Origin: Phycisphaeraceae bacterium
Lineage (GTDB): Bacteria; Planctomycetota; Phycisphaerae; Phycisphaerales; UBA1924
Direction: 5' to 3'
Assembly (NCBI GenBank): GCA_021297895.1
Contig: JAJTHN010000005.1
Span: 1-64,000, forward strand
Length of the DNA: 64,000 nt
Made by a program: the position numbers and the translations under genes. Shown here piece by piece: positions 1-64,000 of this stretch (the first letter of the stretch is position 1; the number at the start of each line of letters is the position of its first letter). The notes beneath the pieces were generated by a model. That model did not search any database. It was given only the letters and a program-made list of their open reading frames with translations, and was not told where the DNA came from.

Positions 1-1
1 G

Positions 2-406
2 GTGCCCGGATTCGTCGAGGAGGGGGGCGAGACGTACGTGTCCGCCGTCGGCTTTCCCGTGAATCGCCCGCGGCCCGTTGCGGCGTACACGGCTATTCAG
101 ACACCGTGGGGGCTGTTCGACACGTCGGGTGGTGTATTTGAGTTCACCAATGAGTTTCTTGGCATTGCTGATCTCTTCGGTGTACCTTATTATAGAGTTC
201 TCGGGACGGATTATGGCTCAAATGCTGACTTATTAGCCATCGAGGAGCAGCCGGGATTCTCATCGAGTACGCTAGACATTGCCAATCGATTGCGTGGAGA
301 CTCGGGGGTCCGTCTTGTATGGACCATTCCCTCACCCAGCAGTGCAGTCGCTTGCTCACTTGGTTTTGTCGCAGCCTTTTATCGGAGACGCACAGATGAA
401 GTTTAA
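2..406 (+). CDS. FGE-sulfatase-like protein with C-terminal sorting tail (3' part)
   Basis: This is the 3' end of a gene that begins left of the window. The readable part resembles the C-terminal half of formylglycine-generating-enzyme (FGE-sulfatase) domains: TPWGLFDTSGGVFEFTNE matches the NPWGLYDMLGNVWEWTED block and SGVRLV matches the closing GFRLV block. After it come a Pro/Ser turn (TIPSPSS), a hydrophobic segment and a YRRR cluster, the planctomycete PEP-CTERM-type sorting tail. It is probably a secreted, surface-anchored protein; catalytic FGE activity cannot be judged because the Cys residues that matter are not all visible. The stop overlaps the next gene by 11 bp, so the two are probably cotranscribed. 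GC content is lower than in most of the window. Confidence 0.7.
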   Translation: MPGFVEEGGETYVSAVGFPVNRPRPVAAYTAIQTPWGLFDTSGGVFEFTNEFLGIADLFGVPYYRVLGTDYGSNADLLAIEEQPGFSSSTLDIANRLRGDSGVRLVWTIPSPSSAVACSLGFVAAFYRRRTDEV

Positions 407-2366
407 GTCAGCATCGATCATTCTCGCCTCTTTGCTCAGTTCTACGGCTCTTGCACAACCAACGCCGCCGACAGTCCAGTTTCCGGGCGGCCAGTGCGCC
501 GGCACTGGACAGTTCGCACTTTGTATCAACGTGAACGCAATCCTTGTTGAGCAGCGAACCGATATTGACATTTGGGACATCACCATCACAACACAAAAGC
601 CAAACGCAAACGCGGTCCACATTGTCTCCATTGGCCGGAACGTGGTGCGCAGTGTTACAGTGATTAACAATACCGCAGCAAACAATCCAACATTTGATTT
701 CTTCTTGAACGGCAACATTAACGATCGGCTTGATCTGGCCTCGCCTGGACGTGTAGCAAGTGCTCGAATTCGTAAGGGAAACGACCCCGCAAGTCAGAGA
801 ATGGGGCTGTTTGTTCAGTCCATGTCCGCACAAGGAAGTGTTAACGGTATTGATGCAGACATAATCGGCGATCTTGTGGTGGTTGGATCGATCAATGCCG
901 ATGGTGTCGTGGCTAAATTCAATCCCGAACTGAACCAAGGCGGGACCATCGGGCGATTGTTCGTATTCGCAGACCCGCAATTGGCGGGCAGCGGCAATCT
1001 GCTCGGACCTGTGCGTGCAGTGTGGCCGGATCCAACGCCGAACGTGTTCACGAGGGGATTCATTAATCGCCTTGTGGTTGACGGAACAATCGGTTCACCG
1101 GGTGCACCTGTTGCGATTGAAGCAACTCGAAACATTGGAAGTATAGAGGCTCCGAATGGCAGCATTAATGCGGCTATACTCACTCCAACTGATATCGGTT
1201 TTGTGCAAGCGGCATCGATCGGTCCGGCGAGCTCCATCGACTGCAGAAGCTTGACCCTCTCTGGTCGCCCCGGCCAGTCGGGGCTGCAAGTCGCAGGTGC
1301 GATGGCAGGCCTCTTGCGTATACGCGAGTCCTTCGTTCAGCCATCGGCATCCATTGCGGTCGGCTCTCTGCCTGGACAAGTCATCATCAACGGCCGAAAC
1401 GTTACGCCCGCGGGTGTGTGGGGAAGGCCGATCATCGTCGCCGGTTCAACGCTTTCCAACGCTCCCGCGGGGTATCTGACGACGCCTGCGGCTTTGCAAG
1501 GCGGGGCCGTCGGCGTCGCCCCGTTCCGCATTCATCGTACTGCGGGAACGCCGGCGTACGATGTCGCCACCGGCACCGTTTCGGGCACGATCAACAATAC
1601 AAATACCGGGTCTGCCCAAGTGTTCCCCGCGGTGGCGTTCTACGGGCCTGTTAAGCCGCAGGTGGGCCAGACAACGCTTCTGACGCTCCAGAGATTCGTC
1701 GGAGCGAACTATGTTGCCGTCCCTGCTGGTGAAGTTTCGTTCTCGGTGATCGACGATGGTGCGTTCGATCGACGCGTTCGCATCGCACCCGCATCCGGCA
1801 CTCGCCCGGCGGGATTCCGGTTGCGTCCCGGTCAGTACAGGGCCACGACAACCACGGCGCTGCGCTGCGATCTGGTGTCAGACGAGCCCGCGGTGTCGTC
1901 CGAAGGGGAGTTCCTCTTTACGATCATCGATGGCTGCGGCGTGGCCGACATCGCCAATACCGATGGTGAGTACCTCCCCGACAACGTGGTTGACAACGGG
2001 GACTTCAACGCCTTCTTCGCGGCGTTCTTCCGGGACGAGACGGACCTCGATCGCTTCTTTGCCGACATCGCCAATACCGATGGAGACCCGTCGGCCGACG
2101 GTCTGATCGATAACGGCGACTTCACGGCGTTCTTCGCGGCGTTCTTTGTCGGGTGCTCCCCGTCCTCTCTTGGGGGCGGCTCCGGCGGCGAGTCCATGCT
2201 CGCGGCGCTCGGGGCGGGCGGGCAGGGGATCGACCTCTCCGCACTCACCAGTGCACAACTCACCGCACGGCTTGAGCAGCTCCGAGCCCTCGGCCGCCCC
2301 GTCACGCTTCAAGACCTCCAGACCATCATGCCCGAGGTCTTCGTTGGCGGTGCTGGCGACCAGTAA
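396..2366 (+). CDS. Secreted protein with two dockerin-like repeats
   Basis: A 656-residue exported protein. The start at 396 gives an N-terminal signal peptide (MKFKSASIILASLLSSTALA, then Q) and overlaps the upstream stop; the reading frame stays open further 5' but without a plausible start. Residues about 25-330 are Asn/Ile/Gly-rich beta-helix-like sequence without a family I can name. At about residues 513-586 are two copies of a Ca-binding dockerin-like repeat (ADIANTDG...VDNGDFNAFFAAFF and ADIANTDG...IDNGDFTAFFAAFF), common at the ends of Phycisphaerae secreted proteins. A Gly-rich linker and a helical tail follow. The first third is clearly AT-richer than the rest. Confidence 0.8.
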   Translation: MKFKSASIILASLLSSTALAQPTPPTVQFPGGQCAGTGQFALCINVNAILVEQRTDIDIWDITITTQKPNANAVHIVSIGRNVVRSVTVINNTAANNPTFDFFLNGNINDRLDLASPGRVASARIRKGNDPASQRMGLFVQSMSAQGSVNGIDADIIGDLVVVGSINADGVVAKFNPELNQGGTIGRLFVFADPQLAGSGNLLGPVRAVWPDPTPNVFTRGFINRLVVDGTIGSPGAPVAIEATRNIGSIEAPNGSINAAILTPTDIGFVQAASIGPASSIDCRSLTLSGRPGQSGLQVAGAMAGLLRIRESFVQPSASIAVGSLPGQVIINGRNVTPAGVWGRPIIVAGSTLSNAPAGYLTTPAALQGGAVGVAPFRIHRTAGTPAYDVATGTVSGTINNTNTGSAQVFPAVAFYGPVKPQVGQTTLLTLQRFVGANYVAVPAGEVSFSVIDDGAFDRRVRIAPASGTRPAGFRLRPGQYRATTTTALRCDLVSDEPAVSSEGEFLFTIIDGCGVADIANTDGEYLPDNVVDNGDFNAFFAAFFRDETDLDRFFADIANTDGDPSADGLIDNGDFTAFFAAFFVGCSPSSLGGGSGGESMLAALGAGGQGIDLSALTSAQLTARLEQLRALGRPVTLQDLQTIMPEVFVGGAGDQ

Positions 2367-2386
2367 GCGTTGCCTGATCGTTCTCC

Positions 2387-2428
2387 GACTCCCCGCGGCG
2401 GCACGACGCGGGGAGTCGGTTCGTTTTT
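2387..2428 (+). terminator. Rho-independent terminator
   Basis: A perfect 11-bp stem (2387-2397 with 2407-2417, gactccccgcg/cgcggggagtc) and a 9-nt loop are followed by GGTTCGTTTTT. It lies 20 bp after the dockerin-tailed gene and ends that transcription unit. Confidence 0.85.
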
Positions 2429-2618
2429 GCGCATGGCCGTCCGATGCAACGGCCCCTTCGCTTCGATGATGCGACAGGAAACCAGCCCACAAGGCCGAGC
2501 GACACATTTTGTCCTGCTCGCGCTCAAGTCGCTGTCAGCGCGGGCCGAAGCTTCAGTTCATGCCCGCCACCGCGGCGTGTGTCGCGGGGTGAGGGCCGTT
2601 GCAATCGGAGACCGACCC

Positions 2619-3305
2619 ATGTCCATCGTCCCTCGCAAGAATGAAGACTTCCTCACGTTCCTCAACGACCGTACCGAAATCTGGTCGGACGCAGCGCCTC
2701 TTTTGGGCATTTCGGCGGCGAACCTCGCCCAATGGACGACGCTCGTGACCAACGCCAACACGGCGTTCTCCACCGCCAGCAAGGCCAAGAACACCGCCAA
2801 GGCTACCGTCGATGCGCAGAACGACGCCTTCCGCGCCGCTCGTGACGCCACCGCCGGGCTGATCCGCGACATTCGCAACACCGCCGACCGCGCGGCCAAC
2901 CCGGGGCTGATCTATCAGACCGCGAATCTCCCCGCCCCACAGCCCCCGTCGGCACGCCCCGCACCCACGCAGCCGACCGACCTCCGCGCGATCATCAACC
3001 CCACCGACGGCACCCTCACCGTCCGCTGGAAGGCCCGCGACAACGAGGGCGCGGTGTACCGCATCGCCCGTGCAAGCATCTCCGACACCGGCGAGCTCGG
3101 CCCATCACAGGAAGTCGGCATTTCCGGCAAGAAGTCGTTCATTGATGAAACCGTCCCCGTCGGCGTGGCGGGCGTGGTCTACACCGTCCGCGGCCAGCGC
3201 GGCCAGAGCATCGGCGCGCCGAGCGTCACGCTCACCGTCCGATTCAGCACCGGCGCGCGCGGCGCCCTGCGAATCGCGAGCCAGGAGCGCAGCAAGGCGG
3301 CCTGA
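2619..3305 (+). CDS. Fibronectin type III-like hypothetical protein
   Basis: A 228-residue protein of unknown role. Residues 1-95 are Ala/Thr/Asn-rich and predicted helical (MSIVPRKNEDFLTFLNDRTE onward), a Pro-rich hinge follows at about 95-120, and residues 120-215 look like a single FN3 domain (GTLTVRWKARDN, then YRIARAS, then VYTVRGQRG). No signal peptide or membrane segment is seen. The start at 2619 follows the purine-rich GGAG in TCGGAGACC; the frame is open upstream to 2370 but that part covers the preceding terminator, so the shorter start is preferred. Planctomycete genomes commonly carry similar proteins; the function is unknown. Confidence 0.65.
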   Translation: MSIVPRKNEDFLTFLNDRTEIWSDAAPLLGISAANLAQWTTLVTNANTAFSTASKAKNTAKATVDAQNDAFRAARDATAGLIRDIRNTADRAANPGLIYQTANLPAPQPPSARPAPTQPTDLRAIINPTDGTLTVRWKARDNEGAVYRIARASISDTGELGPSQEVGISGKKSFIDETVPVGVAGVVYTVRGQRGQSIGAPSVTLTVRFSTGARGALRIASQERSKAA

Positions 3306-3307
3306 GT

Positions 3308-3336
3308 GGGGGAGTGGGGGAGGGGGGGAGGGGGGG
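3308..3336 (+). repeat. Potential G-quadruplex tract
   Basis: Four G runs of 5, 5, 7 and 7 (3308-3312, 3316-3320, 3322-3328, 3330-3336) separated by AGT, A and A, starting 3 bp after the stop of the FN3-like gene. The pattern fits the classical G4 rule with very short loops. Confidence 0.6.
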
Positions 3337-3347
3337 AGTGGCCGAGT

Positions 3348-3431
3348 GCCGGGAGCGTGGCGACGGTGCCACGCTCCCGGCAACGAAATGGGAACGGGTT
3401 CGCGAAGATAGGTGCGGGCGATGTTGAGCGC
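3348..3431 (+). repeat. Dispersed repeat, copy A (with 13-bp hairpin)
   Basis: It starts with a perfect inverted repeat, gccgggagcgtgg (3348-3360) and ccacgctcccggc (3369-3381), loop 8 nt, without a following T run. Positions 3372-3431 match 5973-6032 at 52 of 60 bases. The shared part ends in gatgttgagcgc, which in copy B contains the start codon of a membrane-protein gene. Confidence 0.7.
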
Positions 3432-3742
3432 CCGTCCCCGTGTTGATCGAATGCCCATACAAGAGCACCGGCACGCCGCCGCGGCGATCCGGCATCTTCG
3501 CGAACGCCCGTCCTTGAGCGCCCTCCGCGGCCATCGGGCAATGGCCCGAAACCGCGCCCGACCCGAGCAGCCTCGGCTACCCCTGAATCATGGGCTTTGT
3601 CCCGCGCTTCTTGCGTTCTCTTGTCGCTTCACCCTTGCGGGCGATCAGTATGGCTTGTAGACTTTTCCGCGTACGGGCGGGCTTTGGCCGCGGTTGTTGG
3701 CGGCGGCGCGTCGCGGGTTTTGGTATCCGGAGGGATTGAGAC

Positions 3743-5116
3743 ATGATCCGATCAGGTGTGAACGGTCGCGCTGCGCGGCGCTCGTGTGTTCTGGCCGCGG
3801 CGGCGATGCCGATGGTCTTGTCCGCCGCCGCGTGGGCCCAGAGTTTCTCGAACATCACGCCCATCACGCTGCCGACGAATTCCGCGACCGGTGCCGGTCA
3901 GCCGTACGGCACCTCGATCACCGTCTCGGGCCTCTCGACGCGGATCAGGTCGTTCACCGTCACCATTCAGAACATCAACCACATCGCCGTGGGCGATGTC
4001 CGCGCGCTGCTGGTGGCCCCGAGCGGGGACAAGATCCTGCTTGTCAGCGATGCGGGGTCGACCACGCAGGTTGTCGGGCAGACCTGGACCTTCAGCAACG
4101 AGGCCGCGACGCAACTGCCGACGGCGTTCGGCGTCGCGCCGACTTCGGGCACCTATCGGCCCACGGTCGTCAGCGGGTCGGCGTTGCCCGCGCCGGCGCC
4201 GGGACTGCCGTACACCACCGACATGTCGACGCTCTACGGCAAGGACCCCAACGGCACGTGGACGCTGTACATCGCCGATGGCTTCCCCAACTTCGCGGGC
4301 GGCACGATCCAGGGCGGCTGGGTGCTGAACATCGTCGGCGATGTCGACACGCGCTTTACCTATCAGGGCGTGCTCACGAGCAACAACACCCCGTTCACCG
4401 GGAACATGAACGTCCGCTTTTCGCTCTTTGGCGCGCCGTTCGCCTCCATCGGCGAGACGCCGCTGGCCCCCTCGCAGACCAAGTCCTTCACGAACGTGCA
4501 GCGCGGCCTGGTCAGCACCGAACTGAACTTCGGCGATGCGATTCTGACGCCCAGCTCGCTCTGGCTCGAGACGGCGGTCGAGTCGCCCATCGGCTCGGGC
4601 TTTGTCACGCTCTCGCCCCGCCAGGCGATCACCATCGCGCCGCAGGCCGGGCGCGCGCTGGTCGCGGCCAGCGCCGAGCGCGCCCCGTGGTCGGGCCTGA
4701 CCGGTGTCCCCGCGCGCGTCGCCTCGCCCGTGACGGCGTACACCAACTCCGTCGGCTCCTTCACGCCCGCCAACTACGGGTCGACGACGTACGTGACGAT
4801 CAACCAGACCAACGTCGATCGCGCGTTCCCCGCCGGGCGCGTGCTGGTCAACTGGTCGATCACCGGCTTTACCAACATCGCCAACACCGCCGTGAACATC
4901 CGCCCGCGGCTGGGCCCGTTCATCGGCACGCCGACGAGGTTCTTCTTCAACACCGCCGGCGAGCACGTGACCATCAGCGGCACATCGATCTTCGAGAACG
5001 TCACCGCGGGCACGCACACGGCGCTGCTCGAGGTCCAGCGGACCTTCGGCACCGATGCGCTCCGCCTGGACAGTCAGGACAGCTTCACCAGCACATGGCT
5101 GTCGCTGCCGAACTGA
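3743..5116 (+). CDS. Secreted P-domain (proprotein convertase) protein
   Basis: A 457-residue exported protein. Residues 1-32 form a signal peptide ending in AAAWAQ. Residues about 40-195 are a proprotein-convertase P-domain: VTIQNINHIAVGDVRALLVAP, SGDKILLVSDAG, then NGTWTLYIADGFPNFAGG and GGWVLNIVG, the jelly-roll fold usually found after subtilisin-like proteases or alone in bacterial surface proteins. No protease domain is present. The rest (about 200-457) contains TYQGVLTSNNTPFTGNMNVR, similar to a short module seen in other planctomycete secreted proteins, and a C-terminal beta-rich region. It likely binds or stabilises a partner outside the cell; the substrate is unknown. Confidence 0.8.
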   Translation: MIRSGVNGRAARRSCVLAAAAMPMVLSAAAWAQSFSNITPITLPTNSATGAGQPYGTSITVSGLSTRIRSFTVTIQNINHIAVGDVRALLVAPSGDKILLVSDAGSTTQVVGQTWTFSNEAATQLPTAFGVAPTSGTYRPTVVSGSALPAPAPGLPYTTDMSTLYGKDPNGTWTLYIADGFPNFAGGTIQGGWVLNIVGDVDTRFTYQGVLTSNNTPFTGNMNVRFSLFGAPFASIGETPLAPSQTKSFTNVQRGLVSTELNFGDAILTPSSLWLETAVESPIGSGFVTLSPRQAITIAPQAGRALVAASAERAPWSGLTGVPARVASPVTAYTNSVGSFTPANYGSTTYVTINQTNVDRAFPAGRVLVNWSITGFTNIANTAVNIRPRLGPFIGTPTRFFFNTAGEHVTISGTSIFENVTAGTHTALLEVQRTFGTDALRLDSQDSFTSTWLSLPN

Positions 5117-5267
5117 GTGCAGGCCGGCTTACCCTTGGCGATCGAGCACACAGGGGACACAGCCCGGAGCGCGCCGAGCATCTTGGGCATGACAATCGCC
5201 AGAGTCCTTGCCACGCCCCCGGTCGCGGACTACTGGGCTGTGGTCGGAGCAACCGCGGAGGATGTCG

Positions 5268-5942
5268 ATGATGCGTCGGGCACTCTTGCTCATTCTGCTC
5301 CTTTGGGCTGCGATCGTGCCTGGTTGCCAAGGCCGACATGTCGAGTTCGTCTCCAATAGACCGATCGAGCCGCCGGCAGCGCACCGTGAAGCACTGACCA
5401 AGGGGGTGTCGAATCCGGACACCGTGACCGTGTGCATTGCCGAAGCGCGTGCGGTGCAGAATGGGATGGTGGTCTGGCTGAGCGTTGCTGGCATGCCCGC
5501 TTCGACCATTACCGATTTCGACTCGATCACGCTATCCCAAGCACTTGCAGGGTACATTGAGCACAGCGTCCATGCGTTCGACGTCATGGACTCGACGGGC
5601 AAGCCGGTTGTCATTGAATCCCCGGATCCGCACGAATCGAACTGGCCCGAGTTGTCGCGAGTCCGGGATTTCTATCGGTGTTCAATGTGGGGCTCAACAG
5701 GTCCCCAGTTCAGCCCGGGCCAATTCGTGCACGCGCCCACAACAACCGACACCCCGGGCGTGCTCTCCCAGATGTTGTTCTTGTACTGCAGGACAAACCT
5801 CGACGGTGCATCGATCTCACTTGGCACCTCTCAGAAATCTCTTGAAGCGGTCCGCCACGTTGAAAAGAGAATGCAGAGCGAGCTTGAGTCGCCCTCGGGG
5901 ATCATTGTGCTGCCGAATCGCGTGCACGTACGTCCGCTCTGA
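5268..5942 (+). CDS. Hypothetical lipoprotein
   Basis: A 224-residue protein with a lipoprotein signal: MMRRALLLILLLWAAIVPGC has a charged start, a hydrophobic core and a Cys after PG. The purine run GCGGAGGA at 5255-5262 suits the ATG at 5268 (or 5271) better than the ATG at 5262. The mature part has no family I recognise; it is Ser/Thr-rich with scattered Cys (VCIAEARAV, FYRCSMWG, LFLYCRTN). Base composition is somewhat AT-richer than the neighbours. It is followed at once by repeat copy B. Confidence 0.6.
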   Translation: MMRRALLLILLLWAAIVPGCQGRHVEFVSNRPIEPPAAHREALTKGVSNPDTVTVCIAEARAVQNGMVVWLSVAGMPASTITDFDSITLSQALAGYIEHSVHAFDVMDSTGKPVVIESPDPHESNWPELSRVRDFYRCSMWGSTGPQFSPGQFVHAPTTTDTPGVLSQMLFLYCRTNLDGASISLGTSQKSLEAVRHVEKRMQSELESPSGIIVLPNRVHVRPL

Positions 5943-5951
5943 TCCTCGATT

Positions 5952-6032
5952 GGGAACGCGGCACCGGTGGCCCGCTCCCGGCAAAGAACTTGGAGCGGGT
6001 TCGCGAAAATGGGAGCGGGTGATGTTGAGCGC
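5952..6032 (+). repeat. Dispersed repeat, copy B
   Basis: Second copy of the element at 3348-3431; 5973-6032 matches 3372-3431 at 52 of 60 bases without gaps. The upstream hairpin half has decayed here. The end of the repeat supplies the ATG (6022) of the next gene. Confidence 0.7.
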
Positions 6033-6729
6033 GGCCCGGAGACAAACGCGTGTATGGCTGATCGTGCGAAGGGCCATCGGGTCGGTGCTTGTGATCAGCG
6101 CGGTGCTCATGGTGCTTGGCCTCTGCTGCGGCCTGCGGACGTCGATCGCCCATGCGCTGGTCGGATGGGACAACATTCTCTCCGGACGACCGAATGTCGT
6201 TCGCTGGTCCCCGATCGGTTTTCTGGGCATTGTCGCCGTCAGCGATCGTGGCGCGATGTTCTGGCCGGCCGATGTTGAAGCCGGCCCGGGCCCCGCGGTC
6301 GAGAATGCCTGCGTCTACAACGTACTCCTGAACGGATCGTCGTTCGGACACCTGTTGGTCCGCGGCACGGTCCTTGAACTCCGGCTGACATCGCAGCAAT
6401 CGACGCGCGAGTGTCTGGCACGGTTCGACGCAGACGCCCAATGGCCTTATCAGCACTGGAGCGACCTGCACGATCTGGCCGCGACGTCCTTGCTGCGTTG
6501 GACGCGCGACAAGCCGGGCTGGGGCCTTGCCGACAACTCCGCCGACGCGCTCGAAGAGATGCAGCGTGAACGCAGCAACCAAGTCACCGTGCTGCACCGC
6601 GGTCCTGAGTTTGTGCTGGTGCCCTTAGCGGTCATGCTCGCGCTCGCCGGTTGGTGGTTGTTGCGACTGTCACCATCGCGTATCGCGCGGTCGCCGCGGC
6701 GTGGTCGCGCTTCGGCGATCCTCGTGTAG
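6022..6729 (+). CDS. Hypothetical membrane protein, two TM segments
   Basis: A 235-residue protein. A basic N-terminus precedes a transmembrane helix at about 18-38 (AIGSVLVISAVLMVLGLCCG), an extracytoplasmic middle region of about 160 residues and a second helix at about 205-222 (FVLVPLAVMLALAGWWLL), then an Arg-rich tail, so both ends are probably cytoplasmic. No family is recognised. The start codon lies inside dispersed repeat copy B, with GGGAGCGG as a possible ribosome site. The gene ends in TAG, one of the genuine amber stops in the window. Confidence 0.55.
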   Translation: MLSAARRQTRVWLIVRRAIGSVLVISAVLMVLGLCCGLRTSIAHALVGWDNILSGRPNVVRWSPIGFLGIVAVSDRGAMFWPADVEAGPGPAVENACVYNVLLNGSSFGHLLVRGTVLELRLTSQQSTRECLARFDADAQWPYQHWSDLHDLAATSLLRWTRDKPGWGLADNSADALEEMQRERSNQVTVLHRGPEFVLVPLAVMLALAGWWLLRLSPSRIARSPRRGRASAILV

Positions 6730-6853
6730 GGTGATCTGGCGATCGGGTGGCATCAGATCCCGGGCATCGTCCCGCTGCCACCCGCCGCGGTCATGGCCCA
6801 AGTGTCCGTCCCGCCGCGGGCGGAATGACGTTCGCCCGCTTACCCTGCTAAAC

Positions 6854-8173
6854 GTGTCCGAACGTTCCGACATCTTTCTAACTCCGAGCATCCTCGGTCT
6901 GACCGCGCGGCAGTACGAGGCGGCGTGCAAAGCCGCCGGGCGGTCTGCCGGACGTGTGGCGCTCGACCGCTACGCGGCGGTCTTCCGCTCCGGCGATCTG
7001 ACCGGGCCCGACTTGGCGTTCGCGAGCCCGTCTTCCGCGAGCCCGTCTTTTGCGAGCCCATCTTCGGCGAGCCTGGCACCGCCGGTCGTCGCCTCGATCC
7101 GCCGCACGCACCTCTCGCAGTCGCCCGAGGGCGCGGTGCTCAAGTTCACGCAGTCCGTGCCGCGGCGCGCGGGTGATGCGCTGGCGGTCCTCGGCGATGA
7201 GGTCGAGATCGAGTCGGTCATCATCCCGATGATCGGCCGCCGCGGCGTGCGCACGTACACGCTGTGCGTCTCATCGCAGGTCGGCTGCGCGATGGGCTGC
7301 ACGTTCTGCCAGACGGCCCAGATGGGCCTGATCCGCTCGCTCAGCGCCGCGGAGATCGTCGGCCAGTTCTTCGCCGCGCGGCACACGGTGCTGGCCGCCT
7401 GCCGCGGCGACGAGCGCGCCGCCGCGCGGCTGACCGCCGGCCTGCCCGAACGGGCCGTCATGCTCGAGCACGCCCGCGCGCTGGACCCGGCCGCGGAGAT
7501 CGGCAACATCGTCTTCATGGGCATGGGCGAGCCGCTGGACAACGTCGAGCAGGTCATTCAGGCCATCTCGGTCCTGACCGACCATCGCGGGCCGTGCCTG
7601 CCCGTCTCGCGCATCACCGTCAGCACCGTCGGACGCGTCGACGGCCTGGCGCGCCTGGCGGCTCGCGTCGCCGAGCCGGGTTGGCACCGCCTGGGCCTGG
7701 CCATCTCCGTCAACGCCGCCGATGATGCGACCCGCGGCACGATCATGCCCATCAACCGCCGATACCCCATGGCCGACCTGCGGACGCAGCTGGAGCGCTG
7801 GCCGATCTTCGGCGGGGCGCACATGTGCATCGAGTACGTCCTGATCCCCGGTGTGAATGACCGCGATGACGATGCCCGCGCCATCAGCGACTTCGTGCTC
7901 GGCGGCACGAGCCCGACCTCGCCATACCCCGGGCCGATGCTCCGCGCGATGATCAACGTCATCCCGTACAACCCGCGCGAGAACAGCCCCTGGCCCGCGC
8001 CCACGCAGGAAACCGTCGACCGCTTCATGGCCCTGATCAAGGCCCGCGGCGTGTTCGTCAAGCGCCGGCGCACCAAGGGCCGCGACACCATGGCCGCCTG
8101 CGGTCAGCTCGGCAGCCTGGCGTACGCACGCAAGAAGCGGTCCGCTGCGGAGGCGGAATCGCCGCGGGCGTGA
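6854..8173 (+). CDS. rlmN: 23S rRNA (adenine-C2)-methyltransferase RlmN
   Basis: A radical-SAM enzyme that methylates C2 of A2503 in 23S rRNA and of A37 in some tRNAs, in the cytoplasm. The CxxxCxxC cluster motif is in QVGCAMGCTFCQTAQMGL (Cys about 146, 150, 153); the methyl-carrying Cys is in DTMAACGQLGS near residue 416, matching E. coli Cys355. VFMGMGEPLDN and ISVNAADD are family signatures. The GTG at 6854 (NVSERSDIF) is chosen because upstream sequence is Arg-rich and unlike the family. Oddities: four short Ser/Pro/Ala repeats at residues 57-75, and an insertion of about 30 residues before IGNIVFMGMG. At 439 aa it is longer than the usual 350-390. Confidence 0.93.
   Translation: MSERSDIFLTPSILGLTARQYEAACKAAGRSAGRVALDRYAAVFRSGDLTGPDLAFASPSSASPSFASPSSASLAPPVVASIRRTHLSQSPEGAVLKFTQSVPRRAGDALAVLGDEVEIESVIIPMIGRRGVRTYTLCVSSQVGCAMGCTFCQTAQMGLIRSLSAAEIVGQFFAARHTVLAACRGDERAAARLTAGLPERAVMLEHARALDPAAEIGNIVFMGMGEPLDNVEQVIQAISVLTDHRGPCLPVSRITVSTVGRVDGLARLAARVAEPGWHRLGLAISVNAADDATRGTIMPINRRYPMADLRTQLERWPIFGGAHMCIEYVLIPGVNDRDDDARAISDFVLGGTSPTSPYPGPMLRAMINVIPYNPRENSPWPAPTQETVDRFMALIKARGVFVKRRRTKGRDTMAACGQLGSLAYARKKRSAAEAESPRA
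7022..7074 (+). repeat. 15-bp tandem repeat inside rlmN
   Basis: Three copies of a 15-bp unit beginning gcgagcccgtctt (7022-7036, 7037-7051, 7052-7066) and the first half of a fourth. It encodes ASPSS/ASPSF-type repeats, an in-frame expansion in the N-terminal part of RlmN. Confidence 0.85.
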
Positions 8174-8211
8174 GCGAAGCGAACGTTTGTTGATGGCCGA
8201 GCGCACGAAGA

Positions 8212-8230
8212 GTCGGCACGGAGTGCCGAC
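8212..8230. terminator. Palindrome between convergent genes
   Basis: A perfect 8-bp inverted repeat, gtcggcac-gga-gtgccgac, in the gap between convergent rlmN and the glycosyltransferase gene. It has no T run, so bidirectional termination is only plausible. CACGGAGTG-type palindromes are frequent between planctomycete genes. Confidence 0.4.
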
Positions 8231-8260
8231 CTACCCAAGACTTCAGCGCGGCGTGCGGGC

Positions 8261-9496
8261 CTACGCGTGACGTTGGCCGGCCAGCCCCTCGACCAGGTCG
8301 GCCCACTTCTTCGTGCTCGTGGCGCGGTCGAAGCGTCCCGGCACCGCCCGCCGCGCTGATTCGCCCATCGCCCGCGCCCGCGCAGGGTCGGCCGCGAGCG
8401 CATCGATCGCCGACACCAGCGCCCCGGGCTGGCCGCTGGCGACGCTCACCCCCGCGCCCGCCTCGACGATCGTCAGCCCCACCTCCGACTCGCCCGGCCC
8501 GACATAGATCACCGGCCGCCCGACGCCGAGCACGCCGTACAACTTGCTCGGCACGATCAGCCCGACGAACTTCGGATGCACCGTCACCAGGTGCGCATCG
8601 GCCGTCGCCAGCAGTTCGGCCAGTTCCTCACGCGGCACATAATCGTGGTAACTGGCGTTGGTCAGCCCGTGCTGCTGGATCGCCCGCTCGACCAGCGGCC
8701 GCTGCTTGCCCGAGCCGACAAACACGAAGCGCACATCGGCGCGGTCCTTCATCGCGACGACCGCCGAAACGATCGTCTCGGCATCGTGCGCAAGGCCCAG
8801 GTTGCCCGAGTACATCACGATGAACGCGTCGCCGAGGTTCCAGCGCGTGCGGAACGCCGTCGAGCGCGGATCGCGTTCAGTGTGTGCGCCCTGTCCTTCC
8901 GCCGCGTCCCACACCGTGATGACGTGGATGTTCGATGCGGGCAGGCCCTTGGCCAGCAGGCGATCGCGCATGCACCGCCCGAGCACGACCACCGCGTCGC
9001 TCTTGCGGGTCATCCAGCGGCCGAGGCGCTCCATGAATCGCGTGGGGATCGCGCCGGGCTTGAACATGCCGCCGGCCACGCCGACATCGGGGTACAGGTC
9101 CATGACCCAGTACACGCTCTTGCTGCCGCGCAGCGCGCGAGCGATGATCCCGAGCATCGCGATGAACGGCGGCGTGGTAAAGCCGATGACCACATCGGGC
9201 CGCGGGCGCATGGTCAGGGTCTTGAACGCGGCCAGCGCGTAGTACAGGCCGAAGTCGAACACGCGCGCGAGGAAGCCATTCTTGCCGAAGACGTTGGTCC
9301 CGACGCGATGGATCCGGATGCCGTCGGCGACTTCGAACTTCGCGAGCGATGCGCCGGTCTTGCCGTAGATCGACCGCGATGAGACCGCGCTGACGGTGTG
9401 CCCGCGACGCACCAGTTCATCGGCAAGGTCCTTGCCCATCTGGGCCGTCGCCACGACGTCGGGGTAGAACGGCTGGTTGAGCAGGAGAATGTGCAT
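8261..9496 (-). CDS. Glycosyltransferase family 4 (WcaI-like)
   Basis: A 411-residue GT-B glycosyltransferase. The N-terminal Rossmann half (about 1-190) starts LLLNQPFYPDVVATAQMGKD, the typical acceptor-domain opening of WcaI/WbuB-like enzymes of exopolysaccharide synthesis. The C-terminal half has VMYSGNLGLAHDAETIV, VFVGSGKQRPLVE, and the donor-binding block VGLIVPSKLYGVLGVGRPVIYVG with the E of SEVGLTIVEAG. It should transfer a nucleotide-activated sugar to a lipid-linked or polysaccharide acceptor at the inner membrane face. No other polysaccharide gene lies nearby, so the product cannot be named. It ends in TAG. Confidence 0.85.
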   Translation of the reverse strand: MHILLLNQPFYPDVVATAQMGKDLADELVRRGHTVSAVSSRSIYGKTGASLAKFEVADGIRIHRVGTNVFGKNGFLARVFDFGLYYALAAFKTLTMRPRPDVVIGFTTPPFIAMLGIIARALRGSKSVYWVMDLYPDVGVAGGMFKPGAIPTRFMERLGRWMTRKSDAVVVLGRCMRDRLLAKGLPASNIHVITVWDAAEGQGAHTERDPRSTAFRTRWNLGDAFIVMYSGNLGLAHDAETIVSAVVAMKDRADVRFVFVGSGKQRPLVERAIQQHGLTNASYHDYVPREELAELLATADAHLVTVHPKFVGLIVPSKLYGVLGVGRPVIYVGPGESEVGLTIVEAGAGVSVASGQPGALVSAIDALAADPARARAMGESARRAVPGRFDRATSTKKWADLVEGLAGQRHA

Positions 9497-9550
9497 GTCG
9501 CGGGTCGGGTCGGTTCGTGCGTGAGGGAGCGGACGGCTGCGAGTTTAGTC

Positions 9551-9616
9551 GGCCCGCCCGGCCCGCCCGGCCCGCCCGGCGCGACTAGTCAGCCCCCGGC
9601 GCGACCAGTCAGCCCC
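9551..9616. repeat. Short tandem repeats between two minus-strand genes
   Basis: Three exact 9-bp units ggcccgccc (9551-9577), followed by two near-identical 19-20-bp units of the form ggcgcgac(t/c)agtcagcccc. The last unit reaches into the stop of the phosphatase gene at 9609. Confidence 0.6.
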
Positions 9617-10679
9617 GGCCCCCGCCCTCGGACCGCATGCGGCCCAGCGCCGCCAGCACCCGCGCGTGCATCGCCGGCGGGGCCGAAAGCACGCCCTTGG
9701 CCCCCGCCACACGCGCACCGCGGAACTCCAGCGCACGCCCGTCAAGGTCGCTGTCCACGCATCCGGCCTCGCGGCAGAGCAGGATCCCCGGCGCGTGATC
9801 CCAGACGTTCTCATCGCGGTCCTTGCCGCGGGGCGGGCGGAAGTACACATCGGCCTGCCCGCGCGCGACCACCGCGTACTTGGCCTGGCTGTCCAGCTGC
9901 GCGGGGGCGCGTGTCTGGCCCAGTTCGCGCTGCAGCCGCTCGAACTTCTCGACACGCCGCTCGCTGGGCTCGACGCTGAAGGTGATCGACGGCGGGTGGT
10001 CCGCATCGATCGCCGGACGCTGCACCCGCACGCACGCGTGCGTCTCGAGCGTTCCCGCGGCGTCGGGCAGCATCCACGTGCCGCGCCCGGCCTGCGCGAA
10101 GTACATCGTGCCCGCCCCGCCGGTCGCATCGAAGCCGTCCTCGAACCTCGCCGACAGCGCTGGGCACGAAACGACGCTGTACACCGGCTGGTGCGCCTCG
10201 ATGCGCGCGGCGCAGACGCTGTATTGCCTGCGGGCGATGAAGCCGCGCGTGCCATCGATCGGGTCGGCGGTGAAGAACGCCGCGGGCTCGTGGCCCTCAT
10301 CCAGCCTCTGCGCCGGCACCGCGCCGTGGTCGATCCATCCGAGCAGTTCGTCCGGCGTCGCGTCGGGCCACGTGCCGCTGGCCCGCAGCACATCGACCGC
10401 GCGCCGCAGGGCCGGCGCGTGCTCGGGCAGCGCGAGAATTTCTGATGACTCCTCGGCGATGTTCACCAGCGCCGTCGCGCCGAGCGAGCGGGCCATTTCA
10501 CGGTTGATCAGCGCCTGTCCGCAGAGGTCGGCGATGGTCACGGGCGAGAAGTCGGGCTTGACGATCCGCTCCGGCCCCGCGGGGCTGGCCTGCACGAACC
10601 GCGTCAGCCGCGCCGCCAGCGCACAGCCGCGGATCATGGCCACAAGCCCGGGATCGAATGTGGGCGCTGGAGTGCTCAC
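9609..10679 (-). CDS. 3'(2'),5'-bisphosphate nucleotidase / inositol phosphatase family
   Basis: A 356-residue member of the Li-sensitive, Mg-dependent phosphatase family, closest in layout to HAL2/CysQ, which removes the 3'-phosphate of PAP made in sulfate assimilation. Metal-binding motifs are present: VKPDFSPVTIADLCGQ (the kxDxSPVTxAD opening), NIAEESSE (in place of GEE), DPIDGTRGFI (DxxDGT core) and VWDHAPGILLCREAG (the WDxAxG motif). The length fits HAL2 better than short IMPases (about 260 aa). Substrate assignment is inference; inositol monophosphate is the main alternative. Confidence 0.8.
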   Translation of the reverse strand: MSTPAPTFDPGLVAMIRGCALAARLTRFVQASPAGPERIVKPDFSPVTIADLCGQALINREMARSLGATALVNIAEESSEILALPEHAPALRRAVDVLRASGTWPDATPDELLGWIDHGAVPAQRLDEGHEPAAFFTADPIDGTRGFIARRQYSVCAARIEAHQPVYSVVSCPALSARFEDGFDATGGAGTMYFAQAGRGTWMLPDAAGTLETHACVRVQRPAIDADHPPSITFSVEPSERRVEKFERLQRELGQTRAPAQLDSQAKYAVVARGQADVYFRPPRGKDRDENVWDHAPGILLCREAGCVDSDLDGRALEFRGARVAGAKGVLSAPPAMHARVLAALGRMRSEGGGRG

Positions 10680-10724
10680 GCAGCGACGATAGCCCCGCTT
10701 GCGTCGGCGCGGGCGGCGGCGCGA

Positions 10725-11615
10725 TCAAGGGTCGCGCAGCAGTTGCAGCGAGCGCATCGTGTTCTTGATCAGATCCGCCGACATCTGCGCCGCGAAGATC
10801 GCGGCCGACTGCAGCGTCTGTGCACGCACGAGCCGCGCCGTCTCCTGCGCAAAGTCCGCATCCATGATCTGCGACTTGGCCGCGCCGATGTTCTCGAGTT
10901 CGCTGTTCAGCGCCGCGATCTCGCTCTGCTCGCTCTTGATCTGCGCACCGATCGCCCCGCGCGAAGTGGTGACGGAGCTCAGCGCGCTGGCGACGGCCTG
11001 CTGGGCCGCCTCGAGGTCGCCGTTGACCAGATTGAGCGCGCCGTTGGCGATTTCGTTCAGCCCGGCAAACCGGGTCGTCGGCTGGGGCGTCGCGCCGGTG
11101 ATGGGGACGCCGCTCTGGTTGGGGTCGGGCGCGGGCGAAGCGCTCTGGCCCGGATTGACCGCCACCTGCACCTTGCCGAGGTTCGTGCTGGTGCGTCCCT
11201 GCAGGATCAACTGGCCGTTGAAGCGCGTCGTGGATGCGAGATAGTCGATGCCCGCGATGATCCCCGCGGCCTCGATCTGCATCGCCTCGCGCTCATCCGG
11301 AGAGGTCGCGGCCTTGTTCGCCGCGCGGATCACCAGATCATTGAGATTCGTCAGCATCTCATTCAGCGCCGACTCGGCGCCTTCGCGTGCGGCGTAGAAC
11401 GTGATGTTGAAGTTCCGCGACTCGATCTTCTTGCGCAGCGAGGCTTCCTGACCCTTGAGATTCTCGCCGGCGATCATGCCCGACGGGTCATCGCTGGCGC
11501 GGTTGATGCGTAGCCCGGTGCTCAGCCGCTCGATCGCGGTGCGAAGTTCGCCGCCGCTGCGATTGATCGCGCTGTTGGCCGTCGCGCGAGCCACGTTGAA
11601 GTTCACCGAGATCAC
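10725..11615 (-). CDS. Flagellin-like protein
   Basis: A 296-residue flagellin. The N-terminal D0/D1 helices are clear (IERLSTGLRINRASDDPSGM, then AREGAESALNEMLTNLNDL), as is the C-terminal partner helix (DADFAQETARLVRAQTLQSA). The variable middle is short (about 150-200, Pro/Gln-rich), so the filament would have small outer domains. The first in-frame GTG is at 11615; a second GTG at 11606 is better spaced from AAAGGTGA and could be the true start. No chaperone or cap gene is next to it, so this is an isolated filament gene. Confidence 0.88.
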   Translation of the reverse strand: MISVNFNVARATANSAINRSGGELRTAIERLSTGLRINRASDDPSGMIAGENLKGQEASLRKKIESRNFNITFYAAREGAESALNEMLTNLNDLVIRAANKAATSPDEREAMQIEAAGIIAGIDYLASTTRFNGQLILQGRTSTNLGKVQVAVNPGQSASPAPDPNQSGVPITGATPQPTTRFAGLNEIANGALNLVNGDLEAAQQAVASALSSVTTSRGAIGAQIKSEQSEIAALNSELENIGAAKSQIMDADFAQETARLVRAQTLQSAAIFAAQMSADLIKNTMRSLQLLRDP

Positions 11616-11638
11616 CTTTTGGCTATCGGCTCAATCAC

Positions 11639-11654
11639 CACGGGACTTCCCGTG
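11639..11654 (-). promoter_or_regulatory. Small hairpin upstream of flagellin
   Basis: A perfect 6-bp stem cacggg-actt-cccgtg about 25 bp before the flagellin start. It could fold in the leader mRNA, but no function is shown. Confidence 0.3.
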
Positions 11655-11863
11655 CACATCCACGCCGGGCACGAGATTTCCCGTCGCCGGGGCCATGGTC
11701 CCCTAAACGCAAGGTTCTCGGACGCTCGTGTAGCCAAGGGCCGCGGCCCACAGTCACCGCAAACCATCAGCGTCCGCCGCCATTGACCGCAGTCAAAGCC
11801 CGCGACGGGCACCACCCTTGCGCAACCAGCCGCCACTGGTCGCTGGACCTCGGTCGCTACCGC

Positions 11864-12451
11864 TCAGGGCTTCTTGGGCTCGTCATCATCATCGCCGAAG
11901 TCGAAGTCCTTCAGCAGGTCGCTGATGTCGTCATCGTCCTCATCGTCATCGCTCTTCTTGGCCGCGGCGGGCTCGATCGCCGGCGGCTTGCTCGATCCCG
12001 ATGCCGGCGCGGGCGCCGGTGCGGGGGGCGGCGTCGCCGCACGCGCAGGGCTGCTCACCGTGCCGCGGTCGGATGTCGGCGCCGCGAAGTCATCGTCATC
12101 GTCGTCCAGCCCGACACTCCCCGCGGCGTAGCAGTCCTTCGCGTCGATGTGCCGGGGTTCACCGTCGATCCGAACGACGAACACCACAGGCCCCACGCCG
12201 ACCAGGTCGCCGGCCTCGAGTTCCTCATCGCGCACCTTGTGCCCATTGACGAAGGTGCCGTTGCTGGAACCCAGGTCCTTGATGAGCACGCCGGTCGACG
12301 TGACGCGCAGTTCACAGTGCCTTCGCGAAACGCTGGAGACCGGGATGCGCAGCTTCATTCCGTCGTCGCGACCGATCGTCACGACTTCCCGATCGATCGG
12401 GATTTCCTTCATCGAACCGTCGGCCTTGACCATCACGAGCGTCACATTCAC
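11864..12451 (-). CDS. FHA-domain protein with acidic tail
   Basis: A 195-residue cytoplasmic protein. Residues about 20-95 are a forkhead-associated domain: TIGRDDGMKLRIP, VSRRHCELR, and DLGSSNGTFVNGHKV carry the Arg, Ser-Arg-His and Ser-Asn-Gly-Thr residues that bind phosphothreonine. After a Pro/Ala linker the tail is very acidic (runs of Asp ending KDFDFGDDDDEPKKP). It probably docks to a Thr-phosphorylated partner; no Ser/Thr kinase lies in the window. The start is GTG. Confidence 0.85.
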   Translation of the reverse strand: MNVTLVMVKADGSMKEIPIDREVVTIGRDDGMKLRIPVSSVSRRHCELRVTSTGVLIKDLGSSNGTFVNGHKVRDEELEAGDLVGVGPVVFVVRIDGEPRHIDAKDCYAAGSVGLDDDDDDFAAPTSDRGTVSSPARAATPPPAPAPAPASGSSKPPAIEPAAAKKSDDDEDDDDISDLLKDFDFGDDDDEPKKP

Positions 12452-12612
12452 AGCGGTGCCCTCTCAGGTGCAGAACGATTGGCCGCGCTCCGTCTTTCGC
12501 CTTCCGTTGCCGCCCGCGACCGATCCTTGGCCGCGGGAAACGATCTGCTCACCCGGTCCGCCCGAAAGCCCGTCCCGCCCGTGCTGACACTGTCAGAGTA
12601 TGCTCGCACAGG

Positions 12613-14103
12613 ATGCGAGAAGGTACAACCGACAATCCGTCGCGACAACTCCTCTCGCAGAACCATTCGCAAGGCTTGAGGCCCGATACTGCGCCTCCGC
12701 AGGCCGCGCCGCTTGCGAGCGGCAGCCCGCGCTCCGATGCGCTCGCAGCGCTTCCGGTCCAGGCATCGCAGGCCGCGCATCAGTCCTCTCGGGGCGTGCT
12801 GGCGCGCAGCGGTACCGATCGGGCCTCCGGCGCCCGATCGCTCTATATCCATACGCCGTTCTGTGTGCACAAGTGCCACTACTGCGACTTCTATTCCTTC
12901 GTCGACACGCGCGATCAGCAGCACGCCTTCGTCGAACGCCTCTGCAAAGAGCTCCGCGCCCTCGCGCCGCACGCCGCGACCATCGACACCATCTTCGTCG
13001 GCGGCGGCACGCCGAGTCTCCTTCAACCCGCGCTCTGGAAGCGACTTCTCGTCGCCCTCCATGACCTGTTCGATCTGCGCAACGCCACGGTTCCCCGCAA
13101 GTCCGATCTTCCCGGTCGCCAGCCTTCCGCTCCCGCCACCCCGTTCGAGTTCACCGTTGAGTGCAACCCCGAATCCGTCACACCGGAATTGCTGGGCATC
13201 CTCCGCGATGGCGGCGTCAACCGCGTGAGCATCGGCGCACAGTCCTTCAACGCCGCCCATCTGGCCACGCTCGAACGCTGGCACAGGCCCGAGAACGTTG
13301 CTCGGGCCGTGGATCTCGCCCGCGCCGCGGGCATCGAGCGTCAGAGCATCGATCTGATCTTCGCCGTGCCGGGACAGACACTTGAGCAGTGGCGCAGCGA
13401 CCTGAGCATCGCCCTGTCGCTGGGCACGACCCACCTGTCCTGCTACGACCTGACGTACGAGCCCAACACCGCCATGACCATCCGCCTCCGCCGCGGCGAG
13501 TTCCTGCCCGCGCCCGAGGATCTCGAGGCCGACATGTTCGCCCTCACCGGCGACACGCTCGCCAACGCCAGCCTGCAGCGGTACGAGGTCTCCAACTACG
13601 CCGTCGGCGGCATCAACGGCCCGCACGCCTGCCGGCACAACCTCGCGTATTGGCGGCAGCAGCAGTGGCTCGCGGCGGGGCCGAGCGCAAGCGGCAACAT
13701 CTTCGCCAACCCCGCCGATCCGCTCGCGGGCTCCTTCCGCTGGAAGAACACCCCGAACCTCGGTCGCTACCTCGAGCAGGACGATGACGGCTACGCGCCC
13801 GCGATCGATATCGAGCCGCCCAGCCCCGCCCGTGCGCTCCGCGAGCGAATCATGACCGGGCTGCGTCTGAGCGCGGGGCTGCACATTCCAACGATCCTGC
13901 AAGACGCTCGCACACTCCTGAGCCGCGGCCATCTCGATGCACGCACGCCGGATCTGCTCGCCAGCGAGGCCCGAGGCCTGATCGGCGATGGGTTGCTCGA
14001 TCCCGAGCAGGCCGCATCGGGTGTCTGGTCCCTTTCCGCTCAGGGCTGGATGCTCGCCGACTTCGCCGCACGCCGCCTCATGGCCTGCGTCCGCGAGCCG
14101 TGA
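12613..14103 (+). CDS. hemW: Radical SAM heme chaperone HemW
   Basis: A HemN-like radical-SAM protein of the HemW group, thought to bind heme and deliver it to target proteins rather than oxidise coproporphyrinogen. Cluster Cys residues are 84, 88 and 91 in YIHTPFCVHKCHYCDFYSF; TIFVGGGTPSLL and VNRVSIGAQSFN are family blocks, and CRHNLAYWRQQQWLAAGP is the conserved C-terminal part. The first 70 residues form a Ser/Arg/Ala-rich extension absent from typical HemW. It lacks the extra Cys of true HemN (CxxxCxxCxC). Its stop is directly abutted by the convergent zinc-finger gene. Confidence 0.9.
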   Translation: MREGTTDNPSRQLLSQNHSQGLRPDTAPPQAAPLASGSPRSDALAALPVQASQAAHQSSRGVLARSGTDRASGARSLYIHTPFCVHKCHYCDFYSFVDTRDQQHAFVERLCKELRALAPHAATIDTIFVGGGTPSLLQPALWKRLLVALHDLFDLRNATVPRKSDLPGRQPSAPATPFEFTVECNPESVTPELLGILRDGGVNRVSIGAQSFNAAHLATLERWHRPENVARAVDLARAAGIERQSIDLIFAVPGQTLEQWRSDLSIALSLGTTHLSCYDLTYEPNTAMTIRLRRGEFLPAPEDLEADMFALTGDTLANASLQRYEVSNYAVGGINGPHACRHNLAYWRQQQWLAAGPSASGNIFANPADPLAGSFRWKNTPNLGRYLEQDDDGYAPAIDIEPPSPARALRERIMTGLRLSAGLHIPTILQDARTLLSRGHLDARTPDLLASEARGLIGDGLLDPEQAASGVWSLSAQGWMLADFAARRLMACVREP

Positions 14104-14505
14104 TCACTCATCGTCATCGTCGCCGTCGGGCGCAACCTCGACGCCCGCCGGCGCCGTCGGTCGTTTCCATCCAAAGTCCGGATCACGCTCAAGAACCCCC
14201 GCGGACTGCTTCAGACACCTGCGGCAGCACAGCGTGTCGGTGATGGGGCTCTGCCAGTACAACTCCGCCCGCCGCTCCAGACACATCGTGCACCACGGCC
14301 CCGCACCCGCCCGAGGATGCACATCGCCCGCCGTGCCCTGCACCCCGCTCTGCGAATACACCACCTCGGCGTACCCCGCCTCCAGACACCGCGAACAGAT
14401 CAGAGCGCCCTTGTGACCCTCAACCATCGGGCGATCCTCCGCCCAATGGTGATGGCAGAAGTCACACACAAAGAACTCGTTCCCTTCAGCCTGCGGATTG
14501 TGCAT
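14104..14505 (-). CDS. Zinc-finger protein, ClpX-type finger
   Basis: A 133-residue protein with four CxxC-type knuckles. FVCDFCHHHWAED, then LICSRCLEAGY, resembles the C4 zinc finger at the N-terminus of ClpX (CxxC-x18-CxxC); a second set follows in WCTMCLERRAELYW and LCCRRCLKQ. The tail is acidic (PDGDDDDE). No ATPase domain is present, so it may be a stand-alone adaptor or nucleic-acid/protein-binding finger. The ATG at 14505 (MHNPQAEG) is chosen over one 48 bp upstream, whose extra residues are Arg-rich and poorly spaced. Confidence 0.65.
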   Translation of the reverse strand: MHNPQAEGNEFFVCDFCHHHWAEDRPMVEGHKGALICSRCLEAGYAEVVYSQSGVQGTAGDVHPRAGAGPWCTMCLERRAELYWQSPITDTLCCRRCLKQSAGVLERDPDFGWKRPTAPAGVEVAPDGDDDDE

Positions 14506-14728
14506 GGTTCCAACGGTACGCCTCGGCCCTCGGAGCCAGTGCTTTCGGACCATGACATCGCCTGATTATGGGACTTTTTGAGCCTCACAGCTCACCCGAA
14601 CTACCTGTCTTGCCCTTGTTGAAATGGGTGATTCCCAGTGTTTGCTGTGACAGAGCGCGGTTCTCTCGACTTTTTGGCCTGGGATGCGAGCGGTGATCTG
14701 TCCCAAATCCCTTTTCGAGTAGAGAGCA

Positions 14729-15376
14729 GTGCAATTCGCATCCGCGGTTCGTGTTTTGTCCGTTGTTTCGGGCCTTGCTGTCGCCGCCGGCGCTCAGGCT
14801 CAGGTCCTTCCGCTGGTCGGCTTCAATACCGGCAGCATCAACATTCAGGGCATCAATACCAGTGTCCAGTTGTCGCAGGCGACCAACGGCGCCCTGCTGA
14901 CCTGGCGCAACCAGTCGATCACGCCGAACGCCGGCGCCCGGATCACGACGATCTACATCGAGAGAACGTCATGGACTTCGTAGTTCCTGACCAGCGCCTC
15001 GCTGAGTGCGGCTGGCAACTCCGGAACGGTGGGCTATGAGGCCGGCGGCAACCCGCCGACGCCGGGTGGCGGCGTCAACCCCTGGGGCGGCAACTTCGGC
15101 ATCTTCAGCCCCCGCACGCCTCAGCCGCAGAACAACGCCATCGGCGCCGGTGAGTCGCTGGGCGTGTTTATCGGGTTCAAGAACGGCATGACGTACGCGA
15201 ACTTCCTCGCGGCCGCGACGAACCAGTCGAACTTCCGTCTCATCGCGCACATTCAGGGCGTGGTCAATGGCCAGAGCATCTGGTCCATCGGCGACAACAA
15301 CTCGCTGATCCCGACCCCGGGCGCTGCCGCGCTGCTGGCCGGTGCGGTCCTGCTGGCCACGCGTCGCCGCCGCTGA
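14729..15376 (+). pseudogene. PEP-CTERM secreted protein interrupted by TAG
   Basis: One reading frame runs from GTG 14729 to 15376 and is broken only by TAG at 14981-14983. Before it lie a signal peptide (LSVVSGLAVAAGAQAQ) and a beta-rich segment; after it the same frame continues FLTSASLSAAGNSGTVGYEA to a typical planctomycete anchor, LIPTPGAAALLAGAVLLATRRRR. Intact, it would be about 215 residues, a normal size for these small exported proteins. Neither other frame restores the sequence around the stop. It may be a recent nonsense mutation, a sequencing error or a truncated secreted peptide. A strong hairpin (15414-15460) follows it. Confidence 0.7.
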
Positions 15377-15413
15377 GCCTCAGTCAGAGGCGACATCCAA
15401 GTATCCAACCCGA

Positions 15414-15463
15414 CGCCGGGAACGGTGTAGCATGATCCATGAGCTCCACCGTTCCCGGCGTTT
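15414..15463 (+). terminator. Terminator-like hairpin
   Basis: A perfect 14-bp stem, cgccgggaacggtg (15414-15427) with caccgttcccggcg (15447-15460), loop 19 nt, followed by TTT. It closes the PEP-CTERM gene and covers the upstream in-frame ATG (15439) of tdh, which argues for the later tdh start. Confidence 0.7.
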
Positions 15464-15516
15464 CTGCGCGCTCCGCGACCGCTCCGACGACCGGCCCCGC
15501 CTCCGGAGCCCGCACC

Positions 15517-16608
15517 ATGCGCGCCCTCTACAAGCATCACGCCGGGACCGAACTGCGCATCGCCGCCGATCGCCCGATTCCCGAGCCCGGCCCGCGTGAT
15601 GTGCTGATCAAGGTTCGCAAGGCCGGCATCTGCGGCACGGACCGGCACATCTGGGAGTGGGACGCCTGGGCCGCCAGCCGAATCCCCGTCGGCATCATCA
15701 CCGGCCACGAGTTCGTCGGCACCATCGAGCGCGTCGGCTCGGCGGTCACGCGATTCACCCCGGGCCTGCGTGTCAGCGCCGAGGGCCACATCTCGCCGGG
15801 CACGGGCTACAACGCGCGCACCGGCAACGCGCACATCGCCGAGAACATGGTCATTCTGGGCGTCGACCGCGACGGCTGTTTCGCCGAGTATGTCTGCGTG
15901 CCGGAGGACAACGTCTGGCCGGTTCACCCGAGCATTCCCGACAAGGTCGCCGCGGTGCTCGACCCCTTGGGCAATGCCGTGCACACGGTGATGGCCGCGG
16001 ACGTGAGCGCCAAGACGGTGCTCATCACGGGCGTGGGGATCATCGGGCTCATGGCCGTGACCGTCGCCAAGGCCGCGGGCGCGAGCCGCATCTTTGTGAC
16101 CGATGTGAACGCCAAGCGGCTGGAACTGGCCAGGCGTCTGGGCGCGACCGAAGCGTTCAACACGTACGTCGCTCCGCCCCCGCGCGAGCCCACGGGCCGC
16201 GCCGCCGCGCCGACCAGCACCACGCCGGAGTGGATCAAGGAACTCCGCCGCGCAACCCGCGGCGACGGCCCGGACGTTCTGCTGGAAATGTCCGGCCACC
16301 CCGCCGCGATCAACGACGGCTTCTCCGCGCTGCGCATGGGCGGCACCGCGGCACTGCTGGGCATCCCCAGCATGCCGTTCACATTCGACCTGACCAATCA
16401 CATCGTCTTCAAGGCCGCCAAGGTTCTGGGCATCAACGGGCGAAAGATGTTCGAGACCTGGTACCAGATGGAGGAACTGCTCGTCGGCGGCCGGCTGCAG
16501 CTCGACGAGATCATCACGCACGAACTGCCGATCGACCGCTTCGCCGAGGGCTTCCGCCTGATGCAGAGCGGAGAGGGGATCAAGATCGTGCTGAATGTTG
16601 GTGAGTGA
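15517..16608 (+). CDS. tdh: L-threonine 3-dehydrogenase-like MDR enzyme, no structural zinc site
   Basis: A 363-residue zinc-dependent alcohol dehydrogenase family member colinear with E. coli Tdh, which oxidises L-threonine to 2-amino-3-oxobutyrate with NAD. Catalytic zinc ligands are present: Cys39 in GICGTDRHIWEWD, His64-Glu65 in TGHEFVG. The NAD fold (ITGVGIIGLMAVTVAKAAGA), FDP-like LDPLGNAVHTV, and GRKMFETWYQMEELL match the family. The four structural-zinc Cys are all replaced: in GHISPGTGYNARTGNAHIAE positions 94, 97, 100 and 108 are Pro, Gly, Ala, Ala, with no length change. An insertion of about 20 residues lies near 220-240. ATG 15517 has GGAG 8 bp upstream. No kbl gene is adjacent. 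Confidence 0.85.
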   Translation: MRALYKHHAGTELRIAADRPIPEPGPRDVLIKVRKAGICGTDRHIWEWDAWAASRIPVGIITGHEFVGTIERVGSAVTRFTPGLRVSAEGHISPGTGYNARTGNAHIAENMVILGVDRDGCFAEYVCVPEDNVWPVHPSIPDKVAAVLDPLGNAVHTVMAADVSAKTVLITGVGIIGLMAVTVAKAAGASRIFVTDVNAKRLELARRLGATEAFNTYVAPPPREPTGRAAAPTSTTPEWIKELRRATRGDGPDVLLEMSGHPAAINDGFSALRMGGTAALLGIPSMPFTFDLTNHIVFKAAKVLGINGRKMFETWYQMEELLVGGRLQLDEIITHELPIDRFAEGFRLMQSGEGIKIVLNVGE

Positions 16609-16701
16609 GGGGGGCGGCGGTCGGGCCGGTGGGGGAGTGGGCCAGAAGGCAAAAACAGATCGACAGTCTGGTTTTATAGGGTGACGTTAGGGTCAAATAG
16701 T

Positions 16702-16754
16702 CCAAAAGCAAAGCAAAGCAAATCGATCAGCGATTTGCTTTGCTTTGCTTTTGG
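16702..16754. repeat. 24-bp perfect hairpin of AAGCA repeats
   Basis: Arms 16702-16725 and 16731-16754 are perfect complements (24 bp) around ATCAG. Each arm is built from repeated aagca/tgctt units flanked by ccaaa and aatcg. It is AT-rich in a GC-rich genome, lies 93 bp after tdh and 55 bp before the Fic gene, and has no following T run. Confidence 0.9.
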
Positions 16755-16809
16755 GCCGATGATTGTCCAGTGCTCTGGCGGGCCTCGCGCATGCCCGGGC
16801 GCTTGAGGG

Positions 16810-18243
16810 ATGATTGACGCCGTACCCAATGTCGACGACCTGCTCATCGACCCCGATCGGGTCGCGCGGGCATCGATGCTGCTTGCGCGGTTCGTGGGCG
16901 CTCGCGATGCCGCGTTTGCGGGTGATGGTCAGGCAGACGGGGATTCGCTCGCTCGGGCGATGGTCGGTCGGTATCGGCCTTGGCGGAAGGTCCGCGCGAT
17001 CGCGCGGGAAGCCGGGATTGATGCTCTCGATGCTTGGCTTGCGCTCGGCCTTCTGCGTCGGGCGAGCAGGGTGACGCTCGAGTTGACGCAGGCTGACGGG
17101 AGGGCGATCTGGGTGTGCATGCATCCGGGGCTGTTGCAGCGTGTCGCAAGGATCGACGCTTCGGTGACGGAGCTCGCGACGCTCTGGCGAGAGTCCGGAG
17201 TGCCGCGTGCGGGCGAGACACGGGCCGGCGTCGCGGCTCTCCGACAGTTGGCGGTGCGCACGCGAATCGACGAGGCCGTCGAGTCGTCGCGGGTTGAAGG
17301 GGCCGCGACGACGTACCGGCAGGGCGTGGACCTTCTCGCGACCGGAAGAGTGCCCGGGAGCCCCGGCGAGCGCATGATCGCGAACAACCATGCGGGGCTC
17401 GAACGCATCGAGCATCTTGCGGGCGTTGACCTCTCGGTGGCGATGCTCTGCGAACTGCAGGGTATCCTCACCGATGGCACGCTCGGAAGCGGCGACGGCG
17501 TCGGCAGGCTCCGGCGCCCGGGCGACGCGGTGTGCATCGAGGATCAGCGTTCGGGCGAAACGATCTTCGTGCCCCCGGACGCGTCGGCTTTGCCCGATCG
17601 GCTCGATCGGCTCTGCAGGTTCGCGAGCGATGATCTCTCGAACGGGCGCGCGATGCACCCGGTCATCAAGGCCAGTGTGCTGCACTTCATGATCGGCTAT
17701 GAGCATCCGTTCGTCGACGGCAATGGGCGCACCGCCCGCGCGGTGTTCTATTGGCACATGTTGCGCCGAGATCGTGCGGAGTTCCTCGGTATCGCGATCT
17801 CGCCCGTGATTCTGGGTGCGTATGCGGGCTACCCGCAGGCGTTTGTTGATGTGGAGCACGACTCGGGCGACCTGACGTACTTCATGGAGTACAAGCTCGG
17901 GGTCATCGAACGAGCGATCGACGCGGCCAGAGCCCGTGCAGTTGAGCAGGTCGGGAGGTTGCGCACCGCACCGGAGATCACGCTCACGGGTGCGACGCTC
18001 AACCTGCGTCAGCGGCTCGTGCTCGAACACGCGGTGCGCGAGCCGGATGCGGTGTTCACGGCGATCGGGCACGCGGCGACGCACGGCGTGACCACGATGA
18101 CAGCGCGGACCGACCTGAAGGCACTGGCCACGCTCGGATTTTTGCGGACATTCAAGGACGGTCGCGAGGTGCACTTTGTCGCGTCGGCGGACTTGCGCGA
18201 GCGTCTCGCTCGCGCGGGCGGCCCTGGCGAGAAGTCGCCCTGA
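16810..18243 (+). CDS. Fic-domain protein, class II (N-terminal inhibitory helix)
   Basis: A 477-residue Fic protein; most family members transfer AMP from ATP to a hydroxyl side chain of a target protein. The active motif is intact: HPFVDGNGRTAR at about 299-310, with the catalytic His. The autoinhibitory motif S/T-xxx-E-G occurs at residues 159-164 (SSRVEG) before the Fic core, which marks class II, where the Glu blocks productive ATP binding. Residues 1-115 are an extension I do not recognise (WRKVRAIAREAG, then LALGLLRRASR), and the last 80 residues look like a winged helix (VTTMTARTDLKALATLGFL). No separate antitoxin is needed or seen. It converges on parA with only 9 bp between stops. 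Confidence 0.88.
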   Translation: MIDAVPNVDDLLIDPDRVARASMLLARFVGARDAAFAGDGQADGDSLARAMVGRYRPWRKVRAIAREAGIDALDAWLALGLLRRASRVTLELTQADGRAIWVCMHPGLLQRVARIDASVTELATLWRESGVPRAGETRAGVAALRQLAVRTRIDEAVESSRVEGAATTYRQGVDLLATGRVPGSPGERMIANNHAGLERIEHLAGVDLSVAMLCELQGILTDGTLGSGDGVGRLRRPGDAVCIEDQRSGETIFVPPDASALPDRLDRLCRFASDDLSNGRAMHPVIKASVLHFMIGYEHPFVDGNGRTARAVFYWHMLRRDRAEFLGIAISPVILGAYAGYPQAFVDVEHDSGDLTYFMEYKLGVIERAIDAARARAVEQVGRLRTAPEITLTGATLNLRQRLVLEHAVREPDAVFTAIGHAATHGVTTMTARTDLKALATLGFLRTFKDGREVHFVASADLRERLARAGGPGEKSP

Positions 18244-18252
18244 TTGGCTTGC

Positions 18253-19251
18253 TCACGCCGGTTCGGTGGGGCGGGCTTCGGCGGGCGCGATGACCGTGAC
18301 GACGGGCTGGCCGGTCGGCTGGCCGGCGGGGGGTGCTGCCGGAGGCGCTGCGGGCGGTGCGGCCGCTGGTTTTGAGGTGGTCTTGGCGGCGGTCTTGGTC
18401 GTCGGCTTGGCCACTTCGGGCTTGACGCCCTGGAGCAGGTCCCACTCGCTGACCAGCGTCTGGGCCAGTTGCTTGTAGTCCAGGCCGCCGGGGCACCACG
18501 GGGCGTACTCGATGATCGTCTTGCCGAAACTGGGTGCCTCGGCGAGTTTGACGTTGCGGCGAACGGCCGGGCGGTAGACGCGGGCGTTGGCCCATGGCTC
18601 GCTCGAGCCGCGGGACTGCTCGAAGAACGCGTCGAGGTCGGCGACGACTTCCTTGCTGTGCGTGGTGCTGGCGTCGAAGGCGCAGATGATCACGCCGGTC
18701 ACGAAGAGCCGCGGGTTGATCGTCGCGCGGACGAGTTTGACCGTCTCCATGAGTTTGCTCACGCCTTGCAGGGCCAGGAACTGGGCCTGCATGGGGATGA
18801 ACACCTCGCGCACGCTCGAGAGGCCGTTGAGGGTCAGCACGCCGAGCGATGGGGGGCAGTCGATGAAGACGAAGTCGTAGGGCTTCTCGCCGGCCGGCAG
18901 CGCGGCGGCGTGCTGGTCCAGCGCGTTGCTCAGTCGCCGCGTGCGGTCGCTGGCGGCGGAGAGTTCATTCTCAAGTCCGGCCAGGTCGGTCTCGGCCGGG
19001 AGCACATCAAGGTTCTCGCGTGCGTTCACGCGCACGTCACCGAGTTTGAGCGACGTGTCGAGCAGCAGGTCGTAGACGCTGCCGCGTTCGGCGGGTTCGA
19101 CGCCCAGGTGCAGCGTCGCGTGGGCCTGCGGGTCAAGGTCGATCAGCAGGGTGCGCTTGCCGAGCGCAGAGACGCCTGCGGCGAGGTTCACCGCGGTCGT
19201 GGTCTTGCCCACGCCGCCCTTCTGGTTCATGAGCGCGATGGTTCGTGGCAT
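18253..19251 (-). CDS. ParA/Soj-family ATPase
   Basis: A 332-residue ParA-type ATPase. The deviant Walker A box is NQKGGVGKTTTAVNLAAG; LLIDLDPQAHATLHLG and DFVFIDCPPSLGVLTLNG are the other family motifs. The last 60 residues are an Ala/Pro/Lys-rich low-complexity tail after the ATPase fold. There is no parB or recognisable parS cluster nearby, so it may act on another cargo, or work with a distant ParB. It sits downstream of the P1B ATPase but is separated from it by a terminator, so it is probably a unit of its own. Confidence 0.88.
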   Translation of the reverse strand: MPRTIALMNQKGGVGKTTTAVNLAAGVSALGKRTLLIDLDPQAHATLHLGVEPAERGSVYDLLLDTSLKLGDVRVNARENLDVLPAETDLAGLENELSAASDRTRRLSNALDQHAAALPAGEKPYDFVFIDCPPSLGVLTLNGLSSVREVFIPMQAQFLALQGVSKLMETVKLVRATINPRLFVTGVIICAFDASTTHSKEVVADLDAFFEQSRGSSEPWANARVYRPAVRRNVKLAEAPSFGKTIIEYAPWCPGGLDYKQLAQTLVSEWDLLQGVKPEVAKPTTKTAAKTTSKPAAAPPAAPPAAPPAGQPTGQPVVTVIAPAEARPTEPA

Positions 19252-19350
19252 GCCGTCCTCCGTGCAGAGCAGAGCGTAGCGGACAAGTGCGGGCTCGTGA
19301 TCCGGTGTGGTGGCAGAATGGGCAACTTCCGGCGTTCTCGAGCGGGAAAT

Positions 19351-19377
19351 GAAAACGACCCGCCGGGGTGGCGGGTC
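19351..19377 (-). terminator. Rho-independent terminator of the P1B ATPase gene
   Basis: An 8-bp perfect stem gacccgcc/ggcgggtc (19357-19377, loop 5); read on the minus strand it is followed by GTTTTC. It lies 31 bp after the ATPase stop and before parA. Confidence 0.8.
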
Positions 19378-19407
19378 GGGAGGGGGCTGCGGGCGGATGG
19401 TCCGACT

Positions 19408-21474
19408 TCAGGCCGTCGCGGGGGTCAGGCGCATGCTGGCCTCGCGCTTGACGGGGGCCTGGGCCTGCGCCTGGGCGATGGCGGCGTCCTGCTCGGCGTA
19501 GGCCTCGCCGAAGCGGAAGAGCCGGAAGCTGTTGAGCACGACGACGATGTCGCCCAGGAAGTGGAAGACCAGTGCGCCGATGATCTCGATGCGTCCCGTG
19601 GCCGCGAGGGCAAGACCCACGACGGCGACGATCACGCTGATGGCGATGTTCTGCGTGATGATCGAGCGGTTCATCCGGCTGAGTTCGATCATGAAGGGGA
19701 TGCGGGAGAGTTCGTCGTTCATCAGAGCGACGCCGGCGGAGTTGGTCGCGATGTCGCTGCCGCCGAGGCCCATGGCCACGCCGACATCCGCCGCGGCGAG
19801 CGACGGGCCGTCGTTGATGCCGTCGCCGACCATGAGCGTGCGGCGGCCGGCGCGGGAGAGGCCCAGGACCTGCTCGTGCTTCTCGGCCGGGAGGCACTCG
19901 GCCTCGACGGTGTCCGCGCCGACGGTCTGGCCGACGCGCTGGGCGACGCTGAGGCGGTCGCCGGTGAAGATGCTTACGCGCTTGACGCCGAGCGTGCGGA
20001 GCTGATCGATCACGCCGCGAACGTTCGTGCGGATGCGGTCCTCGAGGCCGACGACGCCGAGATACTTGCCGTCGCGAGCGACGTGCACGCCGGTCATGCC
20101 CTCGATGCGGGCGCTGCAGGTGTCCATCTCGGCCTTGATGTCGGGGAACTGCTCGGCGAGCCATGAGCCGCGGCCGACGTGGAGGGTGCCCATGCTGGTG
20201 ATGGCCTTGACGCCGCGGCCGTGGATTTCTTCGAACGAGCCGCCGCCATCGGGCGTGATGCGTGCCGCGGCGGCGGTGGCCAGGATGCTGCGTGCCAGCG
20301 GGTGGTTGCTCTGCTGCTCGCCCGATGCGGCGGCGGCGAGCAGGTCCGCGCCGTCGACGCCGGTCGCGGGCGCCAGGCGGGCCACGGCGAACTTGCCGGT
20401 GGTGATGGTGCCGGTCTTGTCGAAGATCACGGTGTCCACATCGCCCGCGGCCTCAAGGAAGCGGGCTTCCTTGATCATGACGCCCAGCCGGGCCGCGGCG
20501 GCGAAGGCCGCGACCAGCGCCGTGGGCGAACTGAGCAGCAGCGCCGTGGGGCACGCGACAAAGAGCACGGTGATGGCTCGCTCAAGGGCGATTTCCTGCG
20601 GGCTGAGGAACCAGGTCAGCGCCGCCAGCGAGATGACCACGGGCACGTAGAAGCGGGCGACCTGCTCGATGAGCAGCTGCCGCGGCGTGCGTGCGCGGTT
20701 CGCGGCGGAGATCAGTTGCGTGACCTTGCCGATGGTTGTGTCCTCGCCGACCTGCGTGACGCGGATATCGATCGCGCCGGAGAGGTTGGTGGTGCCGGCG
20801 TAAACCTGATCGCCGACGTTGACCTCATGAGGCATGGCCTCGCCGGTGAGGCTGGCCTGATCGAGGGTGGAACGGCCGCTGACGATGATGCCGTCGATGG
20901 GCAGGTTCTCGCCCGCGCGGACACGGACGATGTCGTTGACCTTGACGGTGTTGAGCGCGACTTCGCTCTCGCTGCCGTCGCGGACAACGCGGGCGATGTT
21001 GGGCGTAAGGCGGACGAGCTGCTCGATGATGCGCTTGGCGCTGAAGGCCGTGCGGCGAAGAACCTGAGCGGCCAGCAGCAGCACCAGGCTGACCCAGCCC
21101 GCGGTCTCGTACTCCTGCGTGGCGAAGCAGCCCAGGATGGCCAGTGCGGCCAGCGAGTGCTCGCGCGGGAAGCCGTCGCGCAATTCGCGGAAGGAATCGA
21201 CAAAGAACTTGAAGCTCAGCAGGACCGCGGCGATGAAGGCGACGACCATGACCGTCGCCGGGCTGATCGCGCCCGGGAAGACCCAGTCGGCTGCCCGGCA
21301 GGCGATGAGCAGCATGCCGCCGACAAGGTACAGCACGATCATGGACTCGCTCTGCTGTTCCTCGGCGGAGCAGCAGGCTTCCATGGGCTTGTCGCCGTGG
21401 TCGTGGTGATGATGGTGACCGTGGCTGTGGTCGTGCGAGTGATCGTGCGAGTGGTCGTGGCTGTGGCCGGCCAT
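19408..21474 (-). CDS. Heavy-metal P1B-type ATPase, CPT motif, His-rich N-terminus
   Basis: A 688-residue metal-exporting P-type ATPase of the inner membrane. Residues 1-28 are a His/Asp-rich metal-binding tail (HSHDHSHDHSHGHHHHHDHG) in place of an HMA domain, followed by ACCSAEE. The actuator motif LTGEAMPHE, phosphorylation site VIFDKTGTITTG, HP motif SNHPLA and hinge GDGINDGPSLAAADVG are all present. The metal-translocating motif in TM6 is CPT (VACPTALLLSSPTALVAA, near residue 307), where Cu and Zn/Cd pumps have CPC. The His-rich tail favours Zn, Co or Ni, but the substrate cannot be fixed from sequence. A terminator follows. Confidence 0.9.
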   Translation of the reverse strand: MAGHSHDHSHDHSHDHSHGHHHHHDHGDKPMEACCSAEEQQSESMIVLYLVGGMLLIACRAADWVFPGAISPATVMVVAFIAAVLLSFKFFVDSFRELRDGFPREHSLAALAILGCFATQEYETAGWVSLVLLLAAQVLRRTAFSAKRIIEQLVRLTPNIARVVRDGSESEVALNTVKVNDIVRVRAGENLPIDGIIVSGRSTLDQASLTGEAMPHEVNVGDQVYAGTTNLSGAIDIRVTQVGEDTTIGKVTQLISAANRARTPRQLLIEQVARFYVPVVISLAALTWFLSPQEIALERAITVLFVACPTALLLSSPTALVAAFAAAARLGVMIKEARFLEAAGDVDTVIFDKTGTITTGKFAVARLAPATGVDGADLLAAAASGEQQSNHPLARSILATAAAARITPDGGGSFEEIHGRGVKAITSMGTLHVGRGSWLAEQFPDIKAEMDTCSARIEGMTGVHVARDGKYLGVVGLEDRIRTNVRGVIDQLRTLGVKRVSIFTGDRLSVAQRVGQTVGADTVEAECLPAEKHEQVLGLSRAGRRTLMVGDGINDGPSLAAADVGVAMGLGGSDIATNSAGVALMNDELSRIPFMIELSRMNRSIITQNIAISVIVAVVGLALAATGRIEIIGALVFHFLGDIVVVLNSFRLFRFGEAYAEQDAAIAQAQAQAPVKREASMRLTPATA

Positions 21475-21865
21475 GTCAAACTCCGCGAAGAACGACTGAA
21501 GGAGAACGCGAACCCTACCCCGAACTCTTTCTCGTCATGCCGCGCTCGGCCCGAGTGTGGACCGTGCTCGGTCCGGCGGTTGATCGCGGAGAACCCGCGA
21601 GGATCAAGCCGAGACGGGAGCGAAACCAACCGAACGACGCGCCGACCCTTCGCCGGGGCGGATCGTCGCGGGCTATGGTAGCCTTGGAGCCCACCAAGAC
21701 CCCGGCGGACCCGACACGGATCCGGCGTGGCCATGGCAAGCCCGGGCGCCCGATGCCCGAGCGATTCGGTACGCCTGATCTGCCCGTTCGGTTCGCCCGC
21801 CGTCATGGTCCCCGACTTGAGCCCCGCACTTCGCCCCGAACCCTGACTGACTTATCGACCCAGAC
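21475..21865. other. Divergent intergenic region
   Basis: 391 bp between the divergent P1B ATPase and gpsA starts. It must hold both promoters, but no convincing -35/-10 pair or metal-regulator palindrome was found. Open frames here are short, Arg-rich and overlap gpsA, so none is called. Confidence 0.4.
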
Positions 21866-22966
21866 ATGGCCCTCGGCAAACAACCCGACCCAGGCTCCGC
21901 ACCGCGTTCGGGTGCTGTGGAGGATCGTCCGACCGTCACGATTCTCGGTCTCGGGCAGATGGGGTTGGTCTGCGCGGCGATGCTGTGCGACCCGGATCGG
22001 CTGAACAAGTCCCTGGCCCTGCGGCCGCGGGTTCGGCTGTGGGGCCACTCGGCGGAGGAGGCCGGGGCGGTTGCGCAGACGCGCAAGAGCGAGCGGCTGC
22101 CGGGTTTGCGGCTGCCGGATGAGGTCCGGGTGAGCGTGCGGGATCATGATGCGCTTCACGAGGCCGACCTGATCGTTTCGGCGGTGCCGGTGCAGTACAT
22201 GCGGTCGGTGTGGGAGCGTCTGCGGGCGCACGTGCCGCCGGGTGTCGGCGTGATTTCGGTCGCCAAGGGGCTGGAAAACGGCACTTTGCTGCGTCCGACG
22301 CAGGTGATCACCGAGGTTCTTCGAGATGATCCGGATCGCCCGGCCCGGCCGCTTGCGGCGCTCTCCGGCCCGACGATCGCGCCGGAACTTGCACGCTGCC
22401 TGCCGGCGACGATGGTCGCGGCGAGCGATGATGAGGCGTTCCGGGCGCGGGTTCAGCAGCTGTTCACGACTCGCTGGATGCGGATCTACACATCGCATGA
22501 CCTGATTGGTGTGGAACTGGCCGGGGCGATCAAGAACGTCATCGCGATCGCGGCGGGGATTCTCGACGGCCTCCAGGCCGGCAACAACGCCAAGAGCGCG
22601 CTGCTGGCGCGTGGGCTGGCGGAGATCGCACGCCTCGGCAGCGCGATGGGCGCGAGCCCCGAGACGTTCTTTGGGGTGACGGGTGTGGGTGACCTTGCCA
22701 CATCGTGTTTCTCGCCTGAGGGGCGGAATAGGTCATGCGGGGAAGCCCTGGGCAAGGGCACGGCGCTGGAGGAGTATCTGCGTCACAGCCGGAGCGTGGT
22801 GGAGGGTGTGGCGACCACGCGGAGCGTTGTAGACTTGGCGTCGAAGTACCGGGTGGAGATGCCGATCGTTCAGGCCGTGAACGCGGTTTTGTTCGAGGGA
22901 CTGGACCCGATTGACGCGATCGGGCAGTTGATGACGCGCGAGCCCAAGGCCGAGCGTATTGGGTGA
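21866..22966 (+). CDS. gpsA: Glycerol-3-phosphate dehydrogenase [NAD(P)+]
   Basis: A 366-residue cytoplasmic enzyme that reduces dihydroxyacetone phosphate to sn-glycerol 3-phosphate for phospholipid synthesis. The nucleotide-binding loop is TILGLGQMGLVCAAML (GxGxxG). SVAKGLENGT, ALSGPTIAPELA, the catalytic Lys in ELAGAIKNVIAIAAGI and GVGDLATSCFSPEGRNR are family blocks, and the C-terminal VEGVATTRSV is typical. The first 22 residues form a Pro/Ser extension before the Rossmann fold. No other lipid gene is next to it. Confidence 0.95.
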   Translation: MALGKQPDPGSAPRSGAVEDRPTVTILGLGQMGLVCAAMLCDPDRLNKSLALRPRVRLWGHSAEEAGAVAQTRKSERLPGLRLPDEVRVSVRDHDALHEADLIVSAVPVQYMRSVWERLRAHVPPGVGVISVAKGLENGTLLRPTQVITEVLRDDPDRPARPLAALSGPTIAPELARCLPATMVAASDDEAFRARVQQLFTTRWMRIYTSHDLIGVELAGAIKNVIAIAAGILDGLQAGNNAKSALLARGLAEIARLGSAMGASPETFFGVTGVGDLATSCFSPEGRNRSCGEALGKGTALEEYLRHSRSVVEGVATTRSVVDLASKYRVEMPIVQAVNAVLFEGLDPIDAIGQLMTREPKAERIG

Positions 22967-23154
22967 ATTTTGAGCCTTTGAAGCGGGTTTTGTGGGTGTG
23001 ATGGGTGCCCCGGCGCGATGGCTGCGCCTGGTGCTGAAGTTGTCCCGGTTCATGCGATGAACATAGCCCGCGATAAGGGGTATTTTCTTGATTTGATGGG
23101 CTTGGAGTAGGATGAATCCCTGATGCTTCGTCGTTCATCCACACCAGTTGCATC

Positions 23155-23170
23155 ACTCCCGAAAGGGAGT
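23155..23170 (+). other. GAAA-tetraloop hairpin
   Basis: A 6-bp perfect stem closed by GAAA, a stable RNA tetraloop, 15 bp after the inverted repeat ggatgaa/ttcatcc. No T run follows, so it is not a convincing terminator; it could belong to an untranslated or small RNA. Confidence 0.35.
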
Positions 23171-23282
23171 CTTGACGTGAGCTTCAAATTCACTCGGAGC
23201 GCAAGTTCTTGAGTTTTCGCGGCTTAGTGACAAGCGACAAGAACTTCGCACGTGATCTACATTATTTTGTGTCTTTGGGTGC

Positions 23283-23310
23283 TTGCGGGCACGATCTGTA
23301 GTGGTATGCT
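23283..23310 (+). promoter_or_regulatory. Possible sigma-70 promoter for dcd
   Basis: TTGCGG, 16 bp, TATGCT. It would place transcription start near 23317 and leave a leader of about 100 nt before dcd. Matches are imperfect and unsupported by other data. Confidence 0.3.
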
Positions 23311-23414
23311 CATCCCCCGCGGAGTCGTCCGCCGATGAGAATCTGAGTCGTCCGATCCCCTGTCAGATCCCTGTGAGTTGAGATCCTCTTGGCCCCAGAA
23401 AGAGGGATGTTCTT

Positions 23415-23987
23415 ATGCCCGTACTGTGCGACACGCAGATCCGCGACCTGGTGACGATCGAGCCGTTCGAGGCGGGTGGGAAGCGTTCGGGTAGGATTTC
23501 GTACGGAGTGTCGTCGTACGGGTACGACATTCGGGTGGGGCCGCGGTTCAAGATTTTCACGCCGACGCCGAGGTCGGGTGGTGTGACGATCGTGGATCCG
23601 AAGGCGTTCGACGATGACTTGTTCGTGGAGATTGATTGCGAGAAGGCTGGTCGGGACCACGTGATCATCCCGCCGAACAGCTTTGCGTTGTGCGAGACGG
23701 TGGAGACGATCGAGGTGCCGCGGGACATTCTGGTGATCTGCGTGGGCAAGAGCACGTACGCGCGGTGCGGGCTGGTGCTGAACGTGACGCCGCTGGAGCC
23801 AGAGTGGCGCGGGAAGGTGACGCTGGAGATCAGCAACACGACGCCGCTGCCGGCGAAGGTCTACGCCAACGAGGGGATCGGGCAGTTGATTTTCTTGAAG
23901 GCGGATGTGGTGTGCGCGGTGAGTTACGCGGACAAGGGCGGGAAGTATCAGGATCAGACGGGGTTGACGCTGCCGAAGGTGGATTGA
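23415..23987 (+). CDS. dcd: dCTP deaminase
   Basis: A 190-residue cytoplasmic enzyme that deaminates dCTP to dUTP, the precursor of dTMP. The trimeric-dUTPase-like fold is evident: [57 protein letters not shown] (with the catalytic Glu in the PLEPEW motif) and [19 protein letters not shown]. Whether it is mono- or bifunctional (Dcd-Dut) cannot be read here. The ribonucleotide reductase gene lies 555 bp downstream on the same strand, separated by an IVP-type insertion, so the two form a deoxynucleotide cluster. Confidence 0.95.
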
Positions 23988-23992
23988 GGACA

Positions 23993-24028
23993 GGCCATCG
24001 GCTTTGGGCCATCGGCCATTGGGTCGAC
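23993..24028 (+). repeat. Left inverted repeat of IVP element
   Basis: Starts 6 bp after the dcd stop. Its reverse complement aligns with 24458-24488: a 4-bp outer match (gtcg), a 5-bp insertion, then 25 of 27 identical bases built on the motif gccatcggcc. Confidence 0.75.
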
Positions 24029-24064
24029 GACTTGGTGGCGTGTGTCGCGTGGAGGTTGGCGTGC

Positions 24065-24457
24065 GTGGGCGAGGCGATTCGGTCATTTCGGGATCTCCGG
24101 GTCTGGAGAAGCGCATTCGCCATCGGGTTGTAGGTTCACGAGCTCTCGGCGAGGTTCCCGTCCGAGGAGCGGTTCGGGCTTGCTGCCCAGATTCGACGCG
24201 CTTCGGTAGGCGTGGCGAGCAACATCGCAGAGGGTTTTGGTCGAGGGAGCAGAGCGGATTATCTGAGGTTCACAAGAATCGCTCGGGGCTCGCTCTACGA
24301 GGTGGAAACGCAGTTGGAATTTGCCAGAGCGTTCGGGTACTTGGACATGTCGGCCGGTGAGGAGCTGGAGCAGATGATTCTGGAGTGCAACATGATGCTT
24401 GCGGGTCTGATTCGCAAGCTCGAGTTGGCACCGATGGATAAGTCGCAGGAATTCTGA
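24065..24457 (+). pseudogene. Four-helix-bundle (23S rRNA IVP family) protein, amber-interrupted
   Basis: Member of the four-helix-bundle family first seen in intervening sequences of 23S rRNA genes; the role is unknown, though basic surface residues suggest RNA binding. From GTG 24065 (GGAGG 9 bp upstream) the frame reads RSFRDLRVWRSAFAIGL, then TAG at 24131-24133, then in the same frame VHELSARFPSEERFGLAAQI and VGVASNIAEGFGRGS, RIARGSLYEVETQLEFAR. All family blocks (F-x-D-L-x-V-W; FP-x-E-E; SNIAEG; GSL-x-E) are in place, about 130 residues. A shorter product from GTG 24212 (81 aa) could still be made. It is bounded by inverted repeats. Confidence 0.75.
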
Positions 24458-24488
24458 GTCGATGGCCGATGGCCCAATGCCGGTGGCC
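24458..24488 (+). repeat. Right inverted repeat of IVP element
   Basis: Directly follows the stop of the four-helix-bundle frame and pairs with 23993-24028 (25 of 27 bases after a 5-bp bulge). The two arms would bring the ends of a 496-bp RNA together. Confidence 0.75.
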
Positions 24489-24542
24489 AGGTTTGAAGCG
24501 TGATTCGGTTCGAGTCGAAGCAATCAACCGCAGGAATCGCCC

Positions 24543-27500
24543 ATGAAGATCAATCGCAAGTTCACGACCGCCGGGAAGGATCCGTTCGCCACTGTGGGCT
24601 GGACCAAGCGTTCGAGCAAGATCACGAACCCGGACGGGACGATCGTGTTCAAGCTCGATGACGCGGAGGTTCCGGAGACGTGGAGCCAGCTCGCGACGGA
24701 CATCATGGTGAGCAAGTACTTCCGCAAGGCGGGTGTGCCGCAGGCGGATGGGACGATGGGCGGCGAGAAGTCGGCCCGGCAGGTGATTCATCGTCTGGCC
24801 GGGTGCTGGCGTCACTGGGGCGAGAAGTACGGGTACTTCGACTCGGCGTCGGATGCGCAGGCGTTCTACGACGAACTGGCGTACATGCTCACGCACCAGG
24901 TGGCGGCGCCGAACTCGCCGCAGTGGTTCAACACGGGGTTGAACTTTGCGTACGGGATCACGGGTCCGGCGCAGGGGCACTTCATCGCGGATTCCAAGAC
25001 GGGCGCGGTGAGCCTGGCCAAGGACGCGTACACGCATCCGCAGCCGCACGCGTGCTTCATTCAGAGTGTTGATGACGACCTGGTGAACCCGGGTGGGATC
25101 ATGGATCTGTGGACGCGCGAGGCCCGGCTGTTCAAGTACGGGTCGGGCACGGGGACGAACTTCTCGCGTTTGCGCGGTGAGAACGAGCACCTGTCCGGCG
25201 GCGGCAAGAGCTCGGGGCTGATGAGCTGGCTGCGGATCGGCGACCGTGCCGCGGCGGCGATCAAGAGCGGCGGCACGACGCGTCGCGCGGCGAAGATGGT
25301 CTGCCTGGACATGGATCATCCGGACATCGAGCAGTTCATCAACTGGAAGGTGCGCGAGGAGATCAAGGTTCAGGCGATGGTCGAGGGTCTGAAGGTCATC
25401 CGCGACCGCAAGGGCAACGCGGGCGACACCGAGACGATCGGGCAGACGGCGGACCGTCTGGGCCTGAAGCTCGACTATGACTTCAACGGCGAGGCGTACG
25501 CGACGGTTGCGGGGCAGAACAGCAACAACTCCGTGCGGATTCCCGATGAGTTCTTCGACACGCTGGATGCGGGCGGGGAGTGGAAGACGACCAGCCGCAT
25601 CGGCGGGAAGGTCTCGCGGGTGTTCAAGGCGGGCAAGCTGTGGGACGACATCGCGTACGCCGCGTGGCGGTGCGCGGACCCGGGTGTGCAGTACGACACG
25701 ACGATCAACGCGTGGCACACGTGCCCGAGCGCGGGCCGGATCAACGCGAGCAACCCGTGCAGCGAGTACATGTTCTTGGACAACACGGCGTGCAATCTGG
25801 CGTCGATCAACCTGATCACGCTGTACGACTCCAAGACGCGGGAGTTCAACGTCGAGCTGTACGAGCACGCGATCGATCTGTGGACGATCGTGCTGGAGAT
25901 CAGCGTGCTGATGGCCGCGTTCCCGAGCGAGGAGATCGCGCGGCTGAGCTGGCGGTACCGCACGCTGGGCCTTGGGTACGCGAACCTGGGCGCGATGCTG
26001 ATGCAGGCGGGCATCGCGTACGACAGCGAGGAGGCGCGGGCGATGGCCGGCAGCCTCAGCGCGATCCTGACGGGCCGGAGCTACCGCATGTCGGCGCTGA
26101 TGGCCAAGGAGCACGGGCCGTTCGCGGGCTTTGCGGATGATCGCGAGAACATGCTGCGTGTGATCCGCAACCACCGTCTCGCGGCGATGGGCACGGCTCG
26201 GACGAGCGCCAAGTACGAGAACCTGCGGATCCGGCCGGTGCCGATCGATCACGGTGTGATCCACTCGGGCAAGGTGCTGGTCAAGAACTGCCGCGAGATT
26301 CTCGAGCACGCGATCAAGAGCTGGGACGATGCGCTGGAACTGGGCATCCAGTACGGTTATCGCAACGCCCAGACGACGGTCATCGCGCCGACGGGCACGA
26401 TCGGCCTGCTGATGGACTGCGACACGACGGGCGTCGAGCCCGACTTTGCGCTGGTGAAGTTCAAGAAGCTGGCCGGCGGCGGGTACTTCAAGATCGCCAA
26501 CGCGTCCGTGCGGCCTGCGCTCGAGGCGCTGGGCTACAGCGATGCGCAGGTGCGCGACATCATGGTGTACCTGCTCGGGTCGCTGAACCTGGATGCGGAG
26601 ATTCCCGGCAAGGGGCCCGGCGGCGAGGCGACGCTGCGTGAACTGCTGGTGGCTCGCGGGCTCAAGGCCGATGAGCTGGCCCGGATCAGCGATGCGCTGC
26701 CCGGTGTGTTCGAGCTGTCGTTCGCGTTCTCGTCCTGGGGTCTTGGTGATGACATCCTGCGTCGATGCGGGATCGACCCCGATGCGGCCAAGTCCGACCG
26801 CTCGTTCAACTTCCTCAAGTCGATCGGGTTGAGCCGTCAGCAGATCGATGCGCTGAATGACGTGATCTGCGGTCGGCAGACGCTCGAGGGTGCGCCGCAC
26901 CTCAAGGCCGCGGACCTGCCGGTGTTCGACTGCGCCAACAAGTGCGGCAAGTACGGGCAGCGGTTCATCGTGCCCGAGGGGCACATCCGGATGATGGCGG
27001 CGGTTCAGCCGTTCATCTCCGGGGCGATCAGCAAGACGATCAACCTGCCGGCGGAGGCGAACGTTGATGATGTCAAGAGCGCCTATCGCCTGTCGTGGGA
27101 ACTGGGCATCAAGGCCAACGCGCTGTACCGCGACGGCAGCAAGATGAGCCAGCCGCTGAGCACGACCAGCGACAGCGAGGACAAGGCCGACGCGAAGGCG
27201 GAGGCCAAGAGCGAGAAGAAGGCCGAGGTTGCGGCGCCCGCTCCGGTCGCGGTGCCCGAGCCGGTGGTGAAGGTCGTCGAGCGGCCGGTGCCGATGCGTC
27301 GGCGTCTGCCGGACACCAGGGCGAGCGTGACGCACAAGTTCAACGTCGCAGGCCACGAGGGCTATCTGACGGTCGGTCTGTACGAGGACGGGCGTCCGGG
27401 CGAGCTCTTCATCACGATGGCCAAGGAAGGCTCGACCATCGGCGGGCTCATGGACGCGATCGGAACGGCCACCAGCGTATCGCTGCAGTACGGCGTGCCG

Positions 27501-28052
27501 ATCGAGTCGCTGGTGCGCAAGTTCACGCATCAGCGCTTCGAGCCCGCGGGCATGACAACCAACCGCGACATCCCGTTCGCCAAGAGCCTGGTCGACTACA
27601 TCTTCCGCTGGATGGGCATGCAGTTCATCCCCGGGTACCGTGCGGCGAATATTCCGCAGCGGGAGACCGACGAGACGCAGACCTTCGACGTGGCGCGTGA
27701 TCTGGCGGTGCTCTCGGGCATCGACCCGGAGGATGCGCCGGGTGTCACGGGCGAGGCGGCGCGGGCCGTGGTCAGCGAGAGCAAGGAGCCCCGTCTCCCT
27801 TTCGGTGATGCGTCGGCGAAGGACTCGCCACCCGGCACCGCGCACGTGCACGTGCACCGCACGGTGACGGAGACGACCATCGATGTCGAGACCAGCGGCA
27901 AGGTGCGAGTAGCCAAGAGCGACAACATGCTGGCCATCGCGATGAAGAGCAGCGGCGACGGCCCGCCCTGCTCGGTGTGCGGCACCATCACCGTCCGCAA
28001 CGGCACGTGCCACAAGTGCGTGAACTGCGGCAACTCGATGGGATGCAGTTGA
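24543..28052 (+). CDS. nrdJ: Class II (adenosylcobalamin-dependent) ribonucleotide reductase
   Basis: A 1169-residue enzyme that reduces ribonucleotides to deoxyribonucleotides using coenzyme B12, so it needs no oxygen and no small subunit. Family blocks: APNSPQWFNTGLNFAYGI, KYGSGTGTNFSRLRG, ASNPCSEYMFLDNTACNLAS (catalytic region with Cys and Glu), and TVIAPTGTIGLLMDCDTTG. Residues about 880-930 are a Lys/Glu/Ala-rich linker. The C-terminus ends in a Cys-rich zinc-ribbon-like tail (PCSVCGTITV, CHKCVNCGNSMGC) holding the redox-active pairs. No cobalamin riboswitch was recognised in the short 5' region. It is followed by a clear terminator and preceded by dcd plus an IVP element. Confidence 0.95.
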   Translation: MKINRKFTTAGKDPFATVGWTKRSSKITNPDGTIVFKLDDAEVPETWSQLATDIMVSKYFRKAGVPQADGTMGGEKSARQVIHRLAGCWRHWGEKYGYFDSASDAQAFYDELAYMLTHQVAAPNSPQWFNTGLNFAYGITGPAQGHFIADSKTGAVSLAKDAYTHPQPHACFIQSVDDDLVNPGGIMDLWTREARLFKYGSGTGTNFSRLRGENEHLSGGGKSSGLMSWLRIGDRAAAAIKSGGTTRRAAKMVCLDMDHPDIEQFINWKVREEIKVQAMVEGLKVIRDRKGNAGDTETIGQTADRLGLKLDYDFNGEAYATVAGQNSNNSVRIPDEFFDTLDAGGEWKTTSRIGGKVSRVFKAGKLWDDIAYAAWRCADPGVQYDTTINAWHTCPSAGRINASNPCSEYMFLDNTACNLASINLITLYDSKTREFNVELYEHAIDLWTIVLEISVLMAAFPSEEIARLSWRYRTLGLGYANLGAMLMQAGIAYDSEEARAMAGSLSAILTGRSYRMSALMAKEHGPFAGFADDRENMLRVIRNHRLAAMGTARTSAKYENLRIRPVPIDHGVIHSGKVLVKNCREILEHAIKSWDDALELGIQYGYRNAQTTVIAPTGTIGLLMDCDTTGVEPDFALVKFKKLAGGGYFKIANASVRPALEALGYSDAQVRDIMVYLLGSLNLDAEIPGKGPGGEATLRELLVARGLKADELARISDALPGVFELSFAFSSWGLGDDILRRCGIDPDAAKSDRSFNFLKSIGLSRQQIDALNDVICGRQTLEGAPHLKAADLPVFDCANKCGKYGQRFIVPEGHIRMMAAVQPFISGAISKTINLPAEANVDDVKSAYRLSWELGIKANALYRDGSKMSQPLSTTSDSEDKADAKAEAKSEKKAEVAAPAPVAVPEPVVKVVERPVPMRRRLPDTRASVTHKFNVAGHEGYLTVGLYEDGRPGELFITMAKEGSTIGGLMDAIGTATSVSLQYGVPIESLVRKFTHQRFEPAGMTTNRDIPFAKSLVDYIFRWMGMQFIPGYRAANIPQRETDETQTFDVARDLAVLSGIDPEDAPGVTGEAARAVVSESKEPRLPFGDASAKDSPPGTAHVHVHRTVTETTIDVETSGKVRVAKSDNMLAIAMKSSGDGPPCSVCGTITVRNGTCHKCVNCGNSMGCS

Positions 28053-28373
28053 GCGACGATCGTGATCGCGAATCTCTCGGAAACGGCGAAGCGGACTGGC
28101 GGCGAACTCTCACGGCGTCGTGAAGGATCACCGCCCCGGCGCGGGTGACGGAACACCCCGCCGGATGCTCGGACCATCGGCTCGCATACCCCCAGTGGGG
28201 GCACGGATGCGCGAGCCCCCCGGGCCGCCCCAGACCATCCCGATCCGACCCCGCCAGGCCCGAAATTCGGGCCTGGTGGCTTTTTGGCCGCTCCCCACGC
28301 CCGGATGCTTGAGTTGGTGGCGGCAACGACCGATATCCACTTCATGCCCGATGCGATCCCGAATCGTCGCCCG
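28053..28373. other. Spacer between nrdJ and a large secreted protein gene
   Basis: About 320 bp. Apart from the terminator at 28252-28285 I see no gene or repeat in it. The first in-frame ATG of the next gene (28284) sits at the end of that terminator, so translation must start later. Confidence 0.45.
28252..28285 (+). terminator. Rho-independent terminator of nrdJ
   Basis: Stem ccaggcccg (28254-28262) with cgggcctgg (28268-28276), loop AAATT, then TGGCTTTTT. Confidence 0.8.
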
Positions 28374-31300
28374 ATGCGATGCCCGCCCCGCGTGCGCGCC
28401 ACCGGCGCTGCGCGTATCGGCGGCGTGTGGACCGTGCTCGGGATCGCGCTGCTGTCGATGCTCTCCCCGGCGATGGTCAAGCCCACGGCCATCGCCGGGG
28501 CGCAGCCCGCGGAGATGCCGGAGGCGAGCAATGCTCCGGCGGAGGCGGGGGCGGTCGCGGGGGACGAGGCGGGGGCGCCGGCGGTGTCGGGTGCGGAGAG
28601 CCGGCCGGTGACGGCGGGGCGAGTCGCGGCGTTGTTCGACTTTGAGGAGCGGGCGTTCAACGCCGAGCCGGTGCCGCGGAACTGGTTCCGTGCGCAGAAC
28701 GATCCGCCGCGGCGCGAGCGGCCCGGGTATCCGAACTGGAATCGTGCGGCGTTTGATCATCGCCAGGGCCGGTCGGGTTCGAGCAGCGTGTACCTGCCGG
28801 TGAACGGCGGGAGCACGTCGATGCGTCTGGCGGGCAGCGTGATCCCGATTTTTCCGAACGCGGACTATGTCGTGACGTGCGCGGTGAGGACGGACGAGCT
28901 TCGGCACGCGCGGGCGGTGGTCCGGGCGCGGTTTCTCGATGCGATGAGCCAGCCGATCGATGGCGCGGAGTTCGTGAGCGAGCCGGCGCTCTCGCCGGGG
29001 CAGTGGACGACGCTTCACGTGGCGTTGCCGTCGCACGCGGGCGCGGGTGAGGCGAGGCTGCTCTCGCCGGATGCGGCCCGTCCGGTGCCGGCGTTTTTGC
29101 AGGTGGATCTTGAGGTGCTTCAGCCCGAGCAGCTTTCGGACAACGCGCGGCTGCGTCAGCACGAGGTCTGGCCTCAGGATCTTTCGGGCGGGGCGTGGTT
29201 CGATGATGTCGCGGTGTTTCAGATGCCGCGGCTGGAGATCAGCGCGCGGGGCGGGCGGTCGATCGTCGTGGCGCCGGAGCCGGTGGTCTTCTCGGCGGAG
29301 GTGCGCGACTTGACGGGGCAGACGATGACGGCGCGTCTGCGGGTGGTCGACATGGACGGGCGCGTGGTGGCGAGCGAGGACCGGACGCTGGGTGTTGGCG
29401 GCGGCGTGTTCGACTGGACGCCGACGCTGCCGAGCCTTGGCTGGTATCGCGCGACGATCGAGGTGCTGGCGGATTCGGCGCTGGTGGGCCAGGCGTCGGC
29501 ATCGGCGGTGTGGATCGACTCGTGGGGTCAGGAGGATCTGCCCGCGGGCGTGCGGCGTGATCGGACATTCGGCGTGGAGGCGGGCGAGCTCTCGCCTGAG
29601 GCGCAGGTGCTGCTGCCGGGGCTCCTGCGCAGCGCGGGGATGGGCAGCGTGAGCGTGCCGGTGGATCTTGAGCGGATGCTCTCATCGAGCCGCAATCCGT
29701 CGGATGCGGCTGCGCCTGGCGTGAGGCTCAACGAGCGCACCGCGACGGTGCAGCGGCTGGGCACGACGGGCGCGATGCTCGATCGCATGCTGCGCGACGG
29801 GATGGACATCACGGCGGTTCTGCCGCGGATTCCCAACGCGCTGGCGCGTGAACTGCGGCTGGATCCGAGTCAGCCGCAGGAGTTGCTCGATGCGGCCACG
29901 AGCGCGTGGCTGCCGCTGGTGCAGCCGCTGCTGGATACCTACGGGCACGGGCAGAGAATCAGCCGGTGGCAGCTCGGCGCGAGTGTGGGGGAGTTGGATG
30001 CGGCGTCGGCGGGGATGGACCGCACGCAGCGAAGGCTCGGGATCTTCCGCGGCGTGTTGAACAAGAGTGTGCCCGGACCGGTGCTGGTGCAGGCTTGGCG
30101 TGCGGAGTTGCCGGTGCTGGGCGCGGAGATCGCCGGGCCGAAGAGCAACGCGGGTCGGGTCAAGCGTGGCGATCGGCCGCCGCCGCCGGTGCCGAATGTG
30201 CGGGTGCTCGATGCGCTGAGCGTGCGAGTTCCGGCGTCGTTCTCATCGGGATCGATCGGGGAGTTGGCGGAAAGGATCATGAGCGAGCCGGCGGTGTCCG
30301 GGTCGACCCTGGCGGCGCAGCCCGCCGAGCGGACGATCGTGCTGGAACTGCCGTCGGTCGAGCAGTACGGCGAGCGGGCGGCGGTGGTGGAATTGGCGCG
30401 GCGGACGGTGCGGTGGTGGCAGGCCCTGGAGCCGGCGCTGGCGGCGGGGCAGGGGCGTGTGCCGCCGCGGCTGATGATCGCACGGCCTTGGCGGGAGACG
30501 GGGGTATCGCGGCGTGTGCTCTCGCCCGGGCCAGAACTTGCGGTGTGGGCGAACCTGGCGCGTCGGCTCAGCGGGCAGACGGTGGTCGGGACGATCGACA
30601 CGATCCCCGGCGTGACGGCGCTGGTGCTCGCGCCGGCGCGGCGGCAGAGCACCGACCTGACCACGGCGCGTGCGACGGGAACGATCGTTGCGTGGAACGA
30701 GACGGCTCAAGGGGACCGCGCGGTCGTGCGCGGGTACTTTGCTCCGGCGGATAGCGTGCTGACGCTCGTCGACATCTTCGGCAATCGGCGTGTGCTCAGC
30801 CCGATCGATGAGGGCGGGCAGTTCGAGATTCCGGTGGGGGATATTCCGGTGTTCATCGAGGGCGTGGACGCGGAACTGGCGCAGTTTGCGCTGGGTTTCA
30901 GCGTTGATCCGGCGTTTGTGCCGGCGGTTTCTGCGGTGCACGGGCACAGCATCGTGCTGCGGAACCCGTGGCCGGTGCGGATCAGCGGCGAGGTGAGTCT
31001 GCCGCCGCAGCAGGGCGCGGCGAACCGTCGCGCGTGGACATTCAGCCCGACGAGCCCGATGCCGTTCACGATCGCGCCGGGCGGGACGACGCGGCTGCCG
31101 TTCTCGTTCGCGTTCAACGCGAGCGAGGAGGCGGGCGAGCGTCGGCTGTCTGCGATCGTGCGGCTGAATGCGGATCGCGAGTACCCGCCGATGCGGCTGG
31201 GCGCGCCGATCACCATCGGGCTGGCGGACCTGGACATGCAGGTAACGGCGGCGCTGGGGCCGAGGATCGACGGTCCGGACGTGATCGTGACCGCGACGGT

Positions 31301-31523
31301 GACGAACACGGGCACGACCGCGCGGACGCTGCAGGTCGACTTTGCGCCGCCGGACTTGCCGCGTCAGCAGCAGCCGATCTCGAATCTTGCGCCGGGTGAA
31401 TCGGCGGTGCGGCGGTTCGTGCTGCCGCGAGCGGCGGTGGCGCTAAGCGGGCGTCGGCTTCGGGTGACGCTGTCGGATGTTGACGGTCCCGAGCGGCTCA
31501 ACCGGTTCGCGGAAGTGCCGTAA
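28374..31523 (+). CDS. Large secreted protein of unknown function
   Basis: About 1049 residues. The N-terminus has a signal-like segment (GGVWTVLGIALLSMLSPAMV) after Arg-rich residues; the start at 28374 or 28344 is uncertain because no ribosome site is evident. Residues about 80-285 resemble a carbohydrate-binding-type beta sandwich (FDFEERAFNAEPVPRNWFR, then SSSVYLPVNGGSTSMRL). The middle (about 290-800) is unrecognised. The last 200 residues look like Ig/CARDB-type domains (VIVTATVTNTGTTARTLQVD, ISNLAPGESAVRRFVL). No catalytic motif was identified. It converges on mscS with 34 bp between stops. Confidence 0.65.
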   Translation: MRCPPRVRATGAARIGGVWTVLGIALLSMLSPAMVKPTAIAGAQPAEMPEASNAPAEAGAVAGDEAGAPAVSGAESRPVTAGRVAALFDFEERAFNAEPVPRNWFRAQNDPPRRERPGYPNWNRAAFDHRQGRSGSSSVYLPVNGGSTSMRLAGSVIPIFPNADYVVTCAVRTDELRHARAVVRARFLDAMSQPIDGAEFVSEPALSPGQWTTLHVALPSHAGAGEARLLSPDAARPVPAFLQVDLEVLQPEQLSDNARLRQHEVWPQDLSGGAWFDDVAVFQMPRLEISARGGRSIVVAPEPVVFSAEVRDLTGQTMTARLRVVDMDGRVVASEDRTLGVGGGVFDWTPTLPSLGWYRATIEVLADSALVGQASASAVWIDSWGQEDLPAGVRRDRTFGVEAGELSPEAQVLLPGLLRSAGMGSVSVPVDLERMLSSSRNPSDAAAPGVRLNERTATVQRLGTTGAMLDRMLRDGMDITAVLPRIPNALARELRLDPSQPQELLDAATSAWLPLVQPLLDTYGHGQRISRWQLGASVGELDAASAGMDRTQRRLGIFRGVLNKSVPGPVLVQAWRAELPVLGAEIAGPKSNAGRVKRGDRPPPPVPNVRVLDALSVRVPASFSSGSIGELAERIMSEPAVSGSTLAAQPAERTIVLELPSVEQYGERAAVVELARRTVRWWQALEPALAAGQGRVPPRLMIARPWRETGVSRRVLSPGPELAVWANLARRLSGQTVVGTIDTIPGVTALVLAPARRQSTDLTTARATGTIVAWNETAQGDRAVVRGYFAPADSVLTLVDIFGNRRVLSPIDEGGQFEIPVGDIPVFIEGVDAELAQFALGFSVDPAFVPAVSAVHGHSIVLRNPWPVRISGEVSLPPQQGAANRRAWTFSPTSPMPFTIAPGGTTRLPFSFAFNASEEAGERRLSAIVRLNADREYPPMRLGAPITIGLADLDMQVTAALGPRIDGPDVIVTATVTNTGTTARTLQVDFAPPDLPRQQQPISNLAPGESAVRRFVLPRAAVALSGRRLRVTLSDVDGPERLNRFAEVP

Positions 31524-31525
31524 CG

Positions 31526-31543
31526 CGGCGGCATCGGCCGCCG
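31526..31543. terminator. Hairpin between convergent genes
   Basis: 7-bp stem cggcggc-atcg-gccgccg just after the stop of the large secreted protein and before the stop of mscS. No T run; weak candidate for bidirectional termination. Confidence 0.35.
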
Positions 31544-31557
31544 AGACTCCGGGCGGC

Positions 31558-32499
31558 TCAGCCCGACGTCTTGTCGCTGATCAGGTGCATTCGCTGCGGC
31601 GCGGCCTGCGGGTGCATGGCGTGGCGTTCCATCGTTTCGCGCACGGCGCGGAGCAGCGCGGTGCGAACGCTGCCGAAGGCCGGAGTCTGGGCCGAGAGTG
31701 CGACGGTCCAGGTCGTGTGCGGCGCGGGAGTGATTTCGGCCAGGCCCGCGGCGGGGGGAGGATCGCTCACGGCGCCGGTGGTCTGTGCCGCGGTGCGAGC
31801 GGCATCGAGCAGGAGGCGCTCGGCCTCATCCAGAGAGATGTGGGCTCCGACCACCACGTTGACCGATGCGCGGCGTGTGCGGTGGTGGGTCTGGTTCTCG
31901 ATGATCCCGCCGAAGATCGCGGCATTGGGAACGATGATGCGGCGGTTGTCGCCCGTATCGAGGTTGGTTGTGAACAGGTCGATGCCGTCGACGATGCCCG
32001 CCTGGCCGGCGACGATGACGCTGTCACCGATTTTGAAGGGACGGAAGATCAGCAGGAGCACGCCGCTGGCGAGATTGGAGAGGTTGCCCTGCAGGGCCAG
32101 GCCGATGGCCAGACCGGCGGCGGCGATGGCCGCGGCGAAGCCGGTGGTCTGGATGCCGAGCGTGCCCGCGCAGGCGATGAGCGCGAAGATGATGATGACC
32201 CACTTGACGAGGTTGGCCAGGAACTTCGAGAGCGTCAGGTCGACCTCGGCCCGCGCCAGGCCGCGGAGGACGGCGGTGCGAGCGGTTCGTGCGATGGTGT
32301 ACGCGAGCACCAGCAGCACGAGCGCGCCGATGGCCGCGGGGAGCGCGTTGATGATCCATGTCGTGGACTTGTCGACCAGGCCGGCCCACTGCTCGGGCGA
32401 GATCCACGATGAGGCGTTCGAAGCCTGAACGGAGGCGGACGGCGCAGCGGGTGCGGGAGCGGATGCGGCGGCGGTGGCCAGGAGAGTGAAGATCGGCAT
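31558..32499 (-). CDS. Small-conductance mechanosensitive channel (MscS family)
   Basis: A 313-residue inner-membrane channel that opens under membrane tension to release solutes in hypo-osmotic shock. After an Ala/Pro-rich start come TM helices at about 48-70 (IINALPAAIGALVLLVLAYT) and 93-113, then the pore-lining TM3 with regular Gly/Ala spacing (GFAAAIAAAGLAIGLALQGN). The MscS beta domain follows (RPFKIGDSVIVAGQAGIVDG, TNLDTGDNRRIIVPNAAIFG) and a C-terminal alpha/beta part. Length and layout match E. coli MscS (286 aa). Confidence 0.92.
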   Translation of the reverse strand: MPIFTLLATAAASAPAPAAPSASVQASNASSWISPEQWAGLVDKSTTWIINALPAAIGALVLLVLAYTIARTARTAVLRGLARAEVDLTLSKFLANLVKWVIIIFALIACAGTLGIQTTGFAAAIAAAGLAIGLALQGNLSNLASGVLLLIFRPFKIGDSVIVAGQAGIVDGIDLFTTNLDTGDNRRIIVPNAAIFGGIIENQTHHRTRRASVNVVVGAHISLDEAERLLLDAARTAAQTTGAVSDPPPAAGLAEITPAPHTTWTVALSAQTPAFGSVRTALLRAVRETMERHAMHPQAAPQRMHLISDKTSG

Positions 32500-32616
32500 G
32501 CGGTTCTCTGTTGAGCGTGACGCACAGCCGCGCCGATGTGCTCGGCGAGGCTGAACAGTGAGGGGGGATCTGTCAGGAATCGAGGGTAGAGCGGATCGGT
32601 CGCCGGGACGAGCGAA

Positions 32617-33561
32617 TCAGCCCGCGGCGGGCAGCTCGCGCACGCTTACGTGCACGCTCAGCGATGAGCCGTCGGTGTCGTCGATGTGGCTGGAGCCGTC
32701 GCTGGCGACTTTGTACACGCCGCGGGTGGGGGGGACATCGTCGTAATCGCGCCCGACGGCGACTTTGATGTGCTTGTCGTCGGTCAGGACGTTGTTGGTC
32801 GGGTCGACGCCGAGCCATTCCAGACCCGGCAGGAGCACCTCGGCCCACGCGTGGGTGGCGTCGGCGGGATTGGGGGCTTGCGTCGAAGACTGGGCCGGGC
32901 CTGTATTGGCGGATGAGGCGGCACGATGAAAGAGATAGCCGCTGCAGTACCGCGACGGAATGCCGTGGAGGCGGAGGATCGCCAGGAGGATGTGTGTGAA
33001 GTCCTGGCAGACGCCCTTGCGATGGTCGATGGCAAGGTCGATGGGCGAATCGACCTTGGTCACGCCGCGGTCATAGGAAAAGTTGTGGTGGATGGTTGCA
33101 CAGGCGACCTTCACGAACGAGAGAGGGTCCTGATCGCGAACGCCGGGCGATTGGGGATGGAGCTTGAGGTCGTGCGCGAGAGCGACGAGCTTTTCGGTCG
33201 GGCGTGCGAGATGCGAGGGCAGCAGGGCGTCGAGCAGGCGGCCCGCGGCGTTGAGGTCGCCTATGCGGTGCCACATACCGGGACCGAGGGTGGCGGGGAT
33301 GGCAGGTCCCGGGCGGAGTTCAACGACAGACTCGGCGGAGATGACCAGCCGGTCGTGAGCCTCGGGGATGTTGAAGTGATGAACCTCGCAGCCGAGGTGG
33401 TCGCTGAATGTTGAGAGCCGCGAGCGGGGCTGGGTGGAGATGGTGAAGCTCAGGCACCGCTGACGCGTGTCAAGCCGCGGCTTGAGGCGAGCCTCCATGA
33501 CGCTTTCGCGCACGGGCTGCGGGTAACGAAAGGTCGTGATGTGTTCGATCGCGTAGTTCAT
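32617..33561 (-). CDS. Transglutaminase-like cysteine peptidase family protein
   Basis: A 314-residue protein. Residues 1-90 are the bacterial transglutaminase N-terminal domain (YAIEHITTFRYPQPVRESVM); residues about 155-265 are the transglutaminase core with the triad Cys in HRKGVCQDFTHILLAILR, His in DATHAWAEVLLPG and Asp in WLGVDPTNN. Such proteins usually act as peptidases or amidases. It is the third gene of the conserved set with the alpha-E and ATP-grasp genes upstream on the same strand (147-bp gap). ATG 33561 is preferred to a TTG three codons earlier. No signal peptide is seen, so it is probably cytoplasmic. Confidence 0.88.
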   Translation of the reverse strand: MNYAIEHITTFRYPQPVRESVMEARLKPRLDTRQRCLSFTISTQPRSRLSTFSDHLGCEVHHFNIPEAHDRLVISAESVVELRPGPAIPATLGPGMWHRIGDLNAAGRLLDALLPSHLARPTEKLVALAHDLKLHPQSPGVRDQDPLSFVKVACATIHHNFSYDRGVTKVDSPIDLAIDHRKGVCQDFTHILLAILRLHGIPSRYCSGYLFHRAASSANTGPAQSSTQAPNPADATHAWAEVLLPGLEWLGVDPTNNVLTDDKHIKVAVGRDYDDVPPTRGVYKVASDGSSHIDDTDGSSLSVHVSVRELPAAG

Positions 33562-33708
33562 GAAGAGCAAGTGCTCAAGTGCACGAGTAGAACGCAGTGT
33601 ACAGACTCATGATACAGATTTCTCAGATTCCACCGCGAGTGCACAGTCCGGACCAGCGCCCCTGAGAATTTGAACGGTGTATCTCTGAGTTGTGCCTCGG
33701 TGGGGGGC

Positions 33709-34728
33709 TTATGCGGGGGTGAGGCTGGTCGGCGTGAGGACTGAGAAGTCAATTGGATAAGAGATGTACTGGCGCGAGACCGCGAAGTGCACGTCCTCAC
33801 AGGACTTACGTACGTCCAGAACGACGCTGGTCAGGCCCTTCTGCATGATCTCATGGAGATCGCTGAACGAGAGCGAGGCCAGGGATCGCCCGACGATTTT
33901 GCGGGCTTCCCCGATCTGCGGGCCCGAGCCCGAGGCGGCTCGGTGCCGGATTTTGACGCCGGCGGCCTCATGTTCGAGGGCTTGGAGTGTGTCGTTGATC
34001 ACCTGGAGGTTAAACCGGATCGCGTGGGGGAAGTCGGGGTTGAGAAGAAGGAACTCGACGATCCGCTCGGGGCGGAGCTCGGCGGAATTGAGCTTGCAAT
34101 AGGCCTCGTAGGCCGCACTTCCGCGGAGCAGCCCGGCCCACTCGGTGTAGTCCTCAGCCGTGGGGGTGGCGGTGGGGGCCTGATCGAGCCATGCGAAGTG
34201 GGCGGCCAGGAGTGATGAGACGTTGCAGGCGCGTTCGATGGCGCGGCCGAGTTGCATGAAGTGCCAGCCCTGCCCGCGGGACATGGTGCCGTCGCTGAGG
34301 CCCTGAAAGAGATGCGCGGTGGTTTGTACGCGGTCGAAGAGTTCCTGCGGGTTGCGCGTCGCGAGGGTGTCGAGGTCTTCGTTGGAGATCCAGATGTACA
34401 GGCGGTTGATCTGCTCCCACATTTCGCCGGAGATCTGCTCGCGGACCTGGCGCGCATTGAAGCGAGCCGCGGCGACGCACGAGACGATCGACGCGGGGCT
34501 GTTCTGATCAAAGCCGACAAGCCGTAACGCGGCGGTGGTGTCGGTCATCGCTTCGCCCGGCAGTTCGACGCGCAGGCTCGTGAGCAGACGGAGCCAGCCG
34601 GCCATGGCCGCGGAGGGGGATTGATCGAGCGCCACCTGCAACTGCAGCGAGAGGACGCTGGCGGTATGCCCGGCACGCTCGAGATAGCGGCTCATCCAGT
34701 ACAGGCTGTCGGCGACGCGTGAGAGCAT
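33709..34728 (-). CDS. Alpha-E domain protein (DUF403)
   Basis: A 339-residue all-alpha protein that opens MLSRVADSLYWMSRYLERAG, the signature of the alpha-E family; later family blocks are NRLYIWISNEDLDTLATRNP and FMQLGRAIERACNVSSLLAA. The biochemical role is unknown; it is almost always encoded with a circularly permuted ATP-grasp ligase and a transglutaminase-like peptidase, a set predicted by comparative genomics to make and trim peptide tags or small peptides. Its ATG overlaps the stop of the ATP-grasp gene by one base (TGATG), so translation is coupled. Longer 5' frames are antisense-like artefacts. Confidence 0.88.
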   Translation of the reverse strand: MLSRVADSLYWMSRYLERAGHTASVLSLQLQVALDQSPSAAMAGWLRLLTSLRVELPGEAMTDTTAALRLVGFDQNSPASIVSCVAAARFNARQVREQISGEMWEQINRLYIWISNEDLDTLATRNPQELFDRVQTTAHLFQGLSDGTMSRGQGWHFMQLGRAIERACNVSSLLAAHFAWLDQAPTATPTAEDYTEWAGLLRGSAAYEAYCKLNSAELRPERIVEFLLLNPDFPHAIRFNLQVINDTLQALEHEAAGVKIRHRAASGSGPQIGEARKIVGRSLASLSFSDLHEIMQKGLTSVVLDVRKSCEDVHFAVSRQYISYPIDFSVLTPTSLTPA

Positions 34729-36248
34729 CACAGGGCACCTCCGATCGACTCGCGGTCGTGGCCCGGGCTGAGCACCCAGGTGTCCTTGCTCCCGCCGCCC
34801 TGGGAGGAGTTGACGACCAGCGAGCCCTTCTTCAGGGCCACGCGTGTCAGACCGCCGGGGCAGATGACGACTTTGTCGACGCTGCCGGAGCAGATCACAT
34901 AGACGCGCAGGTCGACGTGGCGGGACTCGAGCGAGCCGTTGATGAAGCACGGAGCGTGGCTGAGGCTGATGGTGGGCTGGGCGATGTAGTTCCGGGGATC
35001 GGCGATGATGCGCTTGCGGAACTCTTCGCGCTGCTCGGTGGTGGCGTGCGGGCCGATGAGCATGCCGTAGCCGCCGCTCTCGCCCACGGCCTTGACGACC
35101 ATTTCGTGCAGGCGGTCGAGGACGAAGGCTCGGCTGTCGGCCTCTTCCATGAGATAGGTGTCGATGTTGGGCAGGATGGGGTCCTGCTTGAGGTAGAAGC
35201 GGATCAGGCGCGGAACGTACGCGTACACCGCCTTGTCGTCGGCGACGCCGTTGCCCACGGCGTTGGCGACGGCGACGTTTCCCATGCGGATCGCGGCGAA
35301 GAGCCCCGGCACGCCGAGCTGACTGTCACGCCGGAAGACCACGGGGTCGACGAAGTCGTCGTCGATGCGACGATAGATCACATCGACGCGGCGCAGGCCC
35401 TCGGTTGTGCGGCAGTAGACCACGCCCTCGTGCACGAGCAGGTCGCGGCCCTCGACGAGTTGGATGCCCATCTGCCGGGCCAGGAACGCGTGCTCGAAGT
35501 ACGCGCTGTTGAACACGCCGGGGGTCAGCAGCACGATGTGCGGGTCGGCGATGTCCGGGCGGGCCAGGGCCCGCAGGGCCGTCAGCAGCGACTGGGCGTA
35601 GTGGTCGATGGGCTGGATGCCCGCGGACTTGAAGACCGCCGGGAAGACACGCTTCATGACCTGGCGGTTGGCGAGCATGTACGACACGCCGGAGGGAACG
35701 CGCAGGTTGTCCTCCAGCACGGCGAATCGACCGTCGGGCATGCGGATGAGGTCGGAACCGCAGACGGTGACATAGACATCGCGCGGGACGTTCACGCCGC
35801 GCATCTCGCGGCGGAAGTGCTTGCAGGACCAGATGAGTTCGCGCGGGACGATTCCCTCGTCAAAGACGCGACCTTCGTGGTAGACGTCCTTGAGGAAGAG
35901 GTTGAGGGCGATGAGTCGCTGGGCCAGGCCGCGTTGAATGGTGTCCCATTCGTTGGCGGGAATCAGCCGCGGGAGCACGTCGTAGGGAAAGATCTTCTCG
36001 GTGCCGCGCTGGTCGCCATAGACGGTGAAGGTGATGCCCTGATGGAGGAACGACATGTCCGCGGCGGCCTGACGTCGGCGGAGTTCATCGGCTCCCAGGG
36101 CGCTGAGGGTCTGGTGGAGCCCCTGATAGTGCGGCCGAGGCAGACCCTGAATGTACATTTCGTCATACGCGCCCGGTGGGGCATCGGATGGGGGTTGGAG
36201 CAAGCCCGACGGAGACGACGGGAGCGACGCGGCGTGGGCTGAGGGCAT
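34728..36248 (-). CDS. Circularly permuted type 2 ATP-grasp protein
   Basis: A 506-residue amidoligase-like protein of the CP-ATP-grasp type 2 family (formerly DUF404/DUF407). Recognisable blocks: GITFTVYGDQRGTEKIFPYD, IPANEWDTIQRGLAQRL, DVYVTVCGSDLIRMPDGRF with VLEDNLRVPSGVSYMLANR (ATP-grasp core with the Glu-Asp-Asn metal site) and VKAVGESGGYGMLIGPHA. It is expected to form an amide or peptide bond at the cost of ATP; substrates are unknown. It leads a three-gene unit with the alpha-E and transglutaminase genes. Confidence 0.9.
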   Translation of the reverse strand: MPSAHAASLPSSPSGLLQPPSDAPPGAYDEMYIQGLPRPHYQGLHQTLSALGADELRRRQAAADMSFLHQGITFTVYGDQRGTEKIFPYDVLPRLIPANEWDTIQRGLAQRLIALNLFLKDVYHEGRVFDEGIVPRELIWSCKHFRREMRGVNVPRDVYVTVCGSDLIRMPDGRFAVLEDNLRVPSGVSYMLANRQVMKRVFPAVFKSAGIQPIDHYAQSLLTALRALARPDIADPHIVLLTPGVFNSAYFEHAFLARQMGIQLVEGRDLLVHEGVVYCRTTEGLRRVDVIYRRIDDDFVDPVVFRRDSQLGVPGLFAAIRMGNVAVANAVGNGVADDKAVYAYVPRLIRFYLKQDPILPNIDTYLMEEADSRAFVLDRLHEMVVKAVGESGGYGMLIGPHATTEQREEFRKRIIADPRNYIAQPTISLSHAPCFINGSLESRHVDLRVYVICSGSVDKVVICPGGLTRVALKKGSLVVNSSQGGGSKDTWVLSPGHDRESIGGAL

Positions 36249-36456
36249 AAGGATTCTGTTCGCAGGGGTTGCAGGGTCAGGGGTACGGTCCCGACGAAGA
36301 GGGAAGCCCCGGTGAAGGCGAGTATATCGAAATCTTGCTGGCGTGCGGAATCTTCAGAACATCCGGGTCGACTTGCGCATCGAATCCGGGGTAGTCTGGA
36401 GGCCGCGGTCGAAAAGCCCGCGGTGAGCAACACGGTCCCCGAGTGAAAGGAAGCGA

Positions 36457-37218
36457 ATGAAGTCCAAGGTGATGTCGATTCTTGCGGTTGCGGCGTTGGC
36501 TCTGCCGGTGAGCGGGCTGCTGGTCGTGGCGAGCCACGCGATGGCGCAGCAGGGCGACTCGCCCGCGAAGCGCGACCGCGGGAAGGACCGGGCCCAGGAG
36601 AAGGGTCGGTCGGGGAACGTGCGCGTCGGGTCGATGGCTCCGGACTTTTCGCTCAAGAACGCCGACGGCGAGACCGTCACGCTGTCGGAGCTCAAGGGCA
36701 ACGTCGTCATGATCGACTTCTGGGCCACGTGGTGCGGCCCGTGCATCGCGGCGATGCCGGCGGTGCAGAAGATGCACGAGGAGTACGAGAGCAAGGGCGT
36801 GAAGATCTACGGCATCAACACGTGGGAGCGCGGCGATGCGGTGAAGTTCAAGAAGGACAAGGGCTACACCTACGGCCTGCTGCTGGAGGGCGATGAGGTC
36901 GCCAAGCAGTACGGTGTGACCGGCATTCCGGCGTTCTTCATCATGGATCATGAGGGTCGGGTGATTTACACCGGCCAGGGCTTCAACGAGCGTGCGATCC
37001 GCCAGGCGCTGGATCGCGGCGTCGACCGGCTCGAGAAGTCGGGCAAGGCCCCGAAGACCGAGGACGGCGACAAGCCCAAGGACGAGAAGGGCAAGGACGG
37101 CGATAAGCCCAAGGACGAGAAGGGCAAGGACGGCGATAAGCCCAAGGACGGCGAGAAGCCGAAGGACAAGCCCAAGGATGCGCCGAAGGAAGCGCCCAAG
37201 GACAAGCCCAAGCCCTGA
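36457..37218 (+). CDS. Secreted thioredoxin-fold protein (TlpA-like) with Lys-rich tail
   Basis: A 253-residue exported thiol-disulfide oxidoreductase. Signal peptide at 1-30 (ends ASHAMAQ); a TlpA/ResA-type thioredoxin fold at about 55-190 with FSLKNADGETVTLSELKG, the active site DFWATWCGPCIAAMP and the cis-Pro segment VTGIPAFFIMDHEG. It likely reduces disulfides, for example of apocytochromes, outside the membrane. The last 60 residues are Lys/Asp/Gly/Pro repeats (GDKPKDEKGKD) encoded by a 33-bp tandem repeat. AAAGGAAG precedes the ATG. Confidence 0.9.
   Translation: MKSKVMSILAVAALALPVSGLLVVASHAMAQQGDSPAKRDRGKDRAQEKGRSGNVRVGSMAPDFSLKNADGETVTLSELKGNVVMIDFWATWCGPCIAAMPAVQKMHEEYESKGVKIYGINTWERGDAVKFKKDKGYTYGLLLEGDEVAKQYGVTGIPAFFIMDHEGRVIYTGQGFNERAIRQALDRGVDRLEKSGKAPKTEDGDKPKDEKGKDGDKPKDEKGKDGDKPKDGEKPKDKPKDAPKEAPKDKPKP
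37063..37150 (+). repeat. 33-bp tandem repeat in tlpA-like gene
   Basis: Units 37063-37095 and 37096-37128 differ at a single base; a third, partial unit runs to about 37150. It encodes DGDKPKDEKGK repeats and keeps frame, so copy number can vary without breaking the gene. Confidence 0.85.
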
Positions 37219-37262
37219 GCGATTACTCGGGTGGGGGTGTGGTGATCACGACCGTCTTCTCG

Positions 37263-37286
37263 CGCCCCCGCCTCTCGGCGGGGGCG
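37263..37286 (+). terminator. Hairpin after tlpA-like gene
   Basis: Perfect 10-bp GC stem cgcccccgcc-tctc-ggcgggggcg with only TGTCATT after it. A possible terminator or an RNA-stabilising hairpin between the two secreted-protein genes. Confidence 0.5.
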
Positions 37287-37345
37287 TGTCATTGATGAAC
37301 CCACGCGCGGGCCGAAGGGCGCGGAACCAACAGGAAGGATTGAGC

Positions 37346-38338
37346 ATGCGGCAGCGGGCACGATCGATCGCGGCGGTGGCGGGCGTGATGCTGGTGGTGA
37401 TGATGTCCGCGGCGGCGCAGGCGCGGCAGTCCGAACCCAGCGCCAAGCCCGACGGCAAGCCCGCATCGACGCCCGCGCCGTCGCCGGCACCGACCTCTTC
37501 TCCGACCCCTTCTCCGGCAACGACTCCGGCACCGGCACCGGCTCCGGCCGCGTCGCCTGCGGGGACGGAGCCGGCGGCTCTGCCCGCCGCGGAGGCGCTG
37601 CTGGAGCGATTCGTCGCGGCGACCGGTGGACGCGAACGTCATGCGCGTCTGGGTGCTCGGCTGAGCACCGGCGAGGTCGAGGTTGTCGGGCAGATCCGTG
37701 GCACTGTCACGATCCACCAGAAGGCCCCGGGCCAGATGATCGTGCGAACGGTGCTTGCACAACTGGGCACGATCGAGCAGGGCACCGACGGTGTGCGTGC
37801 CTGGGAGAAGACCGCGACGCGTCCGCCCCGGTTGCTGGAGGGCACCGAACTGGCGGCATTCCGGCGGCAGGCGGCGATGCACTGGGCGATGGAGCCCGGG
37901 GCTCTTTATCGCGAGATGCGCACCATCGGCCGCTCCCGGTTGGCGGACCGATCGCTGCTGGATGTTCGGTTGATCGCCACGGACGGCTCGGCGATGGTGG
38001 CGTCGTTCGATGAGCAGACGGGCCTACTGCTTGCGACCTCGTGGGATGTGCCGCGGCCGGACGGGCAGAAGATCGCTGTGCGCGTGACGTATGAGCGGTA
38101 CACGGCGGCGGATGGGGTGATGGTTCCGATGCGGATGACGACACTGGTGGACGGGCGCGCGATCAGCACGATGACGCTGGAGAAAGTCGAGCATCCGGCG
38201 ACGATGGATGACGGGATGTTCACGATGCCCGAGGATGTGCGGGCGTTGCTCGCTCCGGCGATGCCGGGTGCGGCCCCGGCGGGTGCTCCGGCAGGTGGCC
38301 CGGGGACCGGTCCGGCCCCAGGTTCGACGCCGAAGTGA
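37346..38338 (+). CDS. Secreted protein related to outer-membrane lipoprotein-sorting family
   Basis: A 330-residue exported protein. Signal peptide 1-30 (VAGVMLVVMMSAAAQA); a Pro/Ala/Thr-rich linker at about 35-75; then a domain beginning ALLERFVAATGGRERHARLG with VTIHQKAPGQMIVRT, GTIEQGTDGVRAWEK and SFDEQTGLLLATSWDVP. This pattern matches LolA-like/lipoprotein-sorting domains found in planctomycetes and acidobacteria, which form a half-open beta barrel for lipids. The tail is Gly/Ala/Pro-rich. Function is inferred only from fold resemblance. AGGAAGGAT lies 6 bp before ATG 37346. Confidence 0.65.
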   Translation: MRQRARSIAAVAGVMLVVMMSAAAQARQSEPSAKPDGKPASTPAPSPAPTSSPTPSPATTPAPAPAPAASPAGTEPAALPAAEALLERFVAATGGRERHARLGARLSTGEVEVVGQIRGTVTIHQKAPGQMIVRTVLAQLGTIEQGTDGVRAWEKTATRPPRLLEGTELAAFRRQAAMHWAMEPGALYREMRTIGRSRLADRSLLDVRLIATDGSAMVASFDEQTGLLLATSWDVPRPDGQKIAVRVTYERYTAADGVMVPMRMTTLVDGRAISTMTLEKVEHPATMDDGMFTMPEDVRALLAPAMPGAAPAGAPAGGPGTGPAPGSTPK

Positions 38339-38627
38339 TATTGGGCCGTTGGGTCGGCGGGTGATGCGTCCGAGAATGCGAGTGGCGGAACCGGCACGAG
38401 TGCGGGTCGTTCCGCGCTGCGCGGACGTTGCGTGGTGTCAAGGCGTGACGGTGGGTGCGGTTGTGTGGGGCGGTGTGCGCAAGTTCCCGAGCGCGGAGCG
38501 GCCGACGGCATCTTGCGGTGCTGAAGGTGTTCCCGCGGATCGATGAAACGGGGGCCGATCCAGCAGTGTCCGGATGGGCGTGTGCAGACGACGATCGGCG
38601 AGCAGGGACGTAGATCAGGAGAGACGC

Positions 38628-39059
38628 GTGAGCATTCCCGAGGCGGAGAAGTTCGAGGGTCGCCCGCTGGTTCTCGTCGCCGATGACGAGACGCATATCC
38701 GTCTGGTGGTGGTGTCGAAACTGCGTTCGGCGGGTGCGGAGGTGGTCGAGGCGCGGGATGGCGCCGAGGCGCTGGCGCGAGCGAGGGAGCGACGGCCGGA
38801 CCTGGTAATCACGGACCTGCAGATGCCGCATCTGAGCGGACTGGAACTGGCGCAGGCGCTCATGATCGATGCGAGGACATCGGGAGTGCCGGTGCTGATG
38901 CTGACGGCGCGCGGGTACTCGCTGAGCGATGATCAGATGCGCGGGGCGAGCATTCTGGAGCTTATGAGCAAGCCGTTCGGAGCACGGGAGTTGCTGCGTC
39001 GCGCGGTGCTTCTGCTCAAGCGTTCGACCAGCGGCGCAAGCAACTTGGAGGCGGCATGA
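38628..39059 (+). CDS. Single-domain response regulator
   Basis: A 143-residue receiver protein. Acidic pocket in LVLVADDETHIRLVV, phosphoacceptor Asp in PDLVITDLQMPHLSG, switch Thr in VPVLMLTARGYS and Lys in LMSKPFGARELL. There is no output domain. The stop overlaps the HD-GYP start (ATGA), so the pair acts together: the receiver probably regulates the phosphodiesterase. GTG 38628 follows AGGAGA by 5 bp; upstream in-frame ATG lacks a site. Confidence 0.88.
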   Translation: MSIPEAEKFEGRPLVLVADDETHIRLVVVSKLRSAGAEVVEARDGAEALARARERRPDLVITDLQMPHLSGLELAQALMIDARTSGVPVLMLTARGYSLSDDQMRGASILELMSKPFGARELLRRAVLLLKRSTSGASNLEAA

Positions 39060-40729
39060 ATATTCATCGGGTCGACCCGGTCGCGCTGCCGACGATCGCG
39101 GCGTTGCGGACGAGGTGTCTGGAACTGGGTCTGCCGGTATGGACGGTGAGTCCGACGGGCGAACTGGGACCGACGCCCGGCGATGACGTTTCGCTGGTCG
39201 GGTTTCTGGGCTCGCCGACGCTGCGCGGGCTGCTCGAGCCGATCGCCCGTGGCTGGAGCGCGGTCGACGAGCCGGTGCCGGTTTCGCCCGCGCGCGGCAT
39301 GTACGCGATCCCGATTCGCGCACAGCCGCTCGCGTCGGGCGGCCGCGGGGAGACGCTGCTGGTGCTGGCGCTCTCGCCGAGCTGTGTTGAAGAGGAGTGG
39401 TTCGAGGTTGTCAGCATGATGGGCGGGCTTGAGGTTCGCTCGGCGCAGCGTCTGGTCGAGCACCTTTGCCGGCATCGTCCCGAGGGCATCCCGGCGCTCC
39501 ACCGAGCGCTGGGCTGGATGATCGATGACCTGGCACGCGTGTGCGACGATCAGGTGACGATCTCCGGCTTTACGCGGCAACTGACCGAGGGTTTCGAGAC
39601 GATCGATGCGCTGTACTGCCTGGGTCGCTCGATGAACGTGCTGTCGCGTCCGAGGGAGTTTTTTGACAACGGCGTGTCGCGGCTGCACGCGTCGATGAGC
39701 TTCGGCTGGCTGGCGGCGTACTTCGCCTTCGAGCCCGATGCCGCGGCGGTTGCCGGCGATCGACTGCTGCACAGCGGCCCGCTGCCGGGCGATGCGGGCA
39801 CGATCGTGGCGGCGCTGCGCGGGATGCTGGCCAACGCGCCGCGTTCGGGCGCGCCGATGGTGACGACATCTGTCCCCGGGCTGGTGAGCGATTCTGGACA
39901 GTTGGTGGTGCTGCCCATCGTGCGCGGGGAGCGGCTGGTTGGCGCGGTGCTGGCGGGGGACAAGCGCGGCGAGGACCCGATCGTTTCCAGTTACGACACG
40001 CACCTGCTGGAAGCCGCGGGAGGGTACTTCGGGGCGTTCCTTGAGAACGCGATGCTGTACGCGCGTCAGCAGGCGATGTTCATGGGCACGCTCAGTGCGC
40101 TGACAAGCGCGATCGATGCGAAGGACCGCTACACCTGCGGTCATTCGTCGCGCGTGGCGTATCTGTCATCGCTGATCGCGCGTGCCGCGGGGCTCGGCGA
40201 GGACATGGCCGATCGACTCAACATCTGCGGGCTGGTGCACGACGTCGGCAAGATCGGCGTGCCCGAGGCGGTGCTGACCAAGCCGGGCAAGCTCTCGGAC
40301 GAGGAATTCGCGCTCATCAAGATGCACCCGGAGATCGGGCACCGAATCCTGCGCGACATCCCGATGCTCAGCGATGTGCTGCCGGGCGTGATGCATCACC
40401 ATGAGCGTTGGGATGGCCGCGGCTATCCGCATGGGCTCAAGGGTGAGCAGATCCCGCTGGTAGCGCGGATCGTCGGTCTGGCCGACACGTTCGATGCCAT
40501 GAGCAGCAGCAGGGCGTACCGCCCGGCGATGCCGCGGGAAAAGGTCATGGCCGAACTGGTGCGCAGCGCTGGCACGCAGCTCGATCCAACGCTGGTGCCG
40601 ATGTTCGTGACGCTGGACTTTGGTGCCTATGACCGGATGCTCTCTTCGGCGGCTCCGCAGCAGTCGACGCTGGATCTGACGCAGGGGAGCCCTGCCCCGT
40701 CGCTGCCGATCGACTCCGTTGCCGCCTGA
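39056..40729 (+). CDS. HD-GYP cyclic-di-GMP phosphodiesterase with GAF-like region
   Basis: A 557-residue signalling protein. Residues about 190-330 look like a GAF sensor domain (GFETIDALYCLGRSMNVL, then LVVLPIVRGERLVGAVLAGD). Residues about 345-520 are an HD-GYP domain: GHSSRVAYLSSLIARAAGL, ICGLVHDVGKIGVPEAV and HHHERWDGRGYPHGLKGEQI carry the His/Asp metal ligands and the GYP motif, so it should hydrolyse c-di-GMP. The first 190 residues are an unassigned sensor part. It is translationally coupled to the receiver gene and points towards the pseudopilin cluster, which ends convergently 52 bp away. Confidence 0.92.
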   Translation: MNIHRVDPVALPTIAALRTRCLELGLPVWTVSPTGELGPTPGDDVSLVGFLGSPTLRGLLEPIARGWSAVDEPVPVSPARGMYAIPIRAQPLASGGRGETLLVLALSPSCVEEEWFEVVSMMGGLEVRSAQRLVEHLCRHRPEGIPALHRALGWMIDDLARVCDDQVTISGFTRQLTEGFETIDALYCLGRSMNVLSRPREFFDNGVSRLHASMSFGWLAAYFAFEPDAAAVAGDRLLHSGPLPGDAGTIVAALRGMLANAPRSGAPMVTTSVPGLVSDSGQLVVLPIVRGERLVGAVLAGDKRGEDPIVSSYDTHLLEAAGGYFGAFLENAMLYARQQAMFMGTLSALTSAIDAKDRYTCGHSSRVAYLSSLIARAAGLGEDMADRLNICGLVHDVGKIGVPEAVLTKPGKLSDEEFALIKMHPEIGHRILRDIPMLSDVLPGVMHHHERWDGRGYPHGLKGEQIPLVARIVGLADTFDAMSSSRAYRPAMPREKVMAELVRSAGTQLDPTLVPMFVTLDFGAYDRMLSSAAPQQSTLDLTQGSPAPSLPIDSVAA

Positions 40730-40781
40730 CCGGCGGGCGGGGGCTCAACCCGGGCGGCCCCGGTCCATCACCATCGCCGGT

Positions 40782-42068
40782 CTACTTCACGTCCACCATG
40801 CGGAGCCACGATCCGGGTACCACGGCCATGACCATTCGATCACGGAAGCCCGGGGGCGGGAAGGTCAGGGTGTCAAGATAGCGACCGATCGTCAGCGTGC
40901 CGCGGACGCTCATGGTGGTTCCGGCGATCAGCGACCCCTGGAGTGCGAGGTTGGCATTGAACGTGATTGCGCCCGAGGCGTAGACCACGCCGGTGATGCC
41001 GCTGGTATAGGTATCGGTGTTCGTCAGATTGCTGAGTCCTTTGATGGGCGTGTGCTGGGGGTTGAAGTTCACCTTGCCATCCTCCTCGATCGCACGTCCA
41101 TCGAGACTGATCTGAAGCGGGCCATCGACGATGAGCGCCGGAAAGCCGGGAATCGCGGGCTCGAGCATGATGCCCTCCAGGAGCCTGGTATTGGGCCCGG
41201 GGTTCTGCAGGACGAGAGTCCCGACGATGCGAACATTGCGGATAATCAGAGAGGTTCCGGCACAATTGATGACGTAGACGCCGCGGCTGTTCGGGGCGAC
41301 GCCGAAGGGATTGCTGGTCGGCGTCAGGAGAAGGTCCTTGAAGTCGTTCCCGCCGATTGCCGCGCGTGGAATCTCCGTGGCGATCGCGGCGTAAGTGTTG
41401 ACGACACCGACCGGCATCGGCACCCAGGAGGCGAGGATACGCCGATCGGCGTGGAACGTGCTTCCGGTGATGAGCAGGCTCTCGGCATCGGCGAGGACAC
41501 TCGAGTCCCTGGCGTTGATGCTCATGTTCGATGCGATCGGCATCGTCGAAACGATGTCAGCATCGTCGATGCTCAGCGCCGCGCCGGCGTGAATGCCGCG
41601 CAGAAGAACGCCCATGGGCGTGTACTCCGGCCTGAGCCGCACGGCCATCGTCTGCCGAGCCTGGCCGACATCGGCGGTCGCGGCGAGATCGACCTGATCG
41701 GCGGCCCCCGTCATCGGATTCGTGCCTGTGGAATCCACCGCGCTCACGCTCACGCGACCAGGACCGAGGGAGAAGCTCACGAGCGAACCGGACGGACCTG
41801 TCCGGCTCCTCCAAGTCGGGAGCGAGTTGACAATCTGAACACCCGCTTCGATTCCCGAGAGCGCGAGCGAGCGTGCGTGCTCCGTATCCCCAACCATGGA
41901 CGCCGTGCGCCGCTGCGCCTGTGCGAGTGTCAGGCCGGTGACCGAGATTGCTGCCACGAGTGTCACGGTCGAGAGCACGATGAGGTAGACCGTCCCGTGC
42001 GCACAGCGCACGGAGCGTCGAGGCGCTCTTCGGCTGCTGCGGTCCCGTGATGACAAGAGCGAGTTCAT
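40782..42068 (-). CDS. GspK/PilX-like minor pseudopilin
   Basis: A 428-residue protein, last gene of the secretion cluster. A basic start is followed by one hydrophobic helix (VYLIVLSTVTLVAAISVTGL) and a stalk helix with QAQRRTASMVGDTEHARSLAL, the arrangement of GspK/PilX tip proteins; the classic G-F-x4-E cleavage site is not evident. The rest is a beta-rich periplasmic part containing a polymer-forming-like stretch (GVVYASGAITFNANLALQGS). It overlaps the upstream GspI-like gene by 4 bp. Position and topology, not sequence identity, support the assignment. Confidence 0.65.
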   Translation of the reverse strand: MNSLLSSRDRSSRRAPRRSVRCAHGTVYLIVLSTVTLVAAISVTGLTLAQAQRRTASMVGDTEHARSLALSGIEAGVQIVNSLPTWRSRTGPSGSLVSFSLGPGRVSVSAVDSTGTNPMTGAADQVDLAATADVGQARQTMAVRLRPEYTPMGVLLRGIHAGAALSIDDADIVSTMPIASNMSINARDSSVLADAESLLITGSTFHADRRILASWVPMPVGVVNTYAAIATEIPRAAIGGNDFKDLLLTPTSNPFGVAPNSRGVYVINCAGTSLIIRNVRIVGTLVLQNPGPNTRLLEGIMLEPAIPGFPALIVDGPLQISLDGRAIEEDGKVNFNPQHTPIKGLSNLTNTDTYTSGITGVVYASGAITFNANLALQGSLIAGTTMSVRGTLTIGRYLDTLTFPPPGFRDRMVMAVVPGSWLRMVDVK

Positions 42069-42643
42069 CGGGGTTGTTCATCGATGCTGTCAGTGGTCGT
42101 CATGGTGGTCGTCGCCCAGGACAGCGATGGCGGGTACATGATCGCCTCATCGTGACTCTCCGACCGGACCCGACGAAGCGTGATGACCGGGCGTGAATGG
42201 CGCAGAACGGAGATCTCGATGACCTTGAGCGCTCGTTCCGATGGCACCAGACCGCCGAGTTCCGGCGGGGTGAAGTATGCCACCCGTGTCGTGCGGCTCC
42301 AGCCGGTTCCCGCGGAGACGATGCTCGTTCCCCGGGCATCTCGCGGCGGCGATTCTTTCAGCCCGTTGTAGTCATCGACATCATCCCAGCCCGAGCGATT
42401 CGCCTGTGACCTCTCGGCGCTGCTCGGGCCAAGGTCCGCTTCTGCGTCGCTTCCTTCGAACGGATGCGACATGATCTCGGCCATCAGATCATGAGCCAGC
42501 CATTGGCCGAGCGCAGAGTCCGCGGTCTGTCTTTGGGTGCTGGCAACACGCCCGACCGCGTTGATCGCCGCCAGTCCAAGTCCGGCTACAACCACGATCG
42601 CCAGAAGCGCCTCGACCATCGATAGGCCCGCTGACTTTCTCAT
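42065..42643 (-). CDS. GspI/PilV-like minor pseudopilin
   Basis: A 192-residue prepilin. The N-terminus MRKSAGLSMVEALLAIVVVA has the prepilin peptidase site (cut after Gly, then LSMVE with Glu5) and the hydrophobic assembly helix; LGQWLAHDLMAEIMSHP is the typical segment after the helix in GspI/PilV proteins. It overlaps both neighbours by 4 bp, a translationally coupled set. It likely forms part of the pseudopilus tip. Confidence 0.8.
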   Translation of the reverse strand: MRKSAGLSMVEALLAIVVVAGLGLAAINAVGRVASTQRQTADSALGQWLAHDLMAEIMSHPFEGSDAEADLGPSSAERSQANRSGWDDVDDYNGLKESPPRDARGTSIVSAGTGWSRTTRVAYFTPPELGGLVPSERALKVIEISVLRHSRPVITLRRVRSESHDEAIMYPPSLSWATTTMTTTDSIDEQPR

Positions 42644-43698
42644 CTGATCACCGCCGGGCGGTTCGGTGAGGGCATGCTCGTCCGAAGCTCGCCGCCGAGC
42701 GTCGAGATCCGGACCTCGACGGCGACCACTTGATGCGACGGACTGGCTGCCGGTTGTTCGGAGATCACGCGGCCAAAGAGCTCAAAGACCATGCTCCGAT
42801 CGGCGGTGGCGATCCAGTTGTTCAGCGAAGCGCTGCCGGTGTAGAAGTCGGTCCCTGCCCGCTGCGAAGCGGACTCCACGAAGGCTCGCATCGATTCGAT
42901 GCCGCTGCGATGCGCCAGCATCAGCGAGATTCGCCGCGCATCATTGACCGAAAGAAGCGGCACACCCGTTACCGCCACCTCCAACCAACTGCCACTTGAG
43001 CTGAGCGACGACTCGTTCACTGTCGTGCTGAACAGAACCGTGGTTCCGATTGAGACCGCGCCCGACACGGTGCTGCGAAGCTGAACATCGGTCGAACCAT
43101 CGTTCGGGGGGCTTTGGCGGCCACGGATGCGGATGCGAGTTGGGACCCACCGGTGAGCGTCCGATGGAAACGAGAGCGGCACTGTTTGCGCGATGCTCGT
43201 CAGCGATGCCACCGTGAGTGTGCCGGTTGTTGCTGTCGAACCACCACTGGCCAGCAGAACTTCCGCGCCATTGCCGGCAGGCCCGGAGCTCAATGGCGTG
43301 CGGGACTCGAGAGCATAACTCATGTTCAGTGCGTCGACATTCGCGAGGACAATCTCGGCCGGATCCGTGTTCTGCTTCCGCGTCATCGAGTCGCCCGAGG
43401 TTCCGCCCCAGGCCCACGTAACGGTCTCGGACACATCATCGCCGGTGCGATCGGGCAGCGTCAGGACCAGCATCTGCGTCGTGGCCTTCTGGACGCCGAT
43501 GGCCTGCGAAATGTCATCGCTCAGCCGCGAGAGCGACCACGCCATGCGGGTGCGATCGTCGGCCAGCAGTGCCGAGCGCGAGCCGGGCAGCGCGCTGGTG
43601 CTGAGAACAAAGACGGAGCCGAGAGCGCCGACGATCACGGACGTCACGCCGAGCGTTACGGTGAGCTCGATCAGCGAGAAGCCGCGACGATCGATCAT
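42640..43698 (-). CDS. GspJ/PilW-like minor pseudopilin
   Basis: A 352-residue prepilin, MIDRRGFSLIELTVTLGVTS, with the cleavage site after Gly6 and Glu5 of the mature form. The domain after the helix (RTRMAWSLSRLSDDISQAIG) is like GspJ/PilW; the remaining beta-rich part is larger than in T2SS GspJ (about 200 aa). 4-bp overlaps on both sides. Confidence 0.8.
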   Translation of the reverse strand: MIDRRGFSLIELTVTLGVTSVIVGALGSVFVLSTSALPGSRSALLADDRTRMAWSLSRLSDDISQAIGVQKATTQMLVLTLPDRTGDDVSETVTWAWGGTSGDSMTRKQNTDPAEIVLANVDALNMSYALESRTPLSSGPAGNGAEVLLASGGSTATTGTLTVASLTSIAQTVPLSFPSDAHRWVPTRIRIRGRQSPPNDGSTDVQLRSTVSGAVSIGTTVLFSTTVNESSLSSSGSWLEVAVTGVPLLSVNDARRISLMLAHRSGIESMRAFVESASQRAGTDFYTGSASLNNWIATADRSMVFELFGRVISEQPAASPSHQVVAVEVRISTLGGELRTSMPSPNRPAVIR

Positions 43699-44177
43699 CG
43701 GTAGTCTCCGGCGTCGCTACTCCGGCGCTGGTCCGACCCTGTGGCTCGCCCATCCTCAACGCCGATCCACCGCACCTCCCGCCCCACTCGGATCTCGATC
43801 GCGCCGGTGGAAGTGATGCGTCCGTACGCGTCGATGAGCAGGGCACACTTGCCGTCAAGGTGACAGATCAGCGTGGAAGCAAAGTAAGGCCCGAGGTCCA
43901 GTCGTACGCGCTTGCTCGCGGTCTGATTGTCGAGCGTGCGTGACTTCGGGAGAATGTACGACGTCGAGTCCACGTCCAAGTCCATCTTCAATGCCGTGCT
44001 CGACGCGTTCGCCAGCGCCTGGGTCCGGCGGATGTCGGCGAGCATGCGCTCCATCGCGGCATCGGCGCGGGTGCGGGCGATGGACCGTCCGTACCGCGGC
44101 GTGACGATGGCCGTCACGATGCCCAGAACGGCGATGACCGTGAGCAGTTCGAGCAGCGTGAATGCGCCATGGCGCAT
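43695..44177 (-). CDS. GspH/FimT-like minor pseudopilin
   Basis: A 160-residue prepilin. The start at 44177 gives MRHGAFTLLELLTVIAVLGI, a prepilin signal with Ala or Gly before the Phe, and Glu5; a longer frame to 44273 would put the site too far inside. RTRADAAMERMLADIRRTQA is the typical GspH/FimT helix continuation, and the C-terminal half is beta-rich. It overlaps the GspJ-like gene by 4 bp and lies 124 bp after the major pseudopilin gene. Confidence 0.78.
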   Translation of the reverse strand: MRHGAFTLLELLTVIAVLGIVTAIVTPRYGRSIARTRADAAMERMLADIRRTQALANASSTALKMDLDVDSTSYILPKSRTLDNQTASKRVRLDLGPYFASTLICHLDGKCALLIDAYGRITSTGAIEIRVGREVRWIGVEDGRATGSDQRRSSDAGDYR

Positions 44178-44301
44178 GAAAGCAGCCGCCCCAGAGCGTG
44201 CCTGGGGGCACGTTCGCGAGCGGCTGTGGAGTTCTGATCGGGCTGAAACGGATGGTGGAGCGAGCACGGGCATCGTCCTCCTCAGTCCGCCCTCGGGCGG
44301 C

Positions 44302-44778
44302 TCAGTACGTGCTGTACTTCACGCCGCGGGCGTCGACTTCGGTGTCGGTGGTGTTGGCGCTGAGTTGACCGGTGGCTTCGGCGTAGATCCAGCCGATGCC
44401 AGTGTCGTCCGCCGCGGCGATGCCGCGCGAGCCGCGCTTGGCGCCGACGGGCAGTGCGGGGATCTCGCGGAGGTACGGGCCGAAGATGAAGTCGTTCTTC
44501 TGCTCGGCGCTCGCTGTACCCAGCTCGTTGGTGAACTGCGTGAGCTGGTTCGTGATCTCCGTGGTCGCCGGGTATGTGTTCCCGTGTTCGGTGTAGAACA
44601 GGTCGATCGCGTTTCGCAGGGTGCGAAGGTTGGCCTGCAGATTGGCGTCGGCGGCGCCGGCCGCACCGCGGCTCATGCGCGGGATCGCGATCGCGGCGAT
44701 GATGCCGATGATCACGACAACGATGACCAGTTCAATCAGGCTGAATCCGCCGCGGCCGCGTGCAATTCGAGTGAACAT
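44302..44778 (-). CDS. Major pseudopilin, GspG-like
   Basis: A 158-residue prepilin: MFTRIARGRGGFSLIELVIV, cleaved after the second Gly, with Glu5 and the helix VVVIIGIIAAIAIPRMSRGA. The region after it (NLQANLRTLRNAIDLFYTEH, GNTYPA) follows the GspG pattern, the main subunit of the type II pseudopilus. ATG 44778 has GGAG 6 bp upstream and is preferred to the ATG 12 bp earlier. Gaps of 124 and 203 bp on its two sides suggest that it may have its own promoter and higher expression, as expected for a major subunit. Confidence 0.88.
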   Translation of the reverse strand: MFTRIARGRGGFSLIELVIVVVIIGIIAAIAIPRMSRGAAGAADANLQANLRTLRNAIDLFYTEHGNTYPATTEITNQLTQFTNELGTASAEQKNDFIFGPYLREIPALPVGAKRGSRGIAAADDTGIGWIYAEATGQLSANTTDTEVDARGVKYSTY

Positions 44779-44849
44779 GTGCTGCTCCATCGGGGTGCGT
44801 CATACTCATGAACCCGAGCCACATTCTCATCGGGCCGTTGCGTCGCCAA

Positions 44850-44869
44850 CTTGAGCGCGCACGCTCAAG
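44850..44869 (-). other. Hairpin between PilP-like and major pseudopilin genes
   Basis: A perfect 8-bp stem cttgagcg-cgca-cgctcaag in the 203-bp gap. No T run on the minus strand. It could act as an mRNA processing or partial termination site that raises pseudopilin expression relative to the upstream genes. Confidence 0.35.
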
Positions 44870-44981
44870 ACCGGCGTCGGAGCCCGGAACTGGCACTCGG
44901 AAGTCGTGGCGACGCCCGAGAACTCGTCGAGGCGGCGTAACCGGCGGCACTTCCCCGTGAGAGGGGGCAGCCCTACTTGAG

Positions 44982-45569
44982 TTATCGGTCGGCCGCGGCC
45001 TTCTCGCCGGCAACCCGCACGACCGAGCGTCGGGCCTGCGAGATGGGCTCGGCGCTCCGCTGAACGCGTTGCCCCGAGGGATCGATCAGCGTGACCAGAC
45101 CGCCCTCGACGCGTTCGATCGTCCACCCCGCGACGACGCTGCCCACGCTGCGGAACTCGCCGTCAACGATCGCGCCGACGCCGCTCATCGCGGCGCTGAT
45201 GCTCGGCGGCGTGGGCGAGACCGGCTCGGATGCGGGCGTCGCGGCGACCCATCCGGCGGGCGGCGTGAACGCGTCGCGCTCCGCCGGAGCGAACGAGAGC
45301 GCATCGAGACGGTCGGCGAGCCCGGAGAGATCGAGGGTCGCCGGCGTTGTGCCGCCACTGGCGGTCGTCGTGCGCGTGCGAGCGGCTGCCGGACGCGCGG
45401 CCGCGGGGCCGGCCTCGGGCGCGCCGCCCGCTGCCGCGACGGGGGCTTCCACGGCGGCCGCGGCGACCGCCGGCGCACCGGAATTCAGAACAAAGCGATC
45501 GACGCCGAGCCCCAGAAGCGCCACGCCGAGCACCGAGAGCGAAATGGTTCGTTGACGATTCAGCCTCAC
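44982..45569 (-). CDS. PilP/GspC-like periplasmic alignment protein
   Basis: A 195-residue protein with one N-terminal membrane helix (TISLSVLGVALLGLGVDRFV), an Ala/Pro-rich linker (about 32-75) and a small C-terminal domain (VGAIVDGEFRSVGSVVAGWT, then EGGLVTLIDPSGQRVQRS) resembling the HR/PilP domain that contacts the secretin. Sequence similarity is weak; position after the PilMNO-like genes is the main support. It lies 68 bp from the PilO-like gene. Confidence 0.6.
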   Translation of the reverse strand: MRLNRQRTISLSVLGVALLGLGVDRFVLNSGAPAVAAAAVEAPVAAAGGAPEAGPAAARPAAARTRTTTASGGTTPATLDLSGLADRLDALSFAPAERDAFTPPAGWVAATPASEPVSPTPPSISAAMSGVGAIVDGEFRSVGSVVAGWTIERVEGGLVTLIDPSGQRVQRSAEPISQARRSVVRVAGEKAAADR

Positions 45570-45637
45570 GCGAGAAGTTGACGATTCGCGGGCGAGACGG
45601 GCAAGGAATGCGGCAAGCCAGGGAGCGAATCGGCGCT

Positions 45638-46285
45638 TCAGCGATCCGCATCTCCGGAACGGACCCCCGAGACCGCACGATCCGCAATCTCAGACGCAGG
45701 CCCGTTCGTGCTGACCGCCTTGCCACCCGCGGCGGCGAACCAGGTGAGCTCGACCGAGAACTCTCCCGCTTCCAGAGCCGCGTCGGCGGAGCGAGACAGG
45801 ATGAGTTTTCGCACGCCAACGTCAGGCAGCGCCTTTCGAAGGTCAACGAGCACGCGCCGAACCACCGACGGCGGGGCGCTGCCTGTGATGGCAATCGGCG
45901 TGACGAGGTACCGGCCGGCGGCCGCGGTCTCTCCCGCGTCGATCGAGCCGATGCGCATCCCCAGCCCACGCGCCGACTCCAGCAGCGCTGTCACGTCGCG
46001 GAGCACCCGCGTGCGCTGGTCCGGACCGGAGAGCGTGATCCGTGAGCGAGTCTGCTCGTTATCCAGCCGCTGGTGCTCTTGGCCGAGCGACTGCACCGTC
46101 TGGGCCAGGTCGCGCGTCTCGTCTCGCGCGGCCTGCACCTGCGAACGCAGCGCATCGATCTCGCTCCGCCGCTGGAGCGCAGGGTGAACGCCCGCGGCAT
46201 ACGCCAGGCCCGTGATGATGACAAGCGCCGCTGCGCACGCAGCATCGAGCCCGCGCGGCGAGCTGAACAGATCGCCCGGCCTCAT
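45638..46285 (-). CDS. PilO/GspM-like inner-membrane protein
   Basis: A 215-residue bitopic protein: one helix at about 15-32 (ACAAALVIITGLAYAAGV), a coiled coil at about 38-80 (RRSEIDALRSQVQAARDETR) and a ferredoxin-like domain at about 85-190. This is the layout of PilO and GspM, which pair with PilN/GspL to form the inner-membrane platform. It overlaps the PilN-like gene by 4 bp. Confidence 0.72.
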   Translation of the reverse strand: MRPGDLFSSPRGLDAACAAALVIITGLAYAAGVHPALQRRSEIDALRSQVQAARDETRDLAQTVQSLGQEHQRLDNEQTRSRITLSGPDQRTRVLRDVTALLESARGLGMRIGSIDAGETAAAGRYLVTPIAITGSAPPSVVRRVLVDLRKALPDVGVRKLILSRSADAALEAGEFSVELTWFAAAGGKAVSTNGPASEIADRAVSGVRSGDADR

Positions 46286-46902
46286 GGCGCACCCCCGGCG
46301 GCCCGCGCGCCGCCAGACGGAGCCGCCGATGCGGCATCACGAGCGGAGATGTTGAATGTGCAGGTGATCGTGAACTCCGCACGCTCCGCACCGGCGACCG
46401 TGCGTGGACGCGTCTCGCTCAGCGTGACCAGCGAGAAGAGGCCGGTGCCCTCCATGCGCAGGGCAAAGTCCGCGGCATCTCTCGGCGAGTCGCCCACGCC
46501 GCGGAGGGTCAGTGACGGCACCGTGGTCCGCCCTGCGGGCGGCAGGAGCTCCAGTCGCTCGAGCACAATCCCCGGCCCCATGAGCGTCGCGAGCGCGTCG
46601 AGCAGGGTGCTCCAGTCCGGCTGTCGACCGACGGCTCGTGAGGCCTCGACGGTGGTGCGCAGCGACGCGTTGCGGGCTCGCAGCGTCGCGACTTCCCGCG
46701 TGAGCGTTTCACGACGTTCCTCGAGTTGCGCGACCTCCGCCGACAGGCGGGCGGGCTCCAGCCCGCTGCCGATGCTCAGCCAGATCGTCGCGCCGAGCAT
46801 CAGCGCTGCGTACCCGCCCCCGATGCGCAGCCATGTGGCGCGACGGGCGCGCATCGCGCGGGCGTGCAGGATGTGGCCCGGGAGCAGGTTGGCGCTGATC
46901 AC
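46282..46902 (-). CDS. PilN/GspL-C-like inner-membrane protein
   Basis: A 206-residue protein starting at GTG 46902, which has AAGGAGG 5 bp upstream and overlaps the PilM-like stop (GTGA). ISANLLPGHI is the short cytoplasmic PilN-type peptide that binds PilM; then a TM helix (GGGYAALMLGATIWLSIGSG), a coiled coil (VAQLEERRETLTREVATLRA) and a ferredoxin-like domain (GIVLERLELLPPAGRTTVPS). Longer frames 5' of this overlap PilM and are not real. Confidence 0.8.
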   Translation of the reverse strand: MISANLLPGHILHARAMRARRATWLRIGGGYAALMLGATIWLSIGSGLEPARLSAEVAQLEERRETLTREVATLRARNASLRTTVEASRAVGRQPDWSTLLDALATLMGPGIVLERLELLPPAGRTTVPSLTLRGVGDSPRDAADFALRMEGTGLFSLVTLSETRPRTVAGAERAEFTITCTFNISARDAASAAPSGGARAAGGAP

Positions 46903-48002
46903 GCGGCCCTCCTTGCTCGGGTTGTGCGCGACGGCACATGCCATGTCGAGAGCCCGCGGGCCGCAAGCAGCGCCGGCGGGCAGTTGATCAGTGCGGCGCC
47001 CGCCAACCCCTCCCGGGAAATCAAGTCCGCGAAGCCCGGCAACGCCGCGGCGTCGCCCGTGAGCAGCACGACCGACTCCGGCCCATCGCCCGCGGCGAAC
47101 CGCCCGGACGCGTACGCGCCCGACACGCGGGCCTCTTCCGCGAGCGCACGCACCGTCGGTGCCGCGCAGTCGTGCAGAACATCGAGCACCGAGCGCCCGC
47201 CGGGTGTCGATGCGAGCGCCGCGGCGTCGGTCGCGCACCAGAGCTCGTGAACGACGGCGGGCTCGACACCCAGACGCTGCGCTGCGAGCAACATCGCCTT
47301 GCCCATCGCCAGATCAGACAGCGAGCGTTCGTACACAAGGGTTCGCCCGGCGAAGATCAGGATCGTCGCGCCATCACGCCGCGTGTCGATGACCACCGAG
47401 GTCACGCCCCGGCCGGGAGGGAGCGAGGGCATCACGGCGCGCCAAATTGCAAGCGAGCGCACATCCACCGCGAGCACGTCCGCGCCGGCGGCGACCCAGG
47501 GCGTCAGCAGCGATTCGACGTGCGAGTGCTGAGCGCCGACGGTCATCGCGCTCGTCGCGCCCGCTCCCGGCCCCGCCGCACCGCCGACGCCCGCTGATGC
47601 GCCGATGCCGGGCATCGCAGCGCCCGCGGGCAGAGCCCACCACGCGCACTCGATCGCGCGATCATCCCACCGCCTCAGGCGCGCAAGTTCCGCCCTGGCC
47701 AGTGTGTCCAGCGGGGCCTTGCTTGTCAGCGGCGGGAGCGTGATGACCTCACCGGCGACGTTCGGGCCGCTCATGCCCAGCACGATGCTCCGCCCGCGAA
47801 AACCCCGCCGCGCAAGCACGCCCATGACGCGCTCGGCCTCGGCGTCGCTCACCGGCCCGCCCGATGGTCGATCGAGGATCGCCGAGTGTTCCAACGCTGG
47901 GACGACGCCATCGGCGTTCGGGGCCGACTGCGCAAGCGTGATCGCGCCGGGTGTGACATCGACACCGATCGGCGTGGCGTGGATCTGGCCGGGCCACCTC
48001 AC
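46899..48002 (-). CDS. PilM/GspL-N-like actin-fold protein
   Basis: A 367-residue cytoplasmic protein of the PilM class. ATPIGVDVTPGAITLAQSAP is the phosphate-1 region of the actin-like fold; SVVIDTRRDGATILIFAGRT and SVVLLTGDAAALPGFADLIS are the later nucleotide-binding blocks. It would link the ATPase ring to the PilN-like tail. A Gly/Ala-rich insertion lies at about 130-150. GTG start overlapping the GspF stop by 4 bp. Confidence 0.75.
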   Translation of the reverse strand: MRWPGQIHATPIGVDVTPGAITLAQSAPNADGVVPALEHSAILDRPSGGPVSDAEAERVMGVLARRGFRGRSIVLGMSGPNVAGEVITLPPLTSKAPLDTLARAELARLRRWDDRAIECAWWALPAGAAMPGIGASAGVGGAAGPGAGATSAMTVGAQHSHVESLLTPWVAAGADVLAVDVRSLAIWRAVMPSLPPGRGVTSVVIDTRRDGATILIFAGRTLVYERSLSDLAMGKAMLLAAQRLGVEPAVVHELWCATDAAALASTPGGRSVLDVLHDCAAPTVRALAEEARVSGAYASGRFAAGDGPESVVLLTGDAAALPGFADLISREGLAGAALINCPPALLAARGLSTWHVPSRTTRARRAA

Positions 48003-49318
48003 GGTGCACCTCCCGGCGTTCCCGCTCCGCCGCCGGCGCTGGTCAGATCGAACAGCGGCAGGAACATGCTCGTGGCGATGACCCCCACGACCAGCCCGAG
48101 CACGATGAGGATGATCGGCTCGATGAGCGACGAGATGGTCCGCAGTGAAATCTCGTTGTCTTCATCCATGAAGTCGGCGACGCTCAGCAGCACGGGCGCG
48201 AGCTGGCCCGATCGCTCGCCGCTGCGCACGGCCTCGCAGACGCTCGGCGGAATCAGGCGCGCGTCCGAGAGTGCCCCGCACATGGATTCGCCCCGGGTCA
48301 CCGCATCCTGCGCTTCGCGGAGCAGCGTTCGGTACAGGCTGTTGCCCGCGCTCGCGCCGGTCAGCGCCAGCGCATCGACCAGCGTCACGCGGCCCTCCAG
48401 CAGCACCCCAAGGATCCGCGCGATGCGGGCCGTGATCAGCGACCGTGCCACGCCGCGGATCTGCGGCAGCATTAGCAGCGCCCGATCGCGGAGCCCGCGC
48501 CCGGACTCAGAGAGCAGCCACGCCAGCCCGCCCAGCCCCGTCGGCACCGTCACCAGCAGCACCGCCCACCACCACGCGCGCAGGAACGCGCTGGCGCTCA
48601 TGAGCATCTGCGTCGTCGGCGGCAGGTCCGCGCCGAGGTTCTCGAACATTCCTTCGAACCGCGGCATCACGAACGCGACCATCGCCACGACCACGATGAA
48701 CGCGATGAACAGCAGCAGCGACGGATAGATCATCGCGCCCGAGAGCGACTGGCGGACCTTGACCTCCTGACGGTTGAGCGTCGCGATGCGCAGGAGCATG
48801 TCCGCGAGCTTGCCGCGGGACTCGCCCGCCGCGATCAGGCTCGTGACCACGGGCCCGAACCAGGCGGGGTGCGAGGCCATGGCCTCGTTGAGCGTTCCGC
48901 CGTTCTCCACGCGCTCGCGCACGTCGCGCATCACCTCGCGGAACGGGCCGTCGGGGATCTGCTTCTCCAGCACCAGCAGGGACTCGGCCAGGGGCGTGCC
49001 CGTCTGCACGAGCACCGCGAGTTGCCTGACCATCAGCCCCGTGCTGCGCAGCCGCGAGGTAGCGCCGAAGGCCATGCTCAGCGATGTCCACCCGCTGGTG
49101 ACCATCCCGAGCGCGCCGCCCGAGGATGAAGCGTTCGCGCTCTGGTTCGCGCGTGTCCCGTCGCTGCGCTGATCGCTCGCGGCGTCGGCTTCGCTCAGGC
49201 CGGAGACGAACACGCCGCGCTTGCGGAGCATCTCGCGAGCCTCGCCGATGCTCGGCGCGTCGATCACGCCGCGGGCGGGAGATCCGTTGACGTCGTATCC
49301 GTTCCAGCGCACGTTCAC
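47999..49318 (-). CDS. gspF: Type II secretion/type IV pilus inner-membrane protein GspF/PilC
   Basis: A 439-residue polytopic protein around which the pseudopilus is assembled. Two GspF domains are visible, at about 110-235 (LRSTGLMVRQLAVLVQTGTP, GPVVTSLIAAGESRGKLADM) and 310-430 (RSLITARIARILGVLLEGRV, VCEAVRSGERSGQLAPVLLS), each followed by TM helices (LLLFIAFIVVVAMVAFVMP; LIEPIILIVLGLVVGVIATS). The first 60 residues match the N-terminal GspF extension (YDVNGSPARGVIDAPSIGEA). GTG start overlaps the gspE stop by 4 bp. Confidence 0.93.
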   Translation of the reverse strand: MNVRWNGYDVNGSPARGVIDAPSIGEAREMLRKRGVFVSGLSEADAASDQRSDGTRANQSANASSSGGALGMVTSGWTSLSMAFGATSRLRSTGLMVRQLAVLVQTGTPLAESLLVLEKQIPDGPFREVMRDVRERVENGGTLNEAMASHPAWFGPVVTSLIAAGESRGKLADMLLRIATLNRQEVKVRQSLSGAMIYPSLLLFIAFIVVVAMVAFVMPRFEGMFENLGADLPPTTQMLMSASAFLRAWWWAVLLVTVPTGLGGLAWLLSESGRGLRDRALLMLPQIRGVARSLITARIARILGVLLEGRVTLVDALALTGASAGNSLYRTLLREAQDAVTRGESMCGALSDARLIPPSVCEAVRSGERSGQLAPVLLSVADFMDEDNEISLRTISSLIEPIILIVLGLVVGVIATSMFLPLFDLTSAGGGAGTPGGAP

Positions 49319-51243
49319 GCGACGGCCCTCCCGTCGTCGGGAAGTGTGCAGGCCTCGCCAAGCGCGGCGGGCGTAAGGGGCTGGGCGCCCTTGAGCGAGC
49401 CCACGTTGGGGTCTTCGTCGTTGTGCGTGACGCGCAGGACTTCCTCGAGGCTCGTCTTTCCGTCAAGGGCGAGCAGCACTCCCTCCTGGCGGAGCGTGAG
49501 CATGTTCTCGCGGGTGCATTGCTCGCGCAGCTCGTGTGTCGCCGCGCCGCGATGGATCATCCGCCGGATCGTCGGCGTGACCTCCATCACCTCGTACACA
49601 CCCAGGCGTCCCTGGAATCCGCTGTCGTGGCAGGCGGGGCAGCCGCTGCCTTTGCGGAAGCTGCGACCGGCGTGCTCGAGCAGCCCCGCGTCGCGCAGCA
49701 CGGCTTCGGTGGGGTAGTACTTGGTCGCGCACTTGCCGCAGATCGTCCGCGTGAGGCGCTGGGCCACCGCGCCGTTGAGCGCGCTGCTGAGCAGGTACGC
49801 CTCGATTCCCATGTCGTTGAGCCGGGCCACGGCACCGGGCGCATCGTTCGTGTGCAGCGTCGCGAGCACCAGGTGCCCCGTCAGCGCCGCCTGCAGCGCG
49901 ACACGGGCGGTCTCCTGATCGCGCACTTCGCCGACCATGATCACGTCGGGGTCCTGTCGAAGGATGCTGCGCAGCGCTCGCGCAAAGCTCATGCCGATCT
50001 GCTCGTGAACCTGGATCTGGTTGACCAGATCGAGCTGATACTCCACCGGGTCCTCGACCGTCAGGATGTTGACCTCCGGACCGCGCAGCAGGTCCAGCGC
50101 CGAGTACAGCGTGGTTGTCTTGCCGCTGCCCGTCGGGCCGGTGACCAGCACCAGACCGTGCGGCTGCTCCAGCACGCGCTTGAAGATCGCCAGGGCCTCG
50201 GCGCGGAAGCCCAGATCCTCCATCCGCACCTTCAGGTTCGCCTTGTCGAGGATGCGAACCACGACCTTCTCGCCGAGCAGTGTCGGCATCGTGCTCACGC
50301 GGAGGTCGATGTCGCGCTCCTCGGCGATGATCCGCACGCGACCTTCCTGCGGCACGCGCTTCTCGGCGATGTCCATCTTCCCGATCACCTTCACACGCGA
50401 GACGATGCTCGCGTGCATCCCCGGCGGCGGACGCATCAGGTCGCGCAGCACGCCGTCGATGCGGTAGCGGATCCGCGTGCCCTTGCGGTCGGGCTCGATG
50501 TGGATGTCGCTCGCCCCGTCGCGCACGCTCGTCAGCAGCGCGATGTTCACCAGGTTCACGATGGGCGAGCCGGCGACGAGCTTGTCCAGATCCGTGCTCG
50601 GCCCGTCGTCGACGCTCTCGCGCTCGACCACCTCGACGTTCTGCTCCGCAAGTTGCGTCAGGAACGCTTCGACGCTCGACGTGCCCGTGTCGCCCTCGCC
50701 GGAGCCGCCGTCACCCGGGCCGCCGCGGCCGCTGGAGAGCTTGCGGATGTACTCGAGGATGTTCGCTTCCATCGCCAGCACCGGGCGGATGCGGCAGCCG
50801 GTCAGTTCGCGAAGTCGGTCGATCGTCGGCAGGCTCCCCGGCTCGGCCATCGCGACCGTCAGCACGCCGTGAACCTTGAACATGGGCAGGACCTTCAGGC
50901 GCTCGGCCTCCTCGGCTCCGAGTTCCTTCAGCAGCGCGGGGTCCGCCAATCCGTGACGGATCGATACGCCCTTGACGCCCAGGCACCGCGCCAGCGCACG
51001 AACGAGCGTGCCCGGGTTGACGATGCCCTGCTCGACGAGCAACTGGCCAAGCTGCAGGCGATTGGTCCGCTGGTCCGCGAGCGCGCGCTCCAACTGCGCC
51101 GGCGTGAGCACGCCCTCGGCCACGAGCGCCTCGCCAATGCGGAGCCGACGCCTGGATGCGGGCGCATCGGCGGCAGGGGCCGGCGCGCCGACCGGGTGCT
51201 CGTCCGCTCGCTCCTCAGGCTGTCCCGCCGCCGAATTCGCCAC
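49315..51243 (-). CDS. gspE: Type II secretion/type IV pilus assembly ATPase GspE/PilB
   Basis: A 642-residue cytoplasmic hexameric ATPase that powers pseudopilus extension. N-terminal GspE_N/MshEN domain (LRIGEALVAEGVLTPAQLER, LQLGQLLVEQGIVNPGTL), then the secretion ATPase core: DGASDIHIEPDRKGTRIRYR, Walker A GPTGSGKTTTLYSALD (about residue 375), Asp box, Walker B DPDVIMVGEVRDQETARVAL, and the zinc tetracysteine CGKCATKYYP / GCPACHDSGFQGR. A Gly/Asp-rich linker lies at about 168-190. It is preceded by the STAS gene. Confidence 0.95.
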   Translation of the reverse strand: MANSAAGQPEERADEHPVGAPAPAADAPASRRRLRIGEALVAEGVLTPAQLERALADQRTNRLQLGQLLVEQGIVNPGTLVRALARCLGVKGVSIRHGLADPALLKELGAEEAERLKVLPMFKVHGVLTVAMAEPGSLPTIDRLRELTGCRIRPVLAMEANILEYIRKLSSGRGGPGDGGSGEGDTGTSSVEAFLTQLAEQNVEVVERESVDDGPSTDLDKLVAGSPIVNLVNIALLTSVRDGASDIHIEPDRKGTRIRYRIDGVLRDLMRPPPGMHASIVSRVKVIGKMDIAEKRVPQEGRVRIIAEERDIDLRVSTMPTLLGEKVVVRILDKANLKVRMEDLGFRAEALAIFKRVLEQPHGLVLVTGPTGSGKTTTLYSALDLLRGPEVNILTVEDPVEYQLDLVNQIQVHEQIGMSFARALRSILRQDPDVIMVGEVRDQETARVALQAALTGHLVLATLHTNDAPGAVARLNDMGIEAYLLSSALNGAVAQRLTRTICGKCATKYYPTEAVLRDAGLLEHAGRSFRKGSGCPACHDSGFQGRLGVYEVMEVTPTIRRMIHRGAATHELREQCTRENMLTLRQEGVLLALDGKTSLEEVLRVTHNDEDPNVGSLKGAQPLTPAALGEACTLPDDGRAVA

Positions 51244-51314
51244 GATCAGAGATCCTCCCGTCCGTGCTCTTGGGTCTGCTCTTGCTCCGCCGCATCAATC
51301 GGTGTTGTCGCCGC

Positions 51315-51650
51315 CTACAGGAAGCTCCGCACGGCCGTGCCCACATCCTCGTAGTGCTCGAAGAGCCCGCTCAGGTCGGTCAGGTCGAGAACCTCGCGCA
51401 GTGTCTCGTTGGCGCCGCAGAGCCGCAGGGACTGGCCGCTGTCGCTGAGCGTGCGCGTGGTATCGACCAGGGCCTCGAGCCCGGCGCTGTCAACGTGCGA
51501 GATCGCCGAGGCGTCGACGACGAAGCGCCCGAGGCTCTCGCGGAGCACCTCCTGTGCGTGCGACGCAAACTCGCCCGCGCCGGCGCCGATCAGCGGCCCT
51601 TCAGGCTTGAGCACCGTGACTGCGCCGTGTCGTGTCTGACTGACGTTCAT
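51315..51650 (-). CDS. STAS-domain protein (anti-sigma factor antagonist type)
   Basis: A 111-residue single STAS domain: GAVTVLKPEGPLIGAGAGEF, then VVDASAISHVDSAGLEALVD, where the Ser of HVDSAG is the site phosphorylated by an anti-sigma kinase in SpoIIAA-like proteins. It would take part in a partner-switching cascade. It lies between a histidine kinase and gspE, all on one strand, with gaps of 42 and 71 bp, so it is probably part of the operon. Confidence 0.88.
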   Translation of the reverse strand: MNVSQTRHGAVTVLKPEGPLIGAGAGEFASHAQEVLRESLGRFVVDASAISHVDSAGLEALVDTTRTLSDSGQSLRLCGANETLREVLDLTDLSGLFEHYEDVGTAVRSFL

Positions 51651-51666
51651 GGGTGGTGCACCGAAT

Positions 51667-51696
51667 GCGGCCCTACGCGGCCCTACGCGGCCCTAT
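51667..51696 (-). repeat. 10-bp triplicate at the kinase 3' end
   Basis: Three units gcggcccta(c/t) in tandem (51667-51676, 51677-51686, 51687-51696). The third contains the TAG stop of the histidine kinase. Confidence 0.75.
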
Positions 51697-53903
51697 GCGG
51701 CCTTTGCAGGCCGCGTGCCGGGGAGCGTGAGTGTGAAGGTCGATCCCTTGTTCAGTTCGCTGGTCACGGTGATGTCCCCGCCGTGGAGGCGCGCGACATC
51801 GCGCGCCAGCGCCAGGCCTAGGCCGGAGCCGGTGATCTCTGCGAGCCGCTCGTCCTTGGCGCGATAGAAGCGTTCGAAGACCAGTGCCTGCTCCTCGGGC
51901 TTGATGCCGATGCCGGTGTCGATGACCTCGAAGTTCACGCTCGCGGCGTTGCTCTCGACGCGCAGCGTCACGCTCCCGCCGCGGGGCGTGTACTTGACGG
52001 CGTTGCCGAGCAGGTTGTGCAGCGCCATGCCGATCTTGTCGCGATCGCCCTGGAGCACAGGCAGTTTCGGCGGCAGGTCGAACGCGAGCGTGATGCCCTT
52101 CTCCAGCGCCGGCGCTTCGAACTCGGCCCGGAGCTCGTCGAGCATCTGCGCGACGCGCACGTCGCCGGAGCGGAGCTTCATGCTCCCCGCCTCGATCTCC
52201 GAGACGCTGAGCATGTCGCCGACGATGCGTTCGAGCCTCCGGCTCTCGAGGTTGATCACATTGAGGGCCCGCGCACAGTCCGCGGGCGTCATCGGCTCGC
52301 CCTCGGGCGTGTCGGCCTCGAGCAACTGCTCAACGTAGAGGCGGATCGCCGTCAGCGGTGTTCGAAGTTCGTGCGTCGCGTGCGCGACGAACTGATTGCG
52401 CGACTCATCGGCCACGCGCTGCTGCGTCACGTCCTCGATCACGACCAGCGCGCCCGCGTCGTCCTCCCGACGAACGGCGCGAACAGTCATCCGCAGCACC
52501 CACCAGCCCGCGGGACGCTCCGGCACGCTTCCGCGACGATCGCTCGGCTCCGCGAGTTTCAGCGTGCCGCCTTCGCGATTGCGCCGGACCTCGATCACCT
52601 TGCGCCCCCGGGCCGTTCCGTCGCAAGCCTCACGTACCGCCGTTGCGACCGCTTCGTCCCCGAGCATCGCCATCGCGCTCTGGCCCTCGAGTTTCTCGCG
52701 AGTCGTCTCCAGCAGCACCGCCGCGGCACCGTTGGCGTATCGCACCCGCCCGTCCTGCGAGACAACGAGCATCCCGATCCACATCGCGTCGCAGGCCCGA
52801 AGCACCTCGCTGCTGCGCACGCCGTTGCCCCCGATGCCCGCCTGCGCGGCCGCGCCGGGCGAGCCCCTTGCCGCGTCGGCGGATCTGGCTCCGTCGGGTG
52901 ATCCGGCTCGCCCCGTCGTCAAGTTGAGCGCGTTCTGATGCGGGCCGAGATCCGAGTTTTCGTTGGTGTCCGCTTCTGCTCCGATCGCGTCCGCTCGATC
53001 GCCCAGCGCGCGACGCACCGCCGCGAGTGTCCGCAGTGTCTGCAGTTCATCCAGCAGCGCGTTGAGCCCGCCCGCTGCACGGTGCAGAGAGCCATCGATG
53101 CGCAGCGCCTCGGTGCAGCATTCGCCGCGAGCCGCGGCCTCGAGCGCATCGCGCACAAGGTCCACGCTCCGGGTCCGCGACGCGACCCAGCGCACACCCC
53201 ACCACGCCGCGCCGAGCCCGGCGAGCACAACACCGCCCATGCCGACCATCAGCTGCCATCGCAGCATCGACGCATCGACGGGCGACGCACGCACGCTCAG
53301 GAGTGCCTCGCCCAAACCGGGAATGCTCACGACCTCCTCGTGCTCGAGCGTTCCGGTCCCGGCATCGGCACGACCGCCGGTCTCGCCTGTTCCGAGCGCG
53401 CCGGCCCGCGTGACCGTGCCCTTCCAGCCGCCGGCGATGTCCGCCTCGCGCACCGTGATCCGCCGCGGCTCCGCATCGGCCAGCACCCCGCCATCGGGCA
53501 GCGTCAGCCGAACTTCGCTCAGTTCGTAGCGCGTCGCGGCTTCGGCCAGCTGTGCGCGATACGCCGAGAGCTGACCGCGAGCCAGCGCCAACTCGCCCTG
53601 CCTGGTCAGGAGCTCGGTCACGATCCGCACCTGTTCGTGCCGCGATGCGGTCTGCGAGCGCTCCGCGGCCTTGAGTGTCCACCACATCCCCGCCGCGACG
53701 CTCAGAATCAGCGCGAGCATCCCAAGCCCGACCGCCCACGCCAGCCGCGGCGCGCCGCCGCCAACGTCGCGCACAGACGCCGCGCGAACGCTCGACGGGC
53801 CATCCCGCTTCCCGGTCGCCTCGGATTCGGGAACTGCTCCCGAATGTGCGGGTTGTCGGTCCGACTCTGGCACGTGCCTGCTCCTGCGGAGGTTGTCGAC
53901 CAC
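51693..53903 (-). CDS. Membrane sensor histidine kinase with PAS domain
   Basis: A 736-residue inner-membrane kinase. TM1 at 54-75 (LAWAVGLGMLALILSVAAGM), an extracytoplasmic sensor of about 140 residues, TM2 near 219-240, a linker, a PAS domain at about 375-490 (CDAMWIGMLVVSQDGRVRYA), HisKA with the phospho-His in QFVAHATHELRTPLTAIRLY (near residue 508), and HATPase_c with N (MALHNLLGNAVKYTPRGG), G1 (VIDTGIGIKPEEQALVFERF) and G2 (TGSGLGLALARDVARLHGG) boxes. The sensor signal is unknown. No response regulator is adjacent; a STAS gene and the pseudopilus cluster follow. It ends in TAG. Confidence 0.93.
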   Translation of the reverse strand: MVDNLRRSRHVPESDRQPAHSGAVPESEATGKRDGPSSVRAASVRDVGGGAPRLAWAVGLGMLALILSVAAGMWWTLKAAERSQTASRHEQVRIVTELLTRQGELALARGQLSAYRAQLAEAATRYELSEVRLTLPDGGVLADAEPRRITVREADIAGGWKGTVTRAGALGTGETGGRADAGTGTLEHEEVVSIPGLGEALLSVRASPVDASMLRWQLMVGMGGVVLAGLGAAWWGVRWVASRTRSVDLVRDALEAAARGECCTEALRIDGSLHRAAGGLNALLDELQTLRTLAAVRRALGDRADAIGAEADTNENSDLGPHQNALNLTTGRAGSPDGARSADAARGSPGAAAQAGIGGNGVRSSEVLRACDAMWIGMLVVSQDGRVRYANGAAAVLLETTREKLEGQSAMAMLGDEAVATAVREACDGTARGRKVIEVRRNREGGTLKLAEPSDRRGSVPERPAGWWVLRMTVRAVRREDDAGALVVIEDVTQQRVADESRNQFVAHATHELRTPLTAIRLYVEQLLEADTPEGEPMTPADCARALNVINLESRRLERIVGDMLSVSEIEAGSMKLRSGDVRVAQMLDELRAEFEAPALEKGITLAFDLPPKLPVLQGDRDKIGMALHNLLGNAVKYTPRGGSVTLRVESNAASVNFEVIDTGIGIKPEEQALVFERFYRAKDERLAEITGSGLGLALARDVARLHGGDITVTSELNKGSTFTLTLPGTRPAKAA

Positions 53904-54094
53904 CCCCGGAGGGCTATCGGATCGCCCGATCTGGGCCTTTGTCCCGAACGTGCCGATTGGAGAGGACGCGGGGCGGTTGGTGCGGCCTGTGCGGGCGTTC
54001 GCCGGCCCATTCTGGCCGCAGCCGACGCGACTGGATCCGGTAACACCCTCGGTCCACCCCGGTCTCTGGCCACCATTTTCGTGGGAGTTTGTTC

Positions 54095-55039
54095 ATGTCT
54101 GCGTCCGCTCTACCTGTGATTCGAACCTCGTGCCGCTTAGTCGTCTCTGCGTCGGTCCTCCTGCTGTTCTGCGGCATGGCCATGGCCCAGCCAGCGGGCG
54201 ATGCGCCGGCCAAGCCCGTCGAGCCTGCCGATGGCGACAAGCCCGCCGTGACCAACGCCCCCGCCAAGGCCCCGGCCCCGACACCGGTTTCAACGGATGC
54301 CGACATCGCGGCCGGTCGCAAGGAGCCGGCGGACGGCCAGACCTTCCGCGTGGCGGGCGACATGGATGCGACGGTCACACGCCGCGGGGACTCGTTCTTT
54401 GCTGGCCGCTCGGCCATCACGACGCCGCTGCCCGTCGGCTACCCCGACCCCACGCCTCCGGGCGCGATCGACATCAAGCGGTACCCCAGCGTGCGCCGCG
54501 CCGAGATCACCGGCAGTGTCAATCCTGCCATCGGCATGAATGTGGGCTTTTTCCCGCTGTTCAACCACATCAAGCGTCGCGAAATCGAGATGACCTCGCC
54601 GGTGGAGATGAACTATCAGGGCCTGCGCAAGGCCCGCGAAGATCGCTCCGGCCCGCAGCAGTGGACGATGTCGTTCCTCTATCGCTCCGCCGATCTTGGC
54701 CCGGTCGGCGATGATGAGCGCGACCAGCGCGTCAAGGTCGTCGACATCGATCCGGTGACCGTCGTGGCCATCGGGTTCAAGGGCGGATACGGCTTGCCAC
54801 TGGTGCTCGACGGTGTCGAGAAACTCGATGTCTGGTTCGCCCAGAACCCGCAGTGGGAGGCGGTCGGCGAGCCGCGGTCGTTCTTCTACAACGGCCCGGA
54901 GATGCCCAACCGCGATAAGTGGGGCGAGGTGCAGGTCCCCATTCGACCCAAGCCGAAGGCCGCTCCGGGGGCCGAAACTGCGCCCGGCACGCCGACCACG
55001 CCCACAGCCCCCGCCCCAGCACCGACCAAAGACCCATAA
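54095..55039 (+). CDS. SOUL family heme-binding protein (exported)
   Basis: A 314-residue exported protein. Signal peptide ending AMAQ (VVSASVLLLFCGMAMAQ), a Pro/Ala/Lys linker, then a SOUL/HBP domain at about 115-280: IKRYPSVRRAEITGS, GFFPLFNHIKRREIEMTSPV (the I-x-M-T-x-P-V signature) and QQWTMSFLYRSADLG. The family binds heme or tetrapyrroles; planctomycete versions are uncharacterised. Heme ligation cannot be confirmed from the sequence. GGGAG lies 7 bp before ATG 54095. Divergent from the kinase. Confidence 0.85.
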   Translation: MSASALPVIRTSCRLVVSASVLLLFCGMAMAQPAGDAPAKPVEPADGDKPAVTNAPAKAPAPTPVSTDADIAAGRKEPADGQTFRVAGDMDATVTRRGDSFFAGRSAITTPLPVGYPDPTPPGAIDIKRYPSVRRAEITGSVNPAIGMNVGFFPLFNHIKRREIEMTSPVEMNYQGLRKAREDRSGPQQWTMSFLYRSADLGPVGDDERDQRVKVVDIDPVTVVAIGFKGGYGLPLVLDGVEKLDVWFAQNPQWEAVGEPRSFFYNGPEMPNRDKWGEVQVPIRPKPKAAPGAETAPGTPTTPTAPAPAPTKDP

Positions 55040-55132
55040 CGAGTGTGAATGTGGGCGACTTCCGTTGGATGGGCGGTCTGATTGAGCATCCAACGGCCTG
55101 AAGTGGGCGTATGCTCATCGGGGAGAACACTC

Positions 55133-55828
55133 ATGCCCGCGTTGGACCGTCCATCTCGCGACCCGTTCACCCGCACTCGTCTGGTCATCTACTCCGCAGC
55201 CGCGGCGGTCGCGCTGATCGGCACGCTGTGGCCGTCGAGCAGCCCGCTCGCGCCGTCGGCCGCGCATGCTTCGTTGCTGGCGTCGAGCAAGACGATCGAG
55301 AACCTTCAGGCCGCGTACACCAGCGCGATGCGCATGGGCGAGGCCGCCCGGCAATTCGCCGCGCGCGCCGAGGAGGACGGTTACCCGAAACTCGCCAGTC
55401 TTCTGCGGGCCACAGCACGCTCGCGAGAGATTCACTCGGGCCTGTTTGCCGCGGCGATCAAGGCCGCCGGCGCCGTCCCCACCCTCGCGGCCGAACCCAA
55501 GGCGCCCAAGAGCGGCACCACCGCTGAGAATGTCGCGACGCTTCTGGCCCAGGCGAAAGACGAGCGCGACAACACGCTGCCGAAGTTCACCTCCCAGGCC
55601 CGCACCGATCGCAACACACAGGCGGCCGATGCGCTGCGGCACGCACGCCAAGGTCTCATCGAACACGCGCGTCTCCTTGGCGAGGCGAGCGAGAACCTCG
55701 ATGCGATGAAGGCCCCCAAGTCGGCGTACTTCGTCCATACCCCCTGCGGCTTCCTGGTCGAAAAACTCGACATCCAGCGGTGCCCGGTGTGCTTTGGCAA
55801 GCGCGAGGATTTTCAGAGCGTCGACTGA
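55133..55828 (+). CDS. Rubrerythrin-like protein lacking di-iron ligands
   Basis: A 231-residue protein, exported or anchored by a hydrophobic segment at about 15-40 (LVIYSAAAAVALIGTLWPSS). The body aligns with rubrerythrin: SKTIENLQAAYTSAMRMGEA, RAEEDGYPKLASLLRATARS, EIHSG, and the C-terminal rubredoxin-like PCGFLVEKLDIQRCPVCFG. Rubrerythrin normally uses Glu ligands in the AGES-type motif and in ExxH; here these positions are Ala (YTSA) and Arg (SREIH), and the second ExxH pair is also lost (GLIEH). The first rubredoxin Cys is His (HTPCG), leaving a possible HxxC/CxxC site. Peroxidase activity is therefore unlikely. Confidence 0.75.
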   Translation: MPALDRPSRDPFTRTRLVIYSAAAAVALIGTLWPSSSPLAPSAAHASLLASSKTIENLQAAYTSAMRMGEAARQFAARAEEDGYPKLASLLRATARSREIHSGLFAAAIKAAGAVPTLAAEPKAPKSGTTAENVATLLAQAKDERDNTLPKFTSQARTDRNTQAADALRHARQGLIEHARLLGEASENLDAMKAPKSAYFVHTPCGFLVEKLDIQRCPVCFGKREDFQSVD

Positions 55829-56238
55829 AGTATCGGACTTGAGCAACTACCCTGATCGGGTTAATTCTTAGTGTTGAGAACGGGTCTTTGGGCCATTGGC
55901 TGGGGAATTGTTGCCCGGACTGTTGCGACTCGGTTAAGATGTTTGTGGAAACACAGAGAATCCCCGGGTTCGGTGTTTGTGGGAATATGCAGCATCTCGT
56001 GCTCGATTTGGCTTTGAGAAAGCGCACGCGGGGAGGTTCTGAAGGATGCTCCTGTGTTGGTCGATATAGGGGGAATCAGTCGCAGTGATACGGACTAGTC
56101 AGAGCGTCGCGAGTATGGGTTGAGGGAAGAAGCCATCCACAATTTTGGAGTCGTTTAGCCAAAACCCTCAACTCTGCTACGCTTCATGTGCCTCAGACGT
56201 TTCAAGGCCCCTCCAGCAAGTGACCTCGGAGAATCGAG
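55829..56238. other. Spacer before orphan fixJ-like gene
   Basis: 410 bp, AT-richer than its surroundings, with no supported gene. The only symmetric element is gttgaggg (56119-56126) and ccctcaac (56165-56172), 38 bp apart, 66-120 bp before the regulator start; it may be an operator or an mRNA hairpin. Confidence 0.4.
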
Positions 56239-56940
56239 ATGAATCAGGCGTCAGGTCAGTTTGAGCCGTGCGTGTACGTGGTTGACGACGATCCCGCGAT
56301 CCGGCGGAGCCTGAAGTTTCTTCTAGAATCTGTGAACCTGAAGGTCTGCACTTATGAGACTGCCGAGCAGTTCCTCAGGGAGTTTCCGGTCAACGCGGTG
56401 GGGTGCGTCGTCGCGGATGTCCGCATGCCGGGCATCGGCGGCCTCGAGCTTCAGCAGCGACTGGTCGCCAACAACTTCACGATTCCCGTTGTGGTGGTGA
56501 CCGGTCACGCCGATGTGCCGATGGCGGTTCGGGCGTTCAAGGCCGGTGTACGGGAGTTCGTCGAGAAGCCGTTCAATGATCAGGCGATTCTCGAGACTAT
56601 TCGCTCGGCGGTTGAGCACGACGTCAAGCAGCAGGCGCTGCGCCAGCGTCAGCGATATGTTGCCATCCGCGTGTCGCGCCTTACGCCGCGAGAGAAGGAA
56701 GTCTGCCACTTGGTTGTCACGGGCAACGCGAACAAGCAGATCGCGGCGAAGCTGGGTCTGAGCGAGAAGACGGTCGAAATCCACCGCGCCAACGTGATGC
56801 GGAAGATGGATGCGCCGAGCCTCGCCGAACTGGTCCGCATGGCCGTGGTATATGAAGAAGCGCTGGGTCCGATTCAGCCCTCTCCTGCCGGCGGCGGCGA
56901 GAGCACGTCCAACGCACCCATGCAGTCGGCGCAGGCCTGA
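56239..56940 (+). CDS. FixJ-type response regulator
   Basis: A 233-residue transcription regulator. Receiver domain at about 10-125: VYVVDDDPAIRRSLKFLLES, phospho-Asp in GCVVADVRMPGIGGLE, VVVTGHADVPMAVRAFKAG and EFVEKPFND. LuxR-type HTH at about 145-205: RLTPREKEVCHLVVTGNANK and LSEKTVEIHRANVMRKM. It matches FixJ/TodT regulators closely. There is no sensor kinase next to it, so its partner is elsewhere. GGAG lies 8 bp before the start. Confidence 0.92.
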   Translation: MNQASGQFEPCVYVVDDDPAIRRSLKFLLESVNLKVCTYETAEQFLREFPVNAVGCVVADVRMPGIGGLELQQRLVANNFTIPVVVVTGHADVPMAVRAFKAGVREFVEKPFNDQAILETIRSAVEHDVKQQALRQRQRYVAIRVSRLTPREKEVCHLVVTGNANKQIAAKLGLSEKTVEIHRANVMRKMDAPSLAELVRMAVVYEEALGPIQPSPAGGGESTSNAPMQSAQA

Positions 56941-57018
56941 GTCTTTGCCGCCTCGCGCGGGCGAGCCATCGCGAGAGATCGCTGGCATGGCACCGCGGCC
57001 GGTTTACACTTTGGCTTC

Positions 57019-58743
57019 ATGAAGTTCACGACGACGATTTGTGCCGGATTCCGGCGGCCCATGCTCGCTCGGATTGCGGTTGTGTTGTTGATGCTCGTCC
57101 CGTGCGTGCGGGCGATCGCTCAGCCCGGGCTCGCGCCGCGCGAGACGGTGACGTTCGCGGTCACGCAGACAACGACCGTCGGCCAGTCGGTCTATGTCGT
57201 CGGTGATCTTCCCGAACTCGGCGGCAACGACACATCGCGCGCGATCAAGCTCTCGCCCGGTGCCTATCCGCTCTGGCGCGCGACCGTCTCGCTCCCGGCG
57301 GGGCGGACGTACACGTATCGCTTCCTCGTCCGCAGCGACGGCCCGACGCAGCAGAACGGGGCCGCGACAACGGTGCAGGGTCCGCTGGTCGCGAGCACCG
57401 CGCAGCAGCCGCGGCCGACGCGAAGCAAAGCGGTGTGGATCACCTCGGCGTATGCGCAGCCTGTGCTCTGGTGGCGGGCGATCTCTCCCGCCGCGGGCTC
57501 GGACTTCACACCCGTGACGATGACCCGAACCACCGTGACCGGCCCGGCACGTTCGGGCGATCGCTCGGGCGAGGGCACGTTCATCGCCTGGGGGATGCAC
57601 GCAGCCGGCGAGGCGTTCGAGTTTTACGTGACCGATGTGGCTCAGCCCGGCTCGCGTACGCCGACGACCGGCACGTATGCGACGAATCTTGATGGGGTGT
57701 TTGTGCAGGATGGGCAGATGTTCACGTATGTGCCGGCGTGGAGCGTCGGCGGGGCACGGCGTGCGTACTCGCCATCGAGCGTCCCGACGGTGTTCTCGCC
57801 GCAGTTGAACGAGACGCGCGGCTACCGCGTTTTTCTGCCGCGGGGCTACGACCAGCACACCACGCGCCGCTATCCGGTGCTGTACATGCACGATGGGCAG
57901 AACGTCTTTGAGAGCGGCGCGTTCGGCTCGTGGAACGCGGCGGGAACGATCGCATCGCTGCAGGCGTCCGGACGCATGAGCGAGGTGCTCGTCGTCGCCA
58001 TCGACAACGGTCCGAACCGACTGCGCGATTATCTTCCATCGACCGACTCGCTCGGCGGCACCGGCCGCGGCGAGGCGTACCTGTCCTTCATCCGCGACAC
58101 GCTCAAGCCGATCATCGATGCGCAGTACCGCACCAAGCCCGATGCCTTCTGGACCGGGCTCATGGGCAGCAGCATGGGAGGCGTGATCTCGCTCCAGGGC
58201 GTCTGGGACTTCACGTCCACCTTCACCCGCGGCGGCCTGCTCAGCGGCGCGTGGCAAACGTGCCCGAACTACCTCACACGCGTCCGGACCACGCCGGTGC
58301 GGGCCGTGCGCATGTGGCTGGATAGCGGCGACAGCGGCACCAGCGCCGACAACTTCTGGCTCACGCTCGGCCTGCGCGATCACTTCGTCGAGGGCTCTGC
58401 GTCGAAGTACGCGCTCAGCGGCGAGCTCCAGCACATGGTGGGCTTCGGCCAGCAGCACAACGAGGCGGCATGGGCAGCGCGCCTGCCCGATGCGCTCACG
58501 CACCTCTACCCCGCGCAGGAGGAACCGAGCGACTTGCTGCGGAGCGTCTTCGGGCCGCACTGGGATGTGACCGGCGACGGCGTGATGGGTATCGAGGATC
58601 TGTACGCCCAAAGTGTCCAGAACGTCCCCGGCGCCGGCGGCACGCGGAGCGACGCGGATCTCGGCGGCACGATCGACGCGGCCGACGCGGCGCTCATCGA
58701 GCGTGCGTTCCGCACGGGCGAGACGGCGGGCATGTCGCGATAG
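57019..58743 (+). CDS. Secreted esterase with starch-binding-like and dockerin domains
   Basis: A 574-residue exported protein. Signal peptide to about 34 (VLLMLVPCVRAIAQ). Residues about 40-130 resemble a CBM20 starch-binding domain (ETVTFAVTQTTTVGQSVYVV, GDLPELGGND, LWRATVSLPAGRTYTYRFLV). Residues about 260-490 are an esterase-D-type alpha/beta hydrolase: YPVLYMHDGQNVFE, nucleophile in GLMGSSMGGVISLQ, with Asp and His candidates in WLDSGDSGTS and GFGQQHNEAAWAARL. The end carries two dockerin-like repeats (DVTGDGVMGIEDLYAQS, DLGGTIDAADAALIERAF). It probably hydrolyses ester groups on polysaccharides outside the cell. Its stop is 6 bp from convergent purK. Confidence 0.85.
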   Translation: MKFTTTICAGFRRPMLARIAVVLLMLVPCVRAIAQPGLAPRETVTFAVTQTTTVGQSVYVVGDLPELGGNDTSRAIKLSPGAYPLWRATVSLPAGRTYTYRFLVRSDGPTQQNGAATTVQGPLVASTAQQPRPTRSKAVWITSAYAQPVLWWRAISPAAGSDFTPVTMTRTTVTGPARSGDRSGEGTFIAWGMHAAGEAFEFYVTDVAQPGSRTPTTGTYATNLDGVFVQDGQMFTYVPAWSVGGARRAYSPSSVPTVFSPQLNETRGYRVFLPRGYDQHTTRRYPVLYMHDGQNVFESGAFGSWNAAGTIASLQASGRMSEVLVVAIDNGPNRLRDYLPSTDSLGGTGRGEAYLSFIRDTLKPIIDAQYRTKPDAFWTGLMGSSMGGVISLQGVWDFTSTFTRGGLLSGAWQTCPNYLTRVRTTPVRAVRMWLDSGDSGTSADNFWLTLGLRDHFVEGSASKYALSGELQHMVGFGQQHNEAAWAARLPDALTHLYPAQEEPSDLLRSVFGPHWDVTGDGVMGIEDLYAQSVQNVPGAGGTRSDADLGGTIDAADAALIERAFRTGETAGMSR

Positions 58744-58749
58744 CGGACC

Positions 58750-59928
58750 TCAGGCTCCGCCCGAGCGCGATCGCGCGAGCAAATCCAAAGCCGCGTTCAC
58801 TCGGGCGTGCAGGTCGGCCTCGGATCGCTCGACAAAGTTGATGTGCCCGAGTTTCCGTCCCGGCCGCGGGGCCTTGTCGTACAGATGCAGGCGCGCGCCT
58901 GCGAGCGACGCGAGCGCCTCCGTCGGCGGACTCTGTCCCACGATATTGATCATCGCGCACGCGCCGAGCGCCTCGGTCGAGCCCAGCGGCCAGCCCATAA
59001 TCGCGCGAAGATGATTCTCGAACTGGCTCGTCACGCAGCCGTCGATCGTCCAGTGCCCTGAGTTGTGAACACGCGGCGCGGTCTCGTTGGCGAGCAACCG
59101 CCCGTTGTGGTCGAAGAGCTCGAGCGCCATCACGCCGACATAGTCCAGATGCTCCATGATCGCGCGGGCGTAGCCGTGCGCGGTGGACTCCATCTCGGGG
59201 CTGAGCGGGCTCAACGGAGCGAAACTCGTGTGCAGAATCCCCGACTGGTGCGTGTTGAGCGTCAGGGGATAGAAGGCGACCTGGCCCTTGGTGCTTCGGA
59301 CCGCGATGACGGACAGCTCGCGCGTAAATGGCACGAACGCCTCGAGGATCAGCCCCGCGCTGCGAGCGCCTCCAGCATCCTGAGCGAGCCCCGCGGTGAG
59401 CGAAGCGAACGCCGGCTGGAGGTCCTCGGGTTTGCGCAGCACCTGCTGCCCCTTGCCGTCGTATCCGCCGCGGCGGGTCTTGAGCACGCCGGGCAGACCC
59501 ACGCTCGCGATCCCGGCACGGAGGTCGTCCAGCGAGTCGATGGGCAGGAAAGCGGGGGTGGGGATGTTCAGCGTGCGAAAGAGCGACTTCTCCGCGAGAC
59601 GATCCTGCGAAACGTCGAGCGCCAGCGGGCCGGGGCGTACGGGCACGGCACGTTCGATGTGCCGCGCCAGTGCCGCGGGCACGTTCTCGAACTCGTAGGT
59701 GCAGACAGTCAGGCCCCGCGCGAAGCGATCCGCGGCGGCCAAGTCATCGAATGGCGCCAGCACGCACGCGCCCGCGGCGCACGCCGGCGCATCGGGCGCG
59801 GGGTCGAAGAAGCGGAATCGCAGGCCCAGAGGCAGGCCCGCGAGCGCGAGCATGCGCCCGAGTTGCCCGTTGCCCAGCACGCCGACGGTCGCGGCGTCTT
59901 TCGCTGCGTGCGAGGGCGGCGTGCTCAT
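58750..59928 (-). CDS. purK: N5-carboxyaminoimidazole ribonucleotide synthase PurK
   Basis: A 392-residue ATP-grasp enzyme of purine synthesis that makes N5-CAIR from AIR, bicarbonate and [20 protein letters not shown] is the N-terminal family block; [36 protein letters not shown] (ATP lid) and [20 protein letters not shown] with [20 protein letters not shown] complete the match. ATGA overlap with the purE stop; with it and the metal-binding lipoprotein gene it forms one unit. Confidence 0.95.
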
Positions 59929-60587
59929 CGGCGCGGTCTCCGTGCGGCGGACCGTCGACTTGTGGAGGGGCGCTCAGAGCCGCGGCCGGCGGTCGCCCCG
60001 TCGTGCTCGGGCGGCGGCGTGCGCGGGTCCGGATGATCGAGCACGCGGGCGGTTTGCTCGGTGCGGAAAGCCTCGAGCCGTGCGCGGATCGCCGGCTCGG
60101 TCAGGGCCAGAATGCTCGCCGCCAGCAGGCCCGCGTTGATCGCGCCCGCGCGGCCGATGGCCAGCGTCGCCACGGGCACGCCGGCGGGCATCTGCACGAT
60201 CGACAGCAGCGAATCGACACCCGCGAGCGCCTTGCTCTGAGCGGGCACGCCAAGAACGGGCAGGCTCGTCATGCTCGCGCACATGCCCGGGAGGTGCGCC
60301 GCGCCGCCGGCACCGGCGATGATCACGCGCAGGCCCCGCGCCTGTGCCTGCATGGCGTACTCGGCCAGCAGCGCGGGCGTGCGATGCGCGGACACCACGC
60401 GCGCTTCGAACGGAACGGTGAGTCGCTCGAGCGTCTCGGCCGCGTGACGCATGGTCTCCCAGTCCGAGTGAGAGCCCATGATGATCCCGACGACCGGCGG
60501 GAGCGCGGGCGTGCGCCCGGCCGGGCCGGATCGGGCGGTGGGAGTGGCTCGGACGGTTCGGGGGCGGCGATTGCGGCGCGGGGGCAT
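59925..60587 (-). CDS. purE: N5-CAIR mutase PurE
   Basis: A 220-residue enzyme that turns N5-CAIR into CAIR, the step after Pur[60 protein letters not shown] and [20 protein letters not shown] match E. coli PurE almost block for block. A basic Pro/Arg extension of about 32 residues precedes the core, and about 35 Arg/Ser-rich residues follow it; both are unusual. It overlaps purK by 4 bp and starts 9 bp after the stop of the upstream lipoprotein gene. Confidence 0.95.
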
Positions 60588-60596
60588 GCGCGGAGT

Positions 60597-61703
60597 CTAT
60601 CGGCCGGCGGCGGGGCCGGCGCGATCGCTCTCGGCGGCGGGCGGCACCGGCGGCATCGGGTGTGTGCTGGTGAACCGCCGCACCGGCACGCTCCCCTGCA
60701 GTTCCGCGACGATCGTCCGCACCATCGAATCGATCGCGCCCGCGTACGCCGCCTCGGGCGTGCCCTCCGGCCCGAGCGTGCGCACGAACCCCAGCGGCAC
60801 AAGACGCACCTCGTGCCCCAGCGAGCGGCACATCTCCGCCAGGGCCGCGGCCCAGGGGTGATCGGCCGCGGCGAAGATCGCCGGCACGCGTCGCTCGGCC
60901 AGCCGACCCGCGAGCGTCGCGAGTTCCGGGCGAACGACGGGACGATCACGCACGGGCAGCGCGACAAACTCGATCATCGCGCCGCGCGTGAGATACTCCA
61001 GGCTCGGCTCATCGCTGACGATCAGCGCCGGATCGCTGGGAATCGTGCCGAGAACTTTCTTCGCGTAGCTGCCGAGCGTGCTCACGCGGTCGCGATATCG
61101 CTCCAGCCCGGCGTCGTACGGGGCCTTGGCCTCGGGCGTGCCGCCGTCGATGCTGATCAGCGCGGCGTGAATGGCCGGGAGCAGTTCCGCCCAAAGCAAC
61201 GGATCGAGGTGAACGCCGGGCGCGGGGTTGCTGCTAGCGGTGATCAGCCGTGTCGCGTCCGGTGGCGCGATGCGCGCGATTCGGGCCGGGGCGTCGGCGG
61301 GAACGGGCACGGATCGCGGGTCGAGCGATTCATCCAGCGCGATGATCAGGTCCGCCGCGAGCAGAACTTCGGCCGAGGGAGGATCGCCCAGCAGTTCAAC
61401 GCGGAGCGACGGCAGGCGTGTAAATGCGATGTGGCGGACGGCATCGAGCAGGACGGGCGAGGTGACGACGATCGTGCGAGCGGATGCGGCGGGGGTGGGG
61501 GGCCAACGCGGAATCTCGCCGGTGTCGGGAGCCGCCGCCGCGGCGGAGGGGGGCGCGTCTTTGCCCTGCGGCGAGCGCTCGCAGCCGGTCTGCGCAAGCG
61601 GAATCAGTGCAAGAAGGACGAGTGCCGGGAGCGTTGGGAGGGCTGTCCGGGCGTTGGCCGCGTGGGCGGTGGTCGTGGCGGAACTGGTGGCTTTCGTGAG
61701 CAT
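60597..61703 (-). CDS. Metal ABC transporter substrate-binding-like lipoprotein, degenerate ligands
   Basis: A 368-residue protein with a lipoprotein-like start (TLPALVLLALIPLAQTGC). It follows the fold of ZnuA/TroA-type cluster A-I metal-binding proteins: SPVLLDAVRHIAFTRLPSLR, VLLAADLIIALDESLD, HLDPLLWAELLPAIHAALIS, long backbone helix, and SDEPSLEYLTRGAMIEFVAL. Of the usual ligands only the His of HLDP is clear; the first His is replaced (GDPPSAEVL), the third position is Asp (SDEP) and the fourth region lacks Glu (IFAAADHP). No ABC ATPase or permease is nearby; it leads purE-purK instead. ATG 61703 follows GGGAG. Confidence 0.7.
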   Translation of the reverse strand: MLTKATSSATTTAHAANARTALPTLPALVLLALIPLAQTGCERSPQGKDAPPSAAAAAPDTGEIPRWPPTPAASARTIVVTSPVLLDAVRHIAFTRLPSLRVELLGDPPSAEVLLAADLIIALDESLDPRSVPVPADAPARIARIAPPDATRLITASSNPAPGVHLDPLLWAELLPAIHAALISIDGGTPEAKAPYDAGLERYRDRVSTLGSYAKKVLGTIPSDPALIVSDEPSLEYLTRGAMIEFVALPVRDRPVVRPELATLAGRLAERRVPAIFAAADHPWAAALAEMCRSLGHEVRLVPLGFVRTLGPEGTPEAAYAGAIDSMVRTIVAELQGSVPVRRFTSTHPMPPVPPAAESDRAGPAAGR

Positions 61704-61767
61704 CGCTGGCTCCCGTGGCGGTCGATGTCGCAAAGAGTAGATCGGTGCTCCTCGGCTAGGATCGTTC

Positions 61768-63210
61768 GTGAGCCCCGAGGGGACCGATCCAGTTCGCGGC
61801 GTGAACGCCAGCGCGGGCGGCGATGCCGAGCGTGGCGATGGTGTGCGCGCGCCCGAGAGCCGCGAGGCTCGCCTGGCCCGGCTGCTCAAGCGTGCGCGAG
61901 AACTGCCCGAGGTTCCCGGTGTGTACCTGATGAAGGACTCCGACGGCGAAGTGATCTATGTCGGCAAGGCCCTGCGTCTGCCCGATCGGGTGTCGTCGTA
62001 CTTCGTGCCGTCGGCGGATCTTGGGGTCAAGAAGCAGCCGATGCTCGATGTTGTCGCGGACTTTGACATCATCGAGTGCGAGACGGAGTGGGAGGCGCTG
62101 CTGACCGAGAACCGGCTGGTCAAGGACCTCAAGCCGCCGCCGCGGTACAACGTGCGGCTCAAGGATGACAAGACGTTCCCGTATCTTGTCGTGACGCAGC
62201 GGGAGGATTATCCGCGCGTATACGTCACGCGAGATCCGCGCGGCGTCAGCGCCGGGCCGTACGCCCTGAACGCGAGGATCTTCGGCCCCTTCGCCAACGC
62301 GGGCGCGCTGCGCGAGGCTGTCACGCTGCTCCAGCGGGCCTTCAAGTTCCGCACGTGCTCGCTGGACATCGTTCACGGCGACGAGCGCAACCGGCTCTTT
62401 CGCCCGTGTCTTCTGCACGCGATCAATCAGTGCACCGCGCCCTGCGCCGAGCGCATCGGCACCGAGGCGTATCGGCAGGATGTCGATCGATTCGTGCGGT
62501 TCATCTCGGGCAAGCGCAGCGCGATGCTCCGCGAGCTGCGGGGTGAGATGGAGCGAGCCAGCGCGGCGCTCGAGTTCGAGCGTGCCGCGGCGCTGCGGGA
62601 CCAGATCCGCTCGCTGGAGAAGCTGAACGATCGCGCGAGCATCGACGACGGCTATCAGCCCGAGGCGGAGGTTGCGTACGCGCACCCGCGCGAGAGTTGC
62701 GAGGCCTTGGCCAAGGTTCTGGGGCTGGATCGGCCCGCGCGGTTCGTCGAGGCGATCGACATCGCCCACCTGCAAGGGAACGAGACCGTCGGCAGCAAGG
62801 TCTGCTTCATGGACGGGCGGCCGTTCAAGGATGAGTACCGACGGTTCAAGGTCCGGACCGTGGCCAACGACGACTACTCGGCGATCCGCGAGGTCGTCAG
62901 CCGACGCTACCGCGACGCGGCGATGGGGCACGAACTGTTCCCCGATGTCGTGATGATCGACGGAGGCCAGGGGCAGCTCAACGCCGCGATGGAGGTCTTC
63001 GCCGATACGCCGTTCAAGCCGGCCACGCTGGTGAGCCTGGCCAAGAAGGAGGAACTCGTGCACGTGCTGGGCGTGAGCGAGCCGCTGCGGCTGCCGCGGA
63101 ACAACAAGGGCCTCAAGCTCCTTCAGGCCGCGCGGGATGAGGCGCATCGGTTTGCACAGGCCTATCACCACACGCTTCGACGCAAGCGCACGCTCGGGGA
63201 TGAGGTTTAA
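61768..63210 (+). CDS. uvrC: UvrC excinuclease subunit lacking the C-terminal HhH domain
   Basis: The nuclease of nucleotide excision repair, cutting on both sides of a lesion. GIY-YIG 3' nuclease at about 49-125 (VPGVYLMKDSDGEVIYVGKA, with the catalytic Arg and Glu in LRLPDRVSSYFVPS and EWEALLTENRLVKDLKPP), a Cys-rich middle, UVR domain near 250-285 (LEFERAAALRDQIRSLE), and the RNase H-like 5' nuclease (FVEAIDIAHLQGNETVGSKV, DVVMIDGGQGQLNAAM, EAHRFAQAYHHTLRR). The protein stops right there (480 aa); normal UvrC has about 600 residues with tandem HhH at the end. Divergent from the lipoprotein gene; GTG start. Confidence 0.93.
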   Translation: MSPEGTDPVRGVNASAGGDAERGDGVRAPESREARLARLLKRARELPEVPGVYLMKDSDGEVIYVGKALRLPDRVSSYFVPSADLGVKKQPMLDVVADFDIIECETEWEALLTENRLVKDLKPPPRYNVRLKDDKTFPYLVVTQREDYPRVYVTRDPRGVSAGPYALNARIFGPFANAGALREAVTLLQRAFKFRTCSLDIVHGDERNRLFRPCLLHAINQCTAPCAERIGTEAYRQDVDRFVRFISGKRSAMLRELRGEMERASAALEFERAAALRDQIRSLEKLNDRASIDDGYQPEAEVAYAHPRESCEALAKVLGLDRPARFVEAIDIAHLQGNETVGSKVCFMDGRPFKDEYRRFKVRTVANDDYSAIREVVSRRYRDAAMGHELFPDVVMIDGGQGQLNAAMEVFADTPFKPATLVSLAKKEELVHVLGVSEPLRLPRNNKGLKLLQAARDEAHRFAQAYHHTLRRKRTLGDEV

Positions 63211-63501
63211 TCAGCAAGGGAAGTTGCGAAGATCGGCGGCGATCGAGCGGCGCCGCCCGGGCCGAGGGTGATCATCGACAATCAGAGCGCAAACACCGTG
63301 TGAGCGTCGCGCAAACGTGCGTGCGGACTCGCTCGGTGGCGGAACGTTCCGCCTCATGGGCGGTGTCTTTCGGCAGGGCGTGTCGGAAGTCGATCGGAAT
63401 CTTCGTCTTCATGGCGGAGCCCGGTCAACGAATATGCCCAGTGCTCGCGAGATGCTCGCGAAGTGTTCGAGAGTGGTCGGATTTACTTCGGCGATCTGTG
63501 T

Positions 63502-64000
63502 ATGTCTGGACGCGCGATAACCGTCGGCGGTCGGGTCGTTCTCTCGGCAGTCCTCGTGAGCCTCGCGGGCGGTGTGTGTTCGGCGCAGTCGTACTCCGCG
63601 GCGATCATCAACCCCGCTGGCTCCCTCGAGACGTTCATCCGCGGCGGCGGGCAAAGCGCCGGCGCGGTGGGGAGCTACTCGCTGCCGATCGAGTCACCGA
63701 TTCCCGACTCGCGGATCGTGCGAGCCTTCGTGTTCGACGGCTCGAACGTCGTCGATCTGCACCCGACCGGATTCTCCGCGTCGTACGCCAATCGCTCGCG
63801 GAACGGCCAGCAGGTGGGCTTCGGCTTCACCAGCGATCCCAACATCGCGCTGCTCTGGACGGGCACCGCCGAGAGCGTTGTGCAGTTGAACAACAGCGAG
63901 ACGCTCTCGGCCGTCGCCAGCGATACGGATGGCCAGACCCAGGTCGGCGCGGCACGGACGATTCTGGGCGGACCGCTGGACAACGCCTACGCATGGCAGG
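63502..64000 (+). CDS. Secreted HAF-like repeat protein (5' part)
   Basis: The 5' end of a gene that runs off the right edge (166 codons visible, no stop). ATG 63502 opens a signal peptide (VVLSAVLVSLAGGVCSAQ). The mature part shows HAF-like repeats: VVDLHPTGFSASYANRSRN, GQQVGFGFTS, ALLWTGTAESVVQLNN, GQTQVGAA and AYAWQ, the VDLHP...GQQVG...ALLW pattern of extracellular repeat proteins in planctomycetes. A C-terminal sorting tail would be expected beyond the window. The spacer before it (63211-63501) shows nothing I can support. Confidence 0.75.
   Translation, partial: MSGRAITVGGRVVLSAVLVSLAGGVCSAQSYSAAIINPAGSLETFIRGGGQSAGAVGSYSLPIESPIPDSRIVRAFVFDGSNVVDLHPTGFSASYANRSRNGQQVGFGFTSDPNIALLWTGTAESVVQLNNSETLSAVASDTDGQTQVGAARTILGGPLDNAYAWQ

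Follow-up and report, generated by a model that had tools for sequence, protein, structure and literature searches.

A probably decayed S23/IVP element between dcd and nrdJ, and the convergent tandem 7- and 8-mer arms of S23 genes in bacteria

The window analysed here, i.e., the whole stretch of 64,000 nucleotides of contig JAJTHN010000005.1 of a Phycisphaeraceae bacterium, carries between the genes dcd and nrdJ a frame of the S23/IVP family that is enclosed by two complementary arms. The features of the locus are the following.

23415 to 23987, forward strand: dcd (dCTP deaminase-like), upstream of the element (ORF; PF22769, E=5.4e-31)
23993 to 24019, forward strand: 5' arm, heptamers GGCCATC/GGCTTTG/GGCCATC/GGCCAT(T) (inverted repeat, best period 7)
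24065 to 24457, forward strand: IVP/S23 four-helix-bundle frame, broken by a TAG (PF05635, translation, TIGR02436)
24131 to 24133, forward strand: in-frame TAG near the N-terminal end of the IVP frame (profile match and translation)
24462 to 24488, reverse strand: 3' arm, inverted heptamers of the 5'-arm type (inverted repeat, period)
24543 to 28052, forward strand: nrdJ, class II (B12-dependent) ribonucleotide reductase, downstream (ORF; PF02867, PF08471)

A sequence-only reading of this DNA had described an IVP-type gene between inverted repeats, flanked by dcd and nrdJ. The flanking genes are as it named them: Pfam places the upstream ORF, whose stop ends at 23987, in the DCD family and the ORF starting at 24543 among the class II ribonucleotide reductases. 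The inverted repeats around the gene are real as well. They are 27 nt long, 442 nt apart and complementary at 25 of 27 positions (93%), with an alignment score of 44 against a maximum of 24 among 50 dinucleotide shuffles; by the figure given in that reading, extra bases past a bulge carry the pairing of the 5' arm to about 24028. Folded as RNA, the stretch has z = -5.5, and its two ends pair in the minimum-energy structure. Positions 23300 to 25000 gave no Rfam match at E<=0.1, and the element lies outside rRNA genes. Elsewhere in the window, a long ORF on the reverse strand (19408 to 21474) has a start rich in His and Asp and reads, by eye, like a metal-transporting P-type ATPase.

The family of the enclosed gene was correctly recognised; its integrity was not. 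PF05635 matches at 24089 to 24403 with one TAG inside, and the part after the TAG alone scores 101.7 bits against a curated cut-off of 33.8, which places the protein in the family; its TIGR02436 score is 103.9 against a cut-off of 24. Judging from the relatives that carry the gene at this site, the frame would start at GTG 24065. Since this frame is interrupted by the in-frame TAG, the window copy looks broken, and the complementary ends enclose no intact gene: the ORF that follows in the same frame starts at GTG 24212 and has 81 codons for amino acids.

Of 61 genomes, made up of the window's and those of 60 relatives, 41 had IVP genes, with 136 matches in total. We took 91 of these as a first set, made of the best-scoring matches and the second copy of the window's genome, and called arms from the best inverted alignment between the 250 bp before and the 250 bp after the IVP match, at a score of at least 28. 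Arms flanked 71 of the 91 loci, compared with 17 of 1187 control placements of the same geometry on the same loci (about 1.4%). Controls centred on other genes gave arms at 0 of 30 dcd loci and 1 of 24 carB fragments. In a second set, drawn from named genomes mostly of other phyla and consisting of the best 80 of 589 loci, arms were found at 62 of 80 loci and at 15 of 1103 control placements, and the armed loci among these best 80 include Acidobacteria, Bacteroidetes, Gammaproteobacteria, Chloroflexi and Verrucomicrobia. At least two second-set loci are not independent of the first set, because the arms of L242 are those of L033 and the arms of L298 are those of L049. By the alignment measure there were no arms at 20 of the 91 loci of the first set and at 18 of the best 80 of 589 in the second. 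The proposal that an IVP gene with paired ends is a recurring self-contained unit outside rRNA is thus supported in both sets.

Most arms consist of tandem 7-mers or 8-mers; the two of one locus match each other, and those of different loci differ. Among the 71 armed loci of the first set, the best period of the 5' arm is 7 in 44, 8 in 26 and 9 in one, and both arms have the same period in 69. An arm has about four units (medians of 4.4 at period 7 and 4.2 at period 8, the latter with quartiles of 2.8 to 5.4), and the elements have a median length of 472 bp (range 413 to 679). Their polarity is almost constant: on the coding strand, the 5' arm has more G than C in 65 loci, less in 2 and as much in 4. 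The 62 armed loci of the second set (from the best 80 of 589) follow the same lines, with period 7 in 40, 8 in 16 and another in 6, and with G exceeding C in 57 of the 5' arms and C exceeding G in one. When each upstream arm was compared with all 71 downstream arms, its best match was its own partner in 68 loci, and the mean arm score was 45.6 within a locus versus 9.8 between loci of one genome (170 comparisons). The search for the repeat that the sequence-only reading had called for therefore gave a divided answer. Repeats do occur at other IVP loci, where their absence had been named as a refutation, and flank most of them, but there is no fixed sequence, 20 of the 91 loci are armless by the alignment measure, and the constant 30-bp terminal repeat it had expected is ruled out by arms made of locus-specific tandem 7- or 8-mers, GGCCATC in the window. 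Very long arms were noted at L268, in Vreelandella sedimenti, which has more than 20 heptamers GTGAGTG/GTGAGTT per arm, about 165 bp on each side of its S23 gene.

The period of the arms follows the protein. We built a tree of the 87 first-set proteins (of 91) that were matched over at least 85 codons; it rests on few columns and leaves 35 of its 84 inner branches open. On this tree, the distribution of periods 7 and 8 requires 9 changes (n = 69 loci), versus a minimum of 16 and a mean of 20.6 in 300 shuffles. The signal weakens when each genome contributes a single locus (20 draws, 31 loci each): 4 to 8 changes were needed, fewer than the shuffle mean (9.2 to 10.8) in all 20 draws and fewer than in any of 100 shuffles in 10 of them. 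The similarity of the arms also increases with that of the proteins (rho 0.207 over 2262 cross-genome pairs, with a maximum of 0.116 in 300 permutations). Armless loci tend to cluster (10 changes, versus a shuffle minimum of 11 and a mean of 15.8). Five of them (L050, L051, L075, L079 and L080) make up one fork of the tree in which every member lacks arms, possibly a settled, non-mobile subfamily.

How often the site between dcd and nrdJ is occupied was surveyed at 30 loci, each from a different genome among the 33 in which dcd was matched, nrdJ being in view in 27. The IVP gene stands there, in the same place and orientation, in 7 of the 27 (G000, i.e., the window's genome, G018, G012, G003, G004, G014 and G010), each of another genus, the frame of G003 being broken. 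In the other 20 of 27, as the sequence-only reading had anticipated for some relatives, it is absent (tblastn, E<=1e-4), and the intervening gap can be as small as 43 or 53 bp. Aligned by eye and by script, the arms at this site are of the GGCATCAA type in 5 of 7 carriers and of GGCCATC in the window; G004 has none by the alignment measure. As the gene is found there in seven genera, including the window's, a fresh insertion is unlikely. Comparison of these sequences indicates that the element is probably old at dcd-nrdJ, or came there more than once.

Other sites give a partial view of occupied and empty copies. For two elements of another genus, L043 and L047, there are copies of the same operon without the element. 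The place of L047 holds 51 to 253 bp in 16 of 17 other rows and 648 bp in one, whereas that of L043 holds a variable stretch of 167 to 333 bp in 17 other rows and is not an untouched site; in each set, 2 of 20 loci had no readable junction, and certain copies were entered twice, once from either side, so that the distinct copies are fewer. In our reading, both elements would fit between a stop codon and the start or ribosome site of the next gene. Neither comparison showed a target-site duplication. L043 (G047:C83) and L047 (G059:C84) are two different S23 elements at two junctions of what seems to be one operon, which has many copies in one genus and, at one junction, a stretch variable in both length and sequence. 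The S23 elements of Dyella and Rhodanobacter (L290 and L319) share a junction too: by eye, it lies between accB-like and accC-like ends, and the elements end at the start codon.

The repeat units are also found away from S23 genes. The pattern (GGCCATC)2GG, with at most one mismatch, has 33 matches in the window's genome and 0 to 6 in each of the 60 relatives. The octamer of the G021 element, GAGCGACG, occurs 40 times in G021, 11 times in G008, whose own S23 arms (L049) are similar to it, and at most 4 times in any other genome. Units of the GGGAATC/GGGATTC type (at most two mismatches), searched in 12 genomes of named loci, number 62 in Dyella and 87 in Rhodanobacter. Among the best 80 of 589 loci, the S23 arms of these two are GGGAATA/GGGAATC and GGGATTC, respectively. 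Of the 35 in Niastella, most are GGCAATC, a unit that its own element L308 does not carry, and the other nine genomes have 0 to 7. The fourth unit gave a mixed result. The GGCATCAA type (at most two mismatches) is most frequent in G047 (40), G055 (37) and G043 (23): the element of G047 has other arms, and an IVP search up to E<=10 gave no match in G043 or G055, while the genomes with GGCATCAA in their dcd-site element have merely 2 to 12 matches. Hence, three of the four units tested are dispersed mainly in genomes whose own element carries the unit, a home-genome dispersal seen in G000, G021, Dyella and Rhodanobacter.

Reversed control patterns gave about zero matches in most genomes, the exceptions being 39 in G029, 157 in G064 and 18 in G002 alone. 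Taken on the other strand, the 18 in G002 resemble, in our reading, the AAGTTCCG arms of its element L041. As the reversed patterns are not always empty, dispersed 7- and 8-mers must be common and partly outside the units we assigned; the abundance in G029 (39) and G064 (157) points to further dispersed families of this kind.

Where dispersed arrays on opposite strands are neighbours, they share the orientation of the S23 arms. All 15 pairs within 600 bp (12 in Dyella, i.e., G061, and 3 in G021) are convergent; two of them are S23 elements, and the other 13 have 35 to 143 bp between the arms. G021 displays lone arrays together with four short pairs. The repeats are thus dispersed both singly and as convergent pairs in G021 and Dyella, and, judged by matches, in Rhodanobacter. 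In the window's genome, the sole such pair within 600 bp is the dcd-nrdJ element, the other arrays being alone. Array density was tried as a test of linkage and proved too weak: IVP-rich samples had weakly more arrays (8 in 352 kb) than IVP-free ones (2 in 316 kb), with one stretch per genome and 20 genomes each. Overall, the scattered units of several genomes suggest a little-noticed kind of mobile repeat.

Some arrays lie inside genes. The octamer arrays L192, L198, L201 and L203 fall within reading frames of G021 that a comparison with solved structures identifies as carB-, uvrB- and clpB-like, and within a frame of G008 that by eye is purL-like; a further array lies in a G021 gene that by eye is of the mqn type. 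The carB array falls in a loop of 89 residues in G021, versus 52 to 82 in the 7 of 24 relatives' loci where a motif search found the loop. Because the length of this loop varies in relatives anyway, we did not count the array as a clean insertion, and the idea of clean insertion into coding genes was dropped, uvrB and clpB having been set against solved structures alone.

The best solved match of the IVP profile, a close homologue, is XCC0516 of X. campestris (2gsc, E=4.3e-37), and the S23 homologue of this species is reported to be a pentamer (PMC4990558). Each S23 protein tested has PF05635 as its sole Pfam match. Pfam thus gives no recognised catalytic domain in these proteins and no RAYT (TnpA-REP) gene between the repeats, and PADLOC defence models returned no family for three S23 proteins at E<=0.01.

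The feature between dcd and nrdJ is best read as a decayed copy from a widespread class of elements that stand free but correspond to the rRNA intervening sequences (IVS). We favour, with fair though far from full confidence, the view that it is a decayed element of about 470 bp whose S23 protein recognised its own repeats and aided their copying in a manner akin to REPIN/RAYT. The unit would consist of a four-helix-bundle gene of the S23/IVP family with an array of about four tandem 7- or 8-mers on either side, the two arrays converging. The protein would recognise the period-matched repeats of its own element, its pentamer perhaps binding roughly one repeat unit per subunit; that four to five units suit a pentameric S23 is suggestive only. 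It would then aid the copying of the repeats, and of the gene that they enclose, to new places, and since S23 has no recognised catalytic domain, the copying would presumably use host enzymes. The IVS elements of rRNA would be units of this kind that had inserted in 23S rRNA, and the dcd-nrdJ gene would have been broken later in the window's genome.

The arms could instead serve to regulate the S23 gene, as an RNA or DNA structure involved in autoregulation, RNA stability or transcript ends. S23 would then be an ordinary RNA-binding regulator, inherited or transferred with its own hairpin, and the dispersed arrays would be a separate product of slippage. A regulatory role agrees with arms that closely bracket the ORF and are able to pair in RNA (z -5.5), with the presence of the gene at dcd-nrdJ in seven genera, and with a period that follows the protein, as one expects if S23 binds its own leader; the result for GGCATCAA, the fourth unit, also fits it better. 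However, regulation explains neither the home-genome dispersal of the arm unit, seen for three of the four units tested, nor the gene-less convergent hairpins of the same polarity, and we regard it as unlikely.

Alternatively, an unrelated transposase or reverse transcriptase of the host could recognise convergent tandem repeats and carry S23 elements and short hairpins along as MITE-like passengers, S23 being mere cargo. This would account for proteins that match PF05635 alone and have no catalytic domain, for a size and hairpin form resembling those of MITEs, and for the arrays of G043 and G055, where the S23 gene was not found. Yet the arm sequence changes between loci even within one genome (9.8 between loci versus 45.6 within), and a period that follows S23 phylogeny is not something that cargo would dictate, so that we find this account quite improbable. 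Finally, tandem heptamer arrays could pre-exist by replication slippage, and heptameric repeats are indeed over-represented in many bacteria (PMC4692102), with S23 genes accumulating between convergent arrays through recombination, but an arm is matched best by its own partner in 68 of 71 loci, the period is common to both arms in 69 of 71, and 7/8-mer arrays are so rare in the sampled DNA of the relatives (10 in 668 kb) that two matched convergent arrays about 470 bp apart are unlikely by chance, which makes this origin very improbable.

If S23 proteins do recognise and help to copy their own repeats, a broader proposal can be made, to which we give somewhat less than even credence: S23/IVP proteins might supply the repeat specificity of a mobile-repeat system found across bacteria. 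Each would read its own tandem 7- or 8-mer, with a period set by the protein lineage, and would cause arrays, hairpins and its own gene to spread, no nuclease being encoded. Much unexplained heptameric content of bacterial genomes (e.g., GGGAATC in xanthomonads) and the intervening sequences of rRNA would then be products of S23 systems. The rule of convergent tandem arms, with a period that follows the protein, joins a family known for decades whose function has had no explanation (PMC4990558) to bacterial heptameric repeats whose origin has so far gone unexplained. In the open-licence literature that we searched, we found no paper joining S23 genes to tandem 7/8-mers as a rule. Being family-wide, the arms offer S23 a likely substrate, and testing in laboratory strains is feasible.

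Several known systems resemble S23 elements in part. The likeness of the window S23 protein to Avd of diversity-generating retroelements is a distant sequence match (NF033474, 21.8 bits versus a cut-off of 80, E=1.8e-4). The layout of Avd loci probably differs from that of S23 loci. The TAACTGA heptamers of Beggiatoaceae and cyanobacteria, described as many intergenic tandem sets with no evident mechanism of spread (PMC4679880), are comparable to the tandem heptamers of S23 elements; the main text of that paper mentions neither S23 nor four helix nor intervening sequence. There are also the dispersed arrays of GGGAATC in Xanthomonas and GGGGA(C/T)T in Nostoc, treated as G-quadruplex repeats (PMC4692102); the Xanthomonas arrays clearly prefer four units and form convergent pairs in 70 and 75 cases. 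The S23 arms of Dyella and Rhodanobacter have the unit type of the Xanthomonas repeats, and it is from these two genera that we draw the link to S23, the main text of PMC4692102 making no mention of XCC0516, four-helix or intervening.

The IVS of the 23S rRNA of Coxiella burnetii is a unit of 428 to 444 nt with an S23p ORF and a 28-bp terminal stem, inserted in helix 45 and excised by RNase III; upstream of the ORF it has two or three tandem heptamers GACAGAT and a degenerate one (PMC4990558). Elements of the window type share with it an S23/IVP ORF between complementary ends. They differ in lying in intergenic regions and operon junctions, in having tandem arrays as both arms and in the dispersal of their units in the genome; the passages of PMC4990558 that we consulted do not report arrays as a family-wide feature.

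The REPIN/RAYT system provides another analogy. There, a gene is flanked by convergent short repeats that also occur genome-wide as singlets and short inverted pairs, and these repeats are specific to the home genome. S23 elements likewise combine a gene, convergent short repeats and, in several genomes, dispersal of the unit as singlets and inverted pairs. They differ from REPINs and their RAYT transposases (PMC3116915) in encoding a four-helix bundle without a recognised nuclease domain and in using tandem 7/8-mers instead of REPs, which are palindromic and have a conserved GTAG or CGTC head (PMC3733652). S23 elements would thus pair a gene with repeats as REPIN/RAYT does, but through a protein in which no enzyme domain is recognised.
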